A DNA stretch of 64,000 bases from Rhodocyclaceae bacterium (GTDB lineage Bacteria > Pseudomonadota > Gammaproteobacteria > Burkholderiales > Rhodocyclaceae), in assembly GCA_004379165.1 (NCBI GenBank), contig NKXK01000027.1, forward strand, positions 186,001-250,000, written 5' to 3'. Shown here piece by piece: positions 1-64,000 of this stretch. The notes beneath the pieces were generated by a model. That model did no database searches. It saw only the letters and a list, made by a program, of their open reading frames with translations, and was not told where the DNA came from. Within the stretch, counting starts at the first letter, position 1. Each line of letters starts with the position of its first letter. Both the position numbers and the translations under genes were made by a program.

Positions 1-6
1 ATTCTC

Positions 7-540
7 CTAGTTGTTCAGTGCCACGGCCATCGCGTCGAGTTTGCCGCGGACTGAAGCATCCAGCACCTGGTCACCCACGGTGACGCGCACACCACCAATC
101 AGGCTGGCGTCGATTTCGACGCGGGCCGTCAGCTTGGTACCAAAGCGGGCTTCGAGCTCTTGCACGAGCGCCTTGACCTGGGTGTCGTCAATGGGAAATG
201 CGGAATGCACCACCGCCTCCTTGATCCCTTCTTCCTGGCTCTTGGCCAGATCGAAAAGCCGGGAAATCTCCGGCAGGAGTGCGAGACGCCGGTTTTCTGC
301 GAGGGTACGAACGAGGTTGGCGAGAACGGCGTCGTTATCGTCGCACAGCGAGATAACAAGGTTCGCAACCTGCTCAGCGGAGAGCTGGGGATTGCCCATG
401 ACCGCAGCCATGTCCCCGTCCTGGGCGATCAGCGCGAGGCGTTGCAGGCGCTGGGACCAGGTGCCCTGAGCCCCGGACTCGTTGGCCGTGCGATACACGG
501 CTTCGGCGTAGGGGCGAGCGATGGTGACGGATTCAGCCAT
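7..540 (-). CDS. atpH: ATP synthase F1 subunit delta
   Basis: This is the delta subunit of F1Fo ATP synthase, part of the peripheral stalk that holds the F1 head to subunit b. The product is 177 residues, normal for the family, and starts MAESVTIARPYAEAVY, the usual N-terminus of bacterial AtpH. The C-terminal LIGGVRVTVGDQVLD stretch is the conserved OSCP/delta signature. It lies 5 bases after atpF on the same strand. The first six bases of the window, read on the minus strand, give a GGAGAA ribosome-binding site for the next gene, presumably atpA, outside the window. Confidence 0.97.
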   Translation of the reverse strand: MAESVTIARPYAEAVYRTANESGAQGTWSQRLQRLALIAQDGDMAAVMGNPQLSAEQVANLVISLCDDNDAVLANLVRTLAENRRLALLPEISRLFDLAKSQEEGIKEAVVHSAFPIDDTQVKALVQELEARFGTKLTARVEIDASLIGGVRVTVGDQVLDASVRGKLDAMAVALNN

Positions 541-545
541 AAGCT

Positions 546-1016
546 TTACAGATCCTGTTTGATCGTAGCCAGAATGTCGGCATGGGCCTGGGCATTAATC
601 TCGCGACGCAGAATCTTTTCTGCACCGGAAACGACCAGAGTCGCCACCTGTTCGCGCAGAGCTTCCTTGGCGCGAACGGCTTCCTGTTCGATTTCAGCCT
701 TGGCACCGGCAACGATGCGGTCAGCTTCCACCTTGGCGGTCAGCTTGGCTTCTTCGATCAGCTGAGCACCGCGCTTTTCAGCGTTGGCGATCAGTTCGGC
801 GGCCTTTTCCTTGCCTTCACGGAGAGCTTCCGTGGAGCGCTTGGTGGCCAGTTCAAGATCATGCTTGCCGCGTTCAGCAGCAGCCAGTCCATCCGCGATC
901 TTCTTCGCACGCTCGTCGAGCGCCTTCACAATGGGGGGCCACACGAATTGCATCGTGAACCACGCCAGAATGAAGAACACAACGAGCTGTGCAAACAACG
1001 TTGCGTTCAGATTCAC
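546..1016 (-). CDS. atpF: ATP synthase Fo subunit b
   Basis: Subunit b forms the membrane-anchored, coiled-coil peripheral stalk of F1Fo ATP synthase. The 156-residue product has one N-terminal membrane segment (about residues 6-26) followed by a long charged helix rich in Ala, Glu and Lys, which is the expected architecture and length. It sits between atpE and atpH in the canonical atp gene order. Confidence 0.97.
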
Positions 1017-1057
1017 GGTTTAATTCCTCTTAAAAGGTTGGTCGGTAAGAGGAAAAA

Positions 1058-1318
<261 letters not shown>

Positions 1319-1372
1319 CTAAGGTTAAAGTAGGTAAAACAAAAAGAAACTACAAAGAAACTGGGGTACTGC

Positions 1373-2239
1373 TTAGTGTGCTTCGTGAGCCTGGCCGATA
1401 TACACCAGCGTCAGCATCATGAAGATGAAAGCTTGCAGGGCAACGATCAGGATGTGAAAGATCGCCCAGATCGAACCGGCCAGGATATGGCCGATGAACA
1501 GGGAAACGCCGGTGGCGCTTGCCGTCCAGGCTGCACCCATGAGGGCGATCAGCATGAACACGAGCTCGCCTGCATACATGTTGCCGAACAGTCGCATACC
1601 GTGAGACACGGTCTTGGCGAGGAATTCGATCATCTGCATGGCGAAATTGACCGGATAGAGCAGCGGGTGGCTGCCGAACGGGGCGGTGAAGAGTTCGTGA
1701 ACCCAGCCACCGAAGCCCTTGATCTTGACGTTGTAGTAGATGCAGACCAGCAAGACGCCGATCGACATGCCGAGCGTGCCGTTCAGATCGGCGGTCGGAA
1801 CGACGCGCAGGTAAGCGTGGTGATCGCCGGTGATCGCTTGCCAGATGGTGGGCAGCAGATCCAGCGGCAGGAAGTCCATGGAGTTCATCAGGAAGATCCA
1901 GATGAAAACGGTCAGCGCCAGCGGGCCGACGAACTTGCGGGATTCGGCGCTATGGACGATGCCCTTGGCCTGGTCATTGACCATTTCGAGAACGATCTCG
2001 ATTGCGGCCTGCATGCGACCCGGAACACCGGAGGTGACGCTCTTGGCGACGCGCCACATGACGAACAGACCAATCACGCCCATGAGGACGGAAAAGATCA
2101 TGGTGTCGACGTTGATAACGCTGAAATCGATCACATCCTTTTGAGCGTGACCGGTGGAGTTCCAGTGCGTCAAGTGGTGGACGATGTATTCGCCGGCGGT
2201 CGGCGCGTTTGCTGCTGCTTCGTGGCCTGCTGTAGACAT
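1373..2239 (-). CDS. atpB: ATP synthase Fo subunit a
   Basis: Subunit a forms the proton half-channels next to the c ring. The 288-residue membrane protein contains the family signature GMRLFGNMYAGELVFML, with the essential arginine, near the C-terminal third, and several hydrophobic segments. It follows atpI by two bases and precedes atpE, matching the canonical operon. Confidence 0.97.
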   Translation of the reverse strand: MSTAGHEAAANAPTAGEYIVHHLTHWNSTGHAQKDVIDFSVINVDTMIFSVLMGVIGLFVMWRVAKSVTSGVPGRMQAAIEIVLEMVNDQAKGIVHSAESRKFVGPLALTVFIWIFLMNSMDFLPLDLLPTIWQAITGDHHAYLRVVPTADLNGTLGMSIGVLLVCIYYNVKIKGFGGWVHELFTAPFGSHPLLYPVNFAMQMIEFLAKTVSHGMRLFGNMYAGELVFMLIALMGAAWTASATGVSLFIGHILAGSIWAIFHILIVALQAFIFMMLTLVYIGQAHEAH

Positions 2240-2241
2240 AA

Positions 2242-2595
2242 TCAGGGCTTCTTCCAGAACGCTAAAAAACCTGCATGCAAAACAATCGCAAACCCTATCA
2301 GCAAGCTGGGCCAGTGCATCTCGGGATACCCCTTGACGGCGATTGCCAGTAATCCGATGGTGGCGCCGATCTTGAGGAACTCGCCGATGAAGAAGTTCGC
2401 CGCGTACGATGCGCCAGAGCGATTGTTCACCATCAACAGACGGATGGCAAAGAAAAGGTTGGGAAGTATGCAGGCAAACGCCGCCAACCCCACCGAAACA
2501 AGCCCCCGCGTTCCTACGATCACGCCAGCCCCGATTGCTGTTATCACTGCTGCACCAAACTGAAGGAAAATCGCTCTCAACATGGTGCTATGCAA
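2242..2595 (-). CDS. atpI: ATP synthase subunit I
   Basis: AtpI is a small membrane protein at the head of many atp operons, linked to c-ring assembly or stability. The 117-residue product has four hydrophobic segments, with a conserved-looking LPNLFFAIRL in the middle. Its first-gene position before atpB supports the assignment more than its sequence, which is poorly conserved in this family. The 106 bases between it and parB presumably hold the atp promoter. Confidence 0.88.
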   Translation of the reverse strand: MHSTMLRAIFLQFGAAVITAIGAGVIVGTRGLVSVGLAAFACILPNLFFAIRLLMVNNRSGASYAANFFIGEFLKIGATIGLLAIAVKGYPEMHWPSLLIGFAIVLHAGFLAFWKKP

Positions 2596-2701
2596 TCATT
2601 GACCGGGCGTGCCACACAGAATTCGATGATACCGGAGTCCTCTGACCTACGTCAATGAAATTTAGGGGTTTTCCCGTAGTCTTTTCGTTGACGGTCAAGG
2701 C

Positions 2702-3549
2702 TTAACGCAGCTTTCCTAAGATTCCGTCGAGCTGATCGAGGCTGCCGAATTCGATTGTGATTTTGCCGGATCCCTTACGGTTACTGCGAATGGAGACGTT
2801 GGCACCGACGCTGTCGGACAATTCTTCCTGCAAGCGAAGCAAATCGCGGTCGATCGGAGCGGGCGTCGCCGCCTTGGGCGGATTCATGATCTGCTGGACG
2901 AGGTGCTCGGCCTCACGCACCGACAGCGCTTTCTGGACAATGCGCTGGGCGACGGCGATCTGCTGGGCGCCGGTCAGCGGCAACAGCGCGCGGGCGTGAC
3001 CCATGTCGAGCTTGCCGGTCATCAACAACTCTTGCACGGCTGCGGTCAACTGCAATAAACGCAATAAATTGGAAGCGGCCGGGCGCGAGCGGCCGACGGC
3101 GTCGGCGGCCTGCTGGTGGGTCAGGCCGAATTCGTCGATCAGGCGCTGCAGGCCTTGCGCTTCCTCGAGTGGATTGAGGTTTTCGCGCTGGATGTTCTCG
3201 ATCAGCGCCATCGCCAACGCTTGCTCGTCGGGAATCGCGCGCACCAGCACCGGCACGTCGCTCAGGCCCGCCAGCTGGGCGGCGCGCCAGCGACGTTCGC
3301 CGGCGACGATTTCGTAGCGTTCGGCGCCCGGCGTGCTGTCGATGGCGCGGACGAGAATCGGCTGCATCACGCCCTGGCTGCGGATCGAGGCGGCGAGTTC
3401 GGCGAGGGCATCTTCCGCCATGTGGGTGCGCGGCTGGTACTTGCCCGGCCTCAGGCGATCGACGGGAAGATTGCGTTGCTCGTCGCCCTGCGGCTTGTCG
3501 CTGCCGGCGAGCAGGGCATCGAGCCCGCGGCCGAGGCCTTTCATCTTGA

Positions 3550-3553
<4 letters not shown>
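2702..3553 (-). CDS. parB: Chromosome partitioning protein ParB
   Basis: ParB is the CTP-dependent DNA clamp that loads at parS sites near the origin. The 283-residue product has the N-terminal ParB/Srx domain with GERRWRAAQLAG and the ENIQRENLNPLEEA motif, then a helix-turn-helix around LTHQQAADAVGRSRPAASN, and a C-terminal dimerisation domain. It overlaps parA by four bases (ATGA). I saw no clear 16-base parS palindrome in this window. Confidence 0.97.
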
Positions 3554-4307
<754 letters not shown>

Positions 4308-4311
<4 letters not shown>

Positions 4312-4922
4312 GAGCCCGCTTTCAGGATAATGAGGTGGCGTTCGGCGTCAACGCCGGGGATGTGCAGCGGAATGATCTGTTCGACGACGATATCGGCAGG
4401 CAGCGCGGCGATTTCGTCGTCGGGGCGAACGCCCTTCATCGCCAGCCAGCGGCCACCGGGGGGCAGCAGATGACGGGTGAGTTCGACGAAAAGCTTGAGT
4501 TCGGCGAAGGCGCGCGAACTGATCTGGGCGTACTGGCCGGACAGCGTTTCGACGCGGGCGTGGTCTACGGTGACGTTTTTCAGGCCAAGCTGGATGGCGG
4601 CCTGCTGCAGGAAGGTGGTTTTCTTCTGCACAGTATCGACCATGCGCACGGCCAGGTCGGGCCGGGCGATGGCCAGCGGGATGCCGGGCAGGCCGCCGCC
4701 GGAGCCGACGTCGAGCAGCGGCTCGGGGCCGACGTGGGGCAGGATGGCCAGCGAATCGAGCAAATGATGCGAGATGGCCTGTTCCGGATCGCGCAGCGCG
4801 GTCAGGTTGTAGGTCTTGTTCCACTTGAGCAGCAGATCACGGAAAGCGAGCAGCTTGTCCTGCGCAACGGCGGGGAGATCGATGCCGAGTTCGGCGAGGC
4901 CTTGGGTAAGGGCGGTGCTCAC
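4308..4922 (-). CDS. rsmG: 16S rRNA (guanine527-N7)-methyltransferase RsmG
   Basis: RsmG (GidB) methylates G527 of 16S rRNA using S-adenosylmethionine. The 204-residue product has the SAM-binding signature [20 protein letters not shown] and the downstream [10 protein letters not shown] region typical of the family. It overlaps mnmG upstream and parA downstream by four bases each, the common mnmG-rsmG-parA-parB order near bacterial origins. Confidence 0.97.
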
Positions 4923-6817
4923 ACCTTCTCCGCCAGTTTGAAACGCTTGAGATGTATCAGCAGCAGCGAGATCGCCGCCGGTGTGATGCCCTGAATGCGT
5001 GAGGCCTGGCCGATGGTCTGCGGCTGGTGTTGCTTGAGCTTTTGCTTGACCTCGTTGGAGAGACCAGCGACGGTGTCGTAATCGAGACCGACCGGCAACA
5101 CCGTGTTTTCCAGCGTCGCCGCCCTGGCGACTTCGTCGGCCTGGCGGTCGATATAGCCTTGGTACTTGGCGGAAATCTCCAACTGCTCGATCACGGCAGC
5201 GTCGATTTCGGGCGAATTTTCGGGTTGACCGCAGCCGGACAGCGACAGCAGCGCCTCGTAGGCCACCTCCGGCCGGCGCAACAGTTCAAACAGGTTATAT
5301 TCGTGTTCAATCGCCTTGCCGAGTACGCGGATGCAGTCTTCTGCCGGTGTGATCTTCGGGTTGATCCAGGTCGACTTCAGCCGCTCCTGTTCGGCGGCGA
5401 TGGCGTCGCGCTTGCGGCAGAAGGCGTCCCATCGCACATCATCGACCAGGCCAAGGGCTCGGCCCTGCTCGGTCAGGCGCAGGTCGGCATTGTCTTCGCG
5501 CAGGCTCAGGCGGTATTCGGCGCGGCTGGTGAACATCCGGTAGGGGTCGGAAACGCCGCGGGTGATCAGGTCATCGACCAGTACGCCGAGGTAGGCTTCG
5601 TTGCGCTTCGGGCACCAGCCGTCGCGGCCGCGGACGTAATTGACGGCGTTGATGCCGGCGAGCAGGCCTTGCGCGGCAGCTTCTTCGTAGCCTGTGGTGC
5701 CGTTGATCTGGCCGGCGAAGAACAGGCCGTTGATGGCTTTGGTTTCCAGCGTGTCCTTGAGGCCGCGCGGGTCGTAGAAGTCGTATTCGATGGCGTAGCC
5801 GGGGCGCAGGATGTGAACGTTCTCCATGCCGCGGATCGAGCGCACCAGTTCAAGCTGGATGTCGAAAGGCAGGCTGGTGGACACGCCGTTGGGGTAGATC
5901 TCGTGCGTCGTCAGGCCTTCCGGCTCGAGGAAAACGTTGTGCTGGTTCTTGTCGGCGAAGCGGTGGATCTTGTCCTCGATGGACGGGCAGTAGCGCGGCC
6001 CGACACCCTCGATGACGCCGGTGTACATCGGCGAACGGTCCAGCCCGCTGCGGATGATGTCGTGCGTGCGTTCGTTGGTTTCGGTGATCCAGCATGGCAG
6101 TTGCTTCGGGTGCTGGGCCGCGTTGCCGAGGAAGGAGAAGACCGGCATCGGGTTGTCCGAATGCTGTTCTTCCATCACCGAGAAATCAATGGTCTTCCCG
6201 TCGAGGCGAGGCGGCGTGCCGGTCTTCAGTCGCCCCTGCGGCAGGTTCAGTTCCTTGAGGCGCGCCGCCAGCGACACCGACGGCGGATCGCCCATGCGCC
6301 CGCCGGTGTAGTTCTCCAGCCCGACGTGGATCTTGCCGTTGAGAAAGGTGCCGGCAGTCAGCACGACGGCATCCGCTATGAAGCGGATTCCGAGTTGCGT
6401 CACGGCGCCGCAGACTTTGTCGCCCTCGACGATCAGGTCGTCGCAGGCTTGGGCGAAGATAGTCAAATCAGGCTGATTTTCGAGTCGACCGCGGATGGCC
6501 TGTTTGTACAGCACGCGGTCGGCCTGGGCGCGCGTGGCGCGCACCGCTGGGCCTTTCGAGGCGTTCAGAATGCGGAACTGGATGCCGGCCTCGTCGGTTG
6601 CCGCTGCCATCGCACCGCCCAGCGCATCGACCTCGCGCACCAGATGGCCCTTGCCGATGCCACCGATCGACGGATTGCAGCTCATTGCACCGAGCGTATC
6701 GAGGTTGTGCGTCAGCAACAGCGTGTTCGCTCCCGCCCGCGCTGCGGCGAGCGCAGCTTCGGTGCCGGCGTGACCGCCGCCGACGACGATGACATCGAAA
6801 CGGGTGGGATAGAGCAT
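4919..6817 (-). CDS. mnmG: tRNA uridine-5-carboxymethylaminomethyl modification enzyme MnmG
   Basis: MnmG (GidA) is the FAD subunit that, with MnmE, modifies the wobble uridine of several tRNAs. The 632-residue length is typical. The N-terminal dinucleotide fold is [20 protein letters not shown], followed by [24 protein letters not shown], and the C-terminal helical domain interacts with MnmE. Near residues 528-540 the peptide CGQPENSPE is encoded by a copy of the dispersed motif described under findings, in a loop that varies among homologues. Confidence 0.97.
5204..5236 (-). repeat. Dispersed 35-bp motif, copy inside mnmG
   Basis: On the minus strand the sequence reads TGCGGTCAACCCGAAAAT, then continues with the CC and AAATC features shared with other copies. 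It is read in frame in mnmG as GQPENSPE. Confidence 0.55.
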
Positions 6818-6933
6818 GGAAATCGTTTGTTGCAGCGCAGTAGCGGATCGACGATTTTACGTCAGGTCGCTGAAAAATCGAAGTTTTTTACCTCGCCTTG
6901 CCCTGCATCCCGAACTCAAGTAACGTCGCCGGC

Positions 6934-8646
6934 ATGAGCACGAGCAATACGAAGACGCCGGGTCCGCTCGACAACGATGAAATGCTGCTGGTTCTGCAGC
7001 AGTCTCTGACAAAAAAACGGGTGCTGATCATCGACCGCCACACGCAGGCGCGGGATGCGCTGCGCCAGATGCTGGGGGCACTGGGCGTGACGGCGGTCCA
7101 TGGTGCGGGCAATTCCGCCGAGGTGCTGCGTCAGGTCAAGGCCAACCGCTTCGACCTTGTGCTGTCCGACTTCGTCCTCGACGACGGTCGGGATGGCCAG
7201 CAGTTGCTGGAAGAACTGCGCCATGCGCACCTGATCCAGCTATCGACGGTGTACCTGATCATCACCAGCGAGCGCAGCAAAACGAACGTGGTCGCGCTGG
7301 CCGAACTGGCTCCGGACGATTACCTGATCAAGCCCTTCACTGCCGAGCAATTGCAGGCACGTTTGATCAAGGCGATTTACAAGAAGCACGTGCTACGCAG
7401 AATCTATGAGTACCTTGAGCGCGGCGCCCTGGAAGAGGCGATTGACGCCTGCGACCGCGTCATTCAACAGCAGCCGGTATACATGTACGACGCCTTGCGT
7501 TTCAAGGGTGAAATCCTCCACCAGTTGGGCCGGACACAGGAGGCCGAGGCGGTTTTCCGCCGGGTGCTAGAAGGCCGGGTCTTGCCCTGGGCAAAAATGG
7601 GGCTGGCGATAGCGCTGCGTGACCGCGGGGCGCTGGACGAGGCGCAGGGACTGGCCGAGCAGGTCATCGACGAGGCGCCCGACTACCTCGGTGCCTATGA
7701 TTTTCTCGCCTCGGTGCATGAAGCCCGTGAGGATTATGCCCAGGCGCAAGCGGCGCTGCAGCGGGCCGCCGATGTCTCGCCACACAACACCCTGCGCCAG
7801 CGGCAGGTTGGAGACACGGCAGCGCAGAACAAGGATTTTCTCACCGCCAAAAAGGCCTATGGCCGGGTCATCGAACGTAGCCGTGGCTCCAGTCTGCGCA
7901 GCGTCGATGACTACGCCAATCTGTCACGGGTGTTGGTCGAACGCGGCGATGTGACGGCCGCCCGGCGCATCGCCGGCGAGATGAAACGCGAATGGCGGGG
8001 CGACAAGCAGGGGGAACTGGCGGCGCTGGTTGCCGAAAGTCTTTGTCTGGATGCCGAAGGCACGCCGGAGCGTGCGCGAGAGTTGGTCGAGCGCGCGCTG
8101 GTGCTACAGTCCGAGGTGCGTGCCGAGGCCGCGGCCAAGGGGCGGCATGTGTCGCAACGGCTGGAGGTTGACCTGGCGCATGCCTGCTACGCCGGCGGCA
8201 ACAAGGAAGCCGCTGACCGCCTGATGAAGCAGGTGGCCGCCGAGAATCACGAAGATCCGCATCTCATCAAGCACATCACTAGCGTCTTCGAGAAAACCGG
8301 CCAGCTGGATGTCGGCAAGGAGATGCTGGCGCAGGTCGGTCGCGAAATCATCGAACTCAATAACCGCGGCGTGCTGGCGGCGCGCAGTGGCGATCTTGAA
8401 GCGGCGGTCAAGTTGCTCATACAGGCTGTCGATCAGGTGCCCAGCCTGCAGTTTCTGGTGAACGCCGCCAAGGCCATTTGCACGCTGATGGACAAGAAGG
8501 GCTGGGACAACGACCTCGCGGCGCGGGCACTGACCTACCTGCATCGTGCCCAGCGCAAGGATCGCAAGAGTGCCAAAGTCGCCTCGGCGCGGGCGCTTTA
8601 CGTCACCGTTGCCAAAAAATACGGCGTCACGCCCGAACTCGGCTGA
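6934..8646 (+). CDS. Response regulator receiver domain protein with TPR repeats
   Basis: The product is a CheY-like receiver fused to a long TPR domain, with no DNA-binding or enzymatic output, so it probably acts through protein contacts. The receiver (about residues 15-140) has the phospho-acceptor Asp in LVLSDFVLDDG and the conserved Lys in YLIKPF. Residues from about 145 to the end form degenerate TPR helices, such as LRFKGEILHQLGRTQEAEAV. The ATG at 6934 (MSTSNTKTPG) is preferred to an upstream TTG at 6898 because the receiver begins soon after. It is divergent from mnmG. Its partner kinase is not evident nearby, so the pathway is unknown. Confidence 0.85.
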   Translation: MSTSNTKTPGPLDNDEMLLVLQQSLTKKRVLIIDRHTQARDALRQMLGALGVTAVHGAGNSAEVLRQVKANRFDLVLSDFVLDDGRDGQQLLEELRHAHLIQLSTVYLIITSERSKTNVVALAELAPDDYLIKPFTAEQLQARLIKAIYKKHVLRRIYEYLERGALEEAIDACDRVIQQQPVYMYDALRFKGEILHQLGRTQEAEAVFRRVLEGRVLPWAKMGLAIALRDRGALDEAQGLAEQVIDEAPDYLGAYDFLASVHEAREDYAQAQAALQRAADVSPHNTLRQRQVGDTAAQNKDFLTAKKAYGRVIERSRGSSLRSVDDYANLSRVLVERGDVTAARRIAGEMKREWRGDKQGELAALVAESLCLDAEGTPERARELVERALVLQSEVRAEAAAKGRHVSQRLEVDLAHACYAGGNKEAADRLMKQVAAENHEDPHLIKHITSVFEKTGQLDVGKEMLAQVGREIIELNNRGVLAARSGDLEAAVKLLIQAVDQVPSLQFLVNAAKAICTLMDKKGWDNDLAARALTYLHRAQRKDRKSAKVASARALYVTVAKKYGVTPELG

Positions 8647-8763
8647 ACCACGCAGCAACATCCGGTAACGATTGCCTCGTCACCGAGCGTCGGTCGGATC
8701 GCAACCTGCTGCGTTAAGCGGATAGCGGCCACCATTGCGTGGCCGGTTCAGAGGAGTGTTCCG

Positions 8764-11103
8764 ATGTCTTCCTGGCTGAAGCGCCTGTTTGGCGCCCTGC
8801 TGGCGTTGGTTGTTGTCCTGCCGGTGCTTGCCGACAGCGATCCGCCGGGCCGCGTCGGTCGGCTGGCGTGGACCGAAAATCGGGTCTTTTTCCGGGTTGA
8901 CCGCAGCGATACCGCCACACCGGCCACCATCAACTGGCCGGTGAGTCAGGGCGTGCTGTTCAACACCGACCGCGATGCGCTGGCCGAAATCCGGATCGGC
9001 AGTACGGCGCTGCGCCTGGCCGGCATCAGCGAACTGGAAGTGCTGGCGCTGGACGACGACAAGATCGACCTGTGGCTCAACGAGGGAACGCTGGCCGTCA
9101 CCGTACTCGATCCGGAGCAGGCCCAAGATCTGCGCATCGGGACCCCGGAGGGCGCGGTGCGCTTCGGTGCGGCCGGTCGATACCGGATCGATATTATCGA
9201 TGGTCGCAGCGAAGTGACCACTTACGACGGGCAAGCCCTCATCGAGGATGAGGAGCGCCTGATTTCGCTGCGTCCGGGCCAGCGTGCCGTGCTCGATGGC
9301 GGCGGCTATCTGCGTGCTGAGCGCGCGTATCGCGCCAATCGCTTCGATGAATGGGTCGCCCGCCGCGAAGCACTGGCGGTCGGCGGCGAGAGTCACCGCC
9401 ATGTCTCGCCGGAAATTCCGGGTATCGACGATCTTGATCGCCACGGCGACTGGCAGCGCGATGCCGAATACGGCGCCGTCTGGGTGCCGCGGACCGTCGC
9501 TGCCGACTGGGCGCCCTACCGGCACGGCCGCTGGGCGTGGATCGCCCCCTGGGGCTGGACCTGGATCGACGCCTCACCCTGGGGTTTTGCACCCTTCCAT
9601 TACGGTCGCTGGGTGATGCTCGGTGATCGCTGGGGCTGGGTGCCGGGCCAGTTGCGCGGTCGGGCGGTATACGCGCCGGCGCTTGTCGGCTGGGTCGGCG
9701 AACCCGGCTGGCAGGTGGGCTTCAGTTTCGGCAGTGCGCCCGCAGTCGGCTGGTTCCCTCTGGCACCGCGCGAAGTCTATGTGCCGGCCTATCGCCACAG
9801 TCATCGCCATCTGCAGCAGATCAACATCACCACGGTGAACAGTTTCACGGTGATCGACCGCAGCCTGAAAGCACCGCCGGTCTATCGCTACCGCGAACGC
9901 CCGCAGGCGCTGACAATTGTCCCGACACGTCAGTTCAGCGAGGGGCGGCCGGTGCTCGAGCGCCATCAGGGACCGCTGCCGAACCGCAGCTTGCCGGCGC
10001 CGGGGACACGCTCGCCGGCCGACTGGCTGCGCCCAAGCCACGATGCGTGGCAACCGGGCGGCGAACCGGTGCCGTCGACGCCCACGATCGGCCATTCAGT
10101 CGGTCATGGCGCCCTGCTGCGAACGGCTTCGTCCGGTCGGCCGTACGCCGATATACCCAGTCCCGGCGGGCCGGAGGCAGCGGACCGGATGCAGCCTCGC
10201 CATGAGCTGGAGCTTCAGGACATACCCCGCAGCGATCTGCGTCCGGAGGTTTCCGGGCCGGGACGCCGGGATTTTCCCCGCGAAGCCACCGGTCGGCCGC
10301 CGCAAACCCCATCGTCAGTGCCCCCGGCCGCAATCGGCCAGCCGGTGACGCCGTCCGCGGTGAACCCGGAAAACAGCAAAAAATCTGCAGCACGCCCGAT
10401 GTCGCCTAACCCGCCTGAACCCCCGCCGTCGACGGTGCCGGCCGTCCCGCTGCGTACAGAGGGGCCACGGGGGAACGGCTCGGTGCGCTGGCCCGAGGGC
10501 CGGCCGGAAGCTAAACCGGAGATGCCCCTGGAGGGGATGCAGGAGCGACGGTCGGTCAGCCGTGCGATGCCGCCTGCTGATCCCGGCAACGGCTTGCCGA
10601 CTGTTTCACCCGTTGTCCATCCGGCAGCGCCACCGCCAGTTGCCGACATGCCGAACACGCCGCGTTCCGTGCCGGAAATGGATCGCGAAATGAGACGCGA
10701 GGCACGTCGCGAGGAAAGCCGGGACGAACGCCGCGAGCGTCGGGAGATCTGGCGCGAAACGCCGCCGATGGCCCGCCCGGCACCGGAAGTTCGTGAACAG
10801 CCGGTTGTGCGCCCATCGCTGCCGGCCCCTACAATCCCGCAGCCAACGCCTGCGGTGAACCCGGAAAACCGGCCAAAACCGGCGGTCGAACGCCCATTCA
10901 ACCCGGCACCACCGATGGCGACACCCATGCCGTCGGCACCGACACCCCAGATCCAGGCACCACCTCCAGCTCCAGCGCCACAAGTCAGCCGGCCGGAGCT
11001 GCCGCCGGCAATGAGCGCGCCCGACGCAGGCCGTCGCCACGAGCGGCGCGAGGATCGCGCCGAAGGGCGCCCGGGGGGCCGGGACGAACGCGGGCCGCGT
11101 TAG
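8764..11103 (+). CDS. FecR-domain / DUF6600-type exported proline-rich protein
   Basis: The 779-residue product starts with a signal peptide (about residues 1-23). A FecR-like beta domain follows at about 70-185, containing AEIRIGSTALRLAG and SLRPGQRAVLDGGG. A tryptophan-rich segment at about 215-350, with repeats such as YRHGRWAWIAPWGWTW, is typical of DUF6600 proteins. The last 400 residues are proline-rich and probably disordered, with a highly charged stretch of Glu and Arg near 640-670. Three copies of the dispersed motif fall in the gene, two read as AVNPEN near residues 532 and 697. Family function is unknown; an envelope or periplasmic role is inferred. A GAGGAGTGTTCCG ribosome-binding site precedes the ATG. 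Confidence 0.8.
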   Translation: MSSWLKRLFGALLALVVVLPVLADSDPPGRVGRLAWTENRVFFRVDRSDTATPATINWPVSQGVLFNTDRDALAEIRIGSTALRLAGISELEVLALDDDKIDLWLNEGTLAVTVLDPEQAQDLRIGTPEGAVRFGAAGRYRIDIIDGRSEVTTYDGQALIEDEERLISLRPGQRAVLDGGGYLRAERAYRANRFDEWVARREALAVGGESHRHVSPEIPGIDDLDRHGDWQRDAEYGAVWVPRTVAADWAPYRHGRWAWIAPWGWTWIDASPWGFAPFHYGRWVMLGDRWGWVPGQLRGRAVYAPALVGWVGEPGWQVGFSFGSAPAVGWFPLAPREVYVPAYRHSHRHLQQINITTVNSFTVIDRSLKAPPVYRYRERPQALTIVPTRQFSEGRPVLERHQGPLPNRSLPAPGTRSPADWLRPSHDAWQPGGEPVPSTPTIGHSVGHGALLRTASSGRPYADIPSPGGPEAADRMQPRHELELQDIPRSDLRPEVSGPGRRDFPREATGRPPQTPSSVPPAAIGQPVTPSAVNPENSKKSAARPMSPNPPEPPPSTVPAVPLRTEGPRGNGSVRWPEGRPEAKPEMPLEGMQERRSVSRAMPPADPGNGLPTVSPVVHPAAPPPVADMPNTPRSVPEMDREMRREARREESRDERRERREIWRETPPMARPAPEVREQPVVRPSLPAPTIPQPTPAVNPENRPKPAVERPFNPAPPMATPMPSAPTPQIQAPPPAPAPQVSRPELPPAMSAPDAGRRHERREDRAEGRPGGRDERGPR
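8873..8907 (-). repeat. Dispersed 35-bp motif, exact core
   Basis: Read on the minus strand this copy has the full core TGCGGTCAACCCGGAAAA, with 18 of 18 matches, followed by GACCCGATTTTCGG. The host gene reads it in the opposite direction as FFRVDRSD within the FecR-like protein. Confidence 0.65.
10357..10392 (+). repeat. Dispersed 35-bp motif copy
   Basis: The core reads CGCGGTGAACCCGGAAAA, 16 of 18 matches. It is in frame in the FecR/DUF6600 protein as AVNPENSKKSA, in the proline-rich region. Confidence 0.6.
10850..10885 (+). repeat. Dispersed 35-bp motif copy
   Basis: The core reads TGCGGTGAACCCGGAAAA, 17 of 18 matches, followed by CCGGCCAAAACCGG. It is in frame as AVNPENRPKPA, in the same host gene as the copy about 490 bases upstream. 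Confidence 0.62.
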
Positions 11104-11127
11104 CTCCTGCGCCGGGTTGTGTGCAGT

Positions 11128-11892
11128 TTAGTGTTTGTGCCCGAGGCCGAGATAGGCCTCGATCACACGCTGATCGGTGGCCAGTTCGCTGCTCGGGCCT
11201 TCGAGGGTGATTTCGCCGGTTTCGAGGACGTAGCCGTAATCGGAAATCTGCAGCGCCGCGCGCGCGTTCTGCTCGACGAGCAGGATGGCGACACCGGTTT
11301 TCTTCAGTTCGCCGATGATGCGGAAGATTTCCTTGATGATCAACGGCGCCAGCCCGAGGCTGGGTTCGTCGAGCATCAGCAGCTTGGGCTTGGCCATCAG
11401 CGCGCGGCCCATGGCCAGCATCTGCCGCTCGCCGCCGGAGAGGGTGCCGGCAACCTGAGCGCGGCGTTCCGCCAGCCGCGGGAAGAGTTCGAAGACCTCG
11501 TCCAGCGTTTCGAGGTGGTCGCGATGCCCGCTGCGGTAGCGGTCGAAGGCGCCGAGCAGGAGATTGTCCTCGACACTCATTTCGGCAAACAGCTCACGTT
11601 TTTCCGGCACCAGCGTCATCCCGAGGCGGACGAGTCGTTCGACTTCCCGCTCGCCGGTCTGCGGCTTGCCGAGGTAAATGAAGTCGCCACTGGCGGGCAG
11701 AAGACCCATCAGGGCGCCAAGCAGCGTTGTCTTGCCGGCGCCGTTGGGGCCGATGACGGTGACGATCTCGCCACGACGAATGCTGACCGAAACGCCGTGC
11801 AGCGCCTCGACCTTGGCGTAGGCAACGCGCAGGTGGCGGGCTTCGAGGATGATCTCGTGGTCGTGCAGATGATTGATGTTCATCGAGTTCAT
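11128..11892 (-). CDS. livF: Branched-chain amino acid-type ABC transporter ATP-binding protein LivF
   Basis: This is the second ATPase of a Liv/HAAT-family importer. The 254-residue product has Walker A GPNGAGKTTLLGAL, signature motif TLSGGERQMLAMGRAL and Walker B LLMLDEPSLGLAP, with the LivF-type ending VIEAYLGLGH. The start overlaps the end of the upstream LivM-LivG fusion, implying translational coupling. An alternative ATG lies three codons in. Substrate cannot be read from the ATPase. Confidence 0.9.
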   Translation of the reverse strand: MNSMNINHLHDHEIILEARHLRVAYAKVEALHGVSVSIRRGEIVTVIGPNGAGKTTLLGALMGLLPASGDFIYLGKPQTGEREVERLVRLGMTLVPEKRELFAEMSVEDNLLLGAFDRYRSGHRDHLETLDEVFELFPRLAERRAQVAGTLSGGERQMLAMGRALMAKPKLLMLDEPSLGLAPLIIKEIFRIIGELKKTGVAILLVEQNARAALQISDYGYVLETGEITLEGPSSELATDQRVIEAYLGLGHKH

Positions 11893-13649
11893 TCCACACC
11901 CCCCAGATAGGCTTCGAGCACGCGCGGGTTGCTTTGCACTTCCTCGGGTTTACCTTCGGCGATCTTCTCGCCGAATTCCATGACCACGATGCGGTCGGCG
12001 AGGCCCATGACGAAGTCCATGTCGTGCTCGACCAGCAGGATGCCCATGCCTTCGTCGCGCAGCTTGCGCAGCAGGTCGGCGAGCGCTTGTTTTTCGCGAT
12101 AGCGCAGGCCGGCGGCCGGTTCGTCGAGGAGCATCAGCGCCGGGTCTGAGGCCAGCGCGCGGGCGATTTCGACGATACGCTGCTGGCCGAGGGCGAGGCT
12201 GCCGGCAGCGTCGAACATGTGTTCGGCGAGGCCGACGCGCTCGATCTGGCGGGCGGCTTCGGCGAGCAGGCGGACCTCCTCGGCGCGATCCAGGCGCAGC
12301 GCGGCGCTGACCACGCCCTTGTTGCCACGCAGGTGGGCGCCGATGGCGACGTTTTCCAGCACCGTCATCTGGCCGAGCAGGCGTACGTGCTGGAACGTCC
12401 GGCTCATGCCGCGGCCGGCGAGATCGCGCGAGGCGGCATCTGCGGTCGACGCGGAAAGGAAGGCAATTTCGCCTTCGGTCGCCGGATCGACGGCCGAGAT
12501 GCAGTTGAACATCGTGCTCTTGCCGGCACCGTTGGGGCCGATCAGCGCCATCACTTCGCCAGCCTGCACGGTCAGCGACAGCTTGTTGTTGGCTACCAGA
12601 CCGCCGAAGCGCTTGGTCACGTCATGGGCGTCGAGCAGCAGTGTGCCAGCCGTCTGCGCCGGGCGGCGCGGCAGGGCGTCGGCCTGCGGCACGCGGCGCG
12701 GGCCGGTGGTCGCCGGCGCCCAGCGGGCGAGCATCGGCCACAGGCCGTCGCGGGCGCGTTGCAGCACGAGGATCATGATCATGCCGAAGACGATGATCTC
12801 GAAATTGCCGCTCTGGCCGAGCAGCGTCGGCAGCCAGTCCTGCAGCCACTGTTTGAGGACGGTGACTAGCCCGGCGCCGAGCACGGCACCCCAGACGTGC
12901 CCGATGCCGCCCATCACGGCCATGAACAGGTATTCGATGCCCTGGTTGATGCCGAAGGGCGTCGGGTTCACGAAACGCTGCAGGTGGGCGTAGAGCCAGC
13001 CGGAAATGCTGGCCAGCAGCGCGGCGATGAGGAAGATCACAATCTTGGCGCGGGCGGTATTGACGCCCATCGCCTCGGCCATGATGACGCCACCCTTGAG
13101 CGCGCGGATGGCTCTGCCCTGGCGAGAGTCGAGCAGGTTATGCAGCGCGAGCATGGCGAGCAGCACGGTGAGCCAGATCAGGTAGTAGAACTCGCGGCCG
13201 GACTTCAGCTCCCAGCCGAGCAGGCTGATGGTGGGAATGCCGGTGATGCCGGTGTGGCCGCCGAGGAATTCGACGTTGCCGAACAGGAAGTAGAGGCTGA
13301 TGCCCCAGGCGATGGTGCCCAGCGGCAGGTAGTGGCCGCCCATGCGTAGCGTGATGAAGCCGAGCGTCAGCGCTACGGCGGCGGTCAGGGCCAGGCCGAT
13401 GAACAGCGTCAGCCAGGGCGAGACACCATGGACGGTAGTCAGCCAGGCGGTGGTGTAGGCGCCGAGGCCAACGAAGGCAGCCTGCCCGAACGAGGTCAGT
13501 CCGCCGACACCGGTCAGCAGCACGAGACCGAGGGCGACGACGGCGTAGAGGCCGATGTAATTGAGCAGGGTGACGGTGAATTCCGGCAGCAACTGCGGCC
13601 CGACCGCCAGCGCGGCGATGAAGAGGATCAGGGGCAGACGGCGCATCAT
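11889..13649 (-). CDS. Fused Liv-type ABC permease (LivM) and ATP-binding protein (LivG)
   Basis: A single 586-residue protein joins an inner-membrane permease and a cytoplasmic ATPase of a Liv-type importer. Residues 1-305 are hydrophobic and LivM-like, with GLTSFGQAAFVGLGAY and the permease EAA-like stretch AIRALKGGVIMAEAMGV. A proline-rich linker of about 30 residues leads to an ABC domain from about 338 to 586, with Walker A GPNGAGKST at 371-379, the variant signature SLALGQQRIVEIARAL and Walker B LMLLDEPAAGL. No stop or frameshift separates the halves. It overlaps livH by four bases. The fusion fixes a 1:1 permease-to-ATPase ratio. Confidence 0.92.
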   Translation of the reverse strand: MMRRLPLILFIAALAVGPQLLPEFTVTLLNYIGLYAVVALGLVLLTGVGGLTSFGQAAFVGLGAYTTAWLTTVHGVSPWLTLFIGLALTAAVALTLGFITLRMGGHYLPLGTIAWGISLYFLFGNVEFLGGHTGITGIPTISLLGWELKSGREFYYLIWLTVLLAMLALHNLLDSRQGRAIRALKGGVIMAEAMGVNTARAKIVIFLIAALLASISGWLYAHLQRFVNPTPFGINQGIEYLFMAVMGGIGHVWGAVLGAGLVTVLKQWLQDWLPTLLGQSGNFEIIVFGMIMILVLQRARDGLWPMLARWAPATTGPRRVPQADALPRRPAQTAGTLLLDAHDVTKRFGGLVANNKLSLTVQAGEVMALIGPNGAGKSTMFNCISAVDPATEGEIAFLSASTADAASRDLAGRGMSRTFQHVRLLGQMTVLENVAIGAHLRGNKGVVSAALRLDRAEEVRLLAEAARQIERVGLAEHMFDAAGSLALGQQRIVEIARALASDPALMLLDEPAAGLRYREKQALADLLRKLRDEGMGILLVEHDMDFVMGLADRIVVMEFGEKIAEGKPEEVQSNPRVLEAYLGGVE

Positions 13650-14683
13650 TCCTCCTCCTCAACGTGACGGGTGGTCAGCGAGCGCCAGAGCAGCACCGGG
13701 ATGATCAGCGTGAATACGATGACTTCCTTGTAGGCACTGGCCCAGAAGGACGAATAGGCTTCCAGCAGGCCGACGAGGATGGCCCCCAGCGCCGCGACCG
13801 GATACGAAGCGAGACCGCCGATGATGGCGCCGACAAAACCCTTGAGGCCGATCAGGAAGCCGGAGTCGTAGTAAATGGTGGTGATCGGCGCGATCAGGAT
13901 GCCGGAAAAGACGCCGATGGCGGCGGCCAGCGTCAGGCACAGCTTGCCGGCCAGTGTCGGCGGAATGCCCATCAGGCGGGCGCCGGTACGGTTCATCGCG
14001 GTGGCGCGCAGGGCCTTGCCGTAGAGCGTGCGTTCAAAGAAGAAATAGAGGCCGATGATGAGCAGCGCCGAGGCGACTACGACCAGGATGGTCTGCCCCT
14101 GCAGCGGTGCACCGGCCAGTTCGAAGCTGAATTCGGTGAAGGCCGGCGTGCGCACGCCTTCGGCGCCGAAGAAGAGCAGGCCGAGGCCGATCATCGTCAC
14201 ATGCACCGCGACCGAGACGATGAGCAGGATCAGCACCGAGGCATTGGCCAGCGGCTGGTAAGCCAGGCGATAGATCATCGGCCCCATCGGGATCACCAGC
14301 AGCATGGTCAGCAGCACCTGTAGCGACAGCGGCCAGTTGGCCGGCGTGACGACGGTCAGGGCACCGGCAGCAAGCAGCGGCAGGCCGACGTTGAAAATCA
14401 GCAGCGGCGGCAACTTGCCGTACTGGCCGTCGCGCAGCAGGCGCCAGCCGTCGATGACCGCCACGGTCGTGCCCAGCGCCAGCAGCAGCCAGACCGTGCC
14501 CGGCAGTTTGCCGGCCTGCAGGCTGGCGAGGGTCAGTGCGCCGTAGGCGACGAATTCTCCCTGCGGGATGAAGATGACGCGAGTCACGGCGAAGACGAGA
14601 ACCAGCGCGAGGGCGAGCAGCGCGTAGATGGCGCCGTTGGTGACGCCATCCTGGCCGAGGAGAAGGAGAATCTGGAGGTCCAT
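13646..14683 (-). CDS. livH: Branched-chain amino acid-type ABC permease LivH
   Basis: This is the first permease of the Liv-type importer. The 345-residue product is longer than a typical LivH (about 300) and has around nine hydrophobic segments. It includes the family motifs ALALVLVFAVTRVIFIPQGE near the N-terminus and ATAMNRTGARLMGI in the cytoplasmic loop. The C-terminal GLLEAYSSFWASAYKEVIVF matches the LivH ending. It lies between the binding protein and the LivM-LivG fusion, separated from the former by two hairpins. Confidence 0.9.
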   Translation of the reverse strand: MDLQILLLLGQDGVTNGAIYALLALALVLVFAVTRVIFIPQGEFVAYGALTLASLQAGKLPGTVWLLLALGTTVAVIDGWRLLRDGQYGKLPPLLIFNVGLPLLAAGALTVVTPANWPLSLQVLLTMLLVIPMGPMIYRLAYQPLANASVLILLIVSVAVHVTMIGLGLLFFGAEGVRTPAFTEFSFELAGAPLQGQTILVVVASALLIIGLYFFFERTLYGKALRATAMNRTGARLMGIPPTLAGKLCLTLAAAIGVFSGILIAPITTIYYDSGFLIGLKGFVGAIIGGLASYPVAALGAILVGLLEAYSSFWASAYKEVIVFTLIIPVLLWRSLTTRHVEEEE

Positions 14684-14715
14684 GCGACCCTGAAATGCCG
14701 GAGGTTTAAAAAGTC

Positions 14716-14735
14716 ACTCCCGCGGGTGCGGGAGT
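14716..14735. other. Intercistronic hairpin 1 between binding protein and livH
   Basis: ACTCCCGC and GCGGGAGT form a perfect 8-bp stem with a four-base loop. There is no T-tract, so it is more likely an mRNA-stabilising or attenuating hairpin than an intrinsic terminator. Confidence 0.5.
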
Positions 14736-14753
14736 CCAGAAACACAGGCTGGC

Positions 14754-14773
14754 TGCCCGCCGGGGGGCGGGCA
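14754..14773. other. Intercistronic hairpin 2 between binding protein and livH
   Basis: TGCCCGCC and GGCGGGCA form a perfect 8-bp stem with a GGGG loop, 18 bases from hairpin 1. Paired hairpins in the gap around a periplasmic binding-protein gene often protect its mRNA 3' end and raise its level over the permease genes. Confidence 0.5.
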
Positions 14774-14788
14774 TGACCGATGAGAGGC

Positions 14789-15928
14789 TTACTTGAGCAG
14801 CTTCCAGGTGCCGTTTTCGATGGTCACCATGACGCGGGCGCGCTGGTCGAAACCCTGATGATCGTTGGGCGACAGGTTGAAGACGCCGTGGGCAGCCGGC
14901 AGGTTTTTGGTCGCCTCGATGGCATCACGCAGCGCCTTGCGGAATTCCTTGGTGCCTGGCTGGCCCTTCTTGAGCGCGACCGGGATGGCACTCTGAAGCA
15001 GCAGGCCGGCATCCCAGGCATGACCACCGAAGGAGCTGACGCTGCCCTTGCCGTGGGCCGCCTCGTACTTGGTGACGTATTCGGTTGCCGATTTCTTGAC
15101 CGGGTGATCGGCCGGCAACTGGGCGGCGACAACCATCGGGCCGACCGGCAGGAAGGCGCCTTCGACATCCTTGCCGCCGACGCGCAGGAAGTCATTGTTG
15201 GCGACGCCGTGGGTCTGGTAGATCAGGCCCTTGAAGCCCTTTTCCTTGAGGGTCTTCTGCGGCAGCGCCGCCGGGGTGCCGGCACCGCCGACGAGCACGG
15301 CATCCGGCTTGGCCGCCATGATCTTCAGGATCTGGCCAGTGACCGAGGTGTCGTTACGCTGGAAGCGTTCGCTGGCGACAATCTTCAGCTTGCGGGCTTC
15401 GGCGATCTTGGCAAATTCCTTGTACCAGCCCTCGCCGTAGGCATCGGCAAAACCGATGAAGGCAACGGTCTGGACGTTCTTGTCGGTCATGTGCTGGACG
15501 ATGGCGGTGGCCATATGTGCGTCGTTCTGGGCGGTCTTGAAGACCCACTGGCGCTTGGCGTCCATCGGTTCGACGACGATGGCGGAGCCGGCCATCGAGA
15601 TCAGCGGCGTCTCGTTTTCGACGGCGACGTCCATCATCGCCAGCGAATTCGGCGTCGTCGTCGAACCGACGACGACATCGACCTTGTTCTCGGTGATCAG
15701 CTTCTTGATGTTCTTGGTTGCCTGCGTCGGGTCGGTCGCATCATCGAGCACGATGTAATTGACCTTTTGGCCGGCGATGGTCGTCGGCAGCAACGAGAAG
15801 GTGTTCTTTTCGGGAATGCCCAGTGAAGCGGCCGGCCCGGTTGCCGACACGGAGACACCGACGTTGATGTCGGCAAATGCAACAGCAGAGAAGGCAGCCA
15901 GAACAGCAAAAGCCAGTTTCTTGGACAT
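14789..15928 (-). CDS. Liv-type ABC transporter periplasmic substrate-binding protein
   Basis: The 379-residue product has a cleavable signal peptide (about residues 1-19, ending AFA) followed by a periplasmic-binding-protein type I fold beginning INVGVSVSATGPAASLGIPE. The DHQGFDQRARVMV ending is common in Liv-type binding proteins of betaproteobacteria, some of which bind aromatic acids instead of amino acids, so the ligand is uncertain. It has a close tandem paralogue at 16013-17152; both belong to the downstream permease/ATPase genes by position. Confidence 0.88.
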   Translation of the reverse strand: MSKKLAFAVLAAFSAVAFADINVGVSVSATGPAASLGIPEKNTFSLLPTTIAGQKVNYIVLDDATDPTQATKNIKKLITENKVDVVVGSTTTPNSLAMMDVAVENETPLISMAGSAIVVEPMDAKRQWVFKTAQNDAHMATAIVQHMTDKNVQTVAFIGFADAYGEGWYKEFAKIAEARKLKIVASERFQRNDTSVTGQILKIMAAKPDAVLVGGAGTPAALPQKTLKEKGFKGLIYQTHGVANNDFLRVGGKDVEGAFLPVGPMVVAAQLPADHPVKKSATEYVTKYEAAHGKGSVSSFGGHAWDAGLLLQSAIPVALKKGQPGTKEFRKALRDAIEATKNLPAAHGVFNLSPNDHQGFDQRARVMVTIENGTWKLLK

Positions 15929-15971
15929 TTATCGCTCCCGAAAAGGGTTGGAAAGCCGAAAATTTTAGCAC

Positions 15972-16001
15972 GCAGCCCCGCCCGACGGGCTTCGGGGCTG
16001 C
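15972..16001 (-). terminator. Hairpin between the two binding-protein genes
   Basis: GCAGCCCCG pairs with CGGGGCTGC around a centre that itself can pair (CCCGACGGG). It follows the upstream paralogue on the minus strand. Only a weak T-rich stretch (AAAATTTT) follows, so termination may be partial or the hairpin may stabilise the mRNA. Confidence 0.45.
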
Positions 16002-16012
16002 AGTGCCGGGGA

Positions 16013-17152
<1,140 letters not shown>

Positions 17153-17281
17153 TTTTTCTCCCTCTGATTTAATTGATTGCATAAAGTGCAAGACCCTAAG
17201 CCCTGACGGCAATACGCGCAAGTCCGTTGGTCAACCGGGCGTGATAAAGTCACTTTTTGTCGCTTAACGGGTTATTTCGCC

Positions 17282-17878
17282 ATGTTTTCAGGAATCGTCG
17301 CGGCAGTCGGCCGCATCACCCAACTCACCCCGCGCGAAGTCGGCTACCGTCTGCATGTCGATGCCGGCAAGCTGGCCATCGCGGATGTCGCACTCGGCGA
17401 CTCGATTGCCCATAACGGGGTCTGCCTGACGGTGGTTGCCAAGGAGGGCAACAGCTTCATGGTCGATGTCTCGCCGGAGACGCTCTCCTGCACCGTCGGC
17501 CTCGATGCCCCGGGACCGGTCAATCTGGAAAAGGCATTGCGCCTGAATGACGTCATCGGCGGCCATCTGGTTTCCGGGCATGTCGATGGCGTCGGCGAGG
17601 TATTGCGCTTCGATGCTGTGGGCGACAATCGCCTGCTCGAGATCCGCGCCCCGAAGGAGATTGCGAAGTTCATCGCCCGCAAGGGTTCGATCGTCGTCAA
17701 TGGCACCAGCCTGACGACCAATGACGTCAATGGCACCGACTTTACCATCAACCTGATTCCACATACGCTGGAAAACACCACGCTGCACCTGCTTGCCCCG
17801 GGTGCGAAGGTGAATCTGGAAGTGGATTTGATCGCCCGCTATTGCGAGCGCCTGCTCAGCGCCGAACGCGAAGGCTAA
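17282..17878 (+). CDS. ribE: Riboflavin synthase subunit alpha
   Basis: Riboflavin synthase converts two 6,7-dimethyl-8-ribityllumazine molecules to riboflavin. The 198-residue product begins with the invariant MFSGIV and contains two lumazine-binding repeats, with LGDSIAHNGVCLTV in the first half and GSIVVNGTSLTTND in the second. Length is normal. No FMN riboswitch is seen in the 129-base upstream gap. Bacterial gene symbols for this enzyme vary (ribC or ribE). Confidence 0.95.
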   Translation: MFSGIVAAVGRITQLTPREVGYRLHVDAGKLAIADVALGDSIAHNGVCLTVVAKEGNSFMVDVSPETLSCTVGLDAPGPVNLEKALRLNDVIGGHLVSGHVDGVGEVLRFDAVGDNRLLEIRAPKEIAKFIARKGSIVVNGTSLTTNDVNGTDFTINLIPHTLENTTLHLLAPGAKVNLEVDLIARYCERLLSAEREG

Positions 17879-17883
17879 TCCCG

Positions 17884-18405
17884 ATGCGCCTCGCCGCATG
17901 GTTGAGCGTCGCCTGCGGCGCAGCGGGTTGTGCCGCCTACGACGGTTATCCGCTGCAGGCGGGCCTCAGCAGCAAGGCCGAAGTCCTGCAGACGATGGGC
18001 CAGCCGGCGGAGATCTGGCCGACCAAGAGCGGCGGTGAGACTCTGGTCTACCCGCGCGGGCCGATGGGCTTTCACACCTTCATGATGAAGGTCGATGCCG
18101 AGGGCCGGCTGCTGGCCCGCGAGAATGCACTCGAACCCCGCATCTTCGCGCTGATTCAGGCCGGGATGACGGAAGAAGACGTCCGACGCCTGCTCGGGCC
18201 ACCGGTGCCGTACTGGACAGTGTATTTCGAGGCGCGTGACGAGCTGGTCTGGGAGTGGCGTTATTGCGACGACTGGGGTGAGCCGGCACGCTTCAACGTG
18301 CTTTTCGACGGCGTATCGCGCCGGGTCCGTTCGACACTGAGCCTGACCGAAAGCCAGCGACCGGATCTCGGATTTGGTCGTATGCGCGCTCGCTGCTCGC
18401 GCTGA
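17884..18405 (+). CDS. Putative small outer-membrane assembly-type (BamE/SmpA-like) lipoprotein
   Basis: The product from the ATG at 17884 is 173 residues. It has a short N-terminal hydrophobic segment ending GAAGCAAY, which could serve as a weak lipobox. The body has two short repeats of the kind seen in BamE/SmpA-OmlA folds: SSKAEVLQTMGQPAEIWP near 25-42 and GMTEEDVRRLLGPPVPYW near 90-107. The ATG five bases after the ribE stop is preferred over an upstream in-frame start inside ribE. True BamE is shorter, so this is a related-fold protein of unknown role. Confidence 0.6.
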   Translation: MRLAAWLSVACGAAGCAAYDGYPLQAGLSSKAEVLQTMGQPAEIWPTKSGGETLVYPRGPMGFHTFMMKVDAEGRLLARENALEPRIFALIQAGMTEEDVRRLLGPPVPYWTVYFEARDELVWEWRYCDDWGEPARFNVLFDGVSRRVRSTLSLTESQRPDLGFGRMRARCSR

Positions 18406-18439
18406 ACTATTTTTCGGCCGGCTTGAAAAAGCCCTCCCA

Positions 18440-18740
18440 CGCCCCCATAATCCAAAGCATGGTTGTAATTCCAGCAAGCTGGAGGCGTTCTGGACGGGGG
18501 TTCGATTCCCCCCATCTCCACCCAAGGGCATTTGATTGAGTGTCCTTGTCTGGGGGTGTACTGGTTTCGACAGGGCGACAAAGGGGCGCAGGCAACCCGA
18601 GAGGCGACGGACGTAATCCGCGCAAATCCATAATTGCCAACGATGAGCAATTCGCTATTGCTGCCTAAACAGCATAGCTGGGGCCGCTGAAGCCTTATTA
18701 CCCAAGACAGCCGGCGGGGACTTCGGTCCCCGTCGTCACG
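18440..18740 (+). ncRNA. ssrA: Transfer-messenger RNA, circularly permuted two-piece type
   Basis: The acceptor part lies upstream. GGACGGGGGTTCGATTCCCC (18492-18511) is a T-arm followed by the 3' acceptor strand CATCTCC at 18513-18519, then A and CC. The coding part lies downstream and starts GGGGGTGTACTGGTTTCGAC at 18552. Its first seven bases pair with CATCTCC with two G-U pairs, as in one-piece tmRNA, but the order is swapped. The tag reading frame at 18636-18668 encodes ANDEQFAIAA then TAA. A stem with a UUCG tetraloop at 18713-18734 ends the coding part. The spacer 18524-18551 would be removed in processing. A full CCA is not encoded. Outer ends are approximate. Confidence 0.9.
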
Positions 18741-18755
18741 TCCAGGTTCCGGAAA

Positions 18756-19451
18756 TTACTCTTCGAGACGGAAGACCAGCGGTACGATCACCGAGGCTTC
18801 AATGGCCTCGTCGCCACGTTTGGCCGCGACGAAGCGCCAGCGTTTGACGACATCGAGTGCGGCGTCGTCCAGGCGGGTGAAATTACTCGATTTTTCCAGG
18901 TCGACCGCAAGTGCGCGCCCATCGCTGCTAACCCGTACCTTGAGCAGTACCTTGCCCTCCTCACCCAAGCGGCGCGACATCGGCGGGTAGTTCGGCCGCG
19001 GATTGTGCAGGTAGGCGGCGTCGAAGCGGGCGGCCGTTACGCTGGCTGCCGCAGCAACCGGGGCACTGGCGACGGCTGCGACGGGAGCGGGCGGGGCGAC
19101 AACCGGTGCCGGGACCGAAAAAGCAGGCGTACTTGCAGCCGTTTCCGCCGGCATCACCAGAATCGGGTGAGGAATCGGCTGCGGATGCGCCCGGTATTTG
19201 TGAGGGGTAGCCGGCTGTGGCGTGGGTGCGGCCACGGGCTGAACTGGAGTTGGTCGGGGCGGTGTGACGGCGTCGACCAGTTTGACGATGACCGTGGCCG
19301 GCGGCGGGATATCGAGTTTGCCGATGGCGATTTTGAGCGGATAGAACAAGACGGCCGCGTGCAGGAAAGCGGCAATGGCCAGGAACGGCCCGCTGCGACG
19401 CCACTCGGCGGCGGGCTGCGGGAAGTCGAGGTCGATGACTGCGGTGTTCAT
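18756..19451 (-). CDS. tonB: TonB energy-transducing protein
   Basis: TonB couples the inner-membrane proton gradient to outer-membrane receptors. The 231-residue product has a short cytoplasmic N-terminus, one membrane anchor (about 22-42), a proline-rich periplasmic spacer (about 60-130) and a C-terminal TonB domain with NPRPNYPPMSRRLGEEGKVL and the closing WRFVAAKRG. ExbB and ExbD are not adjacent. It is next to a TonB-dependent receptor and a regulator, which suggests a dedicated copy for that receptor. Confidence 0.92.
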   Translation of the reverse strand: MNTAVIDLDFPQPAAEWRRSGPFLAIAAFLHAAVLFYPLKIAIGKLDIPPPATVIVKLVDAVTPPRPTPVQPVAAPTPQPATPHKYRAHPQPIPHPILVMPAETAASTPAFSVPAPVVAPPAPVAAVASAPVAAAASVTAARFDAAYLHNPRPNYPPMSRRLGEEGKVLLKVRVSSDGRALAVDLEKSSNFTRLDDAALDVVKRWRFVAAKRGDEAIEASVIVPLVFRLEE

Positions 19452-19500
19452 CCTTGAATTTTATCGTGATCGCGAGACAAGGAGCGCAGGGGGCTGCGAT

Positions 19501-20166
19501 TCAGGCAAAGGCGCCGGGGGCAAGACGGTAGCTGCGGGTGGCGTGAATGCCGGCGATCCGCAGTGGCGAGAGCAGGTGCTCCCGTTGCAGGTTGGAGATG
19601 ATGCGGGAGATGGTTTCGAAGCGCAGATCAGTGATGTCGGCGATGTCCTGCCCGGTGGGCAGGATGACTTGTCCGCTGCGGTCAGCCAGGAGACGGATAA
19701 GGCCGAGGACGCGAGCGCTGGCCTGCCCGCCGCGCAGGGCGAGGAGGTCGGCGGCGCGTTTCTGCGCCTGCGCCAGCGATTCGAGGAGTCCGTCACCGCT
19801 GGTGGCGGTATCGCCTTCCGGCCAGGGCTGGAGCCGGCAAGGGGTCAGTGCCGTGGCGTCGAAGGTGTAGCTGCCGAAAAGCAGGGTTTCGCAGCCGACG
19901 ATGTCACCGGCGATGGCGAGGCTGGCGAATCTGTTTTCGCCGTCATGCCCGGCGTGATCGAGGCGGATGACCCCAGCGGTGATGCGCCAGGCCTGACCAG
20001 TACTGCCGGCGGCATAAAGCTGCTGGCCGGCGTCGAGATCGCAGGGCGTCCGCGTGCACGAAGGTGGGGTGCTACCACCCAAGAGGGCTTCCTTCGAGCT
20101 GTCCCCGAGGAGGACTTCCTTCGGGGCGCGGTCAACCGGGAAAATTGCCTGAAATCGGGAGTTCAT
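19501..20166 (-). CDS. Crp/Fnr-family transcriptional regulator
   Basis: The product is a 221-residue Crp/Fnr-type regulator. A cupin-like sensory domain begins near residue 42 (CDLDAGQQLYAAG), and a C-terminal winged helix lies near 165-210, with LPTGQDIADITDLRFETISR as the recognition region. No iron-sulfur cysteine set of Fnr type is evident. The first 40 residues look like added sequence: they are encoded by one copy of the dispersed motif (AIFPVDRAP) and a 20-base tandem repeat giving PKEVLLG and KEALLGG. It lies between tonB and the receptor gene, so it may regulate both. Confidence 0.82.
   Translation of the reverse strand: MNSRFQAIFPVDRAPKEVLLGDSSKEALLGGSTPPSCTRTPCDLDAGQQLYAAGSTGQAWRITAGVIRLDHAGHDGENRFASLAIAGDIVGCETLLFGSYTFDATALTPCRLQPWPEGDTATSGDGLLESLAQAQKRAADLLALRGGQASARVLGLIRLLADRSGQVILPTGQDIADITDLRFETISRIISNLQREHLLSPLRIAGIHATRSYRLAPGAFA
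20127..20160 (+). repeat. Dispersed 35-bp motif copy
   Basis: The core reads CGCGGTCAACCGGGAAAA, 16 of 18 matches, followed by TTGCCTGAAATCGGG. It lies antisense to the first codons of the Crp/Fnr-type regulator and supplies part of its N-terminus. Confidence 0.6.
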
Positions 20167-20190
20167 GTGCGATTCCTTTGAAACGCCAAA

Positions 20191-20212
20191 TGCCCCGGGT
20201 GCTACCGGGGCA
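20191..20212 (-). terminator. Hairpin after the TonB-dependent receptor gene
   Basis: TGCCCCGG and CCGGGGCA form a perfect 8-bp stem with a six-base loop, just after the receptor stop codon on the minus strand. Only a modest T-rich stretch follows, so termination strength is uncertain. Confidence 0.5.
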
Positions 20213-20237
20213 TCATGGCGGTGTGGGCGTGCTGGCG

Positions 20238-22460
20238 TCAGAACTTGACGTTCACCCCCGCGTAGATCGAGCGGCCCATGCCGGGAACGCCGATGCCCCA
20301 GGGAATGCCATTGATGCTCATGGTCGTGCCCTGGCCGGTGTAGGCGCCGCCGGTCGGCTGGTAGTAGAACTTGTCGAGCAGGTTCTCGACGCCGAGATCA
20401 AGGCGGACACGCTGCCAGCTGTAACTGGCGCGCAGGTTGAGCAGGCTGTAGCCAGAGGTCTTGATCTCGTTGCGGACGTCCGAAACCTTGCTCTTGCCGG
20501 TCACGCCAACGACTTCAAAGGCATTGTCCCAGCCACCGAGGCGGTGGCTCAGCACCAGTTTGCCGTTGAGCGGCATGATGTTGTACAACTCGTCGCCGGT
20601 GTCGGTGTTCTTGCCGTTGGTGTAGTTGAGCAGGCCGCGGAGCGCGAAGTCGCCGGCTCCGGTGCTGGCCAGCGGCATGCGGCCGGACAGGTCTAGGCCG
20701 AAGAGGCGGGCGGTCTGGTTGGCGTACTGCAGGGTGACGAAACGGTTGTTTGTCGTAGCGTTAGGCGCGGCACAAGTCGTTGTGTTGTTGCAACGCACGG
20801 CGTCGATGTAGTCGTCGACATGCGTGTAGTACGGCGTCGCCTTGAATTCATAGCGGCGGTCGGCGGAGTGCAGGTCCAGCGTGGCGGAGAGGGTGTGGGC
20901 CTTTTCCGCCTTCAGATCCATGTTGCCGATGTAGCCGTTGCCGTCGCCGACGTAGTTGTTCATGACGGCGGCCATCGACCAGGTCGACCAGGTGTAGCGC
21001 TCGTAAAGGTTGGGCGAGCGCACCTTGCGGGCGAAGCCGACTTCGAGGTCGGCGGTTTCGCTCGGCGTATGGCGAACCAGCGCGGTCATGTCCCAGTTGT
21101 TGTCGGTGCGTTCGTGATTGCGCGCATTGAATGCATTGGCATCGACCACCTGAGCGCCCATTGCGCCTGCCGCAGTGCTGTAGCCGCGGACATTGCCGGT
21201 ATCGGTGCGCACGTTCTCGTAGCGCACGCCCAGCAGCGACAACCATTGCGGGGCGAAGCGGGATTCCCACTCGCCAAAAGCGGCGATACGGTCGCGCTGA
21301 CCATCCTTGATGTTCTCGAAGGTGCCGGGTGACATGCCGCCAGTACCGGAGGGGGGCCACCAATCGTCGAGGCGATAGGTCTGGTAGAGCGAGCCGATGC
21401 GCAGCAGGTTGTTGGGGTTCATGTCGACATCGGCCTTGAGATTGACGCCGGTGGTCTTGCTCTTGGTGTACATCGGCATACCCGGAGCTGTGCCGTATTG
21501 AAACTGCTTGTCCGGCCCGAAATCCATGTAGTGAGATACTCGCTCATGGTAGGCCCGCGCTTCCAGTGCGCCCCAGCCGAATTGGCCGAGGTAGCGCAGG
21601 TTGAAGCGCTTCTGCTCGTTGTCGAGCATATCCATGCGCTGGTTCGGGAAGAGTTGTTCCGGGACTTCCTGATAGCCGACCTTGGCTTCGATCAGGTGGT
21701 CGCCGCCCTTCATCGCGAAGCCGACGGTGTGGGTGCGGGTTTCGTAAGCGCTGGAGCCGACTTCGTCGCGGGCGATCAGGTGGCCGGCACGGCCGGTAGC
21801 ATTGGTCGTCTTGAAGTCGCCGCCCGCCTTGTAGTTGTCGGCCTTGGCGAAGGCGCCGTTGTAGCTCAGGCTGAGGCTTTCAGTGGCGGCGGTGGCGCTG
21901 AGGCTGGCGCCGAAGGCGTTGCCGTTGCTGCGATAGAAGCTGCCAATTTCACCCTTCAGCAGACTCCCCTGCCCGGCGGCAGCGAACTCGGCCGGGCGGG
22001 TTTCGGCAACGATGGTGCCGCCAATGCTGTCCCCGCCGACGCTGACCGGCGTGATGCCGGCCCAGACCTTGAGCTTGCCGACATTGGTCGGGTCGACATA
22101 GCTCAGCGGCGGATTCATGTGGTTGGGGCAGGAGGCGATGAAATCCATGCCATCGACCTGGATGCGCAGGCGGTCATCGGCCAGGCCACGGATAATCGGC
22201 AAGCTGCTGGTGCCGCCGGCGCCTTGCAGCGCCACACCGGGCACGTCGCGGAGCAGGCTGGCGGTGTCGCTGGTGGCCGGGCGCAGTTGCTGCAGGCTGC
22301 TATTGCCAACGCTGGTCGATACCGGCGCTTCGCGTTGGGCTTTGACGATGATCTCGTCAAGCACCGGCGCCGGCCGGCTTTGTGCGACGGCTGCACCCGG
22401 CAGGGCACCGGAAAAAATGATGGCTACGGCCGCGCTGAGCGGACGGATTCGATACCCCAT
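20238..22460 (-). CDS. TonB-dependent outer-membrane receptor, NosA/OprC-like (copper-associated)
   Basis: The 740-residue product has a signal peptide (about 1-26), a plug domain with IIRGLADDRLRIQVDGMDFI, and a beta-barrel ending in GRSIYAGVNVKF with the terminal aromatic residue expected for barrel assembly. The plug carries SCPNHMNPPLSYVDP. Its Cys111-x3-Met115 motif resembles the copper-ligating CxxxM of OprC and NosA receptors, which bind or import copper and are linked to nitrous oxide reductase maturation. That match is from memory, so the substrate is an inference. Neighbouring tonB and regulator genes are consistent with a dedicated metal-uptake unit. Confidence 0.82.
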   Translation of the reverse strand: MGYRIRPLSAAVAIIFSGALPGAAVAQSRPAPVLDEIIVKAQREAPVSTSVGNSSLQQLRPATSDTASLLRDVPGVALQGAGGTSSLPIIRGLADDRLRIQVDGMDFIASCPNHMNPPLSYVDPTNVGKLKVWAGITPVSVGGDSIGGTIVAETRPAEFAAAGQGSLLKGEIGSFYRSNGNAFGASLSATAATESLSLSYNGAFAKADNYKAGGDFKTTNATGRAGHLIARDEVGSSAYETRTHTVGFAMKGGDHLIEAKVGYQEVPEQLFPNQRMDMLDNEQKRFNLRYLGQFGWGALEARAYHERVSHYMDFGPDKQFQYGTAPGMPMYTKSKTTGVNLKADVDMNPNNLLRIGSLYQTYRLDDWWPPSGTGGMSPGTFENIKDGQRDRIAAFGEWESRFAPQWLSLLGVRYENVRTDTGNVRGYSTAAGAMGAQVVDANAFNARNHERTDNNWDMTALVRHTPSETADLEVGFARKVRSPNLYERYTWSTWSMAAVMNNYVGDGNGYIGNMDLKAEKAHTLSATLDLHSADRRYEFKATPYYTHVDDYIDAVRCNNTTTCAAPNATTNNRFVTLQYANQTARLFGLDLSGRMPLASTGAGDFALRGLLNYTNGKNTDTGDELYNIMPLNGKLVLSHRLGGWDNAFEVVGVTGKSKVSDVRNEIKTSGYSLLNLRASYSWQRVRLDLGVENLLDKFYYQPTGGAYTGQGTTMSINGIPWGIGVPGMGRSIYAGVNVKF

Positions 22461-22603
22461 GCTGCACTCCCCAGAGATTTTTGTTTATCAACGGGCGCTT
22501 ATTTTCGGCGTGCAGGCTGAGCTTGGGAATGTGGCAAATTGTCGCAGCCCGGATGGCCTAGTCCCTTGTGGGTAGATTTGAGCGGGGGGCTGGCGGGTGA
22601 GGC

Positions 22604-22639
22604 GCCTGATTTTCGCAGGTTTTTAAGGTTGACCGCACC
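22604..22639 (-). repeat. Dispersed 35-bp motif, intergenic degenerate copy
   Basis: On the minus strand the core reads TGCGGTCAACCTTAAAAA and continues CCTGCGAAAATCAGGCG, matching the tail of other copies. It lies in the gap between ptsI and the receptor gene. Confidence 0.5.
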
Positions 22640-22663
22640 CGGGAGGAAGTACCTCTAGGCCAG

Positions 22664-24409
22664 CTAGCCGGCGTTGAGCTTCTCCAGGGCTTCCCGGAGT
22701 TTGCCGGGCTCGTCCAGGCGCAGCATTTTGCGGACATTGGCAGCAATCGCAGCAACATCTGCCTTGAGTACACGTTGCTTGACCCTGAGGATCTGCGAGG
22801 GGTGCATCGAAAACGTGCGCAGACCCATGCCAAGGAACAGGCGGGTCAAGTCGGGGTCGCCGGCCATTTCGCCGCAGACCGATACCGGAATGCCGACTTT
22901 CTCGGCGCTGGCGAGGGTATGGGCGATCAGCATCAGCACCGCCGGGTGCAGCGGATCGTAGAGCGCGGCGACCTGCTCGTCGGCGCGGTCGATGGCCAGT
23001 GTGTATTGAATCAGGTCGTTGGTGCCGATCGACAAGAAATTCAGACGGCGCAGGAAGAGGCCCACCGCCAGCGCGGCGGCTGGAATCTCGATCATGCCGC
23101 CGACTTCGATGTTCTCGTCGAAGCTGACCTTTTCACCGCGCAGGCTGGATTTTGCCCGTTCGAGCGCGGCCAGCGTCTGGTCGATTTCATGCGCATGCGC
23201 CAGCATCGGGATCAGCAGCTTGATCGGCCCATGTTTGCTGGCGCGCAGGATGGCGCGTAGCTGGGTGTGGAACATCTTCGGTTCGGCCAGCGACAGGCGG
23301 ATGGCGCGCCGCCCCAGCGCCGGGTTGGTCTTGACGCGGTCACTGGCGTTGGCTTCCGGGTGCAGGTCCTTGTCCGCGCCGAGGTCAAAGGTGCGGATCG
23401 TGACCGGCCGGCCACCCATGCCCTTGACGACCTTCTTGTAGGCTTCGTACTGCTCCTGCTCGTCCGGCATGTCACCGCGGTTGAGGAAAAGAAACTCTGT
23501 TCGGAACAGGCCGATGCCCTCGGCGCCGGCATCTAGTGCGGTGGGCACATCGCCCGGCAGTTCGATGTTGGCCTGCAGCTGGATTTCGACGCCGTCGATG
23601 GTTTCGGATTTTGCCGTCTTGAGGCGCTTGAGTTTGGTCTTTTCAAGCTCCAGCTGATTCTTGCGCAGCTGGTATTCCTCAAGAACGCGCGGGTCCGGAT
23701 TGACGATGACAACGCCGCGCAGACCATCGACGATCAGTTGCTCGCCATCGCGGATCGCCGCCCGGGCGTTTTCCAGACCGAGGACGGCGGGAATCGCCAT
23801 GCTGCGGGCGAGGATGGCGGTGTGCGATGTGGCGCCACCAACATCGCAGATGAAGGAGGCGAAGCGATGTTCCTTGAACGAGATCGTGTCGGCCGGCGAG
23901 AGATCGTGGGCGACGACGATCAGCGCATCTTCCTTGCTGTTCTTCGCGGTACGCAGCGCCGCCCGGCCCGGATGCCCGAGCAATTCCTTGACGACGCGCT
24001 CGACCACCTGGACAACGTCGAACTTGCGCTCACGCAGATAGAGGTCGTCGAACTGCTCGAACTGTTCGACGAGATGCTCCATCTGCTGCACCAATGCCCA
24101 CTCGGCATTGCAACGTCGCTCGCGGATGATCTCGCGCGGTTTTTCCGCCAGCTCCGGGTCTTCGAGGAACATGGTGTGGATGTCGATGAAGGCGGCGAGC
24201 TCGGCTGGCGCATGCTCGGTGCTTTCCTTCATCAGGATCAGTTCGCTCTTGACGGCGCTGACCGCGGCGTCGAAGCGGGCGATTTCCTTGTCGACCATCC
24301 GCGGGGTGATGGTCAGGTGCGACACTTCGAGTGTCGCGTGCGACATGAGCATGGCCCGCCCGATGGCGATGCCGCTGGAGACACCGAGACCGTGCAGGGT
24401 AAAGCTCAT
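22664..24409 (-). CDS. ptsI: Phosphoenolpyruvate-protein phosphotransferase (PTS enzyme I)
   Basis: Enzyme I transfers phosphate from phosphoenolpyruvate to HPr. The 581-residue product has the phospho-histidine region GGATSHTAILARSMAIPAVL, the PEP-binding TIRTFDLGADK, and the C-terminal active-site cysteine in VSVCGEMAGDP. It has no N-terminal GAF domain, so it is EI and not EI-Ntr. It lies 3 bases after the HPr gene. No sugar-specific IIBC component is nearby. Confidence 0.97.
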   Translation of the reverse strand: MSFTLHGLGVSSGIAIGRAMLMSHATLEVSHLTITPRMVDKEIARFDAAVSAVKSELILMKESTEHAPAELAAFIDIHTMFLEDPELAEKPREIIRERRCNAEWALVQQMEHLVEQFEQFDDLYLRERKFDVVQVVERVVKELLGHPGRAALRTAKNSKEDALIVVAHDLSPADTISFKEHRFASFICDVGGATSHTAILARSMAIPAVLGLENARAAIRDGEQLIVDGLRGVVIVNPDPRVLEEYQLRKNQLELEKTKLKRLKTAKSETIDGVEIQLQANIELPGDVPTALDAGAEGIGLFRTEFLFLNRGDMPDEQEQYEAYKKVVKGMGGRPVTIRTFDLGADKDLHPEANASDRVKTNPALGRRAIRLSLAEPKMFHTQLRAILRASKHGPIKLLIPMLAHAHEIDQTLAALERAKSSLRGEKVSFDENIEVGGMIEIPAAALAVGLFLRRLNFLSIGTNDLIQYTLAIDRADEQVAALYDPLHPAVLMLIAHTLASAEKVGIPVSVCGEMAGDPDLTRLFLGMGLRTFSMHPSQILRVKQRVLKADVAAIAANVRKMLRLDEPGKLREALEKLNAG

Positions 24410-24412
24410 GGC

Positions 24413-24682
24413 TTATTCGCCTTCGCCGAAGTAGTCCGCGATCAGCGCCAGCAGGGCGTCCATGGCTTCCGCTTCGTCGGCGCCATCGGTCTCGATGGTC
24501 ACTTTCGAACCCTTGCCGGCCGCCAGCATCATGACGCCCATGATGCTTTTGGCGTTGATGCGGCGCGTGCCCTTGCTCATCCAGACCTCACATGTGTATT
24601 TACCGGCAAGCTGGGTCAGCTTGGCGGATGCCCGGGCGTGCAGGCCCAGTTTGTTGATGATTTCGGTTTCCTTGGTCAGCAT
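24413..24682 (-). CDS. ptsH: Phosphocarrier protein HPr
   Basis: HPr is the small phosphocarrier between enzyme I and EIIA proteins. The 89-residue product has the phosphorylated His15 in NKLGLHARASAK and the regulatory serine region INAKSIMGVMML at about 46. It lies between the EIIA gene and ptsI with gaps of 2 and 3 bases, so the three are one transcript. Confidence 0.96.
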   Translation of the reverse strand: MLTKETEIINKLGLHARASAKLTQLAGKYTCEVWMSKGTRRINAKSIMGVMMLAAGKGSKVTIETDGADEAEAMDALLALIADYFGEGE

Positions 24683-24684
24683 GG

Positions 24685-25074
24685 TCAGTGATCCAGCAGA
24701 TTGAGCACGCCATCGCGACCACCGTCGCGGGCGCGGATGAGCAGAGTTTCCATGCCCTTGTCGCGGTAAGTCAGGGCGCGCAGCAGCATGGGGAGATTGA
24801 CGCCGGCCAAGCCCTCGGTGCGTCCCGGCTCAAGGAGCTTGAGCGCAAGATTGGCGGGGCTGGCGCCAAAAATGTCGGTGAGGAGCAATACCCCATCTCC
24901 CGCGTCGACCAGGCGACGCAGGTCGCGGGCGAGCGGAATGAGATCGAGCGGATCGTCCTGCGCCGACAGCCCCAGCTGGTTCAGCAGGGGCGGTCGCTTG
25001 TTCAGCACATGGCAGGCGTTCTGGACGAGCGCCTCACCGTAGCTGCCGTGGGTAATGAGCAGGATGCCGATCAT
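24685..25074 (-). CDS. PTS mannose-type EIIA domain protein
   Basis: The 129-residue product is a stand-alone EIIA of the mannose family, starting MIGILLITHGSYGEALVQ, with the expected phospho-acceptor His9. The DGVLLLTDIFGASPANLAL region is the conserved core. Because no EIIB, EIIC or EIID gene is adjacent, it probably has a regulatory role within an incomplete PTS, as is common in betaproteobacteria. Confidence 0.92.
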   Translation of the reverse strand: MIGILLITHGSYGEALVQNACHVLNKRPPLLNQLGLSAQDDPLDLIPLARDLRRLVDAGDGVLLLTDIFGASPANLALKLLEPGRTEGLAGVNLPMLLRALTYRDKGMETLLIRARDGGRDGVLNLLDH

Positions 25075-25105
25075 GCATCGGATTCTAACGCCCTTTAGTC
25101 ATGCT

Positions 25106-25987
25106 TTAGCGGCGGCTGACGATCAGAATGCCGATGACCACCAGGCCGGCGCCAATGATCTGTTCGAGCGAGATGGCCTCGTCCAGCAACCACCAGCCAA
25201 AACCGATGGTCAGGATCGGCCCGACCATGCCGACCAGTGAGGCGCGGCCGGCACCGAGATGGCGGATTGCCGATGACTGCGCGAACACCGGGATGACAGT
25301 GGAAAAGATCGCCATGGCCAGTCCCCAGCCGTAGACCGGCAGCGGCTGAATGAAGGCGGAGAGCGGCTGAGCGATCGAGAAATGCAGCAACGTGACGGCC
25401 GACGAGACCAGTGTCGCCAGCGCCGAAAAGCGCATGGCGCCGAGGCGGCCGATCATCGGCGCGCTGCCCGAAATGTACAGCGCGTAGGAAATGCTGGAGC
25501 CGAAAACCAGCGCGCCGCCGATCAGCACGCTGCGTGTGTCGCCCAGGCCGAGGTCGTGGATGAAGGCGAGCCCGATGCCGGCGTAGCAGAGCGCAATTGC
25601 GATCACTTCGCGCCGGCTGAAGGGTTTGCCTTGAAAGAGCACACCGATGAGGATGGTCAGCGTCGGGTAGGTGAACAGGATCAGGCGCTCGAGGCCGGCC
25701 GAGATGTACTGCAGCCCCATGAAGTCGAGAATGCTAGCGCCGTAATAGCCGAGGCAGCCGAGCCCGATCAGCTTGAACCAGTCATCGCGCGTCAGGTGGC
25801 TGGCTGCTTTTCGCCCGGTCAGCCCGACCCAGAGGAAGAAGGGCAGCGAGAAGCCCATGCGCAAGGCCAGCAGCGTGATCGCATCGACGCCGTAGGGGTA
25901 GGCGAGCTTGACGAAGATGGCCTTCAGCGAAAAGCCGAGGGCCCCGATCAGCGCCAGGCCGACGCCGTAAGCATTCGATTTTTCCAA
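25106..25987 (-). CDS. DMT-superfamily (EamA) transporter
   Basis: The product has ten predicted membrane segments in two EamA repeats, typical of drug/metabolite exporters of about 290 residues. The C-terminal half holds LVGMVGPILTIGFGWWLLDEAI. I choose the TTG at 25987 because an AGGGAAG ribosome-binding site lies just upstream and it gives 293 residues; a GTG at 26044 would add 19 residues that overlap the LysR promoter. It is divergent from the LysR gene, which may control it. Substrate unknown. Confidence 0.85.
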   Translation of the reverse strand: MEKSNAYGVGLALIGALGFSLKAIFVKLAYPYGVDAITLLALRMGFSLPFFLWVGLTGRKAASHLTRDDWFKLIGLGCLGYYGASILDFMGLQYISAGLERLILFTYPTLTILIGVLFQGKPFSRREVIAIALCYAGIGLAFIHDLGLGDTRSVLIGGALVFGSSISYALYISGSAPMIGRLGAMRFSALATLVSSAVTLLHFSIAQPLSAFIQPLPVYGWGLAMAIFSTVIPVFAQSSAIRHLGAGRASLVGMVGPILTIGFGWWLLDEAISLEQIIGAGLVVIGILIVSRR

Positions 25988-26086
25988 AGGTCTTCCCTGA
26001 GTGTAGATCAGGATCCCATTAGAAACGGGCAATGGCACGACCACAATTGGTATTATTCAAAGCGATCATTCGATAGAGACGAAACC

Positions 26087-26971
26087 TTGCGCTACGACCT
26101 GCCCGACCTGCGCCTCGTCGCTGCCATTTCCGACAGCGGCAGCCTGACCCGCGCGGCCGAGGCCGTGCATCTGGCGCCCTCCTCGGCCAGCCATCGCCTG
26201 ACTCAGCTCGAAGCGGCGCTCGGCGTGCCGCTTTTTGCCCGCCATGCCCGTGGCCTGACCCCGACTGCGGCCGGCGAATCGCTGCTCCGTCATGCCCGCC
26301 AGGTCTTCGCCCAGCTCGAACAGATGCACGCCGATCTTGCACCGTACGCCAGCGGCCTCGCCAGCCAGGTGACGCTGTTCGCCAACACCAACGCCATCAA
26401 TTGCTTCCTGCCGGAAGACCTCGGCGACTTCCTTCGCGAGCACCCACAGGTTCGTATCAGCCTTGAGGAGCAACCCAGCCCGGCGATCATCGGCGCCGTC
26501 GCAGCCGGGCAGGTGGAGATCGGCGTCGTTGCCGCCGAGAGCGGCACGGCCGGGCTGGAGACGCGACCCTACCGACAGGACCGGTTGGTCATCATCGTTG
26601 CCCCCGGCCACCCGCTGGCAGCGCGGCAGCAACTCGCCTTTGCCGAGGTGCTGGCCGAACCGTTTGTTTGCCTGCACGCCGGCAGCGCCATCCATACCTT
26701 CATGATGAACCACGCTGCCCGCCTTGGCGGCAGGCTCGATGTGCGCATCCAGGTGCGCGGCTTCAACGCGGTTTGCCGCATGGTCGCGGCTGGGGTCGGC
26801 ATTGGCATGGTGCCGCGTTCGGCGGTCACTGCCGAGGTCGTTACTGTAGAGATCGCCGATGCCTGGGCGCCACGAGACCTGCAGCTTTGTGTCCGTGCGT
26901 TGGCGTCTTTAACGCCGGTTGCGGCTGCCCTTTTCGGGCACCTTGCCGCCAAGGGCGCGGCTGTCGCCTGA
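26087..26971 (+). CDS. LysR-family transcriptional regulator
   Basis: The product has an N-terminal winged helix, DLRLVAAISDSGSLTRAAEAV followed by LAPSSASHRLTQLEAALG, and a C-terminal co-inducer-binding domain. The open frame extends far upstream but the regulator proper begins at the TTG at 26087 (reading MRYDLPDLRLV), giving 294 residues, normal for LysR. No ATG is available near the domain start and the ribosome-binding site is weak. It is divergently placed from the DMT transporter, its likely target. Confidence 0.87.
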   Translation: MRYDLPDLRLVAAISDSGSLTRAAEAVHLAPSSASHRLTQLEAALGVPLFARHARGLTPTAAGESLLRHARQVFAQLEQMHADLAPYASGLASQVTLFANTNAINCFLPEDLGDFLREHPQVRISLEEQPSPAIIGAVAAGQVEIGVVAAESGTAGLETRPYRQDRLVIIVAPGHPLAARQQLAFAEVLAEPFVCLHAGSAIHTFMMNHAARLGGRLDVRIQVRGFNAVCRMVAAGVGIGMVPRSAVTAEVVTVEIADAWAPRDLQLCVRALASLTPVAAALFGHLAAKGAAVA

Positions 26972-27001
26972 GTCTGAAGGCTTGCTGACGTCTGCGTTGA
27001 G

Positions 27002-27026
27002 CCCGGAAATCTGGCCCATTTCCGGG
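27002..27026. terminator. Hairpin between convergent LysR and HerA-like genes
   Basis: CCCGGAAAT and ATTTCCGGG form a perfect 9-bp stem around CTGGCCC. It sits between convergent genes, so it could end transcription from both sides, although no T-tract is present. Its left arm (TGCGTTGAGCCCGGAAAT from 26993) resembles the dispersed 35-bp motif and may derive from a copy. Confidence 0.45.
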
Positions 27027-27100
27027 TCTCTCTGAACAGGCTGACTTGCAGTCAGTGAGCAGGAAACAGACATTGTTTCGCCTGTGTTGATGGTTCCTGA

Positions 27101-28726
27101 TTAACGCCGTCCGCCCAGAATCGATCCGAGCACCCCTCGCAGGATCTGTTTGCCCACCTCTCGGCCGACTGTGCCGGCGACACCGCGAGCGGCGCTCTTG
27201 GCCGCAGACTCAAGGACACCTTCGCGTTTGCCGCCACGCGGTCCGGTGCTGCCCATCAGAATTTCACCCAGGCCGCCGAAGAGACCGCCACCGGATTCGG
27301 CAGGTGGTTCCGGCGAACGGGCGCGCGGTTGGGCTTCTTCAAAGCGGGGTTGCGGCTGGGGGCGAGTGGCATGGTTGCCCCAGTCGTTGGCGTCCAGATT
27401 TCCGGCCGGTGGTGCGGGAATGGCGCCGGGTGCCGGTTTGGCGGCTGCCGCGGTTTTGCCCTTGAGGATTTCGTACGCGGATTCGCGATCCACGGATTGT
27501 CCGTAGGCGGCGAGCATCGGGCTGGACTGGATGACCGCCTGGCGCTCTTCCGGCGTCAGCGGGCCGAGGCGAGATGCGGGCGGAAAGATTACGCTGCGCT
27601 CGACGACATTGGGTCGCCCTTTTTCGTCGAGGAACGAAACCAGTGCCTCGCCGACACCGAGTTCAGTGATGAGGTTGGCAGCATCGAATTTCGGATTGGC
27701 GCGCATGGTCTGCGCGGCAGCCTGAACAGCCTTCTGGTCACGCGGAGTAAAGGCGCGCAGGGCATGCTGGACACGATTGCCGAGCTGGCCGAGGATTCGT
27801 TCTGGAACGTCGAGCGGGTTCTGGGTGACGAAATAGACGCCTACCCCCTTGGAGCGAATCAGACGTACGACTTGTTCGACCTTGTCGGTCAGTGCTGCTG
27901 GAGCATCACTGAATAGCAGGTGAGCTTCATCGAAAAAGAAAACCAGCTTGGGTTTGTCGAGATCACCGGCTTCCGGAAGTTGCTCGAAAAGTTCGGAGAG
28001 CAGCCAGAGCAGGAAAGTGGAGTAGAGCGCTGGCGAGTGGATCAGTTTTTCGGCAGCGAGAACGTTGATCACGCCACGGCCGTTGGCATCAACCTGCATC
28101 AGATCGGCGATGTTCAGCATGGGTTCGCCAAAAAAGACGTCGCCCCCTTGCTCCTCCAGCGTCAGCAGGCCGCGCTGGATGGCGCCGATGGAGGCGGAAG
28201 CAATGTTGCCGTACTCTGTGGTGTAGTTTTTCGCGTTATCACCGACGTTCTGGACCATGGCACGGAGATCCTTGAGGTCGAGCAGCAACAGCCCCTGATC
28301 GTCGGCGATCTTGAAGACCAGTTGCAGGACACCGGCTTGCGTAACGTTCAGATTGAGCAGTCGTGCCAGAAGCAGCGGCCCCATGTCGGAAATGGTGGCG
28401 CGAACTGGTACGCCGTTTTCGCCAAAGACATCCCAGAAGGCGACCGAATTGGCGTAGGGTACGAAGCCCTCCAGGCCCAGATCCTTGAGACGTGCGTCGA
28501 GTTTCGGCGTGATGTTGCCAGCAGCACCCATTCCCGAAAGATCGCCTTTGACATCCGCCATGAATACCGGAACGCCGGCGTAGGAAAGACGTTCCGCCAT
28601 CGACTGCAGGGTGACCGTCTTGCCGGTGCCGGTGGCGCCGGTGATCAAGCCGTGGCGGTTAGCCATCTGCGGTAGCAGGGCCGGGTAGCTGTCTTCGGAT
28701 TTTGCTAGATACAGGGGCTCACTCAT
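27101..28726 (-). CDS. HerA-like / DUF853 ATPase
   Basis: This is a FtsK-HerA superfamily ATPase of the DUF853 type. Walker A GATGTGKT lies at residues 30-37, and [17 protein letters not shown] is the Walker B-like DEAH. From the ATG at 28726 ([14 protein letters not shown]) it is 541 residues; an in-frame TTG at 28744 would start within the T-tract of the upstream terminator. The C-terminus (about 430-500) is low-complexity and Pro/Ala-rich, then ends in a Gly/Arg-rich tail. The cellular role of this family is not settled. Confidence 0.88.
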
Positions 28727-28742
28727 GCTCTTCACGCGCTCC

Positions 28743-28781
28743 AAAAAAAATCGGCTGATCAGGGAGATCCCCGATCAGCCG
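28743..28781 (-). terminator. Strong intrinsic terminator of the exported-protein operon
   Basis: On the minus strand CGGCTGATC pairs with GATCAGCCG, with an inner GGGA/TCCC extension, followed by A and eight T residues. It follows the last gene of the low-GC operon (stop at 28826) and precedes the HerA-like gene. Confidence 0.88.
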
Positions 28782-28825
28782 CCATTCTCATCCACTTGAC
28801 CGATACGGCCAAGGAGGCATCGAAT

Positions 28826-29137
28826 TTACTTGCCCCCGATGACGCCGGATTCGTTGCCAGTAGAATTATTCTTGCCGATGGCCACGACAGCGGTATTCGC
28901 GTTAACGCCGATCACGTTCGTGTTGCCCTTGATCTGGGAACCCCCCTTGATGGCCCCGGCGGTGTTCTTTGCAGTATTGCCATCACCTATGGCAACGGCA
29001 GCGGTATTGACGTTAACACCAATGACGTTGGAGTTGCCTTCGACCTTCGAGGCGGGGCCTGAAGAGCGTTGTGCTTGCTGGGCCAAAGTTGGAGTAGCAA
29101 GTACGGCGGCAGCAATCATGAAAGAAATCACGCGCAT
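28826..29137 (-). CDS. Exported Asn-rich repeat protein (paralogue 1)
   Basis: The 103-residue product has a signal peptide (MRVISFMIAAAVLATPTLA) and a mature part made of two repeats of about 36 residues. Each repeat contains GN(S/T)NVIGVN and then AVAIG followed by (D/K)(G/N)N. Spaced Asn, Gly and Val/Ile residues suggest stacked beta-strands, somewhat like curlin repeats but not with the same spacing. It is a tandem paralogue of 29200-29514. No enzyme motif is present. I infer a structural subunit of a surface or periplasmic assembly; no known family is recognised. It is the last gene before the terminator. Confidence 0.75.
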   Translation of the reverse strand: MRVISFMIAAAVLATPTLAQQAQRSSGPASKVEGNSNVIGVNVNTAAVAIGDGNTAKNTAGAIKGGSQIKGNTNVIGVNANTAVVAIGKNNSTGNESGVIGGK

Positions 29138-29199
29138 GAAAATTCCCTCAATTGATTTACAGGAACCAAGTAGCCTATGGACAAGAACTCAACGGAGGC

Positions 29200-29514
29200 T
29201 TACTTGCCGCCGATGACGCCAGCTTCGTTAGCGGCGGTGTTGTTCTTGCCGATGGCAACAGCGGCGGTGTTCTGGTTGACACCAATCACGTTGGTGTTCC
29301 CCTTGATTTGGGTGCCGCCCTTGATGGCACCGGCGGTGTTTTTGGCGGTGTTGCCTTCGCCGATGGCGACGGCGGCAGTGTTCTGGTTAACACCGATAAC
29401 ATTGGTGTTGCCTTCGATCTTCACGCCTTGCGGGTTGGAAGAACGTTGAGCTTGCTGGGCGAAAACCGGGGTGGCGGCAACGGCAGCGGCAATCATGAAA
29501 GAAATCAGACGCAT
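29200..29514 (-). CDS. Exported Asn-rich repeat protein (paralogue 2)
   Basis: From the ATG at 29514 (MRLISFMIAAAVAATPVFA), preceded by AAAGGAG, the product is 104 residues. After the signal peptide there are two near-identical repeats of about 36 residues, each holding GNTNVIGVNQNTAAVAIG. The signal peptide and mature region closely match paralogue 1, so a recent tandem duplication is likely. The repeats are also obvious at DNA level. It probably forms the same kind of structure as paralogue 1. Function unknown. Confidence 0.77.
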   Translation of the reverse strand: MRLISFMIAAAVAATPVFAQQAQRSSNPQGVKIEGNTNVIGVNQNTAAVAIGEGNTAKNTAGAIKGGTQIKGNTNVIGVNQNTAAVAIGKNNTAANEAGVIGGK

Positions 29515-29544
29515 GTGAATCTCCTTTGTTGTAAAAAACAAGAA

Positions 29545-30132
29545 TCAACCAGTTACCACTTTAAAGACCACGCGACGATTCTTGGAATCGCGTGAGTCGA
29601 GGTTCGGCATCGGATCGCTAGAGCCCTTGCCTACGGGCACCAGGCGGCGACGATCAATTCCATTTCGAACAGTGATGAAGTTCACGACCGAGCTAGCACG
29701 ATCACGGGACAATGTCATGTTCTTGTCATAATTCCCAGTCGAATCAGTATGTCCTTCGACAATAACACAACGGTCCGGAGACAAAGCCAAGACTCTCGCA
29801 ATTTGACTCAAGGTGACTTCAGATGCGGGGGAAACCGTGGCACTGCCAACATTGAATTGAATTGCAAAATCCACACCAACGGAACGCACGTCCGGCGGCA
29901 AAGACATGCAGTCGCGCGGACCGGGAGATGCTGCCGGCGCAGGTGCCTCAGCAGGGGCGCCCGGCTGATTGTCAAAAACGATGGCGCGCGTACGCATTTT
30001 CGGGCGTGGGGCTTCAGAAGGCGCATTCATGGCGCGTTCCAGTTCCTTCAGTTTGTCTTCGTCGCTTGCTTGGACAATGCCCGCGCTGGTCATTAATGCC
30101 AGGATAATTGCTAATCCAAATCGCGATTTCAT
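29545..30132 (-). CDS. OmpA-domain exported protein
   Basis: From the ATG at 30132, after a GAGG ribosome-binding site, the product is 195 residues. It has a signal peptide ending VQA, a Pro/Ala-rich linker (about 35-70) and a C-terminal OmpA-like domain with VIVEGHTDSTGNYDKNMTLS and the RDSKNRRVVFKV ending, which binds peptidoglycan in this family. It has no beta-barrel and no lipobox. Within the operon it could tether the exported structure to the cell wall. Confidence 0.85.
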   Translation of the reverse strand: MKSRFGLAIILALMTSAGIVQASDEDKLKELERAMNAPSEAPRPKMRTRAIVFDNQPGAPAEAPAPAASPGPRDCMSLPPDVRSVGVDFAIQFNVGSATVSPASEVTLSQIARVLALSPDRCVIVEGHTDSTGNYDKNMTLSRDRASSVVNFITVRNGIDRRRLVPVGKGSSDPMPNLDSRDSKNRRVVFKVVTG

Positions 30133-30139
30133 TACTGCC

Positions 30140-30469
30140 TCACTTGCAAACGTTGATAACTTCTTTGGTTGCGACCACGATATCCTTGGGCTGACGTGAG
30201 TTTCGTGCGCCCCGATCATTCGATTGCTGGCTGGTGCCGACATTCACGCTGCAAGTCCCCTGTTTTTTGCTACCGATATTCACGACCGAAGAACGATCCT
30301 GATTACCGGCGGCCTCACCTTTGGCCTGTTCCGACCAACGCTTGGCTAAAGCGTTGTTCACCTTCTGGTTACCACGGGCATCCAAGCCTTGCACGGCGAA
30401 CGTTACCGCTGGCGCCAGACCAATGGAAATACCCAATGACATAATAAGTAACGCTTTACTTGCATTCAT
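30140..30469 (-). CDS. Exported protein of unknown function in the CsgG-linked operon
   Basis: From the ATG at 30469, with GGAGGG about ten bases upstream, the product is 109 residues with a signal peptide ending TFA. The mature part has one possible disulfide pair (GTCSVNV and the C-terminal VINVCK) and short VVNIG/VNVG strands reminiscent of the repeat proteins. The start overlaps the stop of the preceding gene by 14 bases. An alternative start at 30520 would give 126 residues. No family recognised. Confidence 0.65.
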   Translation of the reverse strand: MNASKALLIMSLGISIGLAPAVTFAVQGLDARGNQKVNNALAKRWSEQAKGEAAGNQDRSSVVNIGSKKQGTCSVNVGTSQQSNDRGARNSRQPKDIVVATKEVINVCK

Positions 30470-30767
30470 CGCTGACAATCCCTCCAATATTTGTGCATGC
30501 TTTTTTGTTGCGTCCGACAACTACCGTTGACACATTACCGGCAGCAACAGCGATGTTGGTGTTGCCCTTCTTTTCTCCCTGAACCACCCCAACGCGATTT
30601 TTGGCAACATTCCCCTCGCCAATAGCGACGGCGGTCATGTTATTGGTGACGGCGGTTATATTGGTGTTGCCCTGAATGCGGGTTGGCGCGTTCTTCTGGC
30701 TCTGCTGAGCCACTACCGGTTGGCAAACCAGTGCAAGTAGCGAAAAGGTGCAAGCGAAGTAATTCAT
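30456..30767 (-). CDS. Exported Asn-rich repeat protein (divergent, cysteine-containing)
   Basis: The 103-residue product has a signal peptide (ending VVA) and two repeats related to those of the two downstream paralogues: GNTNITAVTNNMTAVAIG and GNTNIAVAAGNVSTVVVG. It differs by ending with two cysteines (KKACTNIGGIVSDEC), which could cap or cross-link the structure. It may be a minor or terminal subunit, by analogy with nucleator/major subunit pairs in curli; that is an inference. Confidence 0.72.
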   Translation of the reverse strand: MNYFACTFSLLALVCQPVVAQQSQKNAPTRIQGNTNITAVTNNMTAVAIGEGNVAKNRVGVVQGEKKGNTNIAVAAGNVSTVVVGRNKKACTNIGGIVSDECK

Positions 30768-30776
30768 GGCATGGCC

Positions 30777-31667
30777 TCACATCATTGGCAGGCGGATGGG
30801 AGGACTGCCGCGTTTGAACGTGCTACGCATCTGCTGGAGCTCAGCTTCGGAAACGCCGAGCTTACTGGCACTGAACGACTTGGGGTCCGGAGTAAACATT
30901 AAGTAGGCCTGCATTTCGTTGATCAACAGTTCATCGTTGGTAACGGCGTAATTGAAGTTAGACAGGAAGCGCTTGAACGCTTCTCTCTGCCCTTCAGTAA
31001 GCGTCTCGTACCAAAAGCGCTGACAGAATTTTTGATAATGGCTGTTGGTGTAGTACTCGCCGTGTGCCAACTCATGTAACAGTATGGCATGACGAGCGCC
31101 GACCGTTACAACGGGCTCAGAGGCCTGTCGCGGTTGCGGTTGTGGAATGGACAAGAGCACGACATCCGGACGCATTGCCTGGTAGAAGCCCCGCCAGAAC
31201 CGTATCAAACCCTGTTCAGTCAGAAAATCACGGATAAAGATTTCTTCCTGGTTCAGTTCTACCTTGTCTCTGGTTGCGTAGTTGAAAAACTGGACCAATT
31301 CGGATACCAGCACATCGTGCCCGAAGGCGAAATCAGCTTGCGTCCGGCGCGCTGCTTCGATGAAACGGCTAAGCTCAGCGTTGCTGAGAACCTTGGGATA
31401 AGGCTCTGTCGTTTGCTGTTCGGTGAATTGGGTGATGCGGTTGAAGCTGCGTCCTTGGAACGAAAGGCCAGGGAAGTCAAAGACGTACACATTCGGATTC
31501 TCGGCCATCTGCCAGATCGTCAGCGACTCTGAGCGCGTATTCAAGACGGTTTGGAATTCTCCGGTAACGAACTGTTGCCCCCAAGCGCAACCGGTCGCCA
31601 TGAAGACGACTGCCGCTATTAGCGATCGAGCAGTGCGGGCAGTGGGCGAACAGGTAGGGTTAAGCAC
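30777..31667 (-). CDS. Exported HExxH-motif protein, putative metallopeptidase
   Basis: The 296-residue product starts at a GTG with GGAG eight bases upstream. An N-terminal hydrophobic segment ends VFMATGCAWG, so it may be a lipoprotein anchored at Cys27, though the lipobox is not canonical. HELAH at 198-202 in AILLHELAHGEYYTN is a zinc-binding HExxH motif, and Glu251 in INEMQAY is placed like a third gluzincin ligand. No family is recognised with certainty. A processing or maturation role for the co-encoded exported proteins is plausible but unproven. Confidence 0.7.
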   Translation of the reverse strand: MLNPTCSPTARTARSLIAAVVFMATGCAWGQQFVTGEFQTVLNTRSESLTIWQMAENPNVYVFDFPGLSFQGRSFNRITQFTEQQTTEPYPKVLSNAELSRFIEAARRTQADFAFGHDVLVSELVQFFNYATRDKVELNQEEIFIRDFLTEQGLIRFWRGFYQAMRPDVVLLSIPQPQPRQASEPVVTVGARHAILLHELAHGEYYTNSHYQKFCQRFWYETLTEGQREAFKRFLSNFNYAVTNDELLINEMQAYLMFTPDPKSFSASKLGVSEAELQQMRSTFKRGSPPIRLPMM

Positions 31668-31683
31668 GTGCGGTCTCCAAGTA

Positions 31684-32091
31684 TTATCGTTTGTAGTAGT
31701 CTAGGCGGTAAGCATTCGCACGTGCAATATTGTTGCGAAGTTCTACCTGTCTTTCAGAGCTTGGGGCACCAATCGCGCTGTAGCGCTGCGGGTATACCAA
31801 CAGGGCGCCCGTTCGAGAATCGTAACGGCTGTTACCTCGCCACGCCTGGCTTCTTTGAATGAGGTACCCGGTTTCGGTTTGAGCACCGGGTGCAAAGACA
31901 ATACCTGGCATCGCCCGACTGTTGGCAAAGGCCGGCGGCGGGGGGCGCAACGCGCCATATGAAGCACTTCCATCGAGCACGATTCCAGCCTCGACCATAG
32001 GGCTTAGTCCCATGCTAAGGAGTAGGCCGAACGCCAAGCGCCTATTGTTCCTGGACTGCGACACTGCCGTCCTTGCCCCACTTGATGACAT
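31684..32091 (-). CDS. Exported protein of unknown function
   Basis: The 135-residue product has a basic N-terminus and hydrophobic segment (RRLAFGLLLSMGLSPMVEA) that looks like a signal peptide. The mature part is rich in Arg, Tyr, Ser and Pro. No domain is recognised. The ATG used overlaps the end of the upstream gene by 50 bases; a later start would shorten only the N-region. Its place in the operon suggests an accessory role in the same envelope structure. Confidence 0.58.
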   Translation of the reverse strand: MSSSGARTAVSQSRNNRRLAFGLLLSMGLSPMVEAGIVLDGSASYGALRPPPPAFANSRAMPGIVFAPGAQTETGYLIQRSQAWRGNSRYDSRTGALLVYPQRYSAIGAPSSERQVELRNNIARANAYRLDYYKR

Positions 32092-32419
32092 ATGTTTTCC
32101 CCGTCTTCTTCGATTTCACAGGGGACTTCCCGCGAGGAATCTTCTCACCATCAATATAGACCTCATTGTTCAGAATCGTAATCCCTTCAAGCTGAACATT
32201 GGGGCCGATGGTGCCGGCGCTGTTGGTGACGACGGAGGAGCTGCCTCCGCTTTTCGTAACTACCGAGGAGTTTGTGCCGCCGTTGTTGGTCACGACTGAC
32301 GCGCCTTTGTCTCCGGTTTGGACCTTGATGCCCAGACCAGGAAGGTCAACGGATACCTGCGCATGAGCCTGCATGATCAAGAGCCCGGCAGCAGCAATCA
32401 AGCATTTCCGAAATGCCAT
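32042..32419 (-). CDS. Exported SVVT-repeat protein of unknown function
   Basis: From the ATG at 32419, preceded by AAGGA, the product is 125 residues with a signal peptide ending AHA. Mature residues about 35-70 contain short repeats built on SVVT(N/K)xGG, then a compact C-terminal segment, NNEVYIDGEKIPRG, followed by a lysine-rich stretch. The repeats could form beta-strands. An upstream start at 32497 lacks a good ribosome-binding site. No family recognised. Confidence 0.65.
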   Translation of the reverse strand: MAFRKCLIAAAGLLIMQAHAQVSVDLPGLGIKVQTGDKGASVVTNNGGTNSSVVTKSGGSSSVVTNSAGTIGPNVQLEGITILNNEVYIDGEKIPRGKSPVKSKKTGKTYVIKWGKDGSVAVQEQ

Positions 32420-32498
32420 GAGGGGAATCCTTTGAGGGAGAGCGTTTCGTTGATAGCGAAAATAACGCGCAGAGAAGCGGATGGTTGACGTGAGCATG

Positions 32499-33062
32499 TT
32501 AGTTGCAACGCACCTTGATTTTCTGGCCGTTTCTTACAATGAGAACAATCGCGCCGCGAATACTGTCGTCGCCGATGCGCCCTGAAACATTGTCGACCGG
32601 TCGACAAGGCACCAATGGAATGCCATCCCGGCCAACGTTGCTCAGATCGAGTTCATCGTTGTTGCCAGTGGTTGCAAATGCACGGGCCCGGGCACGATTG
32701 TCGCTCCCCCCGTACGCATCTTGCCCACCCTGAATTATCGCTCCGTAAGCAGGGTCGGATTGTTGCTGGTAGCTACGGGCGCGAGAGCGGTTATCGTAGG
32801 CACGTTCCTCCGCCGGGGCACCACCTCGGGGGGAAAGAATCCCCGGGCCGTCATCCACGAATATGGGTGCTTCGTCGCGGTAACCTGCTGCGCGGTCCCG
32901 TTGGTTACGCGCCCCCGTGCCAGTTTGCGCGGGGGCTTTTTCCGGGCCAACGATGAGTTCTGCAAATTGCATCGGCTGAAACTCCCCTGCATTGGCGGTT
33001 TGTCCAACGGCCAGAAACAGGGGAGCAGCTATCACGAATGCTTTGAACAAGGGCTTAACCAC
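32499..33062 (-). CDS. Exported protein of unknown function with C-terminal cysteines
   Basis: The 187-residue product starts at GTG after a GGGAG ribosome-binding site and has a signal peptide ending ANA. The middle is Arg/Asp/Gly-rich and probably flexible, with two similar RARA(F/R)-type segments near 95 and 125. The C-terminal 45 residues hold a compact part with two cysteines (VPCRPVDNVSGRIGDDS and KIKVRCN). It is the second gene of the operon, 25 bases after the CsgG-like gene. No family recognised. Confidence 0.62.
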   Translation of the reverse strand: MVKPLFKAFVIAAPLFLAVGQTANAGEFQPMQFAELIVGPEKAPAQTGTGARNQRDRAAGYRDEAPIFVDDGPGILSPRGGAPAEERAYDNRSRARSYQQQSDPAYGAIIQGGQDAYGGSDNRARARAFATTGNNDELDLSNVGRDGIPLVPCRPVDNVSGRIGDDSIRGAIVLIVRNGQKIKVRCN

Positions 33063-33087
33063 GATTGGCCAGCTCCCTCTGAGCTAT

Positions 33088-34647
33088 TTACCGGGTGACC
33101 GTAACGTCAATATAGCTTGCGATTGCCGCCGGATTCAGTTGCCGATACTGATTAACAATTTCATCCAGCGAACGGACGGGCAACGGCGTCAGGTCACGGG
33201 CACCCCGCAACGCATTGGGTATCAACAACTCACGGTCGGCACCGACGCAGGCCACGCGTTCCTTGCCTGCCTGGTCAAAGCGAATCTTGAATCCACCACT
33301 GGGCAAACGGATCGTACTACCGGAGCGCAAGGTGGGATTCCCGAAGAATTGGTTGGGGAAAATCCGAGCTACCTGTCGTGCGGTGTCCTCGTAGTAACAG
33401 TACACCGTACCGTCGCCGCTCAATGAAAGCGACATGTTAAGGAAGTCTCCGACTTTATAGCTGGGGCGGTCCCCTCTGTCGCTGGACAAATTAACGCGGA
33501 AAACAGATTGCGCTGGTGCGGCTGAGACCGGTTGTGGCACCGGCGCTGGCGGTGCGCTCATGCTTGGTACTGAACTCTTGGCGGGAGGCGTACTGGGAAC
33601 GTATGCCAGTTGATTCTGCACATCGTCAAGCAGGCTGGCATACAGATCGAAATTGATTCTGCCGTCGGCAACCAGATTGCTTCGGGCCTGGTACTCGAGA
33701 ATGGCATCTTTGAGCGTGTCGTTCATCCGGCCATCGATCGGGCCCTTATAGCGCTGCATGCTGCCGCCAAGTTTTCGCTGAATGAAGGTGATGCGCTCGC
33801 TTTCCTTGAGCGTATCGAATGTCTCAAGTGCCTGCTCGCGAATGACGGGGTTGGTGATATCCGCGTCAAGGCAGCGCCAGTAGGGAACCTGGGTGAACTT
33901 ACCCAGGGTTTCAATCATGCCGAGTTCAAGCAGGGTTCTGGTTGTTGCACCGAGACCTTCGGAGCGACTGAAGTCGAGGTTGAACGAGAAGCCGATTTTT
34001 CCGAGCTTGCCGCCAGCTTCCGCGGATTTCCCCTGCTTCATGATGACCATGGTGTTGGCCGTGCTGGTCTGAGGCAGGATCTTGCGGGTGGCTGCATCAC
34101 CAATGCTCATGTCCATGCTGATCAGGTCGTAGGACATGTCGGCCGACAGACCGAAGTCAAAAAACGATGCAGCCAAGCCGAAGCCGCTATTCTTCCGGAT
34201 GGCATTGTCATCCATCTGTGTAATCGATCCCCGGATGTAGTAATCGGGGATCTTCAGCATATTCATGCCCTTGGTGTCGAACAGTCTGGCAAGATCGTCG
34301 CCGCCACCGTGAAAGTCGATGAACTCGAAGGCATTGCTTTTGACCGTCATTTTGGCGATGGCCGTGATCAGCATTTCCTTGGTTCCGGTACGCACCTTGC
34401 CGGTCTCGTCCGGTATCCCCGTAGACGTGATCACAATGCCGTTCTTTCCGTACGCAAGGAATAACTCATCCATGCACCGCAGTGCCTGATTGAAGTTGGT
34501 GATGGTCTTGATTGCTGGGGTTTTTGGCGCAGAAGAAGTAGATACCGTGGCCGCTGGGTCATTCCAGCGGCCGAATTCGCTTTGAGAGGCAGCAACGCTG
34601 CAAAACACAGCCAGCGGGAGCGCAGCGAGACAAGTAGGTTTGGACAT
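33088..34647 (-). CDS. CsgG-like exported protein with peptidoglycan-binding-like and DUF4384-like domains
   Basis: This is the first gene of the low-GC operon. From the ATG at 34647, preceded by AAGGG, the product is 519 residues with a signal peptide. Residues about 50-258 resemble the CsgG family, whose founder is the curli secretion channel: a strand-rich start, then IPDYYIRGSITQMD and a long IGDAATRKILPQTSTANTM stretch. Residues about 285-345 resemble a peptidoglycan-binding repeat (YKGPIDGRMNDTLKDAI). After a Pro/Ala linker, residues about 395-480 resemble DUF4384 (VYCYYEDTARQVARIFPNQ). No lipobox Cys is obvious, unlike CsgG. I infer an outer-membrane-associated export or assembly factor. 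Confidence 0.75.
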   Translation of the reverse strand: MSKPTCLAALPLAVFCSVAASQSEFGRWNDPAATVSTSSAPKTPAIKTITNFNQALRCMDELFLAYGKNGIVITSTGIPDETGKVRTGTKEMLITAIAKMTVKSNAFEFIDFHGGGDDLARLFDTKGMNMLKIPDYYIRGSITQMDDNAIRKNSGFGLAASFFDFGLSADMSYDLISMDMSIGDAATRKILPQTSTANTMVIMKQGKSAEAGGKLGKIGFSFNLDFSRSEGLGATTRTLLELGMIETLGKFTQVPYWRCLDADITNPVIREQALETFDTLKESERITFIQRKLGGSMQRYKGPIDGRMNDTLKDAILEYQARSNLVADGRINFDLYASLLDDVQNQLAYVPSTPPAKSSVPSMSAPPAPVPQPVSAAPAQSVFRVNLSSDRGDRPSYKVGDFLNMSLSLSGDGTVYCYYEDTARQVARIFPNQFFGNPTLRSGSTIRLPSGGFKIRFDQAGKERVACVGADRELLIPNALRGARDLTPLPVRSLDEIVNQYRQLNPAAIASYIDVTVTR

Positions 34648-34708
34648 GGTCAGCCCTTGCATTTAATGAGTACGTTCGAGGGTGTTGCGCACCCGTTTCG
34701 TATGCTTA

Positions 34709-35368
34709 CTAGATTATGTAGCGGTGAGAGAAAACGCAATTGTTTTCCTCGGTAGAGAGACGATAGTTATGCGCTCGCTCCAAAAAAAAGATGCTGCGCA
34801 GCGTGCCGTCGTTGTCCGGGATGACATCGGCGGCGCCGATGAAGCGCTGGGCGTCGAAGTCAGGGAGCGACATCAGGTAACTTTGCGCCGGCAGCAGGGT
34901 TTCTTCTGCGGTTTGCATGCCGGCGAGCACCAGTTTGCCGGTGGCCAGTTCCTGGCGGAAGTTGAGGTCGAAGCTCCGGGCTGCGGCACTGCTGGCGCCG
35001 CCGAAGCGGGCGAACCATTCTTCCGGGCTGGCGCTGAAGAGAAAGTCGAGTCCGATGACCGTGGCGCCGGCCTCGCGCAGCGTGCGCGTTGCCTGCGCGT
35101 AGCGTGGTCCCCAAAAGAGCAGCGGCTCGTTCGGATAGGCGCGGAGTGTCGCCTCATCCACCTTGACCAGCACGACATGTTCGACCGGATGATGCTGACC
35201 GGCGTTACGCAGCCAAAGGTCACTGTAGAAGCGTTCGGCACCGTCGAGCAGGCCTTTTTGCCACAAGGCTTCGCTGATCAGCAGTGCGATAAGCGCAATC
35301 AGCAGGGCGCGCAGGAGACGGCGGGGGGCGCCGGCCGGTCGGTGGGGCATGTGTGAAGTCTTCTCCAT
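34709..35368 (-). CDS. CHASE2-domain protein, truncated at the C-terminus
   Basis: The 219-residue product has a membrane segment (about 17-36) followed by an extracytoplasmic CHASE2 sensor domain: [20 protein letters not shown] and then [20 protein letters not shown]2 proteins normally continue with more membrane segments and a cyclase, kinase or other output domain. Here the frame ends soon after [14 protein letters not shown], 61 bases before the start of the low-GC operon, and no output domain is found nearby. I interpret it as a 3'-truncated remnant. It may be non-functional. Confidence 0.72.
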
Positions 35369-35445
35369 CCTTGCTCAGTCCGTGGTCGGGTCGAGTAAAA
35401 TTGCGCGCTTTGATATCCCGCTTATCCTCGGAAAGGTTACACACT

Positions 35446-36171
35446 ATGGCCGGACACTCCAAATGGGCCAATATCCAGCATCGCAAGGGTCGTCAGGACG
35501 AAAAGCGCGGTGCGGCATTCTCCAAGATCGCCAAGGAAATCACCGTTGCTGCCAAGATGGGCGGCGGTGATCCCGGTTTTAATCCGCGCCTGCGGGTCGC
35601 CGTCGACAAGGCCAAGGCCGTCAACATGCCGAAGGACAAAATCGACACCGCCATCAAGAAGGGCACCGGTGAACTTGAGGGCGTCGATTATGTTGAGGTG
35701 CGTTACGAAGGCTACGGCATCGGTGGTGCTGCGATCATGGTCGACTGCCTGACCGACAACAAGACCCGTACCGTTGCCGAAGTGCGTCATGCCTTTTCCA
35801 AGCATGGCGGCAACATGGGGACAGATGGCTGTGTGGCTTTCCAGTTCAAGCATTGCGGCCAGATGATCTTCGCGCCGGGTACCGACGAGGCGGCATTGAT
35901 GGATGCAGCGATCGAGGCCGGTGCCGAAGACGTTGCGACCAACGATGATGGCTCGATCGAAGTCATCACCGGTCCGGCTGACTTCATCACCGTCAAAGAT
36001 GCTCTAGAAGATGCTGGCTTTAAGCCCGAGTTTTCGGAAGTGACGATGAAGCCGGAGGGCGAGAACGTCTTTACCGGTGACGATGCCGCAAAGATGCAAA
36101 AGTTGCTCGATGCGCTGGAAGGACTGGACGATGTCCAGGAAATCTACACCACGGCGGTTATCGAGGAGTAG
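35446..36171 (+). CDS. yebC: YebC/TACO1-family protein
   Basis: The 241-residue product begins [20 protein letters not shown], the invariant start of this family, which aids translation of difficult sequences and was earlier annotated as a transcriptional regulator. The middle [18 protein letters not shown] region is also typical. The ATG at 35446, preceded by GAAAGG, is chosen over upstream in-frame starts. In many proteobacteria yebC sits next to ruvC, and here ruvC follows two genes later. Confidence 0.95.
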
Positions 36172-36176
36172 TCGTC

Positions 36177-36689
36177 ATTTCACGGGTACTGCCGGTCATC
36201 ATCGATATCGAAGCCTCGGGATTCGGGCGCGGCAGCTATCCGATCGAGATCGGCTACCACATGCCGGACGGTCGTTCCTGGTGCACGCTGGTGCATCCCG
36301 AGGGTGACTGGACGCATTGGGATCCCGCTGCAGAAGCGGTGCATGGCATCGCGCGCGCCCTGCTCTTCAAGCACGGCCGGTCGCCGGCAGAAATCTGTCT
36401 GACGCTGAATTCCGAGCTGCGCGGGCAACCGGTCTATTGCGATGCCTGGGCGTATGACTACGTTTGGCTCAGCCGCCTTTATGATGCCGCCAGTCTGCCG
36501 ATGACCTTCAGGTTGAAGGATTTGCGCGAACTGCTCGGCGAATGCGAACAGCGGCACTGGCATCAAGTACGTACTCTCGTCGAGCAGCGCCTGCAGGTAC
36601 AACGTCACCGTGCCAGCGGCGATGCGCGAACGCTTTTCGAGACGCTGGGCGCTGCCCGCAACCGTTGCTGCGACGACTGCGACGGCTAG
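36177..36689 (+). CDS. DEDDh-family 3'-5' exonuclease-like protein with probable ATT start
   Basis: The product has the three acidic exonuclease motifs: VIIDIEASGFG near the N-terminus (motif I), YCDAWAYDYVWLSRL (motif II) and HRASGDARTLFE (motif III, DEDDh type). The first ATG, at 36261, would delete motif I, so translation must begin earlier. The best candidate is ATT at 36177, eight bases after a GAGGAG ribosome-binding site that overlaps the yebC stop region. This gives about 170 residues. Substrate unknown; a role in RNA or DNA trimming is inferred from the fold. Confidence 0.75.
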   Translation: MSRVLPVIIDIEASGFGRGSYPIEIGYHMPDGRSWCTLVHPEGDWTHWDPAAEAVHGIARALLFKHGRSPAEICLTLNSELRGQPVYCDAWAYDYVWLSRLYDAASLPMTFRLKDLRELLGECEQRHWHQVRTLVEQRLQVQRHRASGDARTLFETLGAARNRCCDDCDG

Positions 36690-36691
36690 GC

Positions 36692-37546
36692 ATGCAGCGT
36701 TTTTACCCCCTGCTGTTCGTCTTTCTGTGGAGCACCGGCTTCATCGGCGCCAAATACGGCTTGCCGTACGCCGAGCCGCTGTCCTTCCTGCTCACCCGCT
36801 ATGGCCTGGTGATCGCGTTGATGCTGGTGATCGCCTACGTTACCCGGGCGCCGTGGCCGGCATCGCCGCGGCAGTGGCTGCACATCGCGGTATCCGGAAT
36901 ACTCGTTCACGCCTTCTACCTTGGCGGGGTTTTCGTTGCCATCAAGCACGGCTTCTCGGCGGGCATCACGGCGTTGATCGTTGGCATGCAACCGCTGTTG
37001 ACCGGCGTCGGTTCGGGCATGCTGCTGGGTGAACCGGTCAGCCGGCGGCAATGGCTGGGATTGGGGCTGGGCTTCGTCGGTGTCGGCTTGGTGATGGCCG
37101 GCAAGGTGGGCGACATGGCGCTCGGGCCGATGCTGATCCCGGCGCTGGTTGCGCTGCTCGGCATTACCGGCGGAACCCTCTATCAGAAACGCTTCTGTGC
37201 CAGTTTCGATCTGCGCACTGGTTCGGTGATCCAGTTTGTGCCTACCGCGCTGGTGACGGCAGTGGCCGTGGCGCTGTTCGAGGACTATCGCATTGAATGG
37301 ACCGGCGACTTCATCTTTGCCCTCGGCTGGCTGGTGCTGGTGTTGTCGATCGGTGCCATCAGCCTGCTCAACCTGCTGATCCGCAGCGGCAGCGCGGTCA
37401 ATGTCGCCAGCCTCTTTTACCTCACGCCGCCGACGACCGCGCTGATTGCCTTTGCCGTTTTTGGCGAGAAATTGGCGTTTACCGCAGCTGTCGGCATGGT
37501 CGTCGCCGTGGCCGGTGTCTACCTCGTGGCCAAGCCGGCCCGATGA
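36692..37546 (+). CDS. DMT-superfamily (EamA) transporter
   Basis: The 284-residue product has ten hydrophobic segments in two EamA repeats, starting [20 protein letters not shown]. It begins three bases after the exonuclease stop and its stop overlaps the ruvC start (ATGA). Family members export metabolites or amino acids; substrate is not predictable. The longer open frame upstream is out of register with any start signal. Confidence 0.88.
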
Positions 37547-38076
37547 ACGCGGTCCGTATCCTCGGCATCGACCCGGGCCTGCGGGTGACGGGCTTTGGGG
37601 TCATCGAAAAACACGGCAACCAGCTGCATTACGTCGCTAGCGGCTGCATCAAGTCGAATGATCGGGAAGCTCTGCCGACCCGCCTCGGTACTCTGTTTTC
37701 CGGGATCAGTGAGGTGATCGCCAACTATCGCCCAGATCAGGCGGCGGTCGAGATCGTCTTCGTTAACGTCAATCCGCAATCGACGCTGCTGCTCGGGCAG
37801 GCGCGCGGGGCGGCGATGACGGCGCTGGTGCACGGCGGACTGAGTGTTGCCGAATATACCGCCTTGCAGGTCAAGCAAGCCGTTGTCGGCCATGGCAAGG
37901 CCGCCAAGCAGCAGGTTCAGGACATGGTGGTCCGGTTGCTCAAACTCGAGGGGGCACCTTCGTCCGATGCGGCTGATGCGCTGGCCTGCGCCATTTGCCA
38001 TGCCCATGGTGGACAGGGGCTGGGGGCGATGGCGACGGCAGGGTATCGCGTTCGTGGCGGCCGCCTGATACGATGA
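37543..38076 (+). CDS. ruvC: Crossover junction endodeoxyribonuclease RuvC
   Basis: RuvC resolves Holliday junctions. The 177-residue product begins [19 protein letters not shown], with the first catalytic Asp, and continues with [19 protein letters not shown] and the C-terminal [16 protein letters not shown], which holds the last catalytic acids. Its start overlaps the DMT gene by four bases. ruvA follows 34 bases later. Confidence 0.97.
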
Positions 38077-38110
38077 CAACCTGTTTGAAAATACAGTATT
38101 CGGAACCCTC

Positions 38111-38689
38111 ATGATCGGAAGACTCACCGGCTCGCTGGCCGAAAAAAACCCGCCGCAGATCGTCCTCGATGTCGGCGGCGTCGGCTATGAGCTCGATGTG
38201 CCGATGAGCACCTTCTACAACCTGCCATCCGCGGGCGAACGGGTGACGCTGCTCACCCATTTTGCAGTGCGCGAGGACGGCCATTACCTTTACGGATTTC
38301 TCAGCGAGGCGGAACGCTTTGCCTTCCGCCAGCTGCTGAAAATTTCCGGCATCGGCGCACGGACTGCCCTGTCCGTGCTGTCCGGGCTGTCGGTGGGTGA
38401 CCTTGCAGCGGCCGTTGCACAGCAGGAGGTCGGTCGCCTGATCAAGGTGCCGGGCATCGGCAAGAAGACGGCCGAACGTCTGTTGCTTGAACTCAAGGGC
38501 AAGCTGGCCCACACCACCGGCGTGTCGCTGGCGGCTGCCGTCGATGATGCCCGCCAGGACATCCTCAATGCGCTCCTGGCGCTGGGCTACAACGACAAGG
38601 AAGCGACCGCCGCGCTCAAGCAGTTGCCGGCGGATGTCGGAACGTCGGATGGTATCCGTCAGGCGCTCAAACTGCTCTCGAAGGTCTGA
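38111..38689 (+). CDS. ruvA: Holliday junction branch migration protein RuvA
   Basis: RuvA binds Holliday junctions and loads RuvB. The 192-residue product starts [20 protein letters not shown] and carries the two helix-hairpin-helix motifs, [14 protein letters not shown] and [20 protein letters not shown], plus the C-terminal RuvB-interacting domain. The usual ruvC-ruvA-ruvB order is interrupted only by one permease gene. Confidence 0.97.
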
Positions 38690-38722
38690 CGGAACGGCCA
38701 TGCGAATCCTGGGCGACGGTTG

Positions 38723-39778
38723 ATGTTCAACGAAAGAGATCCCAAGCGGCTGGCACAGATCGCCCTCGTGGCGCTGCTGATTGTCGGCTGCATCGCGGTG
38801 CTGCTGCCATTCATTGGTGCCGTGCTTTTCGCCTTTGTTGTCTGGGTTTGTACCTGGAAACTTTACGCAGAACAGCTGCTGACGCGTCTAGGTGGCCGCA
38901 ACACCATCGGTGCAACGCTGATGACCTCGCTTTTCGTACTCGTCCTGCTAGTTCCGACGATCTTCCTGGCGGCCTCGCTGGCTAACAACGCTGACAAGCT
39001 TTTTGATCTGGCGCGCCCCTACATCGAACAAGGCTTGCCACAACATCCCCCCGCCTGGCTGAGCGGCCTGCCTCTGTTCGGGAGCGAAATCGAAGCTTTC
39101 TGGCACCGTATCGCCAGCAACCGCGAGGAGTTGAATGCCCTGCTTCGGCAGATGATCATCCCTGCCCGCCAGTTCCTGCTGGCGCTCGGCGGCATCGCCG
39201 CCAACGGCCTGCTGCAGCTGGCGCTGGCGCTGTTCGTGATGTTCTTTCTTTATCGTGATGGGGAAAAACTCGCTGGTGCCCTCTACATTGCCGCCCGCAA
39301 GCTCGGTGGCGAGCTGGGCGAGCACATGCTCGACAAGGCTCGTGGCACCGTGCTCGGCGTCATGCTTGGCATCGTCGGCACGGCGGTAGCACAGGGGACG
39401 GTGGCAATGCTCGGCTTCTTTATTGCCGGGGTTCCTGCTGCCGTGCTGCTGGGTTTTGCGACCTTTTTCCTGTCGATGATCCCGATCGGGCCGCCGCTGA
39501 TCTGGGGCGGCGCCGCCGCCTGGCTTTATGGCGAGGGGCAGACCGCCTGGGCGATCTTCATCGTCCTCTACGGCCTGCTCGTCATCAGCAGCATCGACAA
39601 TTTCCTCAAGCCGGTACTCATGGCGCGCGGGGCGGGTGTTTCCATCCTGCTAATCGCCCTCGGCGTGCTCGGCGGTGTGCTGGTTTTTGGCTTCATCGGT
39701 ATCTTTTTGGGGCCGGTGCTGCTTGCCCTGGGGCACATGTTGTTTGCGCGCTGGGCGCGAGAGGAGGTTGCCTCATGA
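38723..39778 (+). CDS. AI-2E family transporter
   Basis: The 351-residue product has seven to eight hydrophobic segments and the family-typical [15 protein letters not shown] and [16 protein letters not shown] stretches. Members of this family include proton-coupled exporters and a putative autoinducer-2 exporter; the substrate here is unknown. The ATG at 38723 directly follows a TTG in frame. Its stop overlaps ruvB by four bases, so it is part of the ruv transcript. Confidence 0.88.
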
Positions 39779-40845
39779 TCGAAACCGACAAACTGGGCGC
39801 CGCGCCATCTGCTGCGGTCGACCGGATAATTGCGCCAAATTCGAAATCAGCACAGGAAGAGGCGCTGGAGCGAGCGCTGAGGCCCAAACGGCTGGCCGAC
39901 TACACCGGTCAGATAAAGATCCGCGAGCAGCTGGAAATATTCATTCAAGCCGCCAAGAAACGCGGCGAATCACTCGACCATGTCCTGCTATTCGGCCCAC
40001 CAGGCCTGGGCAAGACAACACTGGCGCACATCGTCGCCGCCGAAATGGGCGTCAACATGCGCCAGACCTCAGGTCCGGTGCTGGAGCGCGCTGGCGACCT
40101 TGCCGCCATCCTGACCAATCTCGAACCGCACGACGTGCTGTTCATCGACGAAATCCACCGCCTCAGCCCGGTGGTCGAGGAAATTCTCTACCCGGCGCTG
40201 GAGGACTTCCAGATCGACATCATGATCGGCGAAGGGCCGGCGGCGCGTTCGGTCAAGCTTGACCTGCCGCCGTTCACGCTGGTCGGCGCGACGACCCGCG
40301 CCGGCATGCTGACCAATCCGCTGCGCGACCGCTTTGGTATCGTCGCCCGGCTGGAGTTCTACAATGCGCAGGAACTGCAGAGCATCGTCAGCCGGTCGGC
40401 CAGCCTGCTCAATGCGCCAATCGACGCGGATGGCGCACTCGAAATTGCCAGACGTTCCCGCGGCACGCCGCGGATTGCCAACCGCTTGCTGCGGCGTGTC
40501 CGCGACTATGCTGAAGTCAAGGCCAACGGCGACATCACCCGGACGGTGGCCGACAAGGCACTGCTCATGCTTGATGTTGATCCGGCCGGCCTCGACCTGA
40601 TGGACCGCAAGCTGTTGAGTGCGGTCATCGACAAGTTTGGTGGCGGTCCGGTCGGCGTCGACAATCTAGCCGCCGCGATTGGCGAAGCTCGCGACACCAT
40701 CGAGGATGTGCTTGAACCCTATCTGATCCAGCAGGGCTACCTGCAACGGACCCTGCGCGGCCGCATTGCGACGCCGGCCATCTACCGCCATCTGGGGCTG
40801 GCAGAGCCTGCGAGCGCCGTCGTCAGGGATCTGCTCGACAACTGA
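39775..40845 (+). CDS. ruvB: Holliday junction branch migration ATPase RuvB
   Basis: RuvB is the AAA+ motor of branch migration. The 356-residue product has Walker [14 protein letters not shown], Walker [12 protein letters not shown], sensor 1 [19 protein letters not shown] and a C-terminal winged helix ending [19 protein letters not shown]. Length is typical. The 86-base gap to the next gene may hold the end of the transcript and a new promoter. Confidence 0.97.
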
Positions 40846-40931
40846 GTGCTCCGCGGGGCGGAATTTGCCGAGTTCAGTCAGCCATCATCGGGCATGATGC
40901 GTTGATATGAAAACCCTTCGGAGTCCTGCCC

Positions 40932-42323
40932 ATGAAACGCCCCCTGTTTGCCGCCGCGCTGGTCCTGAGTGCAGCGGCAGCCCATGCATTTTGCGGTTTT
41001 TACGTCGGCAAGGCCGATGCCCAATTGTTTAATGAGGCCTCACAGGTCATCGTCGTCCGTGATGGCGACAAGACCGTGGTCAGCATGCTCAATGACTATC
41101 AGGGTGAGCTGAAGGAATTTGCTGTCGTCGTGCCCGTCCCGGCCGTGTTGCAGAAGGGGCAGATCAATGTCGGCGACAAGAAGATTTTCGATCGCCTCGA
41201 TGCCTATTCGGCGCCGCGTCTGGCCGAGTATTACGATCCCAACCCCTGCGAGCGACGCGCCTACGAAATGCGCAAGGATGCTGTCGCCATGTCCGCCCCG
41301 ATGCCGGCCGCCGCTGCGCCGCAATCGTCGAAGGCGCTGGGGGTGACGGTCGAGGCCAGCTATACCGTGGGCGAATACGACATCGTGATTCTTTCGGCCA
41401 CGCAGTCCGATGGTCTCGAAACCTGGCTCAAGCAGAGCGGCTACCGGATTCCGGCCAATTCGGCGCGGGCGCTGATGCCCTACATCCGCCAGAACATGAA
41501 GTTCTTTGTCGCCAAGGTCAATCTCGCCGAGCAGGCAAAGACCGGCTTCCGGATGCTGCGCCCGCTGCAGTTCGCCTACGAGTCCGAGAAATTCATGCTG
41601 CCGATCCGCCTCGGCATGGCCAACGCCAAAGGGCCGCAGGATCTGATCGCCTACATGCTGACACGCAACGGCCGGGTCGAAACCAGCAATTACCGCACGA
41701 TCAAGCTGCCGGCGAACATGGATCTGCCGCTCTTCCTCAAGCAGGGCGACGAGTTCCGCAATTTCTACAAGACGATGTTCGGCGAGCAGGCGAAAAAGGA
41801 AGGGCTTCGGGCGGTGTTCACCGAGTATTTCTGGGACATGAGCTGGTGTGACCCGTGCGCTGCCGATCCGCTGTCGCCGGACGAACTTCGCAAGGCGGGC
41901 GTTTTCTGGGTCAATCGCAGCGACGCGGATGCGCCGCAACCGGTACCCCTGCCCGGCCGCCCCGGCATCCTCCCGCGGCCAGTGCCGCCCATGGGGGGTG
42001 GTGCCCAGCCGGTGATGCTCACCCGGCTGCATGTCCGCTACACGCCGGAGACTTTTCCTGAAGACCTGATGTTCCAGGAAACCAAGGACCGCCAGAATTT
42101 CCAGACCCGCTACGTCTTGCGGCATCCGGCCAAGATCGAGCCGGATGCCTGCGCCGAGGCCAAGCCGTATCTGGAAGGCGTGCGCAAACGGCAGGAGCAG
42201 GAGGCCCAGCAGCTCGCAACTTTGACCGGTGGCGACATCAACGCCATTCGCAAGAAGATGGTCCTGCCGCCGGTGCCACCGCAAAAGCCGTGGTGGGATG
42301 GACTGTGGGGTAACGGCAAGTAA
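40932..42323 (+). CDS. DUF2330-family exported protein
   Basis: The 463-residue product has a signal peptide ending AHA and a mature start FCGFYVGKADAQLFNEASQV, typical of DUF2330 proteins. Cysteine pairs lie in CGFYV and later MSWCDPCAADP. A proline-rich segment is near 330-350. The family is uncharacterised. It is followed within 25 bases by an RnfD-like membrane protein, so the two may act together in the envelope or in redox chemistry. Confidence 0.8.
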   Translation: MKRPLFAAALVLSAAAAHAFCGFYVGKADAQLFNEASQVIVVRDGDKTVVSMLNDYQGELKEFAVVVPVPAVLQKGQINVGDKKIFDRLDAYSAPRLAEYYDPNPCERRAYEMRKDAVAMSAPMPAAAAPQSSKALGVTVEASYTVGEYDIVILSATQSDGLETWLKQSGYRIPANSARALMPYIRQNMKFFVAKVNLAEQAKTGFRMLRPLQFAYESEKFMLPIRLGMANAKGPQDLIAYMLTRNGRVETSNYRTIKLPANMDLPLFLKQGDEFRNFYKTMFGEQAKKEGLRAVFTEYFWDMSWCDPCAADPLSPDELRKAGVFWVNRSDADAPQPVPLPGRPGILPRPVPPMGGGAQPVMLTRLHVRYTPETFPEDLMFQETKDRQNFQTRYVLRHPAKIEPDACAEAKPYLEGVRKRQEQEAQQLATLTGGDINAIRKKMVLPPVPPQKPWWDGLWGNGK

Positions 42324-42331
42324 GAGCTTCA

Positions 42332-42367
42332 GTTGCGGTCAACGCGGATGGATGCCCGATTTTTCCA
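42332..42367 (+). repeat. Dispersed 35-bp motif, degenerate copy
   Basis: The core reads TGCGGTCAACGCGGATGG and is followed by ATGCCCGATTTTTCC, like the tail of other copies. It covers the translation start of the RnfD-like gene (ATG 42348). Confidence 0.45.
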
Positions 42368-43181
42368 GATTGCCTTTCAGGCGGCATTGCTGACGCTTGG
42401 CGTACTGCTGCGTGACTTCAGTCTGCTGCCGGCGCAGATGGCGCTGTGTCTGGTCGCGGCGACCTTGGCGCAAGCCTTCTGGATTCGGCGTCTCAACTTG
42501 CATGGCGTTGGTTATCTCAGCCCGCTGATTACCGGCTTCGGGCTGTCGCTGCTACTGCGTGCCGACAGCCTGTGGCTGCATCCCTTTGTGGCGATGCTGG
42601 CGATCAGCGGCAAATTCCTGCTCCGGATTCGTGGCAAGCATGTCTTCAACCCGGCCAATTTCGGTATCGGTGTGGCGCTGATCCTTCTCCCGGGCGCCTG
42701 GGTTTCGCCGGGCCAGTGGGGGAATGATCTGGGGATTGCCGTCTGGCTCGTTGCCCTGGGGGCGACGGTCGCAACCCGTGCCCATCGCGATGATGCCGCC
42801 TGGCTCTTTTTGGGCGTCTTTCTCGGATTGACCGCAGCACGTCTGTTTGTGCTCGGCTATCCGCTGGAGCGCGCCTGGGAAATCTGGTCACATCAGGCCT
42901 TGAACGGCGCCCTGCTCCTCTTCGCCTTTTTCATGATCTCCGATCCGATGACCCTGCCGGATCGCCCGGCTGCCCGACGGATGCATGTAGTTCTCGTGGC
43001 GGTGGTCGCCTTCATCTGGCAGTTCGTCCTCTACCGCCCCAGCGGCGCCCTCTGGGCATTGCTCCTGCTGGCCCCGCTGGTGCCGCTGTGGGATGCGATC
43101 TGGCCGGGAAAACGCCACAACTGGCATGGAAACAGACCGTTACAGAATAATGTTGCGATGCAAGGTAAAATCGCAGGATGA
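42348..43181 (+). CDS. RnfD/NqrB-like membrane protein (solo)
   Basis: The 277-residue product has about nine hydrophobic segments and the RnfD/NqrB-family stretch GKHVFNPANFGIGVALIL. It lacks partner rnf or nqr genes here, so it is a solo member of unknown electron-transfer role. The ATG at 42348 is preferred to a TTG at 42333. Its stop overlaps the ybgC start (ATGA). The last 20 residues are hydrophilic. Confidence 0.78.
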   Translation: MDARFFQIAFQAALLTLGVLLRDFSLLPAQMALCLVAATLAQAFWIRRLNLHGVGYLSPLITGFGLSLLLRADSLWLHPFVAMLAISGKFLLRIRGKHVFNPANFGIGVALILLPGAWVSPGQWGNDLGIAVWLVALGATVATRAHRDDAAWLFLGVFLGLTAARLFVLGYPLERAWEIWSHQALNGALLLFAFFMISDPMTLPDRPAARRMHVVLVAVVAFIWQFVLYRPSGALWALLLLAPLVPLWDAIWPGKRHNWHGNRPLQNNVAMQGKIAG

Positions 43182-43600
43182 AATATGAGCCGAAACCCAA
43201 TGCCTTCACCATCCCGGTCCGCGTCTACTATGAGGATACCGATGCCGGTGGGGTGGTTTACTACGCCAATTACCTGAGATTTTTCGAGCGCTGCCGGACC
43301 GAATGGATGCGCTTTGCCGGCCACGACCAGTCGGCGCTGGCCAGCGAAGCGGGTATCGGCTTCGTTGCGCGCAAGGCCAGTTGCGAATATCTGCGTCCGG
43401 CGCGGCTCGACGATCAACTGAGCGTCGGTCTCGAAGTCGAAAAGCTCACCCGCGTGCGGGTTGTCTTTCGCCAGCACGTGCGCCGCGGCGACGACGAACT
43501 GGTCACCGGCACCGTCGAGATCGCCTGCGTTGACATGGCGACCATGAAACCTGCCCCCATCCCCGATTTTCTGTATGCCAAGCTGGAAGCGCTGATATGA
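43178..43600 (+). CDS. ybgC: Tol-Pal-associated acyl-CoA thioesterase YbgC
   Basis: YbgC is a hotdog-fold thioesterase commonly encoded at the head of tol-pal operons. The 140-residue product has the active-site region VYYEDTDAGGVVYYANYLRF, with the catalytic Asp and the His-equivalent neighbourhood of the 4-hydroxybenzoyl-CoA thioesterase type. It overlaps tolQ by four bases. Confidence 0.95.
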   Translation: MKYEPKPNAFTIPVRVYYEDTDAGGVVYYANYLRFFERCRTEWMRFAGHDQSALASEAGIGFVARKASCEYLRPARLDDQLSVGLEVEKLTRVRVVFRQHVRRGDDELVTGTVEIACVDMATMKPAPIPDFLYAKLEALI

Positions 43601-44274
43601 ACGTTACCCAGGATCTCTCCATCCTTCACCTCATCCTGCAGGCCAGTGCGGTTGTGCAGGTCGTCATGGCCATTCTGGTCGGCGTTTCGCTGATGTCCTG
43701 GTACTACATCTTCATGAAGCTGTTCGCGGTGAAGCAGGCGCGGCAGAAGACCGAGACCTTCGAGCGCGATTTCTGGTCCGGCGGCAATCTCAACAACCTC
43801 TACAACAGCGCGGTGAATGACCGTCACCACGCCGGTTCCATGGAGCGCATTTTCGAAGCCGGTTTCCGCGAGTTCACCAAGCTCAAGGGGCAGGCCAATC
43901 TCGATCCGAAGGACATCGTCGACGGCGCCCGCCGCGCCATGCGCGCTACCTATCAGCGCGAAATGGATGCCCTTGAATCGCATCTCGCCTTCCTCGCCTC
44001 GGTGGGTTCGGTTTCCCCGTACATCGGCCTGTTCGGTACCGTCTGGGGCATCATGCATGCCTTCCGCGGCCTCTCCAACGTCGGTCAGGCAACGCTGGCC
44101 TCGGTGGCGCCGGGTATTGCCGAAGCGCTGGTCGCCACGGCCATCGGCCTCTTCGCAGCGATCCCGGCGGTGCTCGCCTACAACCGCTTCTCGCACGATA
44201 TCGACCGCCTTGCCGTGCGTTACGAGAGCTTCATGGAAGAGTTCTCGAACATCATCCAGCGGCAGATGCGCTAA
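43597..44274 (+). CDS. tolQ: Tol-Pal system protein TolQ
   Basis: TolQ is the inner-membrane proton-channel subunit that energises TolA with TolR. The 225-residue product has three membrane segments: one near 15-37 and two in the C-terminal half, with LGSVSPYIGLFGTVWGIMH-type sequence and VAPGIAEALVATAIGLFAAI. Length is typical. Confidence 0.97.
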   Translation: MNVTQDLSILHLILQASAVVQVVMAILVGVSLMSWYYIFMKLFAVKQARQKTETFERDFWSGGNLNNLYNSAVNDRHHAGSMERIFEAGFREFTKLKGQANLDPKDIVDGARRAMRATYQREMDALESHLAFLASVGSVSPYIGLFGTVWGIMHAFRGLSNVGQATLASVAPGIAEALVATAIGLFAAIPAVLAYNRFSHDIDRLAVRYESFMEEFSNIIQRQMR

Positions 44275-44289
44275 GGAAGCGATCCGGCC

Positions 44290-44691
44290 ATGCGTCAGCG
44301 CAAACTGAAAAACGAAATCAACGTCGTCCCCTACATCGACGTGATGCTGGTCCTGCTCGTCATTTTCATGGTGGCGACGCCGATGATGACCACCGGCTCG
44401 GTCGATTTGCCCTCTTCCGGCACGGCACCGCAAAAGCCGGACAAGTACCTGAAGGTGCAGGTCGAGAGGGACGGCACGCTGTCGGTGTTCGACACCAATG
44501 GCAAGGAAACCAAGGTCAAGGGGTTGAAGAGCCTCAAGGACACACTGCTGCCGCTCAAGGGCGATAACGACAAGATGCCGGTGCTGGTCGCCGGCGACAA
44601 GGAAACGCAATACAAGAACGTCATCGAGGTGCTCGATGAAGTGAAGAAAATGCGCTTCGAGCGCGTTGCGCTGGAAACGAGCAGCAAGTAG
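44290..44691 (+). CDS. tolR: Tol-Pal system protein TolR
   Basis: TolR pairs with TolQ in proton-driven energising of TolA. The 133-residue product has a single N-terminal membrane segment containing the key Asp: NVVPYIDVMLVLLVIFMV. The remaining part is a periplasmic ExbD/TolR domain. It begins 15 bases after tolQ and ends two bases before tolA. Confidence 0.97.
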   Translation: MRQRKLKNEINVVPYIDVMLVLLVIFMVATPMMTTGSVDLPSSGTAPQKPDKYLKVQVERDGTLSVFDTNGKETKVKGLKSLKDTLLPLKGDNDKMPVLVAGDKETQYKNVIEVLDEVKKMRFERVALETSSK

Positions 44692-44693
44692 GC

Positions 44694-45476
44694 ATGATCC
44701 TCCAACGTCCCGAAGAGCCCGGCAAGAAGTACGCACTGGCACTGACCGTGCTGGTGCATCTCATGCTGGTCTCTTTCCTGTTCTTCGGCGTGCAGTGGAA
44801 GCGCAGCAAGCCGGAGGTGTACGACGTCGAATTGTGGGCGCCGACCCCGCAGCCGGCACAGTACGTACCACCGCCGCCGCCGGAACCCGAGGTGAAGCCG
44901 CTGCCCAAGGTCGAGGCGAAGCCGGAAATCAAGGTCGAGCCGCCGCCGAAAAAGCCGGAGATCGTGGTCAAGGAAGAAAAGAAGAAGCCAGAGCCGCCGA
45001 AACTGGAGCCGAAGCCCGAACCCAAGCCTGAGCCAAAGAAGCCGGAACCCAAACCTGAGCCGCCGAGGTTTGATTTCAGCAAGGAACTCGCCAGCGAAAC
45101 CTCGCAGCTCAAAACATCGGCACGCAATGCCGCCAGCGCCCAGCAGATGGCCAATGCCGCTGCGGCCGAAGCCGAGCAGCGGGCGGCGTCGAACAAGCGC
45201 GGCACTGCCGACTATGCCAACAAAATCCGCGGCAAGGTTCGTGGCAATATCGTGTTGCCGCCGAGTATCCAGGGCAACCCGGAGGCTGTATTCAAGGTCA
45301 GCCAGTTACCGAGCGGCGAAGTGCTTTCCGTCAAGCTGGAGCGATCGAGCGGCAATGCAGCGCTGGATACCGCGATCGAGCGGGCCATCCTCAAGTCTTC
45401 GCCCTTGCCCAAGCCGGACGATCCCTCGCTGTTCCAGCGCGAGTTGAGCATCAAGTACAAGCCGTTTGAAGAGTAA
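44694..45476 (+). CDS. tolA: Tol-Pal system protein TolA
   Basis: TolA spans the periplasm to contact Pal and TolB. The 260-residue product has one membrane anchor (about 14-34), a Pro/Lys/Glu-rich stretch built from PKPE-like repeats (about 55-125), an alanine-rich helix and a C-terminal TonB-like domain with VRGNIVLPPSIQGNPEAVFK. The central region is low-complexity and shorter than in enterics, as is usual for betaproteobacteria. Confidence 0.94.
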   Translation: MILQRPEEPGKKYALALTVLVHLMLVSFLFFGVQWKRSKPEVYDVELWAPTPQPAQYVPPPPPEPEVKPLPKVEAKPEIKVEPPPKKPEIVVKEEKKKPEPPKLEPKPEPKPEPKKPEPKPEPPRFDFSKELASETSQLKTSARNAASAQQMANAAAAEAEQRAASNKRGTADYANKIRGKVRGNIVLPPSIQGNPEAVFKVSQLPSGEVLSVKLERSSGNAALDTAIERAILKSSPLPKPDDPSLFQRELSIKYKPFEE

Positions 45477-45497
45477 AATCGCGCGAACCTTCTGAAA

Positions 45498-46778
45498 ATG
45501 AACGCAATGTCCCGAATTTCCCGTCGCCTTTTTCTGGCTTTTTCCGTGTTGACCGTGGGCCTGGCCCAGGCGCAGTTGTCGATCGAGATTACCGGCGCGG
45601 GCGCCAACCGGATTCCGGCGGCGATAGCCGATTTTTCCGGTGATGCCACGGCAGCGCGTATCGTGAGCGGCACCGTGCGCGCCGACCTGGAGCGCAGCGG
45701 CCTCTTCCGGCTGGTCGATCCGGCCGGCGCCGTGCTCGATGAAAATTCGCCGATCAATCACGGCGACTGGAAGGGCCGCGGTGCCGACGCACTGGCCGCC
45801 GGCAGCGTCGGCCGGGCGCCGGACGGCCGCATGGAGGCGCGTTTCCGTGTCTACGATACGCAAAAAGGCGTCTCGCTCGGTGGCGCGGCCTACATCACCG
45901 GCAACGACCAGTTGCGCGCTGCCGGCCATCGTATTGCCGACTACATTTACGAAAAGCTGACCGGTGAAAGGGGCGTCTTCTCGACGCGCATTGCCTATGT
46001 CGTCAAGTCGCGGGGCCAGTATCTGTTGCAGATCGCCGATGCCGACGGCCAGGGGGCGGCGACGGCACTGACCTCGGTCGAACCGATCATTTCACCGGCG
46101 TGGTCGCCGGACGGCAGCAAACTCGCCTACGTTTCCTTCGAGAAGAAAAAACCGGTGATCTACGTGCATTCCATCGCCACTGGCCAGCGCCACATCGTCG
46201 CCAACTTCAAGGGCTCGAACTCGGCGCCGGCCTGGTCGCCGGACGGCCGTCGTTTGGCCATCGTGTTGTCCAAGGATGGCAATTCGCAAATTTATTCGGT
46301 TGATGCCAACGGCAATGGCCTGCAGCGCCTCAGCCAGTCTGGCGGCATCGACACCGAGCCGCGCTATTCGGCGGATGGCAGCAGCATCTATTTCACCTCC
46401 GACCGCGGTGGCAGTCCGCAGATCTATCAGGTCAGCGCTTCGGGGGGCGATGCCCGCCGGGTCACCTTTGAAGGCAGCTACAACGTCTCGCCGCGACCGT
46501 CGCCGGATGGCAAGAGTCTGGCCTTCATCACACGCCGCGAAGGGCGTTTCCAGCTGGCGGTGATGGATATCGCCAGCCGCCAGGTACAGGTGCTGACCGA
46601 TTCGAACAAGGACGAATCCCCGAGTTTCGCCCCGAATAGCCGCATGATCCTGATTGCCACCGAAGTTGGCGGTCGCGGCGTCCTTTCTGCTGTTTCCAGC
46701 GATGGCAGGATCAAGCAACGCCTCACCGTGGCCGCCGGCGATGTCCGCGAACCGGCCTGGGGTCCTTACGCTCAATAA
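45498..46778 (+). CDS. tolB: Tol-Pal system periplasmic protein TolB
   Basis: TolB is a periplasmic beta-propeller that binds Pal. The 426-residue product has a signal peptide ending AQA, an N-terminal domain with DLERSGLFRLVD and a beta-propeller with repeated WSPDG(S/R)-type blades (SPAWSPDGSKLAYVSF, APAWSPDGRRLAIVLS). Length is typical. The gap to pal is 18 bases. Confidence 0.97.
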   Translation: MNAMSRISRRLFLAFSVLTVGLAQAQLSIEITGAGANRIPAAIADFSGDATAARIVSGTVRADLERSGLFRLVDPAGAVLDENSPINHGDWKGRGADALAAGSVGRAPDGRMEARFRVYDTQKGVSLGGAAYITGNDQLRAAGHRIADYIYEKLTGERGVFSTRIAYVVKSRGQYLLQIADADGQGAATALTSVEPIISPAWSPDGSKLAYVSFEKKKPVIYVHSIATGQRHIVANFKGSNSAPAWSPDGRRLAIVLSKDGNSQIYSVDANGNGLQRLSQSGGIDTEPRYSADGSSIYFTSDRGGSPQIYQVSASGGDARRVTFEGSYNVSPRPSPDGKSLAFITRREGRFQLAVMDIASRQVQVLTDSNKDESPSFAPNSRMILIATEVGGRGVLSAVSSDGRIKQRLTVAAGDVREPAWGPYAQ

Positions 46779-46796
46779 TTCCATCCGGAGAACTTT

Positions 46797-47351
46797 GTGA
46801 AAAAACTGCTTATCCCTGCCTTGTTGTCGGCGCTGATCGTCGGCTGTTCCACCACCCCGCTGCCTGATGACGCCAATGGCGCCCCGGTCGAAACCCGTTC
46901 AGGTGCAACTGGCGGCGGTGCAGGCGTGGCGCCGGTAGTTGCCGGCGGCATTGACGCCAGCGGCCTGCCGCGTGAATTGACAGATTCGAAGAGCGTGCTC
47001 TCCAAGCGCAGCATCTATTTCGATCTCGACAAGTACGACGTCAAGGATGAATACAAGGATCTGGTCGCAGCGCACGCCAAGTTCCTGGTTGCCAACCGCA
47101 GCTACAAGATGCTGATCCAGGGCAATACCGACGAGCGCGGCAGCCGCGAATACAACCTGTCGCTCGGCCAGAAGCGTGCTGAATCCGTGAAGCGTTCGCT
47201 GGTGCTGCTCGGTGCCAAGGAAGAGCAGCTGGAGTCCGTCAGCCTCGGCGAAGAAAAGCCGAAGAATGACGGCCATGACGAAACCGCCTGGGCGGAAAAC
47301 CGTCGTGCCGACATGCTCTACAAGGCTGCTGACGGCCGCGGCGAGTTCTAA
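46797..47351 (+). CDS. pal: Peptidoglycan-associated lipoprotein Pal
   Basis: Pal anchors the outer membrane to peptidoglycan. The 184-residue product starts at GTG with a GGAG ribosome-binding site and has a lipoprotein signal ending ALIVGC. The C-terminal OmpA-like domain holds SIYFDLDKYDVKDEY and IQGNTDERGSREYNLSLGQK. Order tolB-pal-cpoB is canonical. Confidence 0.97.
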   Translation: MKKLLIPALLSALIVGCSTTPLPDDANGAPVETRSGATGGGAGVAPVVAGGIDASGLPRELTDSKSVLSKRSIYFDLDKYDVKDEYKDLVAAHAKFLVANRSYKMLIQGNTDERGSREYNLSLGQKRAESVKRSLVLLGAKEEQLESVSLGEEKPKNDGHDETAWAENRRADMLYKAADGRGEF

Positions 47352-47354
47352 ACC

Positions 47355-48110
47355 ATGCGCCTGCTGCGAATCGCTGCTCTCCTGATGGCCGGTCTGGCTG
47401 CTACGGCAGCCCGGGCCGGGATGTTCGACGACGACGAGGCCCGTCGGCAGATTGCCGACCACCGGATCAAGACGGAGGCACGATTCGACCAGCAGGCCAA
47501 GGCACAGCTGGATCTGGCCAGCCAGATCCAGCGCCAGAGCGAGGAGATCGCCCGCCTGCGCGGCCAGATTGAAACGCTGAATTACGAGCTGGAAACAGCC
47601 AAGAAGCGCCAGCAGGATTTCTATCTCGACCTCGACACCCGGCTGCGCAAGGTCGAGAGTGGTGCCTTGACGCCGGCGCCGATGGCTGCGGTAAACCCGG
47701 AAAATGGCCAAAAACCAGCAGCGACAAGTATCGATCCAGCTCGTGAGAGTCAGGATTACGAGGCGGCCCTCAATCAGTTCAAGGCTGCAAAGTACAAGGA
47801 AGCCGCCGCCGCTTTTGGCGCCTTCGTCCTGAAATACCCGGACAGCCAGCTGGCGCCGAATGCCCAGTACTGGCTGGGCAATGCCTGGTACGCCCAGCGC
47901 GACTGCAAGAAGGCGATCGAGGCGCAAGGCATCGTCACCACCAAGTACGTCGACAGCCCGAAGGCGGCCGATGCCTGGCTGGCGATCGCCACTTGCCAGC
48001 AGGAGATGAACAACCCGCTGGGCGCCAAACGCTCGCTGGAAACCATCATCGCCAAGTACCCGACGGCACCGGCCGCCGAAGCGGCCCAGCAACGGCTGAA
48101 GAAGAAGTAA
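47355..48110 (+). CDS. cpoB: Cell division coordinator CpoB (YbgF)
   Basis: CpoB is a periplasmic TPR protein that links Tol-Pal with peptidoglycan synthesis. The 251-residue product has a signal peptide ending ARA, an N-terminal coiled coil (about 28-100) that trimerises in homologues, and C-terminal TPR repeats such as DYEAALNQFKAAKYKEAA. The linker at 112-117 reads AVNPEN and comes from a copy of the dispersed motif. It ends directly before queE. Confidence 0.94.
   Translation: MRLLRIAALLMAGLAATAARAGMFDDDEARRQIADHRIKTEARFDQQAKAQLDLASQIQRQSEEIARLRGQIETLNYELETAKKRQQDFYLDLDTRLRKVESGALTPAPMAAVNPENGQKPAATSIDPARESQDYEAALNQFKAAKYKEAAAAFGAFVLKYPDSQLAPNAQYWLGNAWYAQRDCKKAIEAQGIVTTKYVDSPKAADAWLAIATCQQEMNNPLGAKRSLETIIAKYPTAPAAEAAQQRLKKK
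47684..47720 (+). repeat. Dispersed 35-bp motif copy in the cpoB linker
   Basis: The core reads TGCGGTAAACCCGGAAAA, 17 of 18 matches, followed by TGGCCAAAAACCAGC. It is in frame as AVNPENGQKPA between the coiled coil and the TPR domain. Confidence 0.65.
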
Positions 48111-48749
48111 TTGGCGCTGCGTCTCACCGAAATTTTCTTCTCCCTGCAGGGAGAAGCCTCACGGGTCGGCCTGCCGACGGTATTCGTCCGCCTTACCGGC
48201 TGCCCATTGCGCTGTACCTGGTGTGACACCACTTACAGTTTCACCGGCGGCGAGCCGGCGACCGTCGCGTCGATTCTCGCCGAGGTGGCCAAGTATCCGG
48301 CCCGCCAGGTCTGCGTGACCGGTGGTGAGCCGCTGTCACAGAAGGAATGCCTACTCCTGCTGACGGCGCTGTGCGATGCCGGCTACGACGTGTCGCTGGA
48401 AACGTCGGGGGCACTGGACATCGCAGACGTTGATCCGCGGGTCGCGCGGATCATGGACCTCAAGGCGCCGGATTCCGGCGAGTGCGCGAAAAACCGCTGG
48501 GAAAACCTGGTCCACCTGACACCGCGCGACGAGATCAAGATCATCATCGCTTCCGACGCTGATTACCGCTGGGCATGCGAGCAAATCCGCAGTCACCGTC
48601 TCGATACACTGTGCCCGGTGTTGCTGTCGCCGGCACAGGGTCAGTTCGAGGCGCGCGATCTCGCCGAACGCATCCTCGGGGACGGGCTCAATGTCCGCTT
48701 CCAAATACAGTTGCACAAGCTGCTTTGGGGTAACATGAAAGCAAAATAG
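48111..48749 (+). CDS. queE: 7-carboxy-7-deazaguanine synthase QueE
   Basis: QueE is a radical-SAM enzyme in queuosine (preQ0) synthesis. The 212-residue product carries the cluster-binding TGCPLRCTWCDTTYSF, with the CxxxCxxC pattern, near residue 32. A TTG directly abuts the cpoB stop and is the only start that keeps the N-terminal LTEIFFSLQGEAS, so TTG initiation with translational coupling is likely. queC, the next enzyme of the pathway, is 5 kb away beyond a transporter cluster. Confidence 0.94.
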   Translation: MALRLTEIFFSLQGEASRVGLPTVFVRLTGCPLRCTWCDTTYSFTGGEPATVASILAEVAKYPARQVCVTGGEPLSQKECLLLLTALCDAGYDVSLETSGALDIADVDPRVARIMDLKAPDSGECAKNRWENLVHLTPRDEIKIIIASDADYRWACEQIRSHRLDTLCPVLLSPAQGQFEARDLAERILGDGLNVRFQIQLHKLLWGNMKAK

Positions 48750-48768
48750 TGCCGGGGGAGACACCGCC

Positions 48769-49134
48769 ATGATCGAGAATCGCCGCCACTACTCACGCAT
48801 CCGTTTTCAGGCATCCGCCTCCCTGAGTCTTGCCGATGGCGAAATCATCCGGGTCGAAGTGGCGGATCTCTCGCTCAAGGGCGCACTGGTGCGTCCCGTC
48901 GCCGACCCCTACATACTGGTCGGCAGTCATGGCCACCTGGCCATCCGCCTTGATGACGAAGATGCCCGCATCGACATTTCGGTTACCGTCGTCCACCATC
49001 AGGGTGCGTTTTTCGGCCTGGCCTGCACCGAAATCGACCTTGACAGCGTCACCCATCTGCGTCGTCTGGTCGCGCTCAACCTGGGCGACGATGCGCTCGC
49101 CGAACGTGAAGTGATGTCGCTGGCCGGTCATTGA
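48769..49134 (+). CDS. PilZ-domain protein
   Basis: The 121-residue product is a stand-alone PilZ domain, a c-di-GMP receptor fold. The N-terminal NRRHYSRIRF supplies the RxxxR motif and VADLSLKGALV the second (D/N)xSxxG motif, so both c-di-GMP-binding signatures are present. A GGGGGAG ribosome-binding site precedes the ATG. Effector partner unknown; it has no obvious link to the flanking transporter genes. Confidence 0.88.
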   Translation: MIENRRHYSRIRFQASASLSLADGEIIRVEVADLSLKGALVRPVADPYILVGSHGHLAIRLDDEDARIDISVTVVHHQGAFFGLACTEIDLDSVTHLRRLVALNLGDDALAEREVMSLAGH

Positions 49135-49151
49135 CCGGCTGGCGGGATATT

Positions 49152-49865
49152 TCAGATACCGAGGTAACGATGCCAGATGCCGTGGTCGGCATCGAGGGCC
49201 GCTGAGCTTCCCTGCCAGACCACGGTGCCGCGCTCGATGATCGTGTGCCGATCGGCCAGCGCGATCAGCTTTTCGACGTACTTATCCACGACCAGCACGC
49301 TCTGACCCGCACTGCGCAGTTGCGCGAGGCAGGCCCAGATTTCGTCGCGGATCAGCGGCGCCAGACCTTCCGTGGCCTCGTCGAGAATGAGCAGGCGCGG
49401 GTTGGTGACCAGCGCCCGGCCGATGGACAGCATTTGCTGTTCGCCTCCGGAAAGCTGGTTGCCGAGATTTTTGTTCCGCTCCAGCAGGCGCGGGAAAAGC
49501 TGATAAACGCGGGCGGGCGTCCACGGCGCGGCAACGCCGCGGCGGTTGGCGTAAAAGGCGACCAGATGCTCGTCAACCGTCAGGTTGGGAAAGCACTGCC
49601 GGCCCTCAGGCACCAGCGCAATGCCCGCGCGGCCGATACGATCCGGGCGCCAGCCGGCGATGTCCTCGCCGAGAAAACGGATGTGGCCAGCTTTCACCGG
49701 TTCCAGACCGCACAGCGCACGCAGCGTGGTTGTCTTGCCCATGCCGTTGCGGCCGAGCAGCGTTGCCGCCTCCCCTTCCTGCATGATCAGGTTGATGCCG
49801 AACAGCACCTGGCTGGGGCCATAGGCGACTTCGAGGCCGGAAATTTCGAGCAGCGGCGCGCTCAC
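49152..49865 (-). CDS. livF: Liv-type ABC transporter ATP-binding protein LivF (second cluster)
   Basis: The 237-residue product is the second ATPase of a complete Liv-type importer. It has Walker A GRNGMGKTTTLRAL (Met replaces the usual Ala), signature QLSGGEQQMLSIGRAL and Walker B LLILDEATEGLAP. It overlaps the LivG gene by four bases. The cluster order, read on the minus strand, is binding protein, livH, livM, livG, livF. Confidence 0.9.
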   Translation of the reverse strand: MSAPLLEISGLEVAYGPSQVLFGINLIMQEGEAATLLGRNGMGKTTTLRALCGLEPVKAGHIRFLGEDIAGWRPDRIGRAGIALVPEGRQCFPNLTVDEHLVAFYANRRGVAAPWTPARVYQLFPRLLERNKNLGNQLSGGEQQMLSIGRALVTNPRLLILDEATEGLAPLIRDEIWACLAQLRSAGQSVLVVDKYVEKLIALADRHTIIERGTVVWQGSSAALDADHGIWHRYLGI

Positions 49866-50617
49866 AGGTGGTCTCCGAGATAGGCACGACGGACGCCCGC
49901 GTCGCTCTTCACTTCTTCCGGCGTGCCGGTACAGACCAGTTCGCCATTGACCAGCACCGAGATGCGGTCGGCCAGCCGGAATACGGCGGCCATGTCGTGT
50001 TCGACGAGCAGGATGGTGATGTGGCGGGCAAGGTGTTCGATCAGCTCGACCATGCGCGCCGATTCCTCCGGGCCGGTGCCGGCCATCGGTTCGTCGAGCA
50101 GCAGCAGTTGCGGCTTGGTCGCCAGCGCCATCGCAAGTTCGAGCGCCCGCTGTTCGCCGTGCGAGAGATTGCCGGCAAGGCTGGCTTTCTGAGTGCTCAG
50201 CCCCACCTGCTCAAGATGGCCGGCGGCCTCGTCAAAGAGCGCGGTCTCAGTGCGGACCGGCCGCCAGAAGCGGAAGCTGCTGCCCGCATCGGCGCGGCCC
50301 TGCACGGCCAGCGCGACGTTGTCGAGCGCCGACAGGCCGGGGAAGACGTTGGTGATCTGGTACGAACGGGCCATGCCGGCGCGGACGCGGGCGTGCATCG
50401 GCAGGCGGGTAACGTCGCGGCCGGCAAGGTGAACACTGCCGGAATCCGGCTGCAATGCGCCGGACACATGATGGATGAAGGTGGTCTTGCCGGCGCCGTT
50501 GGGACCGATCAGCGCGTGCACCTCGCCGGCATTGACGCTGAAATTGACCGCCTTCAGCGCGTCGACGGCGGCAAAGCGGCGGGAAAGCTGGCGGACGTCG
50601 AGCAGCGGGTCAGCCAT
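49862..50617 (-). CDS. livG: Liv-type ABC transporter ATP-binding protein LivG (second cluster)
   Basis: From the ATG at 50617 (MADPLLDVRQLSRRF) the product is 251 residues, with Walker A GPNGAGKTTFIHH, signature NLSHGEQRALELAMAL and Walker B LLLLDEPMAGTGP. The open frame continues upstream to 50755 but that part overlaps livM and has no domain content. It overlaps livM by eight bases, consistent with coupled translation. Confidence 0.9.
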   Translation of the reverse strand: MADPLLDVRQLSRRFAAVDALKAVNFSVNAGEVHALIGPNGAGKTTFIHHVSGALQPDSGSVHLAGRDVTRLPMHARVRAGMARSYQITNVFPGLSALDNVALAVQGRADAGSSFRFWRPVRTETALFDEAAGHLEQVGLSTQKASLAGNLSHGEQRALELAMALATKPQLLLLDEPMAGTGPEESARMVELIEHLARHITILLVEHDMAAVFRLADRISVLVNGELVCTGTPEEVKSDAGVRRAYLGDHL

Positions 50618-51557
50618 GGCGCTTCCGGAACAGGGCGGCGACCCCCTTGGGGGCGAAGAGGACGATGGCCAGCAGGAGCAGGCCGAGGATGATGTGCCAG
50701 TGTTCAGTGACGCCGACCAGGCTTTCTTCCAGCAACAACAGGACGACCGCGCCAACGACGCCGCCGTAAAGGTAGCCGACGCCGCCGATGATAACCATCA
50801 CCAGCAGGGTGCCGGACTGTGTCCATTGCAGCAGGTTGGGGCTCGCCAGTCCGGTGAGGTTGGCGAGCAGCGCGCCGGCCAGCCCGGCGAAGGCGCCGCC
50901 GAGGACGAAGGCGAGCAGGCGGTAGCGGAAGACCGGATAGCCGAGCGCCGCCATGCGCGTTTCGTTTTCGCGGATGGCCTGCAGCGTGCGTCCGAAGCGG
51001 GCATCGGCCAGGCGCCCGAAGAGGAGCATGGCTGCGGTGAACGCGGAAAATGCCACAAAATAGAGCGTCTGGTCGTCGCTCATCGGGATGCCGGCAAACT
51101 GCATCCGGCCGTTCAGCGGCAGGCCGTCGTCACCGCCCCAGGCACGCGCCGAGACGAAGAGGTAATAAGCCATCTGCGCGAAGGCCAGCGTAATCATGAT
51201 GAAATAGACACCGCGCGTGCGCAGGCTGATGGCGCCGACCAGCAGCGCCAGCAAACCGGCCGCCGCCATGGCCGCCGGAAAGGCGATCAGCGCTTCGTTG
51301 ATGCCCGCCTGCTGGCAGATTGCCGCCGCATAGGCACCGGCCCCGAGAAAGGCAGCGTGGCCGAGCGAGACCATGCCGCCGAAGCCGAGCACAAGGTTGA
51401 GGCTGGAAGCGGCGAGCGCGAAGATCAGCACACGGGTGGCGAAGCCGATGTAGAACGCCTGATCGAAGCTCGTCAGCACGGCGGGCATCGCCAGCAGCGC
51501 GATGCCGAAGGTGATCAGCGCCGGTTTTTGCCAGGAGGCGGCTTGGTAAAACGCCAC
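50610..51557 (-). CDS. livM: Liv-type ABC permease LivM (second cluster)
   Basis: The 315-residue product has about nine membrane segments, with LGFGGMVSLGHAAFLGAGAY and the cytoplasmic loop AIRENETRMAALGYPV typical of LivM. Unlike the first cluster, permease and ATPase are separate genes. A copy of the dispersed motif lies antisense in the gene near 51031-51061 (reading FSAFTAAM). It starts one base after the livH stop. Confidence 0.9.
   Translation of the reverse strand: MAFYQAASWQKPALITFGIALLAMPAVLTSFDQAFYIGFATRVLIFALAASSLNLVLGFGGMVSLGHAAFLGAGAYAAAICQQAGINEALIAFPAAMAAAGLLALLVGAISLRTRGVYFIMITLAFAQMAYYLFVSARAWGGDDGLPLNGRMQFAGIPMSDDQTLYFVAFSAFTAAMLLFGRLADARFGRTLQAIRENETRMAALGYPVFRYRLLAFVLGGAFAGLAGALLANLTGLASPNLLQWTQSGTLLVMVIIGGVGYLYGGVVGAVVLLLLEESLVGVTEHWHIILGLLLLAIVLFAPKGVAALFRKRHG
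51031..51061 (+). repeat. Dispersed 35-bp motif copy within livM
   Basis: The core reads TGCGGTGAACGCGGAAAA, 16 of 18 matches, followed by TGCCACAAAATAG. It lies on the strand opposite the livM coding sense. Confidence 0.5.
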
Positions 51558-52484
51558 TTACGCCCTCGCCGGGAAGAGGCCTTGCGGCTTGAAGAAGAGA
51601 ATGGCGGCCATCAGCAGGTAAATCAGGATCGAGGCCAGTGCGGGGCCGAGAGTCGATGCCGCATCGGCCGGCAGGGCGGCGCGTAGCAAAGTTGGCAACA
51701 GCGCTCGGCCGAGGGTGTCGACGGTGCCGACGATCAGCGCGCCGACCAGCGCGCCGCGGATCGAGCCGATGCCGCCTATGATGATGACGACAAAGGCGAG
51801 GATCAGGATGCTTTCGCCCATGCCGACCTGAACTGCCAGCAACGGCCCGAGCAGGCCACCGGCCAGCGCGCAGAGCGCGGCACCGAAAACAAAGACGGCG
51901 GTGAACAGGGCGCGGACATTGATGCCCAGCGCCTCGGTCATTTCGCGGTTGGCGGCGCCGGCGCGTACCCACATGCCGACGCGGCTCCTGGCGACAAGCA
52001 GGTAGAGCAGGCCGCCGACGCCAAGGCCGAAGGCGATGATCACCAGCCGGTAGGCAGGGTAAAAGAAAGTGTCGCCGAACAGCGGCAGTTCGACCGGGCC
52101 GGACAGGGCTTCCGGCGGGTTGAGCATCAGCGGTGCCGGCCCCCAGATCATCCGCACCGCCTCGTTGGCGATGAGGATCAGCGCAAAGGTTGCCAGCACC
52201 TGCGACAGGTGGTCGCGCTGATATAGCTGGCGGAACAGCGACAGTTCGAGCAGCAGCCCGAGAACCGCTGCACCGGCGACACCGGCACCAAGGCCGATCC
52301 AGAAAGAATCGGCAGCCTGCGCGGCGGCAGCGACGAAGTAAGCGCCCACCATGTACAGCGATCCATGCGCCAGATTGATGCAGTCCATGATGCCGAAAAC
52401 GAGCGTCAGCCCGGCAGCAAGCAGGAACAGCATCAAGCCGAATTGCAGGCCGTTGAGGGCCTGTTCGAGGATCAGTTGGGTCAT
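51558..52484 (-). CDS. livH: Liv-type ABC permease LivH (second cluster)
   Basis: The 308-residue product has eight to nine membrane segments, with GLTLVFGIMDCINLAHGSLY near the N-terminus and GAANREMTEALGINV in the cytoplasmic loop, both LivH signatures. It is 139 bases downstream of the binding-protein gene on the minus strand. Confidence 0.9.
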   Translation of the reverse strand: MTQLILEQALNGLQFGLMLFLLAAGLTLVFGIMDCINLAHGSLYMVGAYFVAAAAQAADSFWIGLGAGVAGAAVLGLLLELSLFRQLYQRDHLSQVLATFALILIANEAVRMIWGPAPLMLNPPEALSGPVELPLFGDTFFYPAYRLVIIAFGLGVGGLLYLLVARSRVGMWVRAGAANREMTEALGINVRALFTAVFVFGAALCALAGGLLGPLLAVQVGMGESILILAFVVIIIGGIGSIRGALVGALIVGTVDTLGRALLPTLLRAALPADAASTLGPALASILIYLLMAAILFFKPQGLFPARA

Positions 52485-52623
52485 GAAAGCAAGGGTGTGG
52501 AGACCTCGGTACGCTCAAGGCGAAGCCAAGACGAGGCGGCAAAGTCGGCGGCGCCGCAGACAGTACATCTGTACGGCAAGGTGCCGTCGGCTGCAGCCAA
52601 CGACGTATTGGCGAGCGTCCTCG

Positions 52624-53799
52624 TTACTTCATCTTGCACTGCGAAACATAGGCATCGGCGTGATTGGTGAAGATGGTGCCCATGGTCTTGTTGGTGACGC
52701 GGCCCTGGGCATCCTTGCCGATGGCGCGCAGGTAGTAGTTCTGCACCGGGTAGTGGTTGCTGTTGAACTTGAAATCACCGCGCACGGACTTGAAGCGCTT
52801 GGCTTCCAGTGCTTTCTGCAGCGCGGCCTTGTCCTCGACCTTGCCCTTCACGTCGCGCACGGCGGCGTCCATCATCAGCGCTGCATCGTAGCCCTGTGAG
52901 GCGTAGAGCGACGGCAGGCGGCTGTACTCCTTCTGGAACTCGGCGACGAAACGCTTGTTTTCGGCGTTGTCCATGTCGTGTGCCCAGTGCGAGGAGTTGA
53001 ACATACCCATCATCGGCGCGCCAACGGCCTTGATCACGTCCTCGTCGGCCGAGAAGCCAGGGGCGAAGAGCTGGGTGTCGCGCGACAGGCCGGCGGACAC
53101 GAACTGCTTGACGAAGTTGATACCCATGCCGCCCGGCAGGAAGAAGAACAGCGCATCCGGCTTGGCAGCGCGGATCTGGGCGAGTTCGGCGGCGTAATCG
53201 AGCTGGCCGAGCTTGGTGTAGATCTCTTCGGTCTTGCCCTTATAGAAGCGCTTGAAGCCGGACACGGCATCCTTGCCGCCAGGATAGTTCGGGGTGACGA
53301 TCAGGACATCCTTGAACCCCTTGTCCTGCACGACCTTGCCGACGGCTTCGTGCAGGTTGTCGTTCTGCCAGGCAACGTTGAAGAAGTAGGGGTTGCACTG
53401 CTCGCCGGCATATTGCGACGGGCCGGCGTTGGCAGAGATGTAGAAGGTCTTGTTCTCAAAGACGGTGGGGCCAACGGCGAGCATGATGTTGGAGAAGACG
53501 ATGCCGGTCATGAAATCGACCTTGTCCTTCTTCAGAAACTTGTCGGCGGCCTGCTTGGCGACGTCCGGATTCTGTTGGTCGTCGGCAATGATGACTTCCG
53601 CCGGCAGGTTGCCGAGTTTGCCGCCGAGCTGCTTCATCGCCAGGTTGAAACCATCGCGGATATCGACACCGAGGCCGGCTCCGGGACCGGAGAGGGTGGA
53701 AACAAAACCGACCTTGATCTTGTCGGCGGCGTGGGCGGAGCCCGTCAGCAAGGGGGGTAACAGCAGGGCGGCGGCGAGGGCGGTCAGGCGAAGCGTCAT
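52624..53799 (-). CDS. Liv-type ABC transporter substrate-binding protein (second cluster)
   Basis: From the ATG at 53799, preceded by GGAG, the product is 391 residues with a signal peptide ending AHA and mature start ADKIKVGFVSTLSGPGAGLG. It is a type I periplasmic binding protein of the Periplasmic_6 kind. Its sequence differs clearly from the paralogous pair of cluster one, so a different ligand is likely. Liv-type systems in betaproteobacteria also carry aromatic acids or amides, and the ligand here is unknown. The longer open frame upstream is not supported. Confidence 0.88.
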   Translation of the reverse strand: MTLRLTALAAALLLPPLLTGSAHAADKIKVGFVSTLSGPGAGLGVDIRDGFNLAMKQLGGKLGNLPAEVIIADDQQNPDVAKQAADKFLKKDKVDFMTGIVFSNIMLAVGPTVFENKTFYISANAGPSQYAGEQCNPYFFNVAWQNDNLHEAVGKVVQDKGFKDVLIVTPNYPGGKDAVSGFKRFYKGKTEEIYTKLGQLDYAAELAQIRAAKPDALFFFLPGGMGINFVKQFVSAGLSRDTQLFAPGFSADEDVIKAVGAPMMGMFNSSHWAHDMDNAENKRFVAEFQKEYSRLPSLYASQGYDAALMMDAAVRDVKGKVEDKAALQKALEAKRFKSVRGDFKFNSNHYPVQNYYLRAIGKDAQGRVTNKTMGTIFTNHADAYVSQCKMK

Positions 53800-53879
53800 G
53801 GGATTCTCCGGCGGGGGTCTGGAACGGCCTGCGGGTGGGCCAAGGCTGCAAATTGTAGCGCAGGAACAAGCAGATACCG

Positions 53880-53914
53880 CTAAGGTGAACGCGGAAAAGC
53901 AGCCAATTTGGGGT
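53880..53914 (+). repeat. Dispersed 35-bp motif, degenerate copy upstream of queC
   Basis: The core reads TAAGGTGAACGCGGAAAA, 14 of 18 matches, followed by GCAGCCAATTTGGGG. It lies 14 bases before the queC ATG, in the queC leader or promoter region. Confidence 0.4.
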
Positions 53915-53927
53915 ATATTCGCGCCCC

Positions 53928-54605
53928 ATGATGAAGCCCGCTGTCGTTCTCCTTTCCGGTGGTCTCGATTCCGCCACATGTCTTGCTATTGCCCGCTCAC
54001 AGGGCTTTGACTGCTACTGCCTGTCCTTCGACTATGGACAGCGCCACAACGCCGAATTGAAGGCGGCCGAGCGCGTGGTCAAGGCGCTGGGGGCGAAGGA
54101 GCATCGCGTCCTCAATCTTGGCCTCGCCCAGTTTGGCGGTTCGGCGCTGACCGACACCTCGATTGCGGTGCCGGTCGACGGCGTGCATCCGGGCATTCCG
54201 GTCACCTACGTGCCGGCGCGCAATACCATCATGCTGTCGCTGGCGCTTGCCTGGGCGGAAGTGCTGGGCAGCGACGACATCTTCGTCGGGGTCAATGCCG
54301 TCGATTATTCCGGCTACCCGGATTGCCGGCCGGAATACATCGCCGCTTTCGAGAAAATGGCCAATCTCGCCACCAAGTCCGGTGTCGAAGGCCACAAGCT
54401 GCATATCCACGCGCCACTGATTGCCCTGTCCAAGGCCGAAATCATCCGCACCGGCGCCGCGCTCGGCGTTGACTACGGCCTGACGGTTTCCTGCTATCAG
54501 GCCAATGAACTGGGCCGCGCCTGCGGTGTCTGTGATTCCTGCCGCCTGCGTGCCGAGGGCTTTGCCGCTGCCGGCGTCGCCGATCCCACGTCCTACCGTC
54601 ATTGA
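53928..54605 (+). CDS. queC: 7-cyano-7-deazaguanine synthase QueC
   Basis: QueC makes preQ0 from 7-carboxy-7-deazaguanine and ammonia using ATP. The 225-residue product has the PP-loop [17 protein letters not shown] at the start and the C-terminal zinc site [18 protein letters not shown]. It acts directly after QueE in the pathway. A transporter cluster on the other strand separates the two genes. Confidence 0.97.
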
Positions 54606-54624
54606 TACCCTATCGAGTCTGACC

Positions 54625-55728
54625 ATGGAAGCCAGCATCTCCACCACGCCCGTCCTCTGGCTGGCCTTCGCCGTTGCCTTTGCCTTTGGTGCCATCGGCC
54701 AGAAAACCCACTTCTGCACCATGGGCGCGGTGTCCGACATCGTGAACATGGAAGACTGGGGCCGCATGCGGATGTGGCTGCTGGCCATCGGCGTGGCCAT
54801 CCTCGGCGCCGGCGCGCTGCACGCGGCCGGGCTGATCGACCTCGGCAAGAGCTTCTACCGTACCCCGGCCTTCACCTGGCTGTCGTATCTGGTCGGTGGC
54901 GGCTGTTTCGGTGTCGGCATGGTGCTCGCCTCCGGTTGCGGCTCGAAGACATTGATACGTATCGGCGGCGGCAACCTCAAGTCGGTGGTCGTTTTCCTCA
55001 TGCTCGGCGTCGTCGCCTACATGACCATGCGCGGTGTTTTCGGCGTCTTCCGCATCAATGTGCTGGAAAAGGCCGTCATCACCTTCCCCGGTGGGCAGGA
55101 CGTGCCGGCGCTGCTAACCGCCGCCGGCCTCGACCCGAAAACCGCCTTCCTCCTTGCTACGTTGGGCATCGGCGGCGGGCTGACTGCTTTCTGCCTGTTC
55201 AAGCGCGATTTCTGGACCTTCGATAACCTGCTTGGCGGGCTGGGTACCGGTTTGCTGGTGGTTGCTGCGTGGTACGTCAGCGGCCACATCGGCTATCTCG
55301 CCGAACATCCGGAAACCCTGGAGGAAGCTTTCCTCGCCACCAACAGCGGGCGCATGGAATCGCTGACTTTCGTTGCCCCGCAGGCCTACACGCTGGAACT
55401 GCTGATGCTGTGGTCCGACAGCAGCCGCAAGCTGACCTTCGCCATCGCCACCGTGCTCGGTGTCATCGCCGGTTCCTGTGCCTGGTCGCTGCTGACCCGG
55501 AGCTTCCGCTGGGAAGGCTTTGCCAGCGTCGAGGACACCGCCAACCATCTGATCGGCGCGGCGCTGATGGGCTTTGGCGGTGTCGTTGCCATGGGCTGCA
55601 CCGTCGGTCAGGGCATTACCGGCTTTTCGACGCTGGCGCTCGGCTCCATCGTCACCTTCCTCGCCATTGTCGGCGCAGCCACGGCGACGCTGAAGTTCCA
55701 GTACTGGCGGCTGATGCGCGAAGCATAG
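54625..55728 (+). CDS. YeeE/YedE-family sulfur-compound transporter (TsuA-like)
   Basis: From the ATG at 54625 ([17 protein letters not shown]) the product is 367 residues with nine to ten membrane segments. Three conserved cysteine positions of the family are seen: [20 protein letters not shown] and [13 protein letters not shown]. Founders of this family import thiosulfate through cysteine-lined pores, so thiosulfate or a related sulfur species is a reasonable inference. No adjacent TusA-like gene is seen. It begins 19 bases after queC. Confidence 0.87.
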
Positions 55729-55775
55729 GCGGCTCTCGGTTAGAATCCTCCGCACAACAACACACGGAGGAGAAC

Positions 55776-56951
55776 ATGCCGAAAGCCCAATTCTGCTGGG
55801 AAGACCCACTGCTGCTCGATGCGCAGTTGAGCAGCGAGGAACGCCAGATTCGCGACGCCGCCCGCGACTATTGTCAGGGCAAGCTGGTGCCGCGAGTGAC
55901 CGAGGCCTTCCGCCATGAACGCACCGACCCGGAAATCTTCCGCGAAATGGGCGCCATGGGCCTGCTCGGGCCGACAGTGTCGCCGGAATACGGCGGCGCC
56001 GGCCTCAACTACGTTGCCTACGGCCTGATCGCCCGCGAGGTCGAGCGCGTCGATTCCGGCTACCGCTCGATGATGAGCGTGCAGTCCTCGCTGGTCATGG
56101 TGCCGATCGAGACCTTCGGCAGCGAGGCGCAGAAGCGCAAATACCTGCCAAAACTCGCCACCGGCGAGTGGATTGGCTGCTTCGGCCTGACTGAGCCGAA
56201 CCACGGTTCCGACCCCGGCAGCATGGAAACCCGCGCCCACAAGGTCGATGGCGGTTACCTGCTCAATGGCAGCAAGATGTGGATTACCAACGCGCCGATC
56301 GCCGACGTTTTCGTCGTATGGGCCAAGAACGATGCAGGCATGATCCGCGGTTTCGTGCTGGAAAAGGGCATGCCCGGCCTCTCGGCGCCGACGATACATG
56401 GGAAGGTCGGTCTGCGCGCGTCAGTCACTGGCGAAATCGTCATGCAGGATGTATTCGTCCCGGCCGAGAACGAGTTTCCGGAAGTACGCGGCCTCAAGGG
56501 ACCGTTTACCTGCCTCGATTCAGCCCGCTATGGCATTGCCTGGGGGGCGCTCGGTGCGGCCGAGTTCTGCTGGCACCGTGCCCGGCAATACACGCTCGAC
56601 CGCCAGCAGTTCGGCCGGCCGCTGGCGGCCAACCAGCTGGTGCAGAAAAAGCTGGCCGACATGCAGACGGAAATCTCCCTCGGCCTGCAGGGCTGCCTGC
56701 GGCTGGGGCGGATGAAGGACGACGGGACGGCTTCGGTAGAGATCACCTCGATCATGAAGCGCAACTCCTGCGGCAAGGCGCTGGATATCGCCCGCGTTGC
56801 CCGCGACATGCTCGGTGGCAATGGCATTTCGGACGAATTCGGCGTCATCCGCCACGTTGTCAATCTCGAGGTGGTGAATACCTACGAGGGCACGCACGAC
56901 ATCCACGCGCTGATCCTCGGCCGCGCGCAGACGGGGATTCCGGCTTTTTGA
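55776..56951 (+). CDS. gcdH: Glutaryl-CoA dehydrogenase
   Basis: This acyl-CoA dehydrogenase oxidises and decarboxylates glutaryl-CoA to crotonyl-CoA in lysine, tryptophan and aromatic degradation. From the ATG at 55776, after GGAGGAG, it is 391 residues. It has [19 protein letters not shown], the family-typical glutaryl-CoA-type [20 protein letters not shown] and the catalytic-base region [20 protein letters not shown]. Order and sequence favour GcdH over short-chain dehydrogenases. Confidence 0.93.
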
Positions 56952-56973
56952 ACCGGCGATGAAGCGGGGGCGC

Positions 56974-57192
56974 TCAGTCGCCCTCGTTTTCCTTCAGTTT
57001 TTCGATAACCAGCGGAAAAGCGCCGGAACCGATCAGGGCGATGGCGGAGACGATGAAGGCCAGACCGGCCATCGGGTCGTCGAGCACCGGATGCAGGGCA
57101 GCGCCGAAGCCGGCGAGGCTGACGGCGCCGGGAATGGCACAAATCACCCCCAGGGCGGTGAGGGCGATAAAGGAAAAGGGATAGCGGCGCAT
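56974..57192 (-). CDS. Small membrane protein of unknown function
   Basis: The 72-residue product has two hydrophobic segments (about 8-30 and 43-60) joined by a loop with HPVLDDPMAG and a charged C-terminus. It starts MRRYPFSF. It lies convergent to gcdH and divergent from the metallo-hydrolase. No family recognised; coding potential is supported by membrane-protein pattern and position only. Confidence 0.5.
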   Translation of the reverse strand: MRRYPFSFIALTALGVICAIPGAVSLAGFGAALHPVLDDPMAGLAFIVSAIALIGSGAFPLVIEKLKENEGD

Positions 57193-57262
57193 GGCGAAAG
57201 TGTAGACGAGCGCGCGATTCGGCGCGATGATTCATAACATTTTACTAATTCAGGGGGCACTG

Positions 57263-58273
57263 ATGAATCGCCGTCATTTTCTGCGCACCGCTGCCATGCT
57301 GTCGGCGGTCTCCGCCGTTGAATTCGCTCCCTGGCAGGTTGTCAGTGCCTTTGCCAAAGAGGTCGAGGATTTCGTGCGCGGCCCGGCGGTGAAGGATCAC
57401 CCACTGACTCAGGTGTCGAAGCACGTCTGGATGATCTATTCCCCGGACGGTTTCCCCAGCCCGGAAAACCAGGGGATGATGTGCAACATCACCTTTGTCG
57501 ATACGCCCAAGGGACTGGTCGTTGTCGATACCGGCGCGTCGGTACAGATCGGCGAAATGGCCATCCGGCAGCTGAAAAAGCAGTTCAAGAAGCCGGTGGT
57601 TGCGATCATCAACACCCATTACCACGGCGACCATTTCCTCGGGAACGATGCTTTTGCCGCCGCCTACCCCGACATCCCGATATATGCCCATGCTGGCACG
57701 ATCAAGGAAATCAGCGGCATGCAGGGCAACCTGTGGCGGACGCTGATGGAACAATGGACCAACCAGGCGACAATGGGTACCCGCGTTGTCGCGCCGACGC
57801 TGGCGCTGGATCATGGCAAGGAACTCAAGTTCGGCGATGTCACCCTGCGCATGCACCACTACGGCAAGGCGCATACGCCGTCCGATCTCTGCGTCGAAGT
57901 TGTAGAGGACAAGCTGACCTGCATTGGCGATGTGGCAATGGACCGCCGCATCGCCAATATGGACGATGGTTCCTACGTCGGGACGCTGGCGACCTACGAT
58001 ACGCTGGAGAAATATGCCGCCTCGGCAATCTGGCTGCCCGGCCACGGCCAGCCCGGCGCCGGTGTGCTGCAGTGGAACCGCGAACTGTTCGAGGGCATCT
58101 ACCGCCCATGCGAGCAGGCGATCAAGGATGGCCTGCCGCTCGAGGAGGCCAAGGCGCTGGTCTTGAAAGATGCGCGTGTCGCCAGCCGGGCCAAGGACAC
58201 CAAGGGCTTCGAGCTGAATATCGGCAAATACGTCAGCCTTGCCTATCTGGAAGCCGAAGCCGCCGGTTTCTGA
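57263..58273 (+). CDS. Metallo-beta-lactamase-fold hydrolase, exported
   Basis: From the ATG at 57263 the product is 336 residues with a possible twin-arginine signal (MNRRHFLRTAAMLS). The catalytic domain has the zinc motif NTHYHGDHFLGND (HxHxDH), later His in TPSDLCVEVV context, GDVAMDR and LPGHGQPG. Similar exported proteins occur with quinoprotein dehydrogenases; none is nearby here, so the substrate is unknown. An upstream start at 57227 is possible but the AGGGGG ribosome-binding site favours 57263. Confidence 0.85.
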   Translation: MNRRHFLRTAAMLSAVSAVEFAPWQVVSAFAKEVEDFVRGPAVKDHPLTQVSKHVWMIYSPDGFPSPENQGMMCNITFVDTPKGLVVVDTGASVQIGEMAIRQLKKQFKKPVVAIINTHYHGDHFLGNDAFAAAYPDIPIYAHAGTIKEISGMQGNLWRTLMEQWTNQATMGTRVVAPTLALDHGKELKFGDVTLRMHHYGKAHTPSDLCVEVVEDKLTCIGDVAMDRRIANMDDGSYVGTLATYDTLEKYAASAIWLPGHGQPGAGVLQWNRELFEGIYRPCEQAIKDGLPLEEAKALVLKDARVASRAKDTKGFELNIGKYVSLAYLEAEAAGF

Positions 58274-58346
58274 GTTATCGATGCCAGTGGCGCTTTAATG
58301 AAAACGGACGTGAAAATCGCTCGGAGCTTGCGACAGGTCAACATGC

Positions 58347-58700
58347 TTGTGCCACGGCCCCAATAAAATCCGCATCGCGAACGGCTATCGTGCCGCCGCC
58401 GGTTTTTTTGGGTCGTGCATCGTGTTAGTTATTCTTGAGTGGTCGGGTTGCCTGCTGGGCATCCTCGGGGCGGTTCTTGTTGCGGTCAAGTCACCGCATG
58501 CGCATTGGGCTTGGGTATTGTGGTTTATTTCCAATGCCAGTTGGACCATTCATGGTCTGAATACCGGGAACTATGCGCTGGCGCTCCAGCAAGCGGCCTT
58601 TTTGCTAACCAGTGCAGTCGGTGTTTGGCACTGGTTGGTTCTGCCGATGCTCGGACGATTGCTCGCCGGCGCAGCGCCACAGGCGATCGAACTTCCCTAG
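58347..58700 (+). CDS. Small membrane protein, PnuC-like fold possible
   Basis: The product has three to four hydrophobic segments, with LEWSGCLLGILGAVLVA and WAWVLWFISNASWTIHGLNT. Spacing of Trp and Asn loosely resembles a short PnuC-type vitamin transporter or a SemiSWEET-sized protein, but the match is weak. The start is uncertain: a TTG at 58347 gives 117 residues, and a GTG near 58419 would begin at the first membrane segment. Confidence 0.5.
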   Translation: MCHGPNKIRIANGYRAAAGFFGSCIVLVILEWSGCLLGILGAVLVAVKSPHAHWAWVLWFISNASWTIHGLNTGNYALALQQAAFLLTSAVGVWHWLVLPMLGRLLAGAAPQAIELP

Positions 58701-58711
58701 TCTGCCTGATT

Positions 58712-59191
58712 TCAGGCAACGTCAGTGCTTGCTTGCTGACTCACGTTAACCCACACGCCGCCTGTGATCTCGGCCAGTTGTTGCGGGCTGAGTCGGACGG
58801 CGCTGTGGATGGCGCCGGCGGCGGGTAGGATTTCGTCAAAGTCGCACAGGCTGCGGTCGAGATATATCGGCAGCGGCTGGGCGAGGCCAAAGGGGCACAC
58901 GCCGCCGACCGGGTGGCCGGTGAGGGCAACCACATCGTCGGCGCCAAGCATGCGGCCCCGGCCGAGTTGCGCCTTGAACAGCCGGTTGTCGATGCGCGCA
59001 TCACCGCGGGCGACGACGAGAATGGCGCGGCCGTCAGCGAGGCGGAAGGCAAGCGTCTTGGCGATGCGACCGGGTTCGACGCCATGGGCATCGGCAGCCA
59101 GCGCGACGGTGGCTGTACTGACTTCCAGTTCAATGATCGCGATGTCGAGGCCGCGGGCGGCGAATTCGGCGCGAACGGACTCGAGACTCAT
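58712..59191 (-). CDS. YbaK/EbsC-family aminoacyl-tRNA deacylase
   Basis: The 159-residue product belongs to the YbaK/ProX superfamily, which removes wrongly attached amino acids from tRNA. It has the conserved GRIAKTLAFRL, with the catalytic Lys, and the VGGVCPFGLAQPLPIYLDRSL core. It is closest in style to stand-alone YbaK-type proteins and not to the ProRS insertion domain. It ends the minus-strand cell-shape cluster. Confidence 0.88.
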   Translation of the reverse strand: MSLESVRAEFAARGLDIAIIELEVSTATVALAADAHGVEPGRIAKTLAFRLADGRAILVVARGDARIDNRLFKAQLGRGRMLGADDVVALTGHPVGGVCPFGLAQPLPIYLDRSLCDFDEILPAAGAIHSAVRLSPQQLAEITGGVWVNVSQQASTDVA

Positions 59192-59198
59192 GGTGCGA

Positions 59199-60197
59199 TC
59201 AGCGGATGACGACGGTGGGTTTGAAGCCGTGCGAGCTGCGGATGCGCTCCGCTATGCGGTCGGCGTCGGCGCGGCTGGTGTAGGGGCCGACCTGGACACG
59301 GTGGATGCCGTTGCCGGCGACGACGCGCATCGGTTCGGGTAGCCAGTCGAGTTCACGGCCCAGGTGGCTTTTCAGGTTGTCGGCGTTGTCGGCATTGGCG
59401 AAGGCGCCGAGTTGCAGGTAAATGCCGGCTGGGAGTGGGCCGTTGCCGTTGGCCGGTACGACGGCGGCGGTCTGCACCGGTTTTTCCTCCTGCGCCATGC
59501 GTTGCGTCAGACGCAGGTATTCCTCGCGTTCGGCAGCAACAGGTGGCGTGACCTGTGCGTAGGTGGTGCCAACGGCTTCGCCCGGAATGATGGCCTCGAC
59601 CTCGACCTGGCCGCTGCCGCCATTGATCAGGCCGAGCTTGTAGGCGGCGGTATAGGAAAGATCAATGACGCGGTCGGCGTGGAAAGGGCCGCGGTCGGTT
59701 ACGCGGACGACGACCGACTTGCCGGTCTGCACGTTAGTGACGCGGGCGTAGGACGGCAGCGCCAGTGTGGTGTGGGCTGCAGTCATCGCGAACATGTCGT
59801 AGGGTTCGCCGATCGAGGTCTTCTGGCCGTGGAACTTTTTGCCGTACCAGCTGGCGATGCCGTGCGCCTTGTAGGGTTTGAGCGTGGTGTTGGGGGTGTA
59901 TTCCTTGCCCAGAACGACGTAGGGCCGGGTGGCCGGCTTGTGCAGCGGTTCCCATTTCGGTTCGGCATCGGGGATGTCGTCGAGGCCGTCGGGAATCTCG
60001 TCGGCGGGGCCGTCGTCCTTGTAGAAGCCGCCGCCCTTCTTGAGCACAGCAGTGGGCTTGCGGGTTGGTGTCGGGCCGGTTTTCGCCGAAATTGGTGCTT
60101 TTTCCGGGTTGACCGTAGCTTCGCGTACCGGCGCCTGCGTCGCGCCGCAGGCAGCGAGCATCAGCAGCAAGGCAAGCGGCACGAGGCGAAGGCTCAT
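59199..60197 (-). CDS. rlpA: RlpA-type septal ring lytic transglycosylase lipoprotein
   Basis: RlpA cleaves naked glycan strands at division sites. From the ATG at 60197 the product is 332 residues with a lipoprotein signal ending LLMLAACG (Cys17). The double-psi beta-barrel domain holds HGIASWYGKKFHGQKTSIGE and VVRVTDRGPFHADRVIDLSY, and the C-terminal SPOR domain ends the protein. The linker at 28-33 reads TVNPEK and comes from a copy of the dispersed motif. It overlaps rodA by four bases. Confidence 0.94.
   Translation of the reverse strand: MSLRLVPLALLLMLAACGATQAPVREATVNPEKAPISAKTGPTPTRKPTAVLKKGGGFYKDDGPADEIPDGLDDIPDAEPKWEPLHKPATRPYVVLGKEYTPNTTLKPYKAHGIASWYGKKFHGQKTSIGEPYDMFAMTAAHTTLALPSYARVTNVQTGKSVVVRVTDRGPFHADRVIDLSYTAAYKLGLINGGSGQVEVEAIIPGEAVGTTYAQVTPPVAAEREEYLRLTQRMAQEEKPVQTAAVVPANGNGPLPAGIYLQLGAFANADNADNLKSHLGRELDWLPEPMRVVAGNGIHRVQVGPYTSRADADRIAERIRSSHGFKPTVVIR
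60080..60117 (-). repeat. Dispersed 35-bp motif copy in the rlpA linker
   Basis: Read on the minus strand the core is TACGGTCAACCCGGAAAA, 17 of 18 matches, then AGCACCAATTTCGGC. It is in frame as TVNPEKAPISA, right after the lipoprotein anchor. Confidence 0.63.
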
Positions 60198-61306
60198 TTT
60201 TTCACCAGCATGCGATGGGTGTGGATCGACATCAGCATGCCGATACCCAGGAAAAGCGTGACCAGCGCCGTCCCGCCATAGCTCATGAAAGGCAGCGGAA
60301 CGCCGACGACCGGAAGGATGCCGCTGACCATGCCCATGTTGATGAAGGCGTAGGTGAAGAAGCCGAGGGTAATGGCGCCGGCAAGCAGGCGCGAGAACAA
60401 GGTCGGTGCGGCCGAGGCGATCATCAGGCCACGGCCGATGAGCAGAATGTAGAGGATGAGCAGGGCGATATTGCCCAATAGCCCCCATTCTTCCGAGTAA
60501 ACGGCGAAGATGAAGTCGGTGTGCCGCTCCGGGATGAATTCGAGGTGGGTTTGCGTACCGTTGAGGTAGCCCTTGCCGACCGGTCCGCCGGAGCCGATGG
60601 CGATGGTGGACTGGATGATGTGATAACCGGAGCCGAGCGGGTCGGTGGTGGGGTCGATCAGGGTGAGGATGCGTTTGCGCTGGTAGTCATGCAGCATCGA
60701 CCAGAGGATGGGCGCGGCGGCAGCGCCTGCTGCAATAAGTGCTGCAATGACTTTCCACGGCAGGCCGGCAAAGAAAATAACGTAGAAGCCAGCGCCGCCA
60801 ACGAGCAGCGCGGTGCCGAGGTCCGGCTGCTTGGCGATCAGGAGGAAGGGAATCAGAAGCAGGATGCCGGCGACGATGTAGTGCTTGAAACGCAGTGTTG
60901 CCTCATAGCGCTGAAAATACCAGGCGATCATCAGCGGTGTTGCGATCTTCAGGATTTCGGACGGCTGAATACGGGTGAAACCCAGCGACAGCCAGCGCTT
61001 CGCGCCGTTGACCTTGATCCCGAAAAGGAACACGGCAATGAGCAGGATGACGCCGATCACGTAGAGCGGTATGGCGAAGTTCATCAGCTTTTGCGGTGGC
61101 AGTCGCGAGACGAACCACATGATGACCATGGCAACCCCCATGTTGCCGGCCTGTGCAAACATCCGCTCGTTAGCATCGTAAGTGGCGGAGTGCACCGTGG
61201 CCAGCCCGATCGCCATGATCGCCATGACGATGGAGAGCAGCGGAAAGTCGATGTGGGCAATCAATTGCAGCCAGCCGCGTTTCAGGGTGCCGACGACATC
61301 TATCAT
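60194..61306 (-). CDS. rodA: Rod shape-determining peptidoglycan polymerase RodA
   Basis: RodA is the SEDS-family glycosyltransferase of the elongasome, paired with PBP2. The 370-residue product has about ten membrane segments and the SEDS signatures GAKRWLSLGFTRIQPSEILK and GVPLPFMSYGGTALVTLFL. It overlaps mrdA upstream and rlpA downstream by four bases each. Confidence 0.96.
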   Translation of the reverse strand: MIDVVGTLKRGWLQLIAHIDFPLLSIVMAIMAIGLATVHSATYDANERMFAQAGNMGVAMVIMWFVSRLPPQKLMNFAIPLYVIGVILLIAVFLFGIKVNGAKRWLSLGFTRIQPSEILKIATPLMIAWYFQRYEATLRFKHYIVAGILLLIPFLLIAKQPDLGTALLVGGAGFYVIFFAGLPWKVIAALIAAGAAAAPILWSMLHDYQRKRILTLIDPTTDPLGSGYHIIQSTIAIGSGGPVGKGYLNGTQTHLEFIPERHTDFIFAVYSEEWGLLGNIALLILYILLIGRGLMIASAAPTLFSRLLAGAITLGFFTYAFINMGMVSGILPVVGVPLPFMSYGGTALVTLFLGIGMLMSIHTHRMLVKK

Positions 61307-63213
61307 TCTTCGTTGTCATCCTCTTTGGCGGCGCTGTCTTCCGTAGCCGCGCCGGCCGGCAGTTTGCCGAGCAGGTAGTAGTCGAGCACCATGCGGGCGA
61401 TCGGCGCTGCTGACTGGGCGCCGAAACCGCCGTTCTCGACGAGCACAGCGAGGGCGATGGTCGGCTTTTCCATGGGCGCATAGGCAATGAACAGGGCATG
61501 GTCGCGGAGGTTTTTCTTGACCGCCGATTCCTTGTACTGGGCGCCCTTGAGCGAGAACACCTGTGCCGTACCGGTCTTGCCGCCAACGTTATATTGGGCG
61601 CCGGCGAAGGCACGGGCGCCGGTACCTTCCTTATTCACGCCGACCATCGCGCGGTGGATGACTTCCAGGTTCTTTTCCTTCCAGCCGAGATCGCGCAGGG
61701 GTTTCGGTTCGATCGGGCGTTGTTCACCGGATTTGGTGTCGACGATGTGTCGAACTAGGTGCGGGCGGAACATGACGCCATTGTTGGCCAGCGTCGCCAC
61801 CGCCTGCGCCAGCTGGATCGGTGTGTAGGCGTTATAGCCCTGGCCGATGCCGATGGAGATGGTCTCGCCGGCATACCATTTCTGCTGCTCCGGTTTCTTG
61901 AAGCGCTGTTTTTTCCATTCCTGCGACGGCAGCACGCCTTTCGACTCGCCGGAGTCATCCTTGCCGAGATCGACGCCCGTCCGCTGGCCCAGGCCGATCG
62001 AGCCCATGAACTTGGCGATGTTGTCGATCCCCATGTCGTTGGCGAGGATGTAGTAATAGGTGTCGCAGGAGTGCACGATGGACTTGTACATGTCCACGCT
62101 GCCATGCCCGCCTTTTTTGTCGTCACGGAACTGATGGTTGCCGAAATTGAAGTAACCCGGGTCGCTGATCGCCTGGTTCGGGGTGCGCTTGCCCATTTCC
62201 AGCGCCGCCAGCGCCATGAAGGGCTTGAAGGTTGAGCCGGGCGGGTAGGCGCCGTTGATCGTCCGGTTGATCATCGGCTTGTCCGGATGTTCGTTCAGTT
62301 CCTTCCAGTTTTCGGGCGAAATGCCATCGACGAACAGATTGGGGTCGTAGGTGGGCGTCGAAACCAATGCCAGGATGCCGCCGGTAGAGGGCTCGATGGC
62401 GACCAGTGCGCCCTTGCGGTCACCAAAGGCTTTTTCGGTGATTTCCTGCAATTTTGAATCAAGGGTCAGGTGCAGGTTGTTGCCGGAAACTGGCGGAATG
62501 CGTTTCAGGCTGCGCAGTGCGCGCCCGCCGGCGTCAATCTCGACCTGTTCATAACCGGTTTCACCATGCAGTTCGAATTCGTAATGCTGCTCCAGGCCGG
62601 TCTTGCCGACATGGTCGGTGCCCTTGTAGTTTGCCTGGCGCTCCGCTTCCTCGATCCATTTCAGGTCACGTTCGGTAATGCGGCCGATATACCCGATGGC
62701 ATGCGAAGCGACGTGGCCCAGCGGATATTGCCGGAAAAGGCGGGCTTTGACCTCGACGCCCGGGAAACGGTAGCGGTGCGCGGCAAACTTGGCGACTTCC
62801 TCGTCGCTAAGTCGGGTACGGATGGGGATCGACTCGAAATTCTTGGCCTCGTCGAGCAGACGCTTGAAGCGTTTGCGATCCTTGGGCTGGACATCGATGA
62901 TTTCAGCGAGGGCGTTGATCGTTTCTTCGAGGTTGCCAGTTTGCGAGGGGGTGATCTCCAGAGTGAACGCGGAGTAATTCCTGGCGAGGACGATGCCATT
63001 GCGGTCGGTGATTACGCCCCGGTTGGGAACGATGGGGATCAGCGTGATCCGGTTGTCTTCGGCGCGTGTCTGGTAGAAATCGTGCTGAATGACCTGCAAC
63101 CAGATGAAGCGACCGAGCAGGATGCCGAATGCCACCAGCACTGCCACCGCGGCGAAGCCGATACGGAATCGGAAGCGATCGAGATCGGCTTCGGGATTGT
63201 GAAAGGCGCCCAC
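61303..63213 (-). CDS. mrdA: Penicillin-binding protein 2
   Basis: PBP2 is the transpeptidase of the elongasome. The 636-residue product has one N-terminal membrane segment (about 16-38), a dimerisation/pedestal domain and a transpeptidase domain with the active-site serine in GSTFKPFMALAAL, the SxN-like SCDTYYY and the KTGTAQ triad. The C-terminus is acidic (SAAKEDDNEE). Confidence 0.97.
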   Translation of the reverse strand: MGAFHNPEADLDRFRFRIGFAAVAVLVAFGILLGRFIWLQVIQHDFYQTRAEDNRITLIPIVPNRGVITDRNGIVLARNYSAFTLEITPSQTGNLEETINALAEIIDVQPKDRKRFKRLLDEAKNFESIPIRTRLSDEEVAKFAAHRYRFPGVEVKARLFRQYPLGHVASHAIGYIGRITERDLKWIEEAERQANYKGTDHVGKTGLEQHYEFELHGETGYEQVEIDAGGRALRSLKRIPPVSGNNLHLTLDSKLQEITEKAFGDRKGALVAIEPSTGGILALVSTPTYDPNLFVDGISPENWKELNEHPDKPMINRTINGAYPPGSTFKPFMALAALEMGKRTPNQAISDPGYFNFGNHQFRDDKKGGHGSVDMYKSIVHSCDTYYYILANDMGIDNIAKFMGSIGLGQRTGVDLGKDDSGESKGVLPSQEWKKQRFKKPEQQKWYAGETISIGIGQGYNAYTPIQLAQAVATLANNGVMFRPHLVRHIVDTKSGEQRPIEPKPLRDLGWKEKNLEVIHRAMVGVNKEGTGARAFAGAQYNVGGKTGTAQVFSLKGAQYKESAVKKNLRDHALFIAYAPMEKPTIALAVLVENGGFGAQSAAPIARMVLDYYLLGKLPAGAATEDSAAKEDDNEE

Positions 63214-63227
63214 CGGCTACGGCCTCG

Positions 63228-63749
63228 TCAGATCGGACGATTCGGATCCTGCTCGACCGGCTGATATTGCGGCAGAAGCAGGACAAAGGTGAGCGGAATC
63301 CAGAGCAGGGTGGCCACCAGCGGACCAACGAAATAGCCCCAACCCGGGAAATCGGCACCCACGGCGAGACGCATCAGGGCTTGCAAGACCTGTGCGCCCA
63401 GTAGCAGCGGAAGCACCTGAAGCGCCTGCTGGGCGAGCGGGAACCAGAGCAGGCGTCGCGACAGCGACGAGGCGAAGTAGGCGAGCAGGACGTAGGCAAA
63501 GCAATGCTGGCCAAGGACGGCGCCGTCGGCGACATCCATCAACAAACCAAGGATGAAGGCCCAGCCCATGCCGACGCGGCGGAATTCGCGAATGCTCCAG
63601 AAGCAGAGGACGAGCGCGACCCAGTCAGGCATGCCGGGCCAATGCGCCGTTGGCAGGAAATTGAGGGCGGTGGCGACGATCAGGCTGAAAAAAATGAACC
63701 AGGGCCGGACCGGCAAAAGAATACGGGAAGAGGTAAAGGTCGGTTGCAT
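63228..63749 (-). CDS. mreD: Rod shape-determining protein MreD
   Basis: MreD is an inner-membrane protein of the elongasome. The 173-residue product has five to six hydrophobic segments and the family-typical FILGLLMDVADGAVLGQHCFAY-like region. It lies between mrdA (14 bases downstream) and mreC (one-base overlap of its start with the mreC stop). Confidence 0.94.
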   Translation of the reverse strand: MQPTFTSSRILLPVRPWFIFFSLIVATALNFLPTAHWPGMPDWVALVLCFWSIREFRRVGMGWAFILGLLMDVADGAVLGQHCFAYVLLAYFASSLSRRLLWFPLAQQALQVLPLLLGAQVLQALMRLAVGADFPGWGYFVGPLVATLLWIPLTFVLLLPQYQPVEQDPNRPI

Positions 63750-64000
63750 CAGTTCGCCCTCGCAGCGCGTTTTTTCTTGGCCCGCTGACCTTCCTTCAAC
63801 TCGCCCCGACCAGCAGCTTCCGGCGGTCGCTCTGGCAGTGGCTGGCGGGGATCGAGCACCATCAACTCGCCAAAGTTCTCGACTCCGGCAAGTGGGGTGC
63901 AGAAGATCCGGGCAAAGGAATAGGCGCTATCGCGCTCGACATTGACCACTTTTGCCACCGGAAAGCCTGGCAGGAAAATGCCATCGAGGCCTGAAGTGAC
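63749..64000 (-). CDS. mreC: Rod shape-determining protein MreC, C-terminal part (5' end outside window)
   Basis: The frame is open from the right window edge to 63749. The visible part begins VTSGLDGIFLPGFPVAKV, the conserved C-terminal beta-domain of MreC, and continues through FARIFCTPLAGVENFGELM. The tail is long, basic and Ala-rich (ending AKKKRAARAN). MreC organises the elongasome in the periplasm. The order mreC-mreD-mrdA-rodA is canonical. Confidence 0.92.
   Translation of the reverse strand, partial: VTSGLDGIFLPGFPVAKVVNVERDSAYSFARIFCTPLAGVENFGELMVLDPRQPLPERPPEAAGRGELKEGQRAKKKRAARAN

What the first reader, a model, noticed from the sequence alone, without database searches (positions are those of the whole stretch)
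28826..34647. Candidate undescribed CsgG-linked exported-protein operon
Seen in sequence: ten same-strand genes, mostly 2-62 bases apart or overlapping, closed by a strong terminator, every product with a likely signal peptide. Content: a CsgG-like protein with added peptidoglycan-binding-like and DUF4384-like domains, three Asn-rich repeat proteins, an OmpA-domain protein, an HExxH protein and four small unknowns. Known: CsgG exports curli subunits; OmpA domains bind peptidoglycan. Inference: an envelope-anchored fibre or amyloid-like assembly system with its own subunits, tether and possible processing protease. CsgE, CsgF and CsgA/B homologues are not recognisable, so it is not classical curli.
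Basis: partly seen in the sequence, partly recalled or inferred. Interest (0 to 1): 0.8.

Follow-up and report, generated by a model that had tools for sequence, protein, structure and literature searches.

The report
Curli-like export operon without curlin
Ten neighbouring genes, a set kept together in many water and sludge bacteria, encode a relative of the curli export channel plus repeat proteins with no detectable likeness to curli, and together they would likely build a protein fibre or coat on the cell surface, a system our literature searches did not find described.

The parts
33088..34647 (-). g1: CsgG-fold protein (residues about 49-262) with PG_binding_1 (286-338) and DUF4384 (396-470) domains
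   Evidence: Pfam; model; Foldseek and VIA-align to CsgG; co-linear alignment to E. coli CsgG; 62 loci
32499..33062 (-). g2: small exported protein, two cysteines near the C-terminus, GTG start
   Evidence: present in 25 of 29 canonical loci; no Pfam or NCBIfam family
32042..32419 (-). g3: small exported protein (alternative start at 32497)
   Evidence: present in 27 of 29 canonical loci; no family over cut-off
31684..32091 (-). g4: small protein, least conserved of the ten
   Evidence: present in 17 of 29 canonical loci; no family
30777..31667 (-). g5: putative zinc metalloprotease, HExxHxE and a downstream NExQAYL motif, both invariant in 32 homologues
   Evidence: alignment A4; present in 29 of 29 canonical loci; no Pfam family over cut-off; co-occurs with g1 in 25 of 25 genomes
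30456..30767 (-). g6: repeat-family protein ending in a two-cysteine motif
   Evidence: profile homology to g9/g10; 29 of 29 canonical loci
30140..30469 (-). g7: small exported protein with two conserved cysteines, ending CK
   Evidence: alignment; 28 of 29 canonical loci
29545..30132 (-). g8: OmpA-domain protein, predicted peptidoglycan tether
   Evidence: PF00691 E 6.8e-19; 29 of 29 canonical loci
29200..29514 (-). g9: repeat protein, two 37-residue units, modelled as beta coils
   Evidence: AlphaFold2 model; repeat test; 28 of 29 canonical loci
28826..29137 (-). g10: second copy of the g9-type repeat protein
   Evidence: 83% identical to g9; repeat test
28752..28781 (-). intrinsic-terminator-like hairpin, 13 pairs, then T run
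34709..35368 (-). truncated CHASE2-domain gene (219 aa, half of the CHASE2 profile, no cyclase domain), likely a remnant of the operon's former neighbourhood
   Evidence: PF05226 E 1.2e-16 over profile positions 5-126 of 257; no match in the 22 congeners searched; CHASE2 near the operon in 9 of 62 loci

Best explanation
This is a ten-gene operon, apparently an inserted island, whose CsgG-fold first protein is predicted to form an outer-membrane channel that would export the operon's own beta-solenoid repeat proteins, likely to build a fibre or coat held to the cell wall. Proposed order of events: all ten products enter the periplasm through Sec (inferred from their N-termini). g1 assembles through its CsgG domain into a ring whose two hairpins per subunit line a barrel (predicted from fold and co-linearity), while its peptidoglycan-binding and DUF4384 domains stay below (inferred). 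g6, g9 and g10 are the cargo or subunits and would stack by their 37-residue beta coils once outside (inferred). g8, an OmpA-domain protein, and g1 tether the assembly to peptidoglycan (inferred from domains). g5 (HExxHxE) trims or releases subunits (inferred, weakest step). g2, g3, g4 and g7 are accessory factors; g7, with its two cysteines, is conserved enough to be a minor subunit or chaperone.
Confidence: 0.5

Rival explanations
1. It is a surface anchor rather than a fibre system: g1 works like HfaB, and the repeat proteins form an adhesin layer that holds an exopolysaccharide to the outer membrane, as HfaA and HfaD hold the Caulobacter holdfast.
For: 24 of 24 g1 relatives give weak HfaB (NF037935) matches, best E 2.4e-4; HfaABD combines a CsgG-like protein with curlin-like and adhesin-like surface proteins (PMC6707917, passages); a Caulobacter locus with a distant g1 and repeat-family hits exists (L065).
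Against: HfaB scores 16.6 bits against a cut-off of 300; no polysaccharide gene is constant beside the operon in the clustering done.
Confidence: 0.2
2. g1 is a periplasmic ring or scaffold with a CsgG-type domain but no pore, as PelC or FlgT have, and the whole set is a periplasmic envelope-stress or quality-control complex, with the zincin and, in relatives, the caspase as its proteases.
Confidence: 0.22
3. The operon exports a diffusible effector, as MafA, likened to CsgG, exports MafB.
For: MafA has been compared with CsgG (PMC7738311, passages).
Against: No toxin or effector domain was found in the ten products, and the repeats are short, uniform and multi-copy.
Confidence: 0.05

Closest known systems
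Curli (CsgA-CsgG, type VIII secretion)
   Same: CsgG-fold first protein with both hairpin segments; several small Asn/Gly-rich repeat proteins encoded with it
   Different: No CsgE, CsgF or curlin in 22 carrier genomes; repeats of 37 residues with no curlin match found; g1 carries added PG_binding_1 and DUF4384 domains; OmpA-domain and HExxHxE proteins added
Holdfast anchor HfaABD of Caulobacter
   Same: CsgG-like protein with small surface proteins (passages of PMC6707917); weak HfaB profile matches
   Different: HfaB cut-off missed by far (16.6 of 300 bits); other gene content
MafA of Neisseria
   Same: protein likened to CsgG that serves a non-curli cargo (passages of PMC7738311)
   Different: cargo there is a toxin; no repeat proteins of this kind; no sequence comparison was made here
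Non-curli CsgG paralogues noted by Dueholm et al. 2012 (PMC3521004)
   Same: the authors say that CsgG hits outside curli are likely paralogues of a larger family (passages)
   Different: no operon like this one appears in the passages seen; g1 falls under the Pfam cut-off that they used

Membership tests
Curli / type VIII secretion | CsgG family by sequence (PF03783 over cut-off) | tested here: not met
   g1 11.6 bits against 20.8; no match in own genome at E 0.001; 14 of 24 relatives match at E up to 1, best 8.4e-4
Curli / type VIII secretion | CsgG fold with barrel-forming hairpins | tested here: met
Curli / type VIII secretion | curlin repeat subunits (PF07012) | tested here: not met
   0 of 22 carrier genomes at E 0.001, E. 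coli control positive; not among the 25 families shown of 26 for 57 repeat proteins; A2 against CsgA aligns the signal peptide only
Curli / type VIII secretion | CsgE and CsgF helpers | tested here: not met
   0 of 22 genomes for either, E. coli control positive
Curli / type VIII secretion | product is an amyloid fibre | not testable with these tools
   no experiment; g9 model is beta coils
Holdfast anchor Hfa | HfaB equivalog (NF037935) | tested here: not met
   16.6 bits against 300; 24 of 24 relatives weak, best E 2.4e-4
Holdfast anchor Hfa | HfaA and HfaD partners | not tested
   no model for them was run by itself
Fap amyloid system | FapA-F proteins | not tested
   no Fap model was run by itself; no Fap name among the hits
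Zincin metalloproteases | HExxH with a downstream glutamate | tested here: met
   HExxHxE and NExQAYL invariant in 32 homologues; the role of the second motif is recalled
Zincin metalloproteases | known peptidase family by profile | tested here: not met
   no Pfam peptidase over cut-off in 32 members; no PDB relative

The most novel reading that the evidence does not exclude
A second, curlin-independent branch of CsgG-type secretion: a mobile operon that carries its own channel, its own beta-solenoid fibre subunits, two wall tethers and a maturation protease, and that supplies the amyloid-like matrix protein of sludge and freshwater Betaproteobacteria that have no curli genes; in its fuller form it is wired to a CHASE2 cyclase and a caspase-like protease that sense and edit the coat.
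Probability: 0.3. Interest if true: 0.87.

Novelty: new variant of a known kind. Interest (0 to 1): 0.7.

Why it matters
Amyloid-like adhesins are reported from activated sludge and granules, and some sludge producers are only suggested (passages of PMC12016536; PMC12019908, where the one curlin protein found came from Flavobacterium). Accumulibacter, Azonexus, Sulfuritalea, Gallionella and Giesbergeria genomes or MAGs carry this operon while no curlin was found in those tested. If the repeat proteins form fibres, the operon gives that question named genes to delete and tag. It would also show a CsgG-type channel serving a different class of subunit, and make the cargo rule of such channels testable.

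Tried and rejected

Literature: nine searches of an open-licence library found no account of this operon; of five papers I saw passages only. Subscription papers and preprints are not in that library.

Full report
What is in the sequence. Ten open frames on the minus strand (window 28826-34647), called g1 to g10 in the order of transcription, have gaps of 25, 79, -50, 16, 9, -14, 7, 30 and 62 bp; a 13-pair hairpin with a T run starts 44 bp after the last stop. All ten have a hydrophobic N-terminus by a crude rule. Pfam finds DUF4384 and PG_binding_1 in g1 and OmpA in g8, and nothing over cut-off in the other eight.

The gene set is real. A scan of one genome per species through two g1 peptides gave 62 loci. 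In 29 of them at least five of eight partner families (g2-g8 and the g9 type) lie downstream on the same strand, 26 fully collinear; the other three have an extra OmpA gene after the g9-type gene. Counts in the 29: g2 25, g3 27, g4 17, g5 29, g6 29, g7 28, g8 29, g9 28. Four further loci (Rhodocyclus purpureus, Propionivibrio dicarboxylicus DSM 5885 and two MAGs) have the set split into two divergent blocks. In 297 genomes of the window's family, 36 match the g1 profile at E 1e-40; the 25 best (E 2.2e-175 or better) all carry g5 on the same contig, 886-1638 bp away; one genome has g5 without g1, on a hit 498 bp from a contig start; the 11 weaker g1 matches lack g5. In a phylum-wide sample 20 of 398 genomes match g1 at E 1e-10.

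The repeat proteins. g9 and g10 repeat a 37-residue unit (60% and 46% identity; 0 of 500 shuffles as high); g6 alone does not, but its family profile matches theirs at E 7.7e-23. The g9 model, built from 57 sequences, has block pLDDT 89-96 over residues 31-100 and two matching sets of four strands: two beta coils. No solved structure matches, and no curlin match was found. Whether such coils stack into a fibre is not shown.

The putative protease. g5 has HExxHxE and NExQAYL, invariant in 32 homologues, and no Pfam family over cut-off. Its substrate is unknown.

It looks like an island. GC of the operon is 0.546 against a mean of 0.630 (sd 0.015, minimum 0.602) in 92 overlapping windows of the same length. 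In the window the operon lies between a gene that I call HerA-like and yebC (both names recalled from their sequences, not from a call). In 19 congener yebC loci, the HerA-like gene lies within 170 bp of yebC in 12, further off in 3, neither it nor the operon is in the 1.5-kb flank in 3, and one (L084, genome G017) has the operon's g1 there; in L008 the operon also lies between the two genes. Only 3 of 35 congeners in the first survey have g1. MAG binning errors could mimic some of this.

A wider neighbourhood. Clustering of flanking genes showed recurring neighbours, identified by Pfam as caspase-like proteases (Peptidase_C14, some with WD40 repeats), CHASE2-adenylate/guanylate cyclases, a weak FecR-domain protein and an alpha/beta hydrolase. 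Caspase domains occur in 26 of 62 loci where 1.5 are expected from 138 in 98.7 Mb, CHASE2 in 9 where 0.6 are expected from 53; the caveats on sampling are in Tried and rejected. The window keeps only a truncated CHASE2 gene (34709-35368) between the operon and yebC, with no match in the 22 congeners searched, and no caspase frame. The remnant fits arrival with the island.

What it most likely does. The simplest reading of a CsgG-fold protein encoded with several small exported beta-coil repeat proteins and two wall-binding domains is export of the repeat proteins to the cell surface and their assembly there. Shown: gene order, conservation, co-occurrence, island setting. Predicted: folds of g1 and g9. 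Inferred: pore, cargo, fibre, tethering, processing. Rivals are an Hfa-like polysaccharide anchor and a pore-less periplasmic ring.

Against what is known. Curli: fold feature met; sequence cut-off, curlin, CsgE and CsgF not met (22 genomes). Hfa: HfaB cut-off not met. Dueholm et al. 2012 say that CsgG hits outside curli are likely paralogues of a larger family (passages); this operon may be one such branch, now with its partners. Nine literature searches found no description (listed in Tried and rejected). I file it as a new variant of CsgG-type export, not as curli.

Noticed in passing
window 34709-35368 (-): Truncated CHASE2-domain gene, half of the domain and no cyclase part, beside yebC; no match in 22 congeners.
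   Followed up: partly
L031:16498-21486, L038:15930-21455, L041:13736-17356, L014:15926-21460: Recurring gene block near the operon: unknown protein, alpha/beta hydrolase, caspase-like protease, small FecR/LapA-retention-like protein, CHASE2 cyclase.
   Followed up: partly
L046:12219-14857 and L047:12018-14413: Two adjacent unknown proteins downstream of g1 in two Alphaproteobacteria, without Pfam or NCBIfam family.
   Followed up: no
L053:8377-9477: A 366-residue protein of many near-identical Asn/Gln/Ser-rich repeats (GVNQSQSGALNSQ type) next to g7- and g1-like genes in a gammaproteobacterial MAG; a possible long-form subunit.
   Followed up: no
L022 and L029: Orphan second g1 copies in Sulfuritalea-type MAGs whose other g1 (L013, L057) keeps the operon.
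   Followed up: no
P0121-P0125: Proteins of about 200 residues that match the g9 profile more strongly than single-length ones, perhaps fused or duplicated subunits.
   Followed up: no
window 18431-18759 (+): tmRNA gene, tag peptide ANDEQFAIAA.
   Followed up: no
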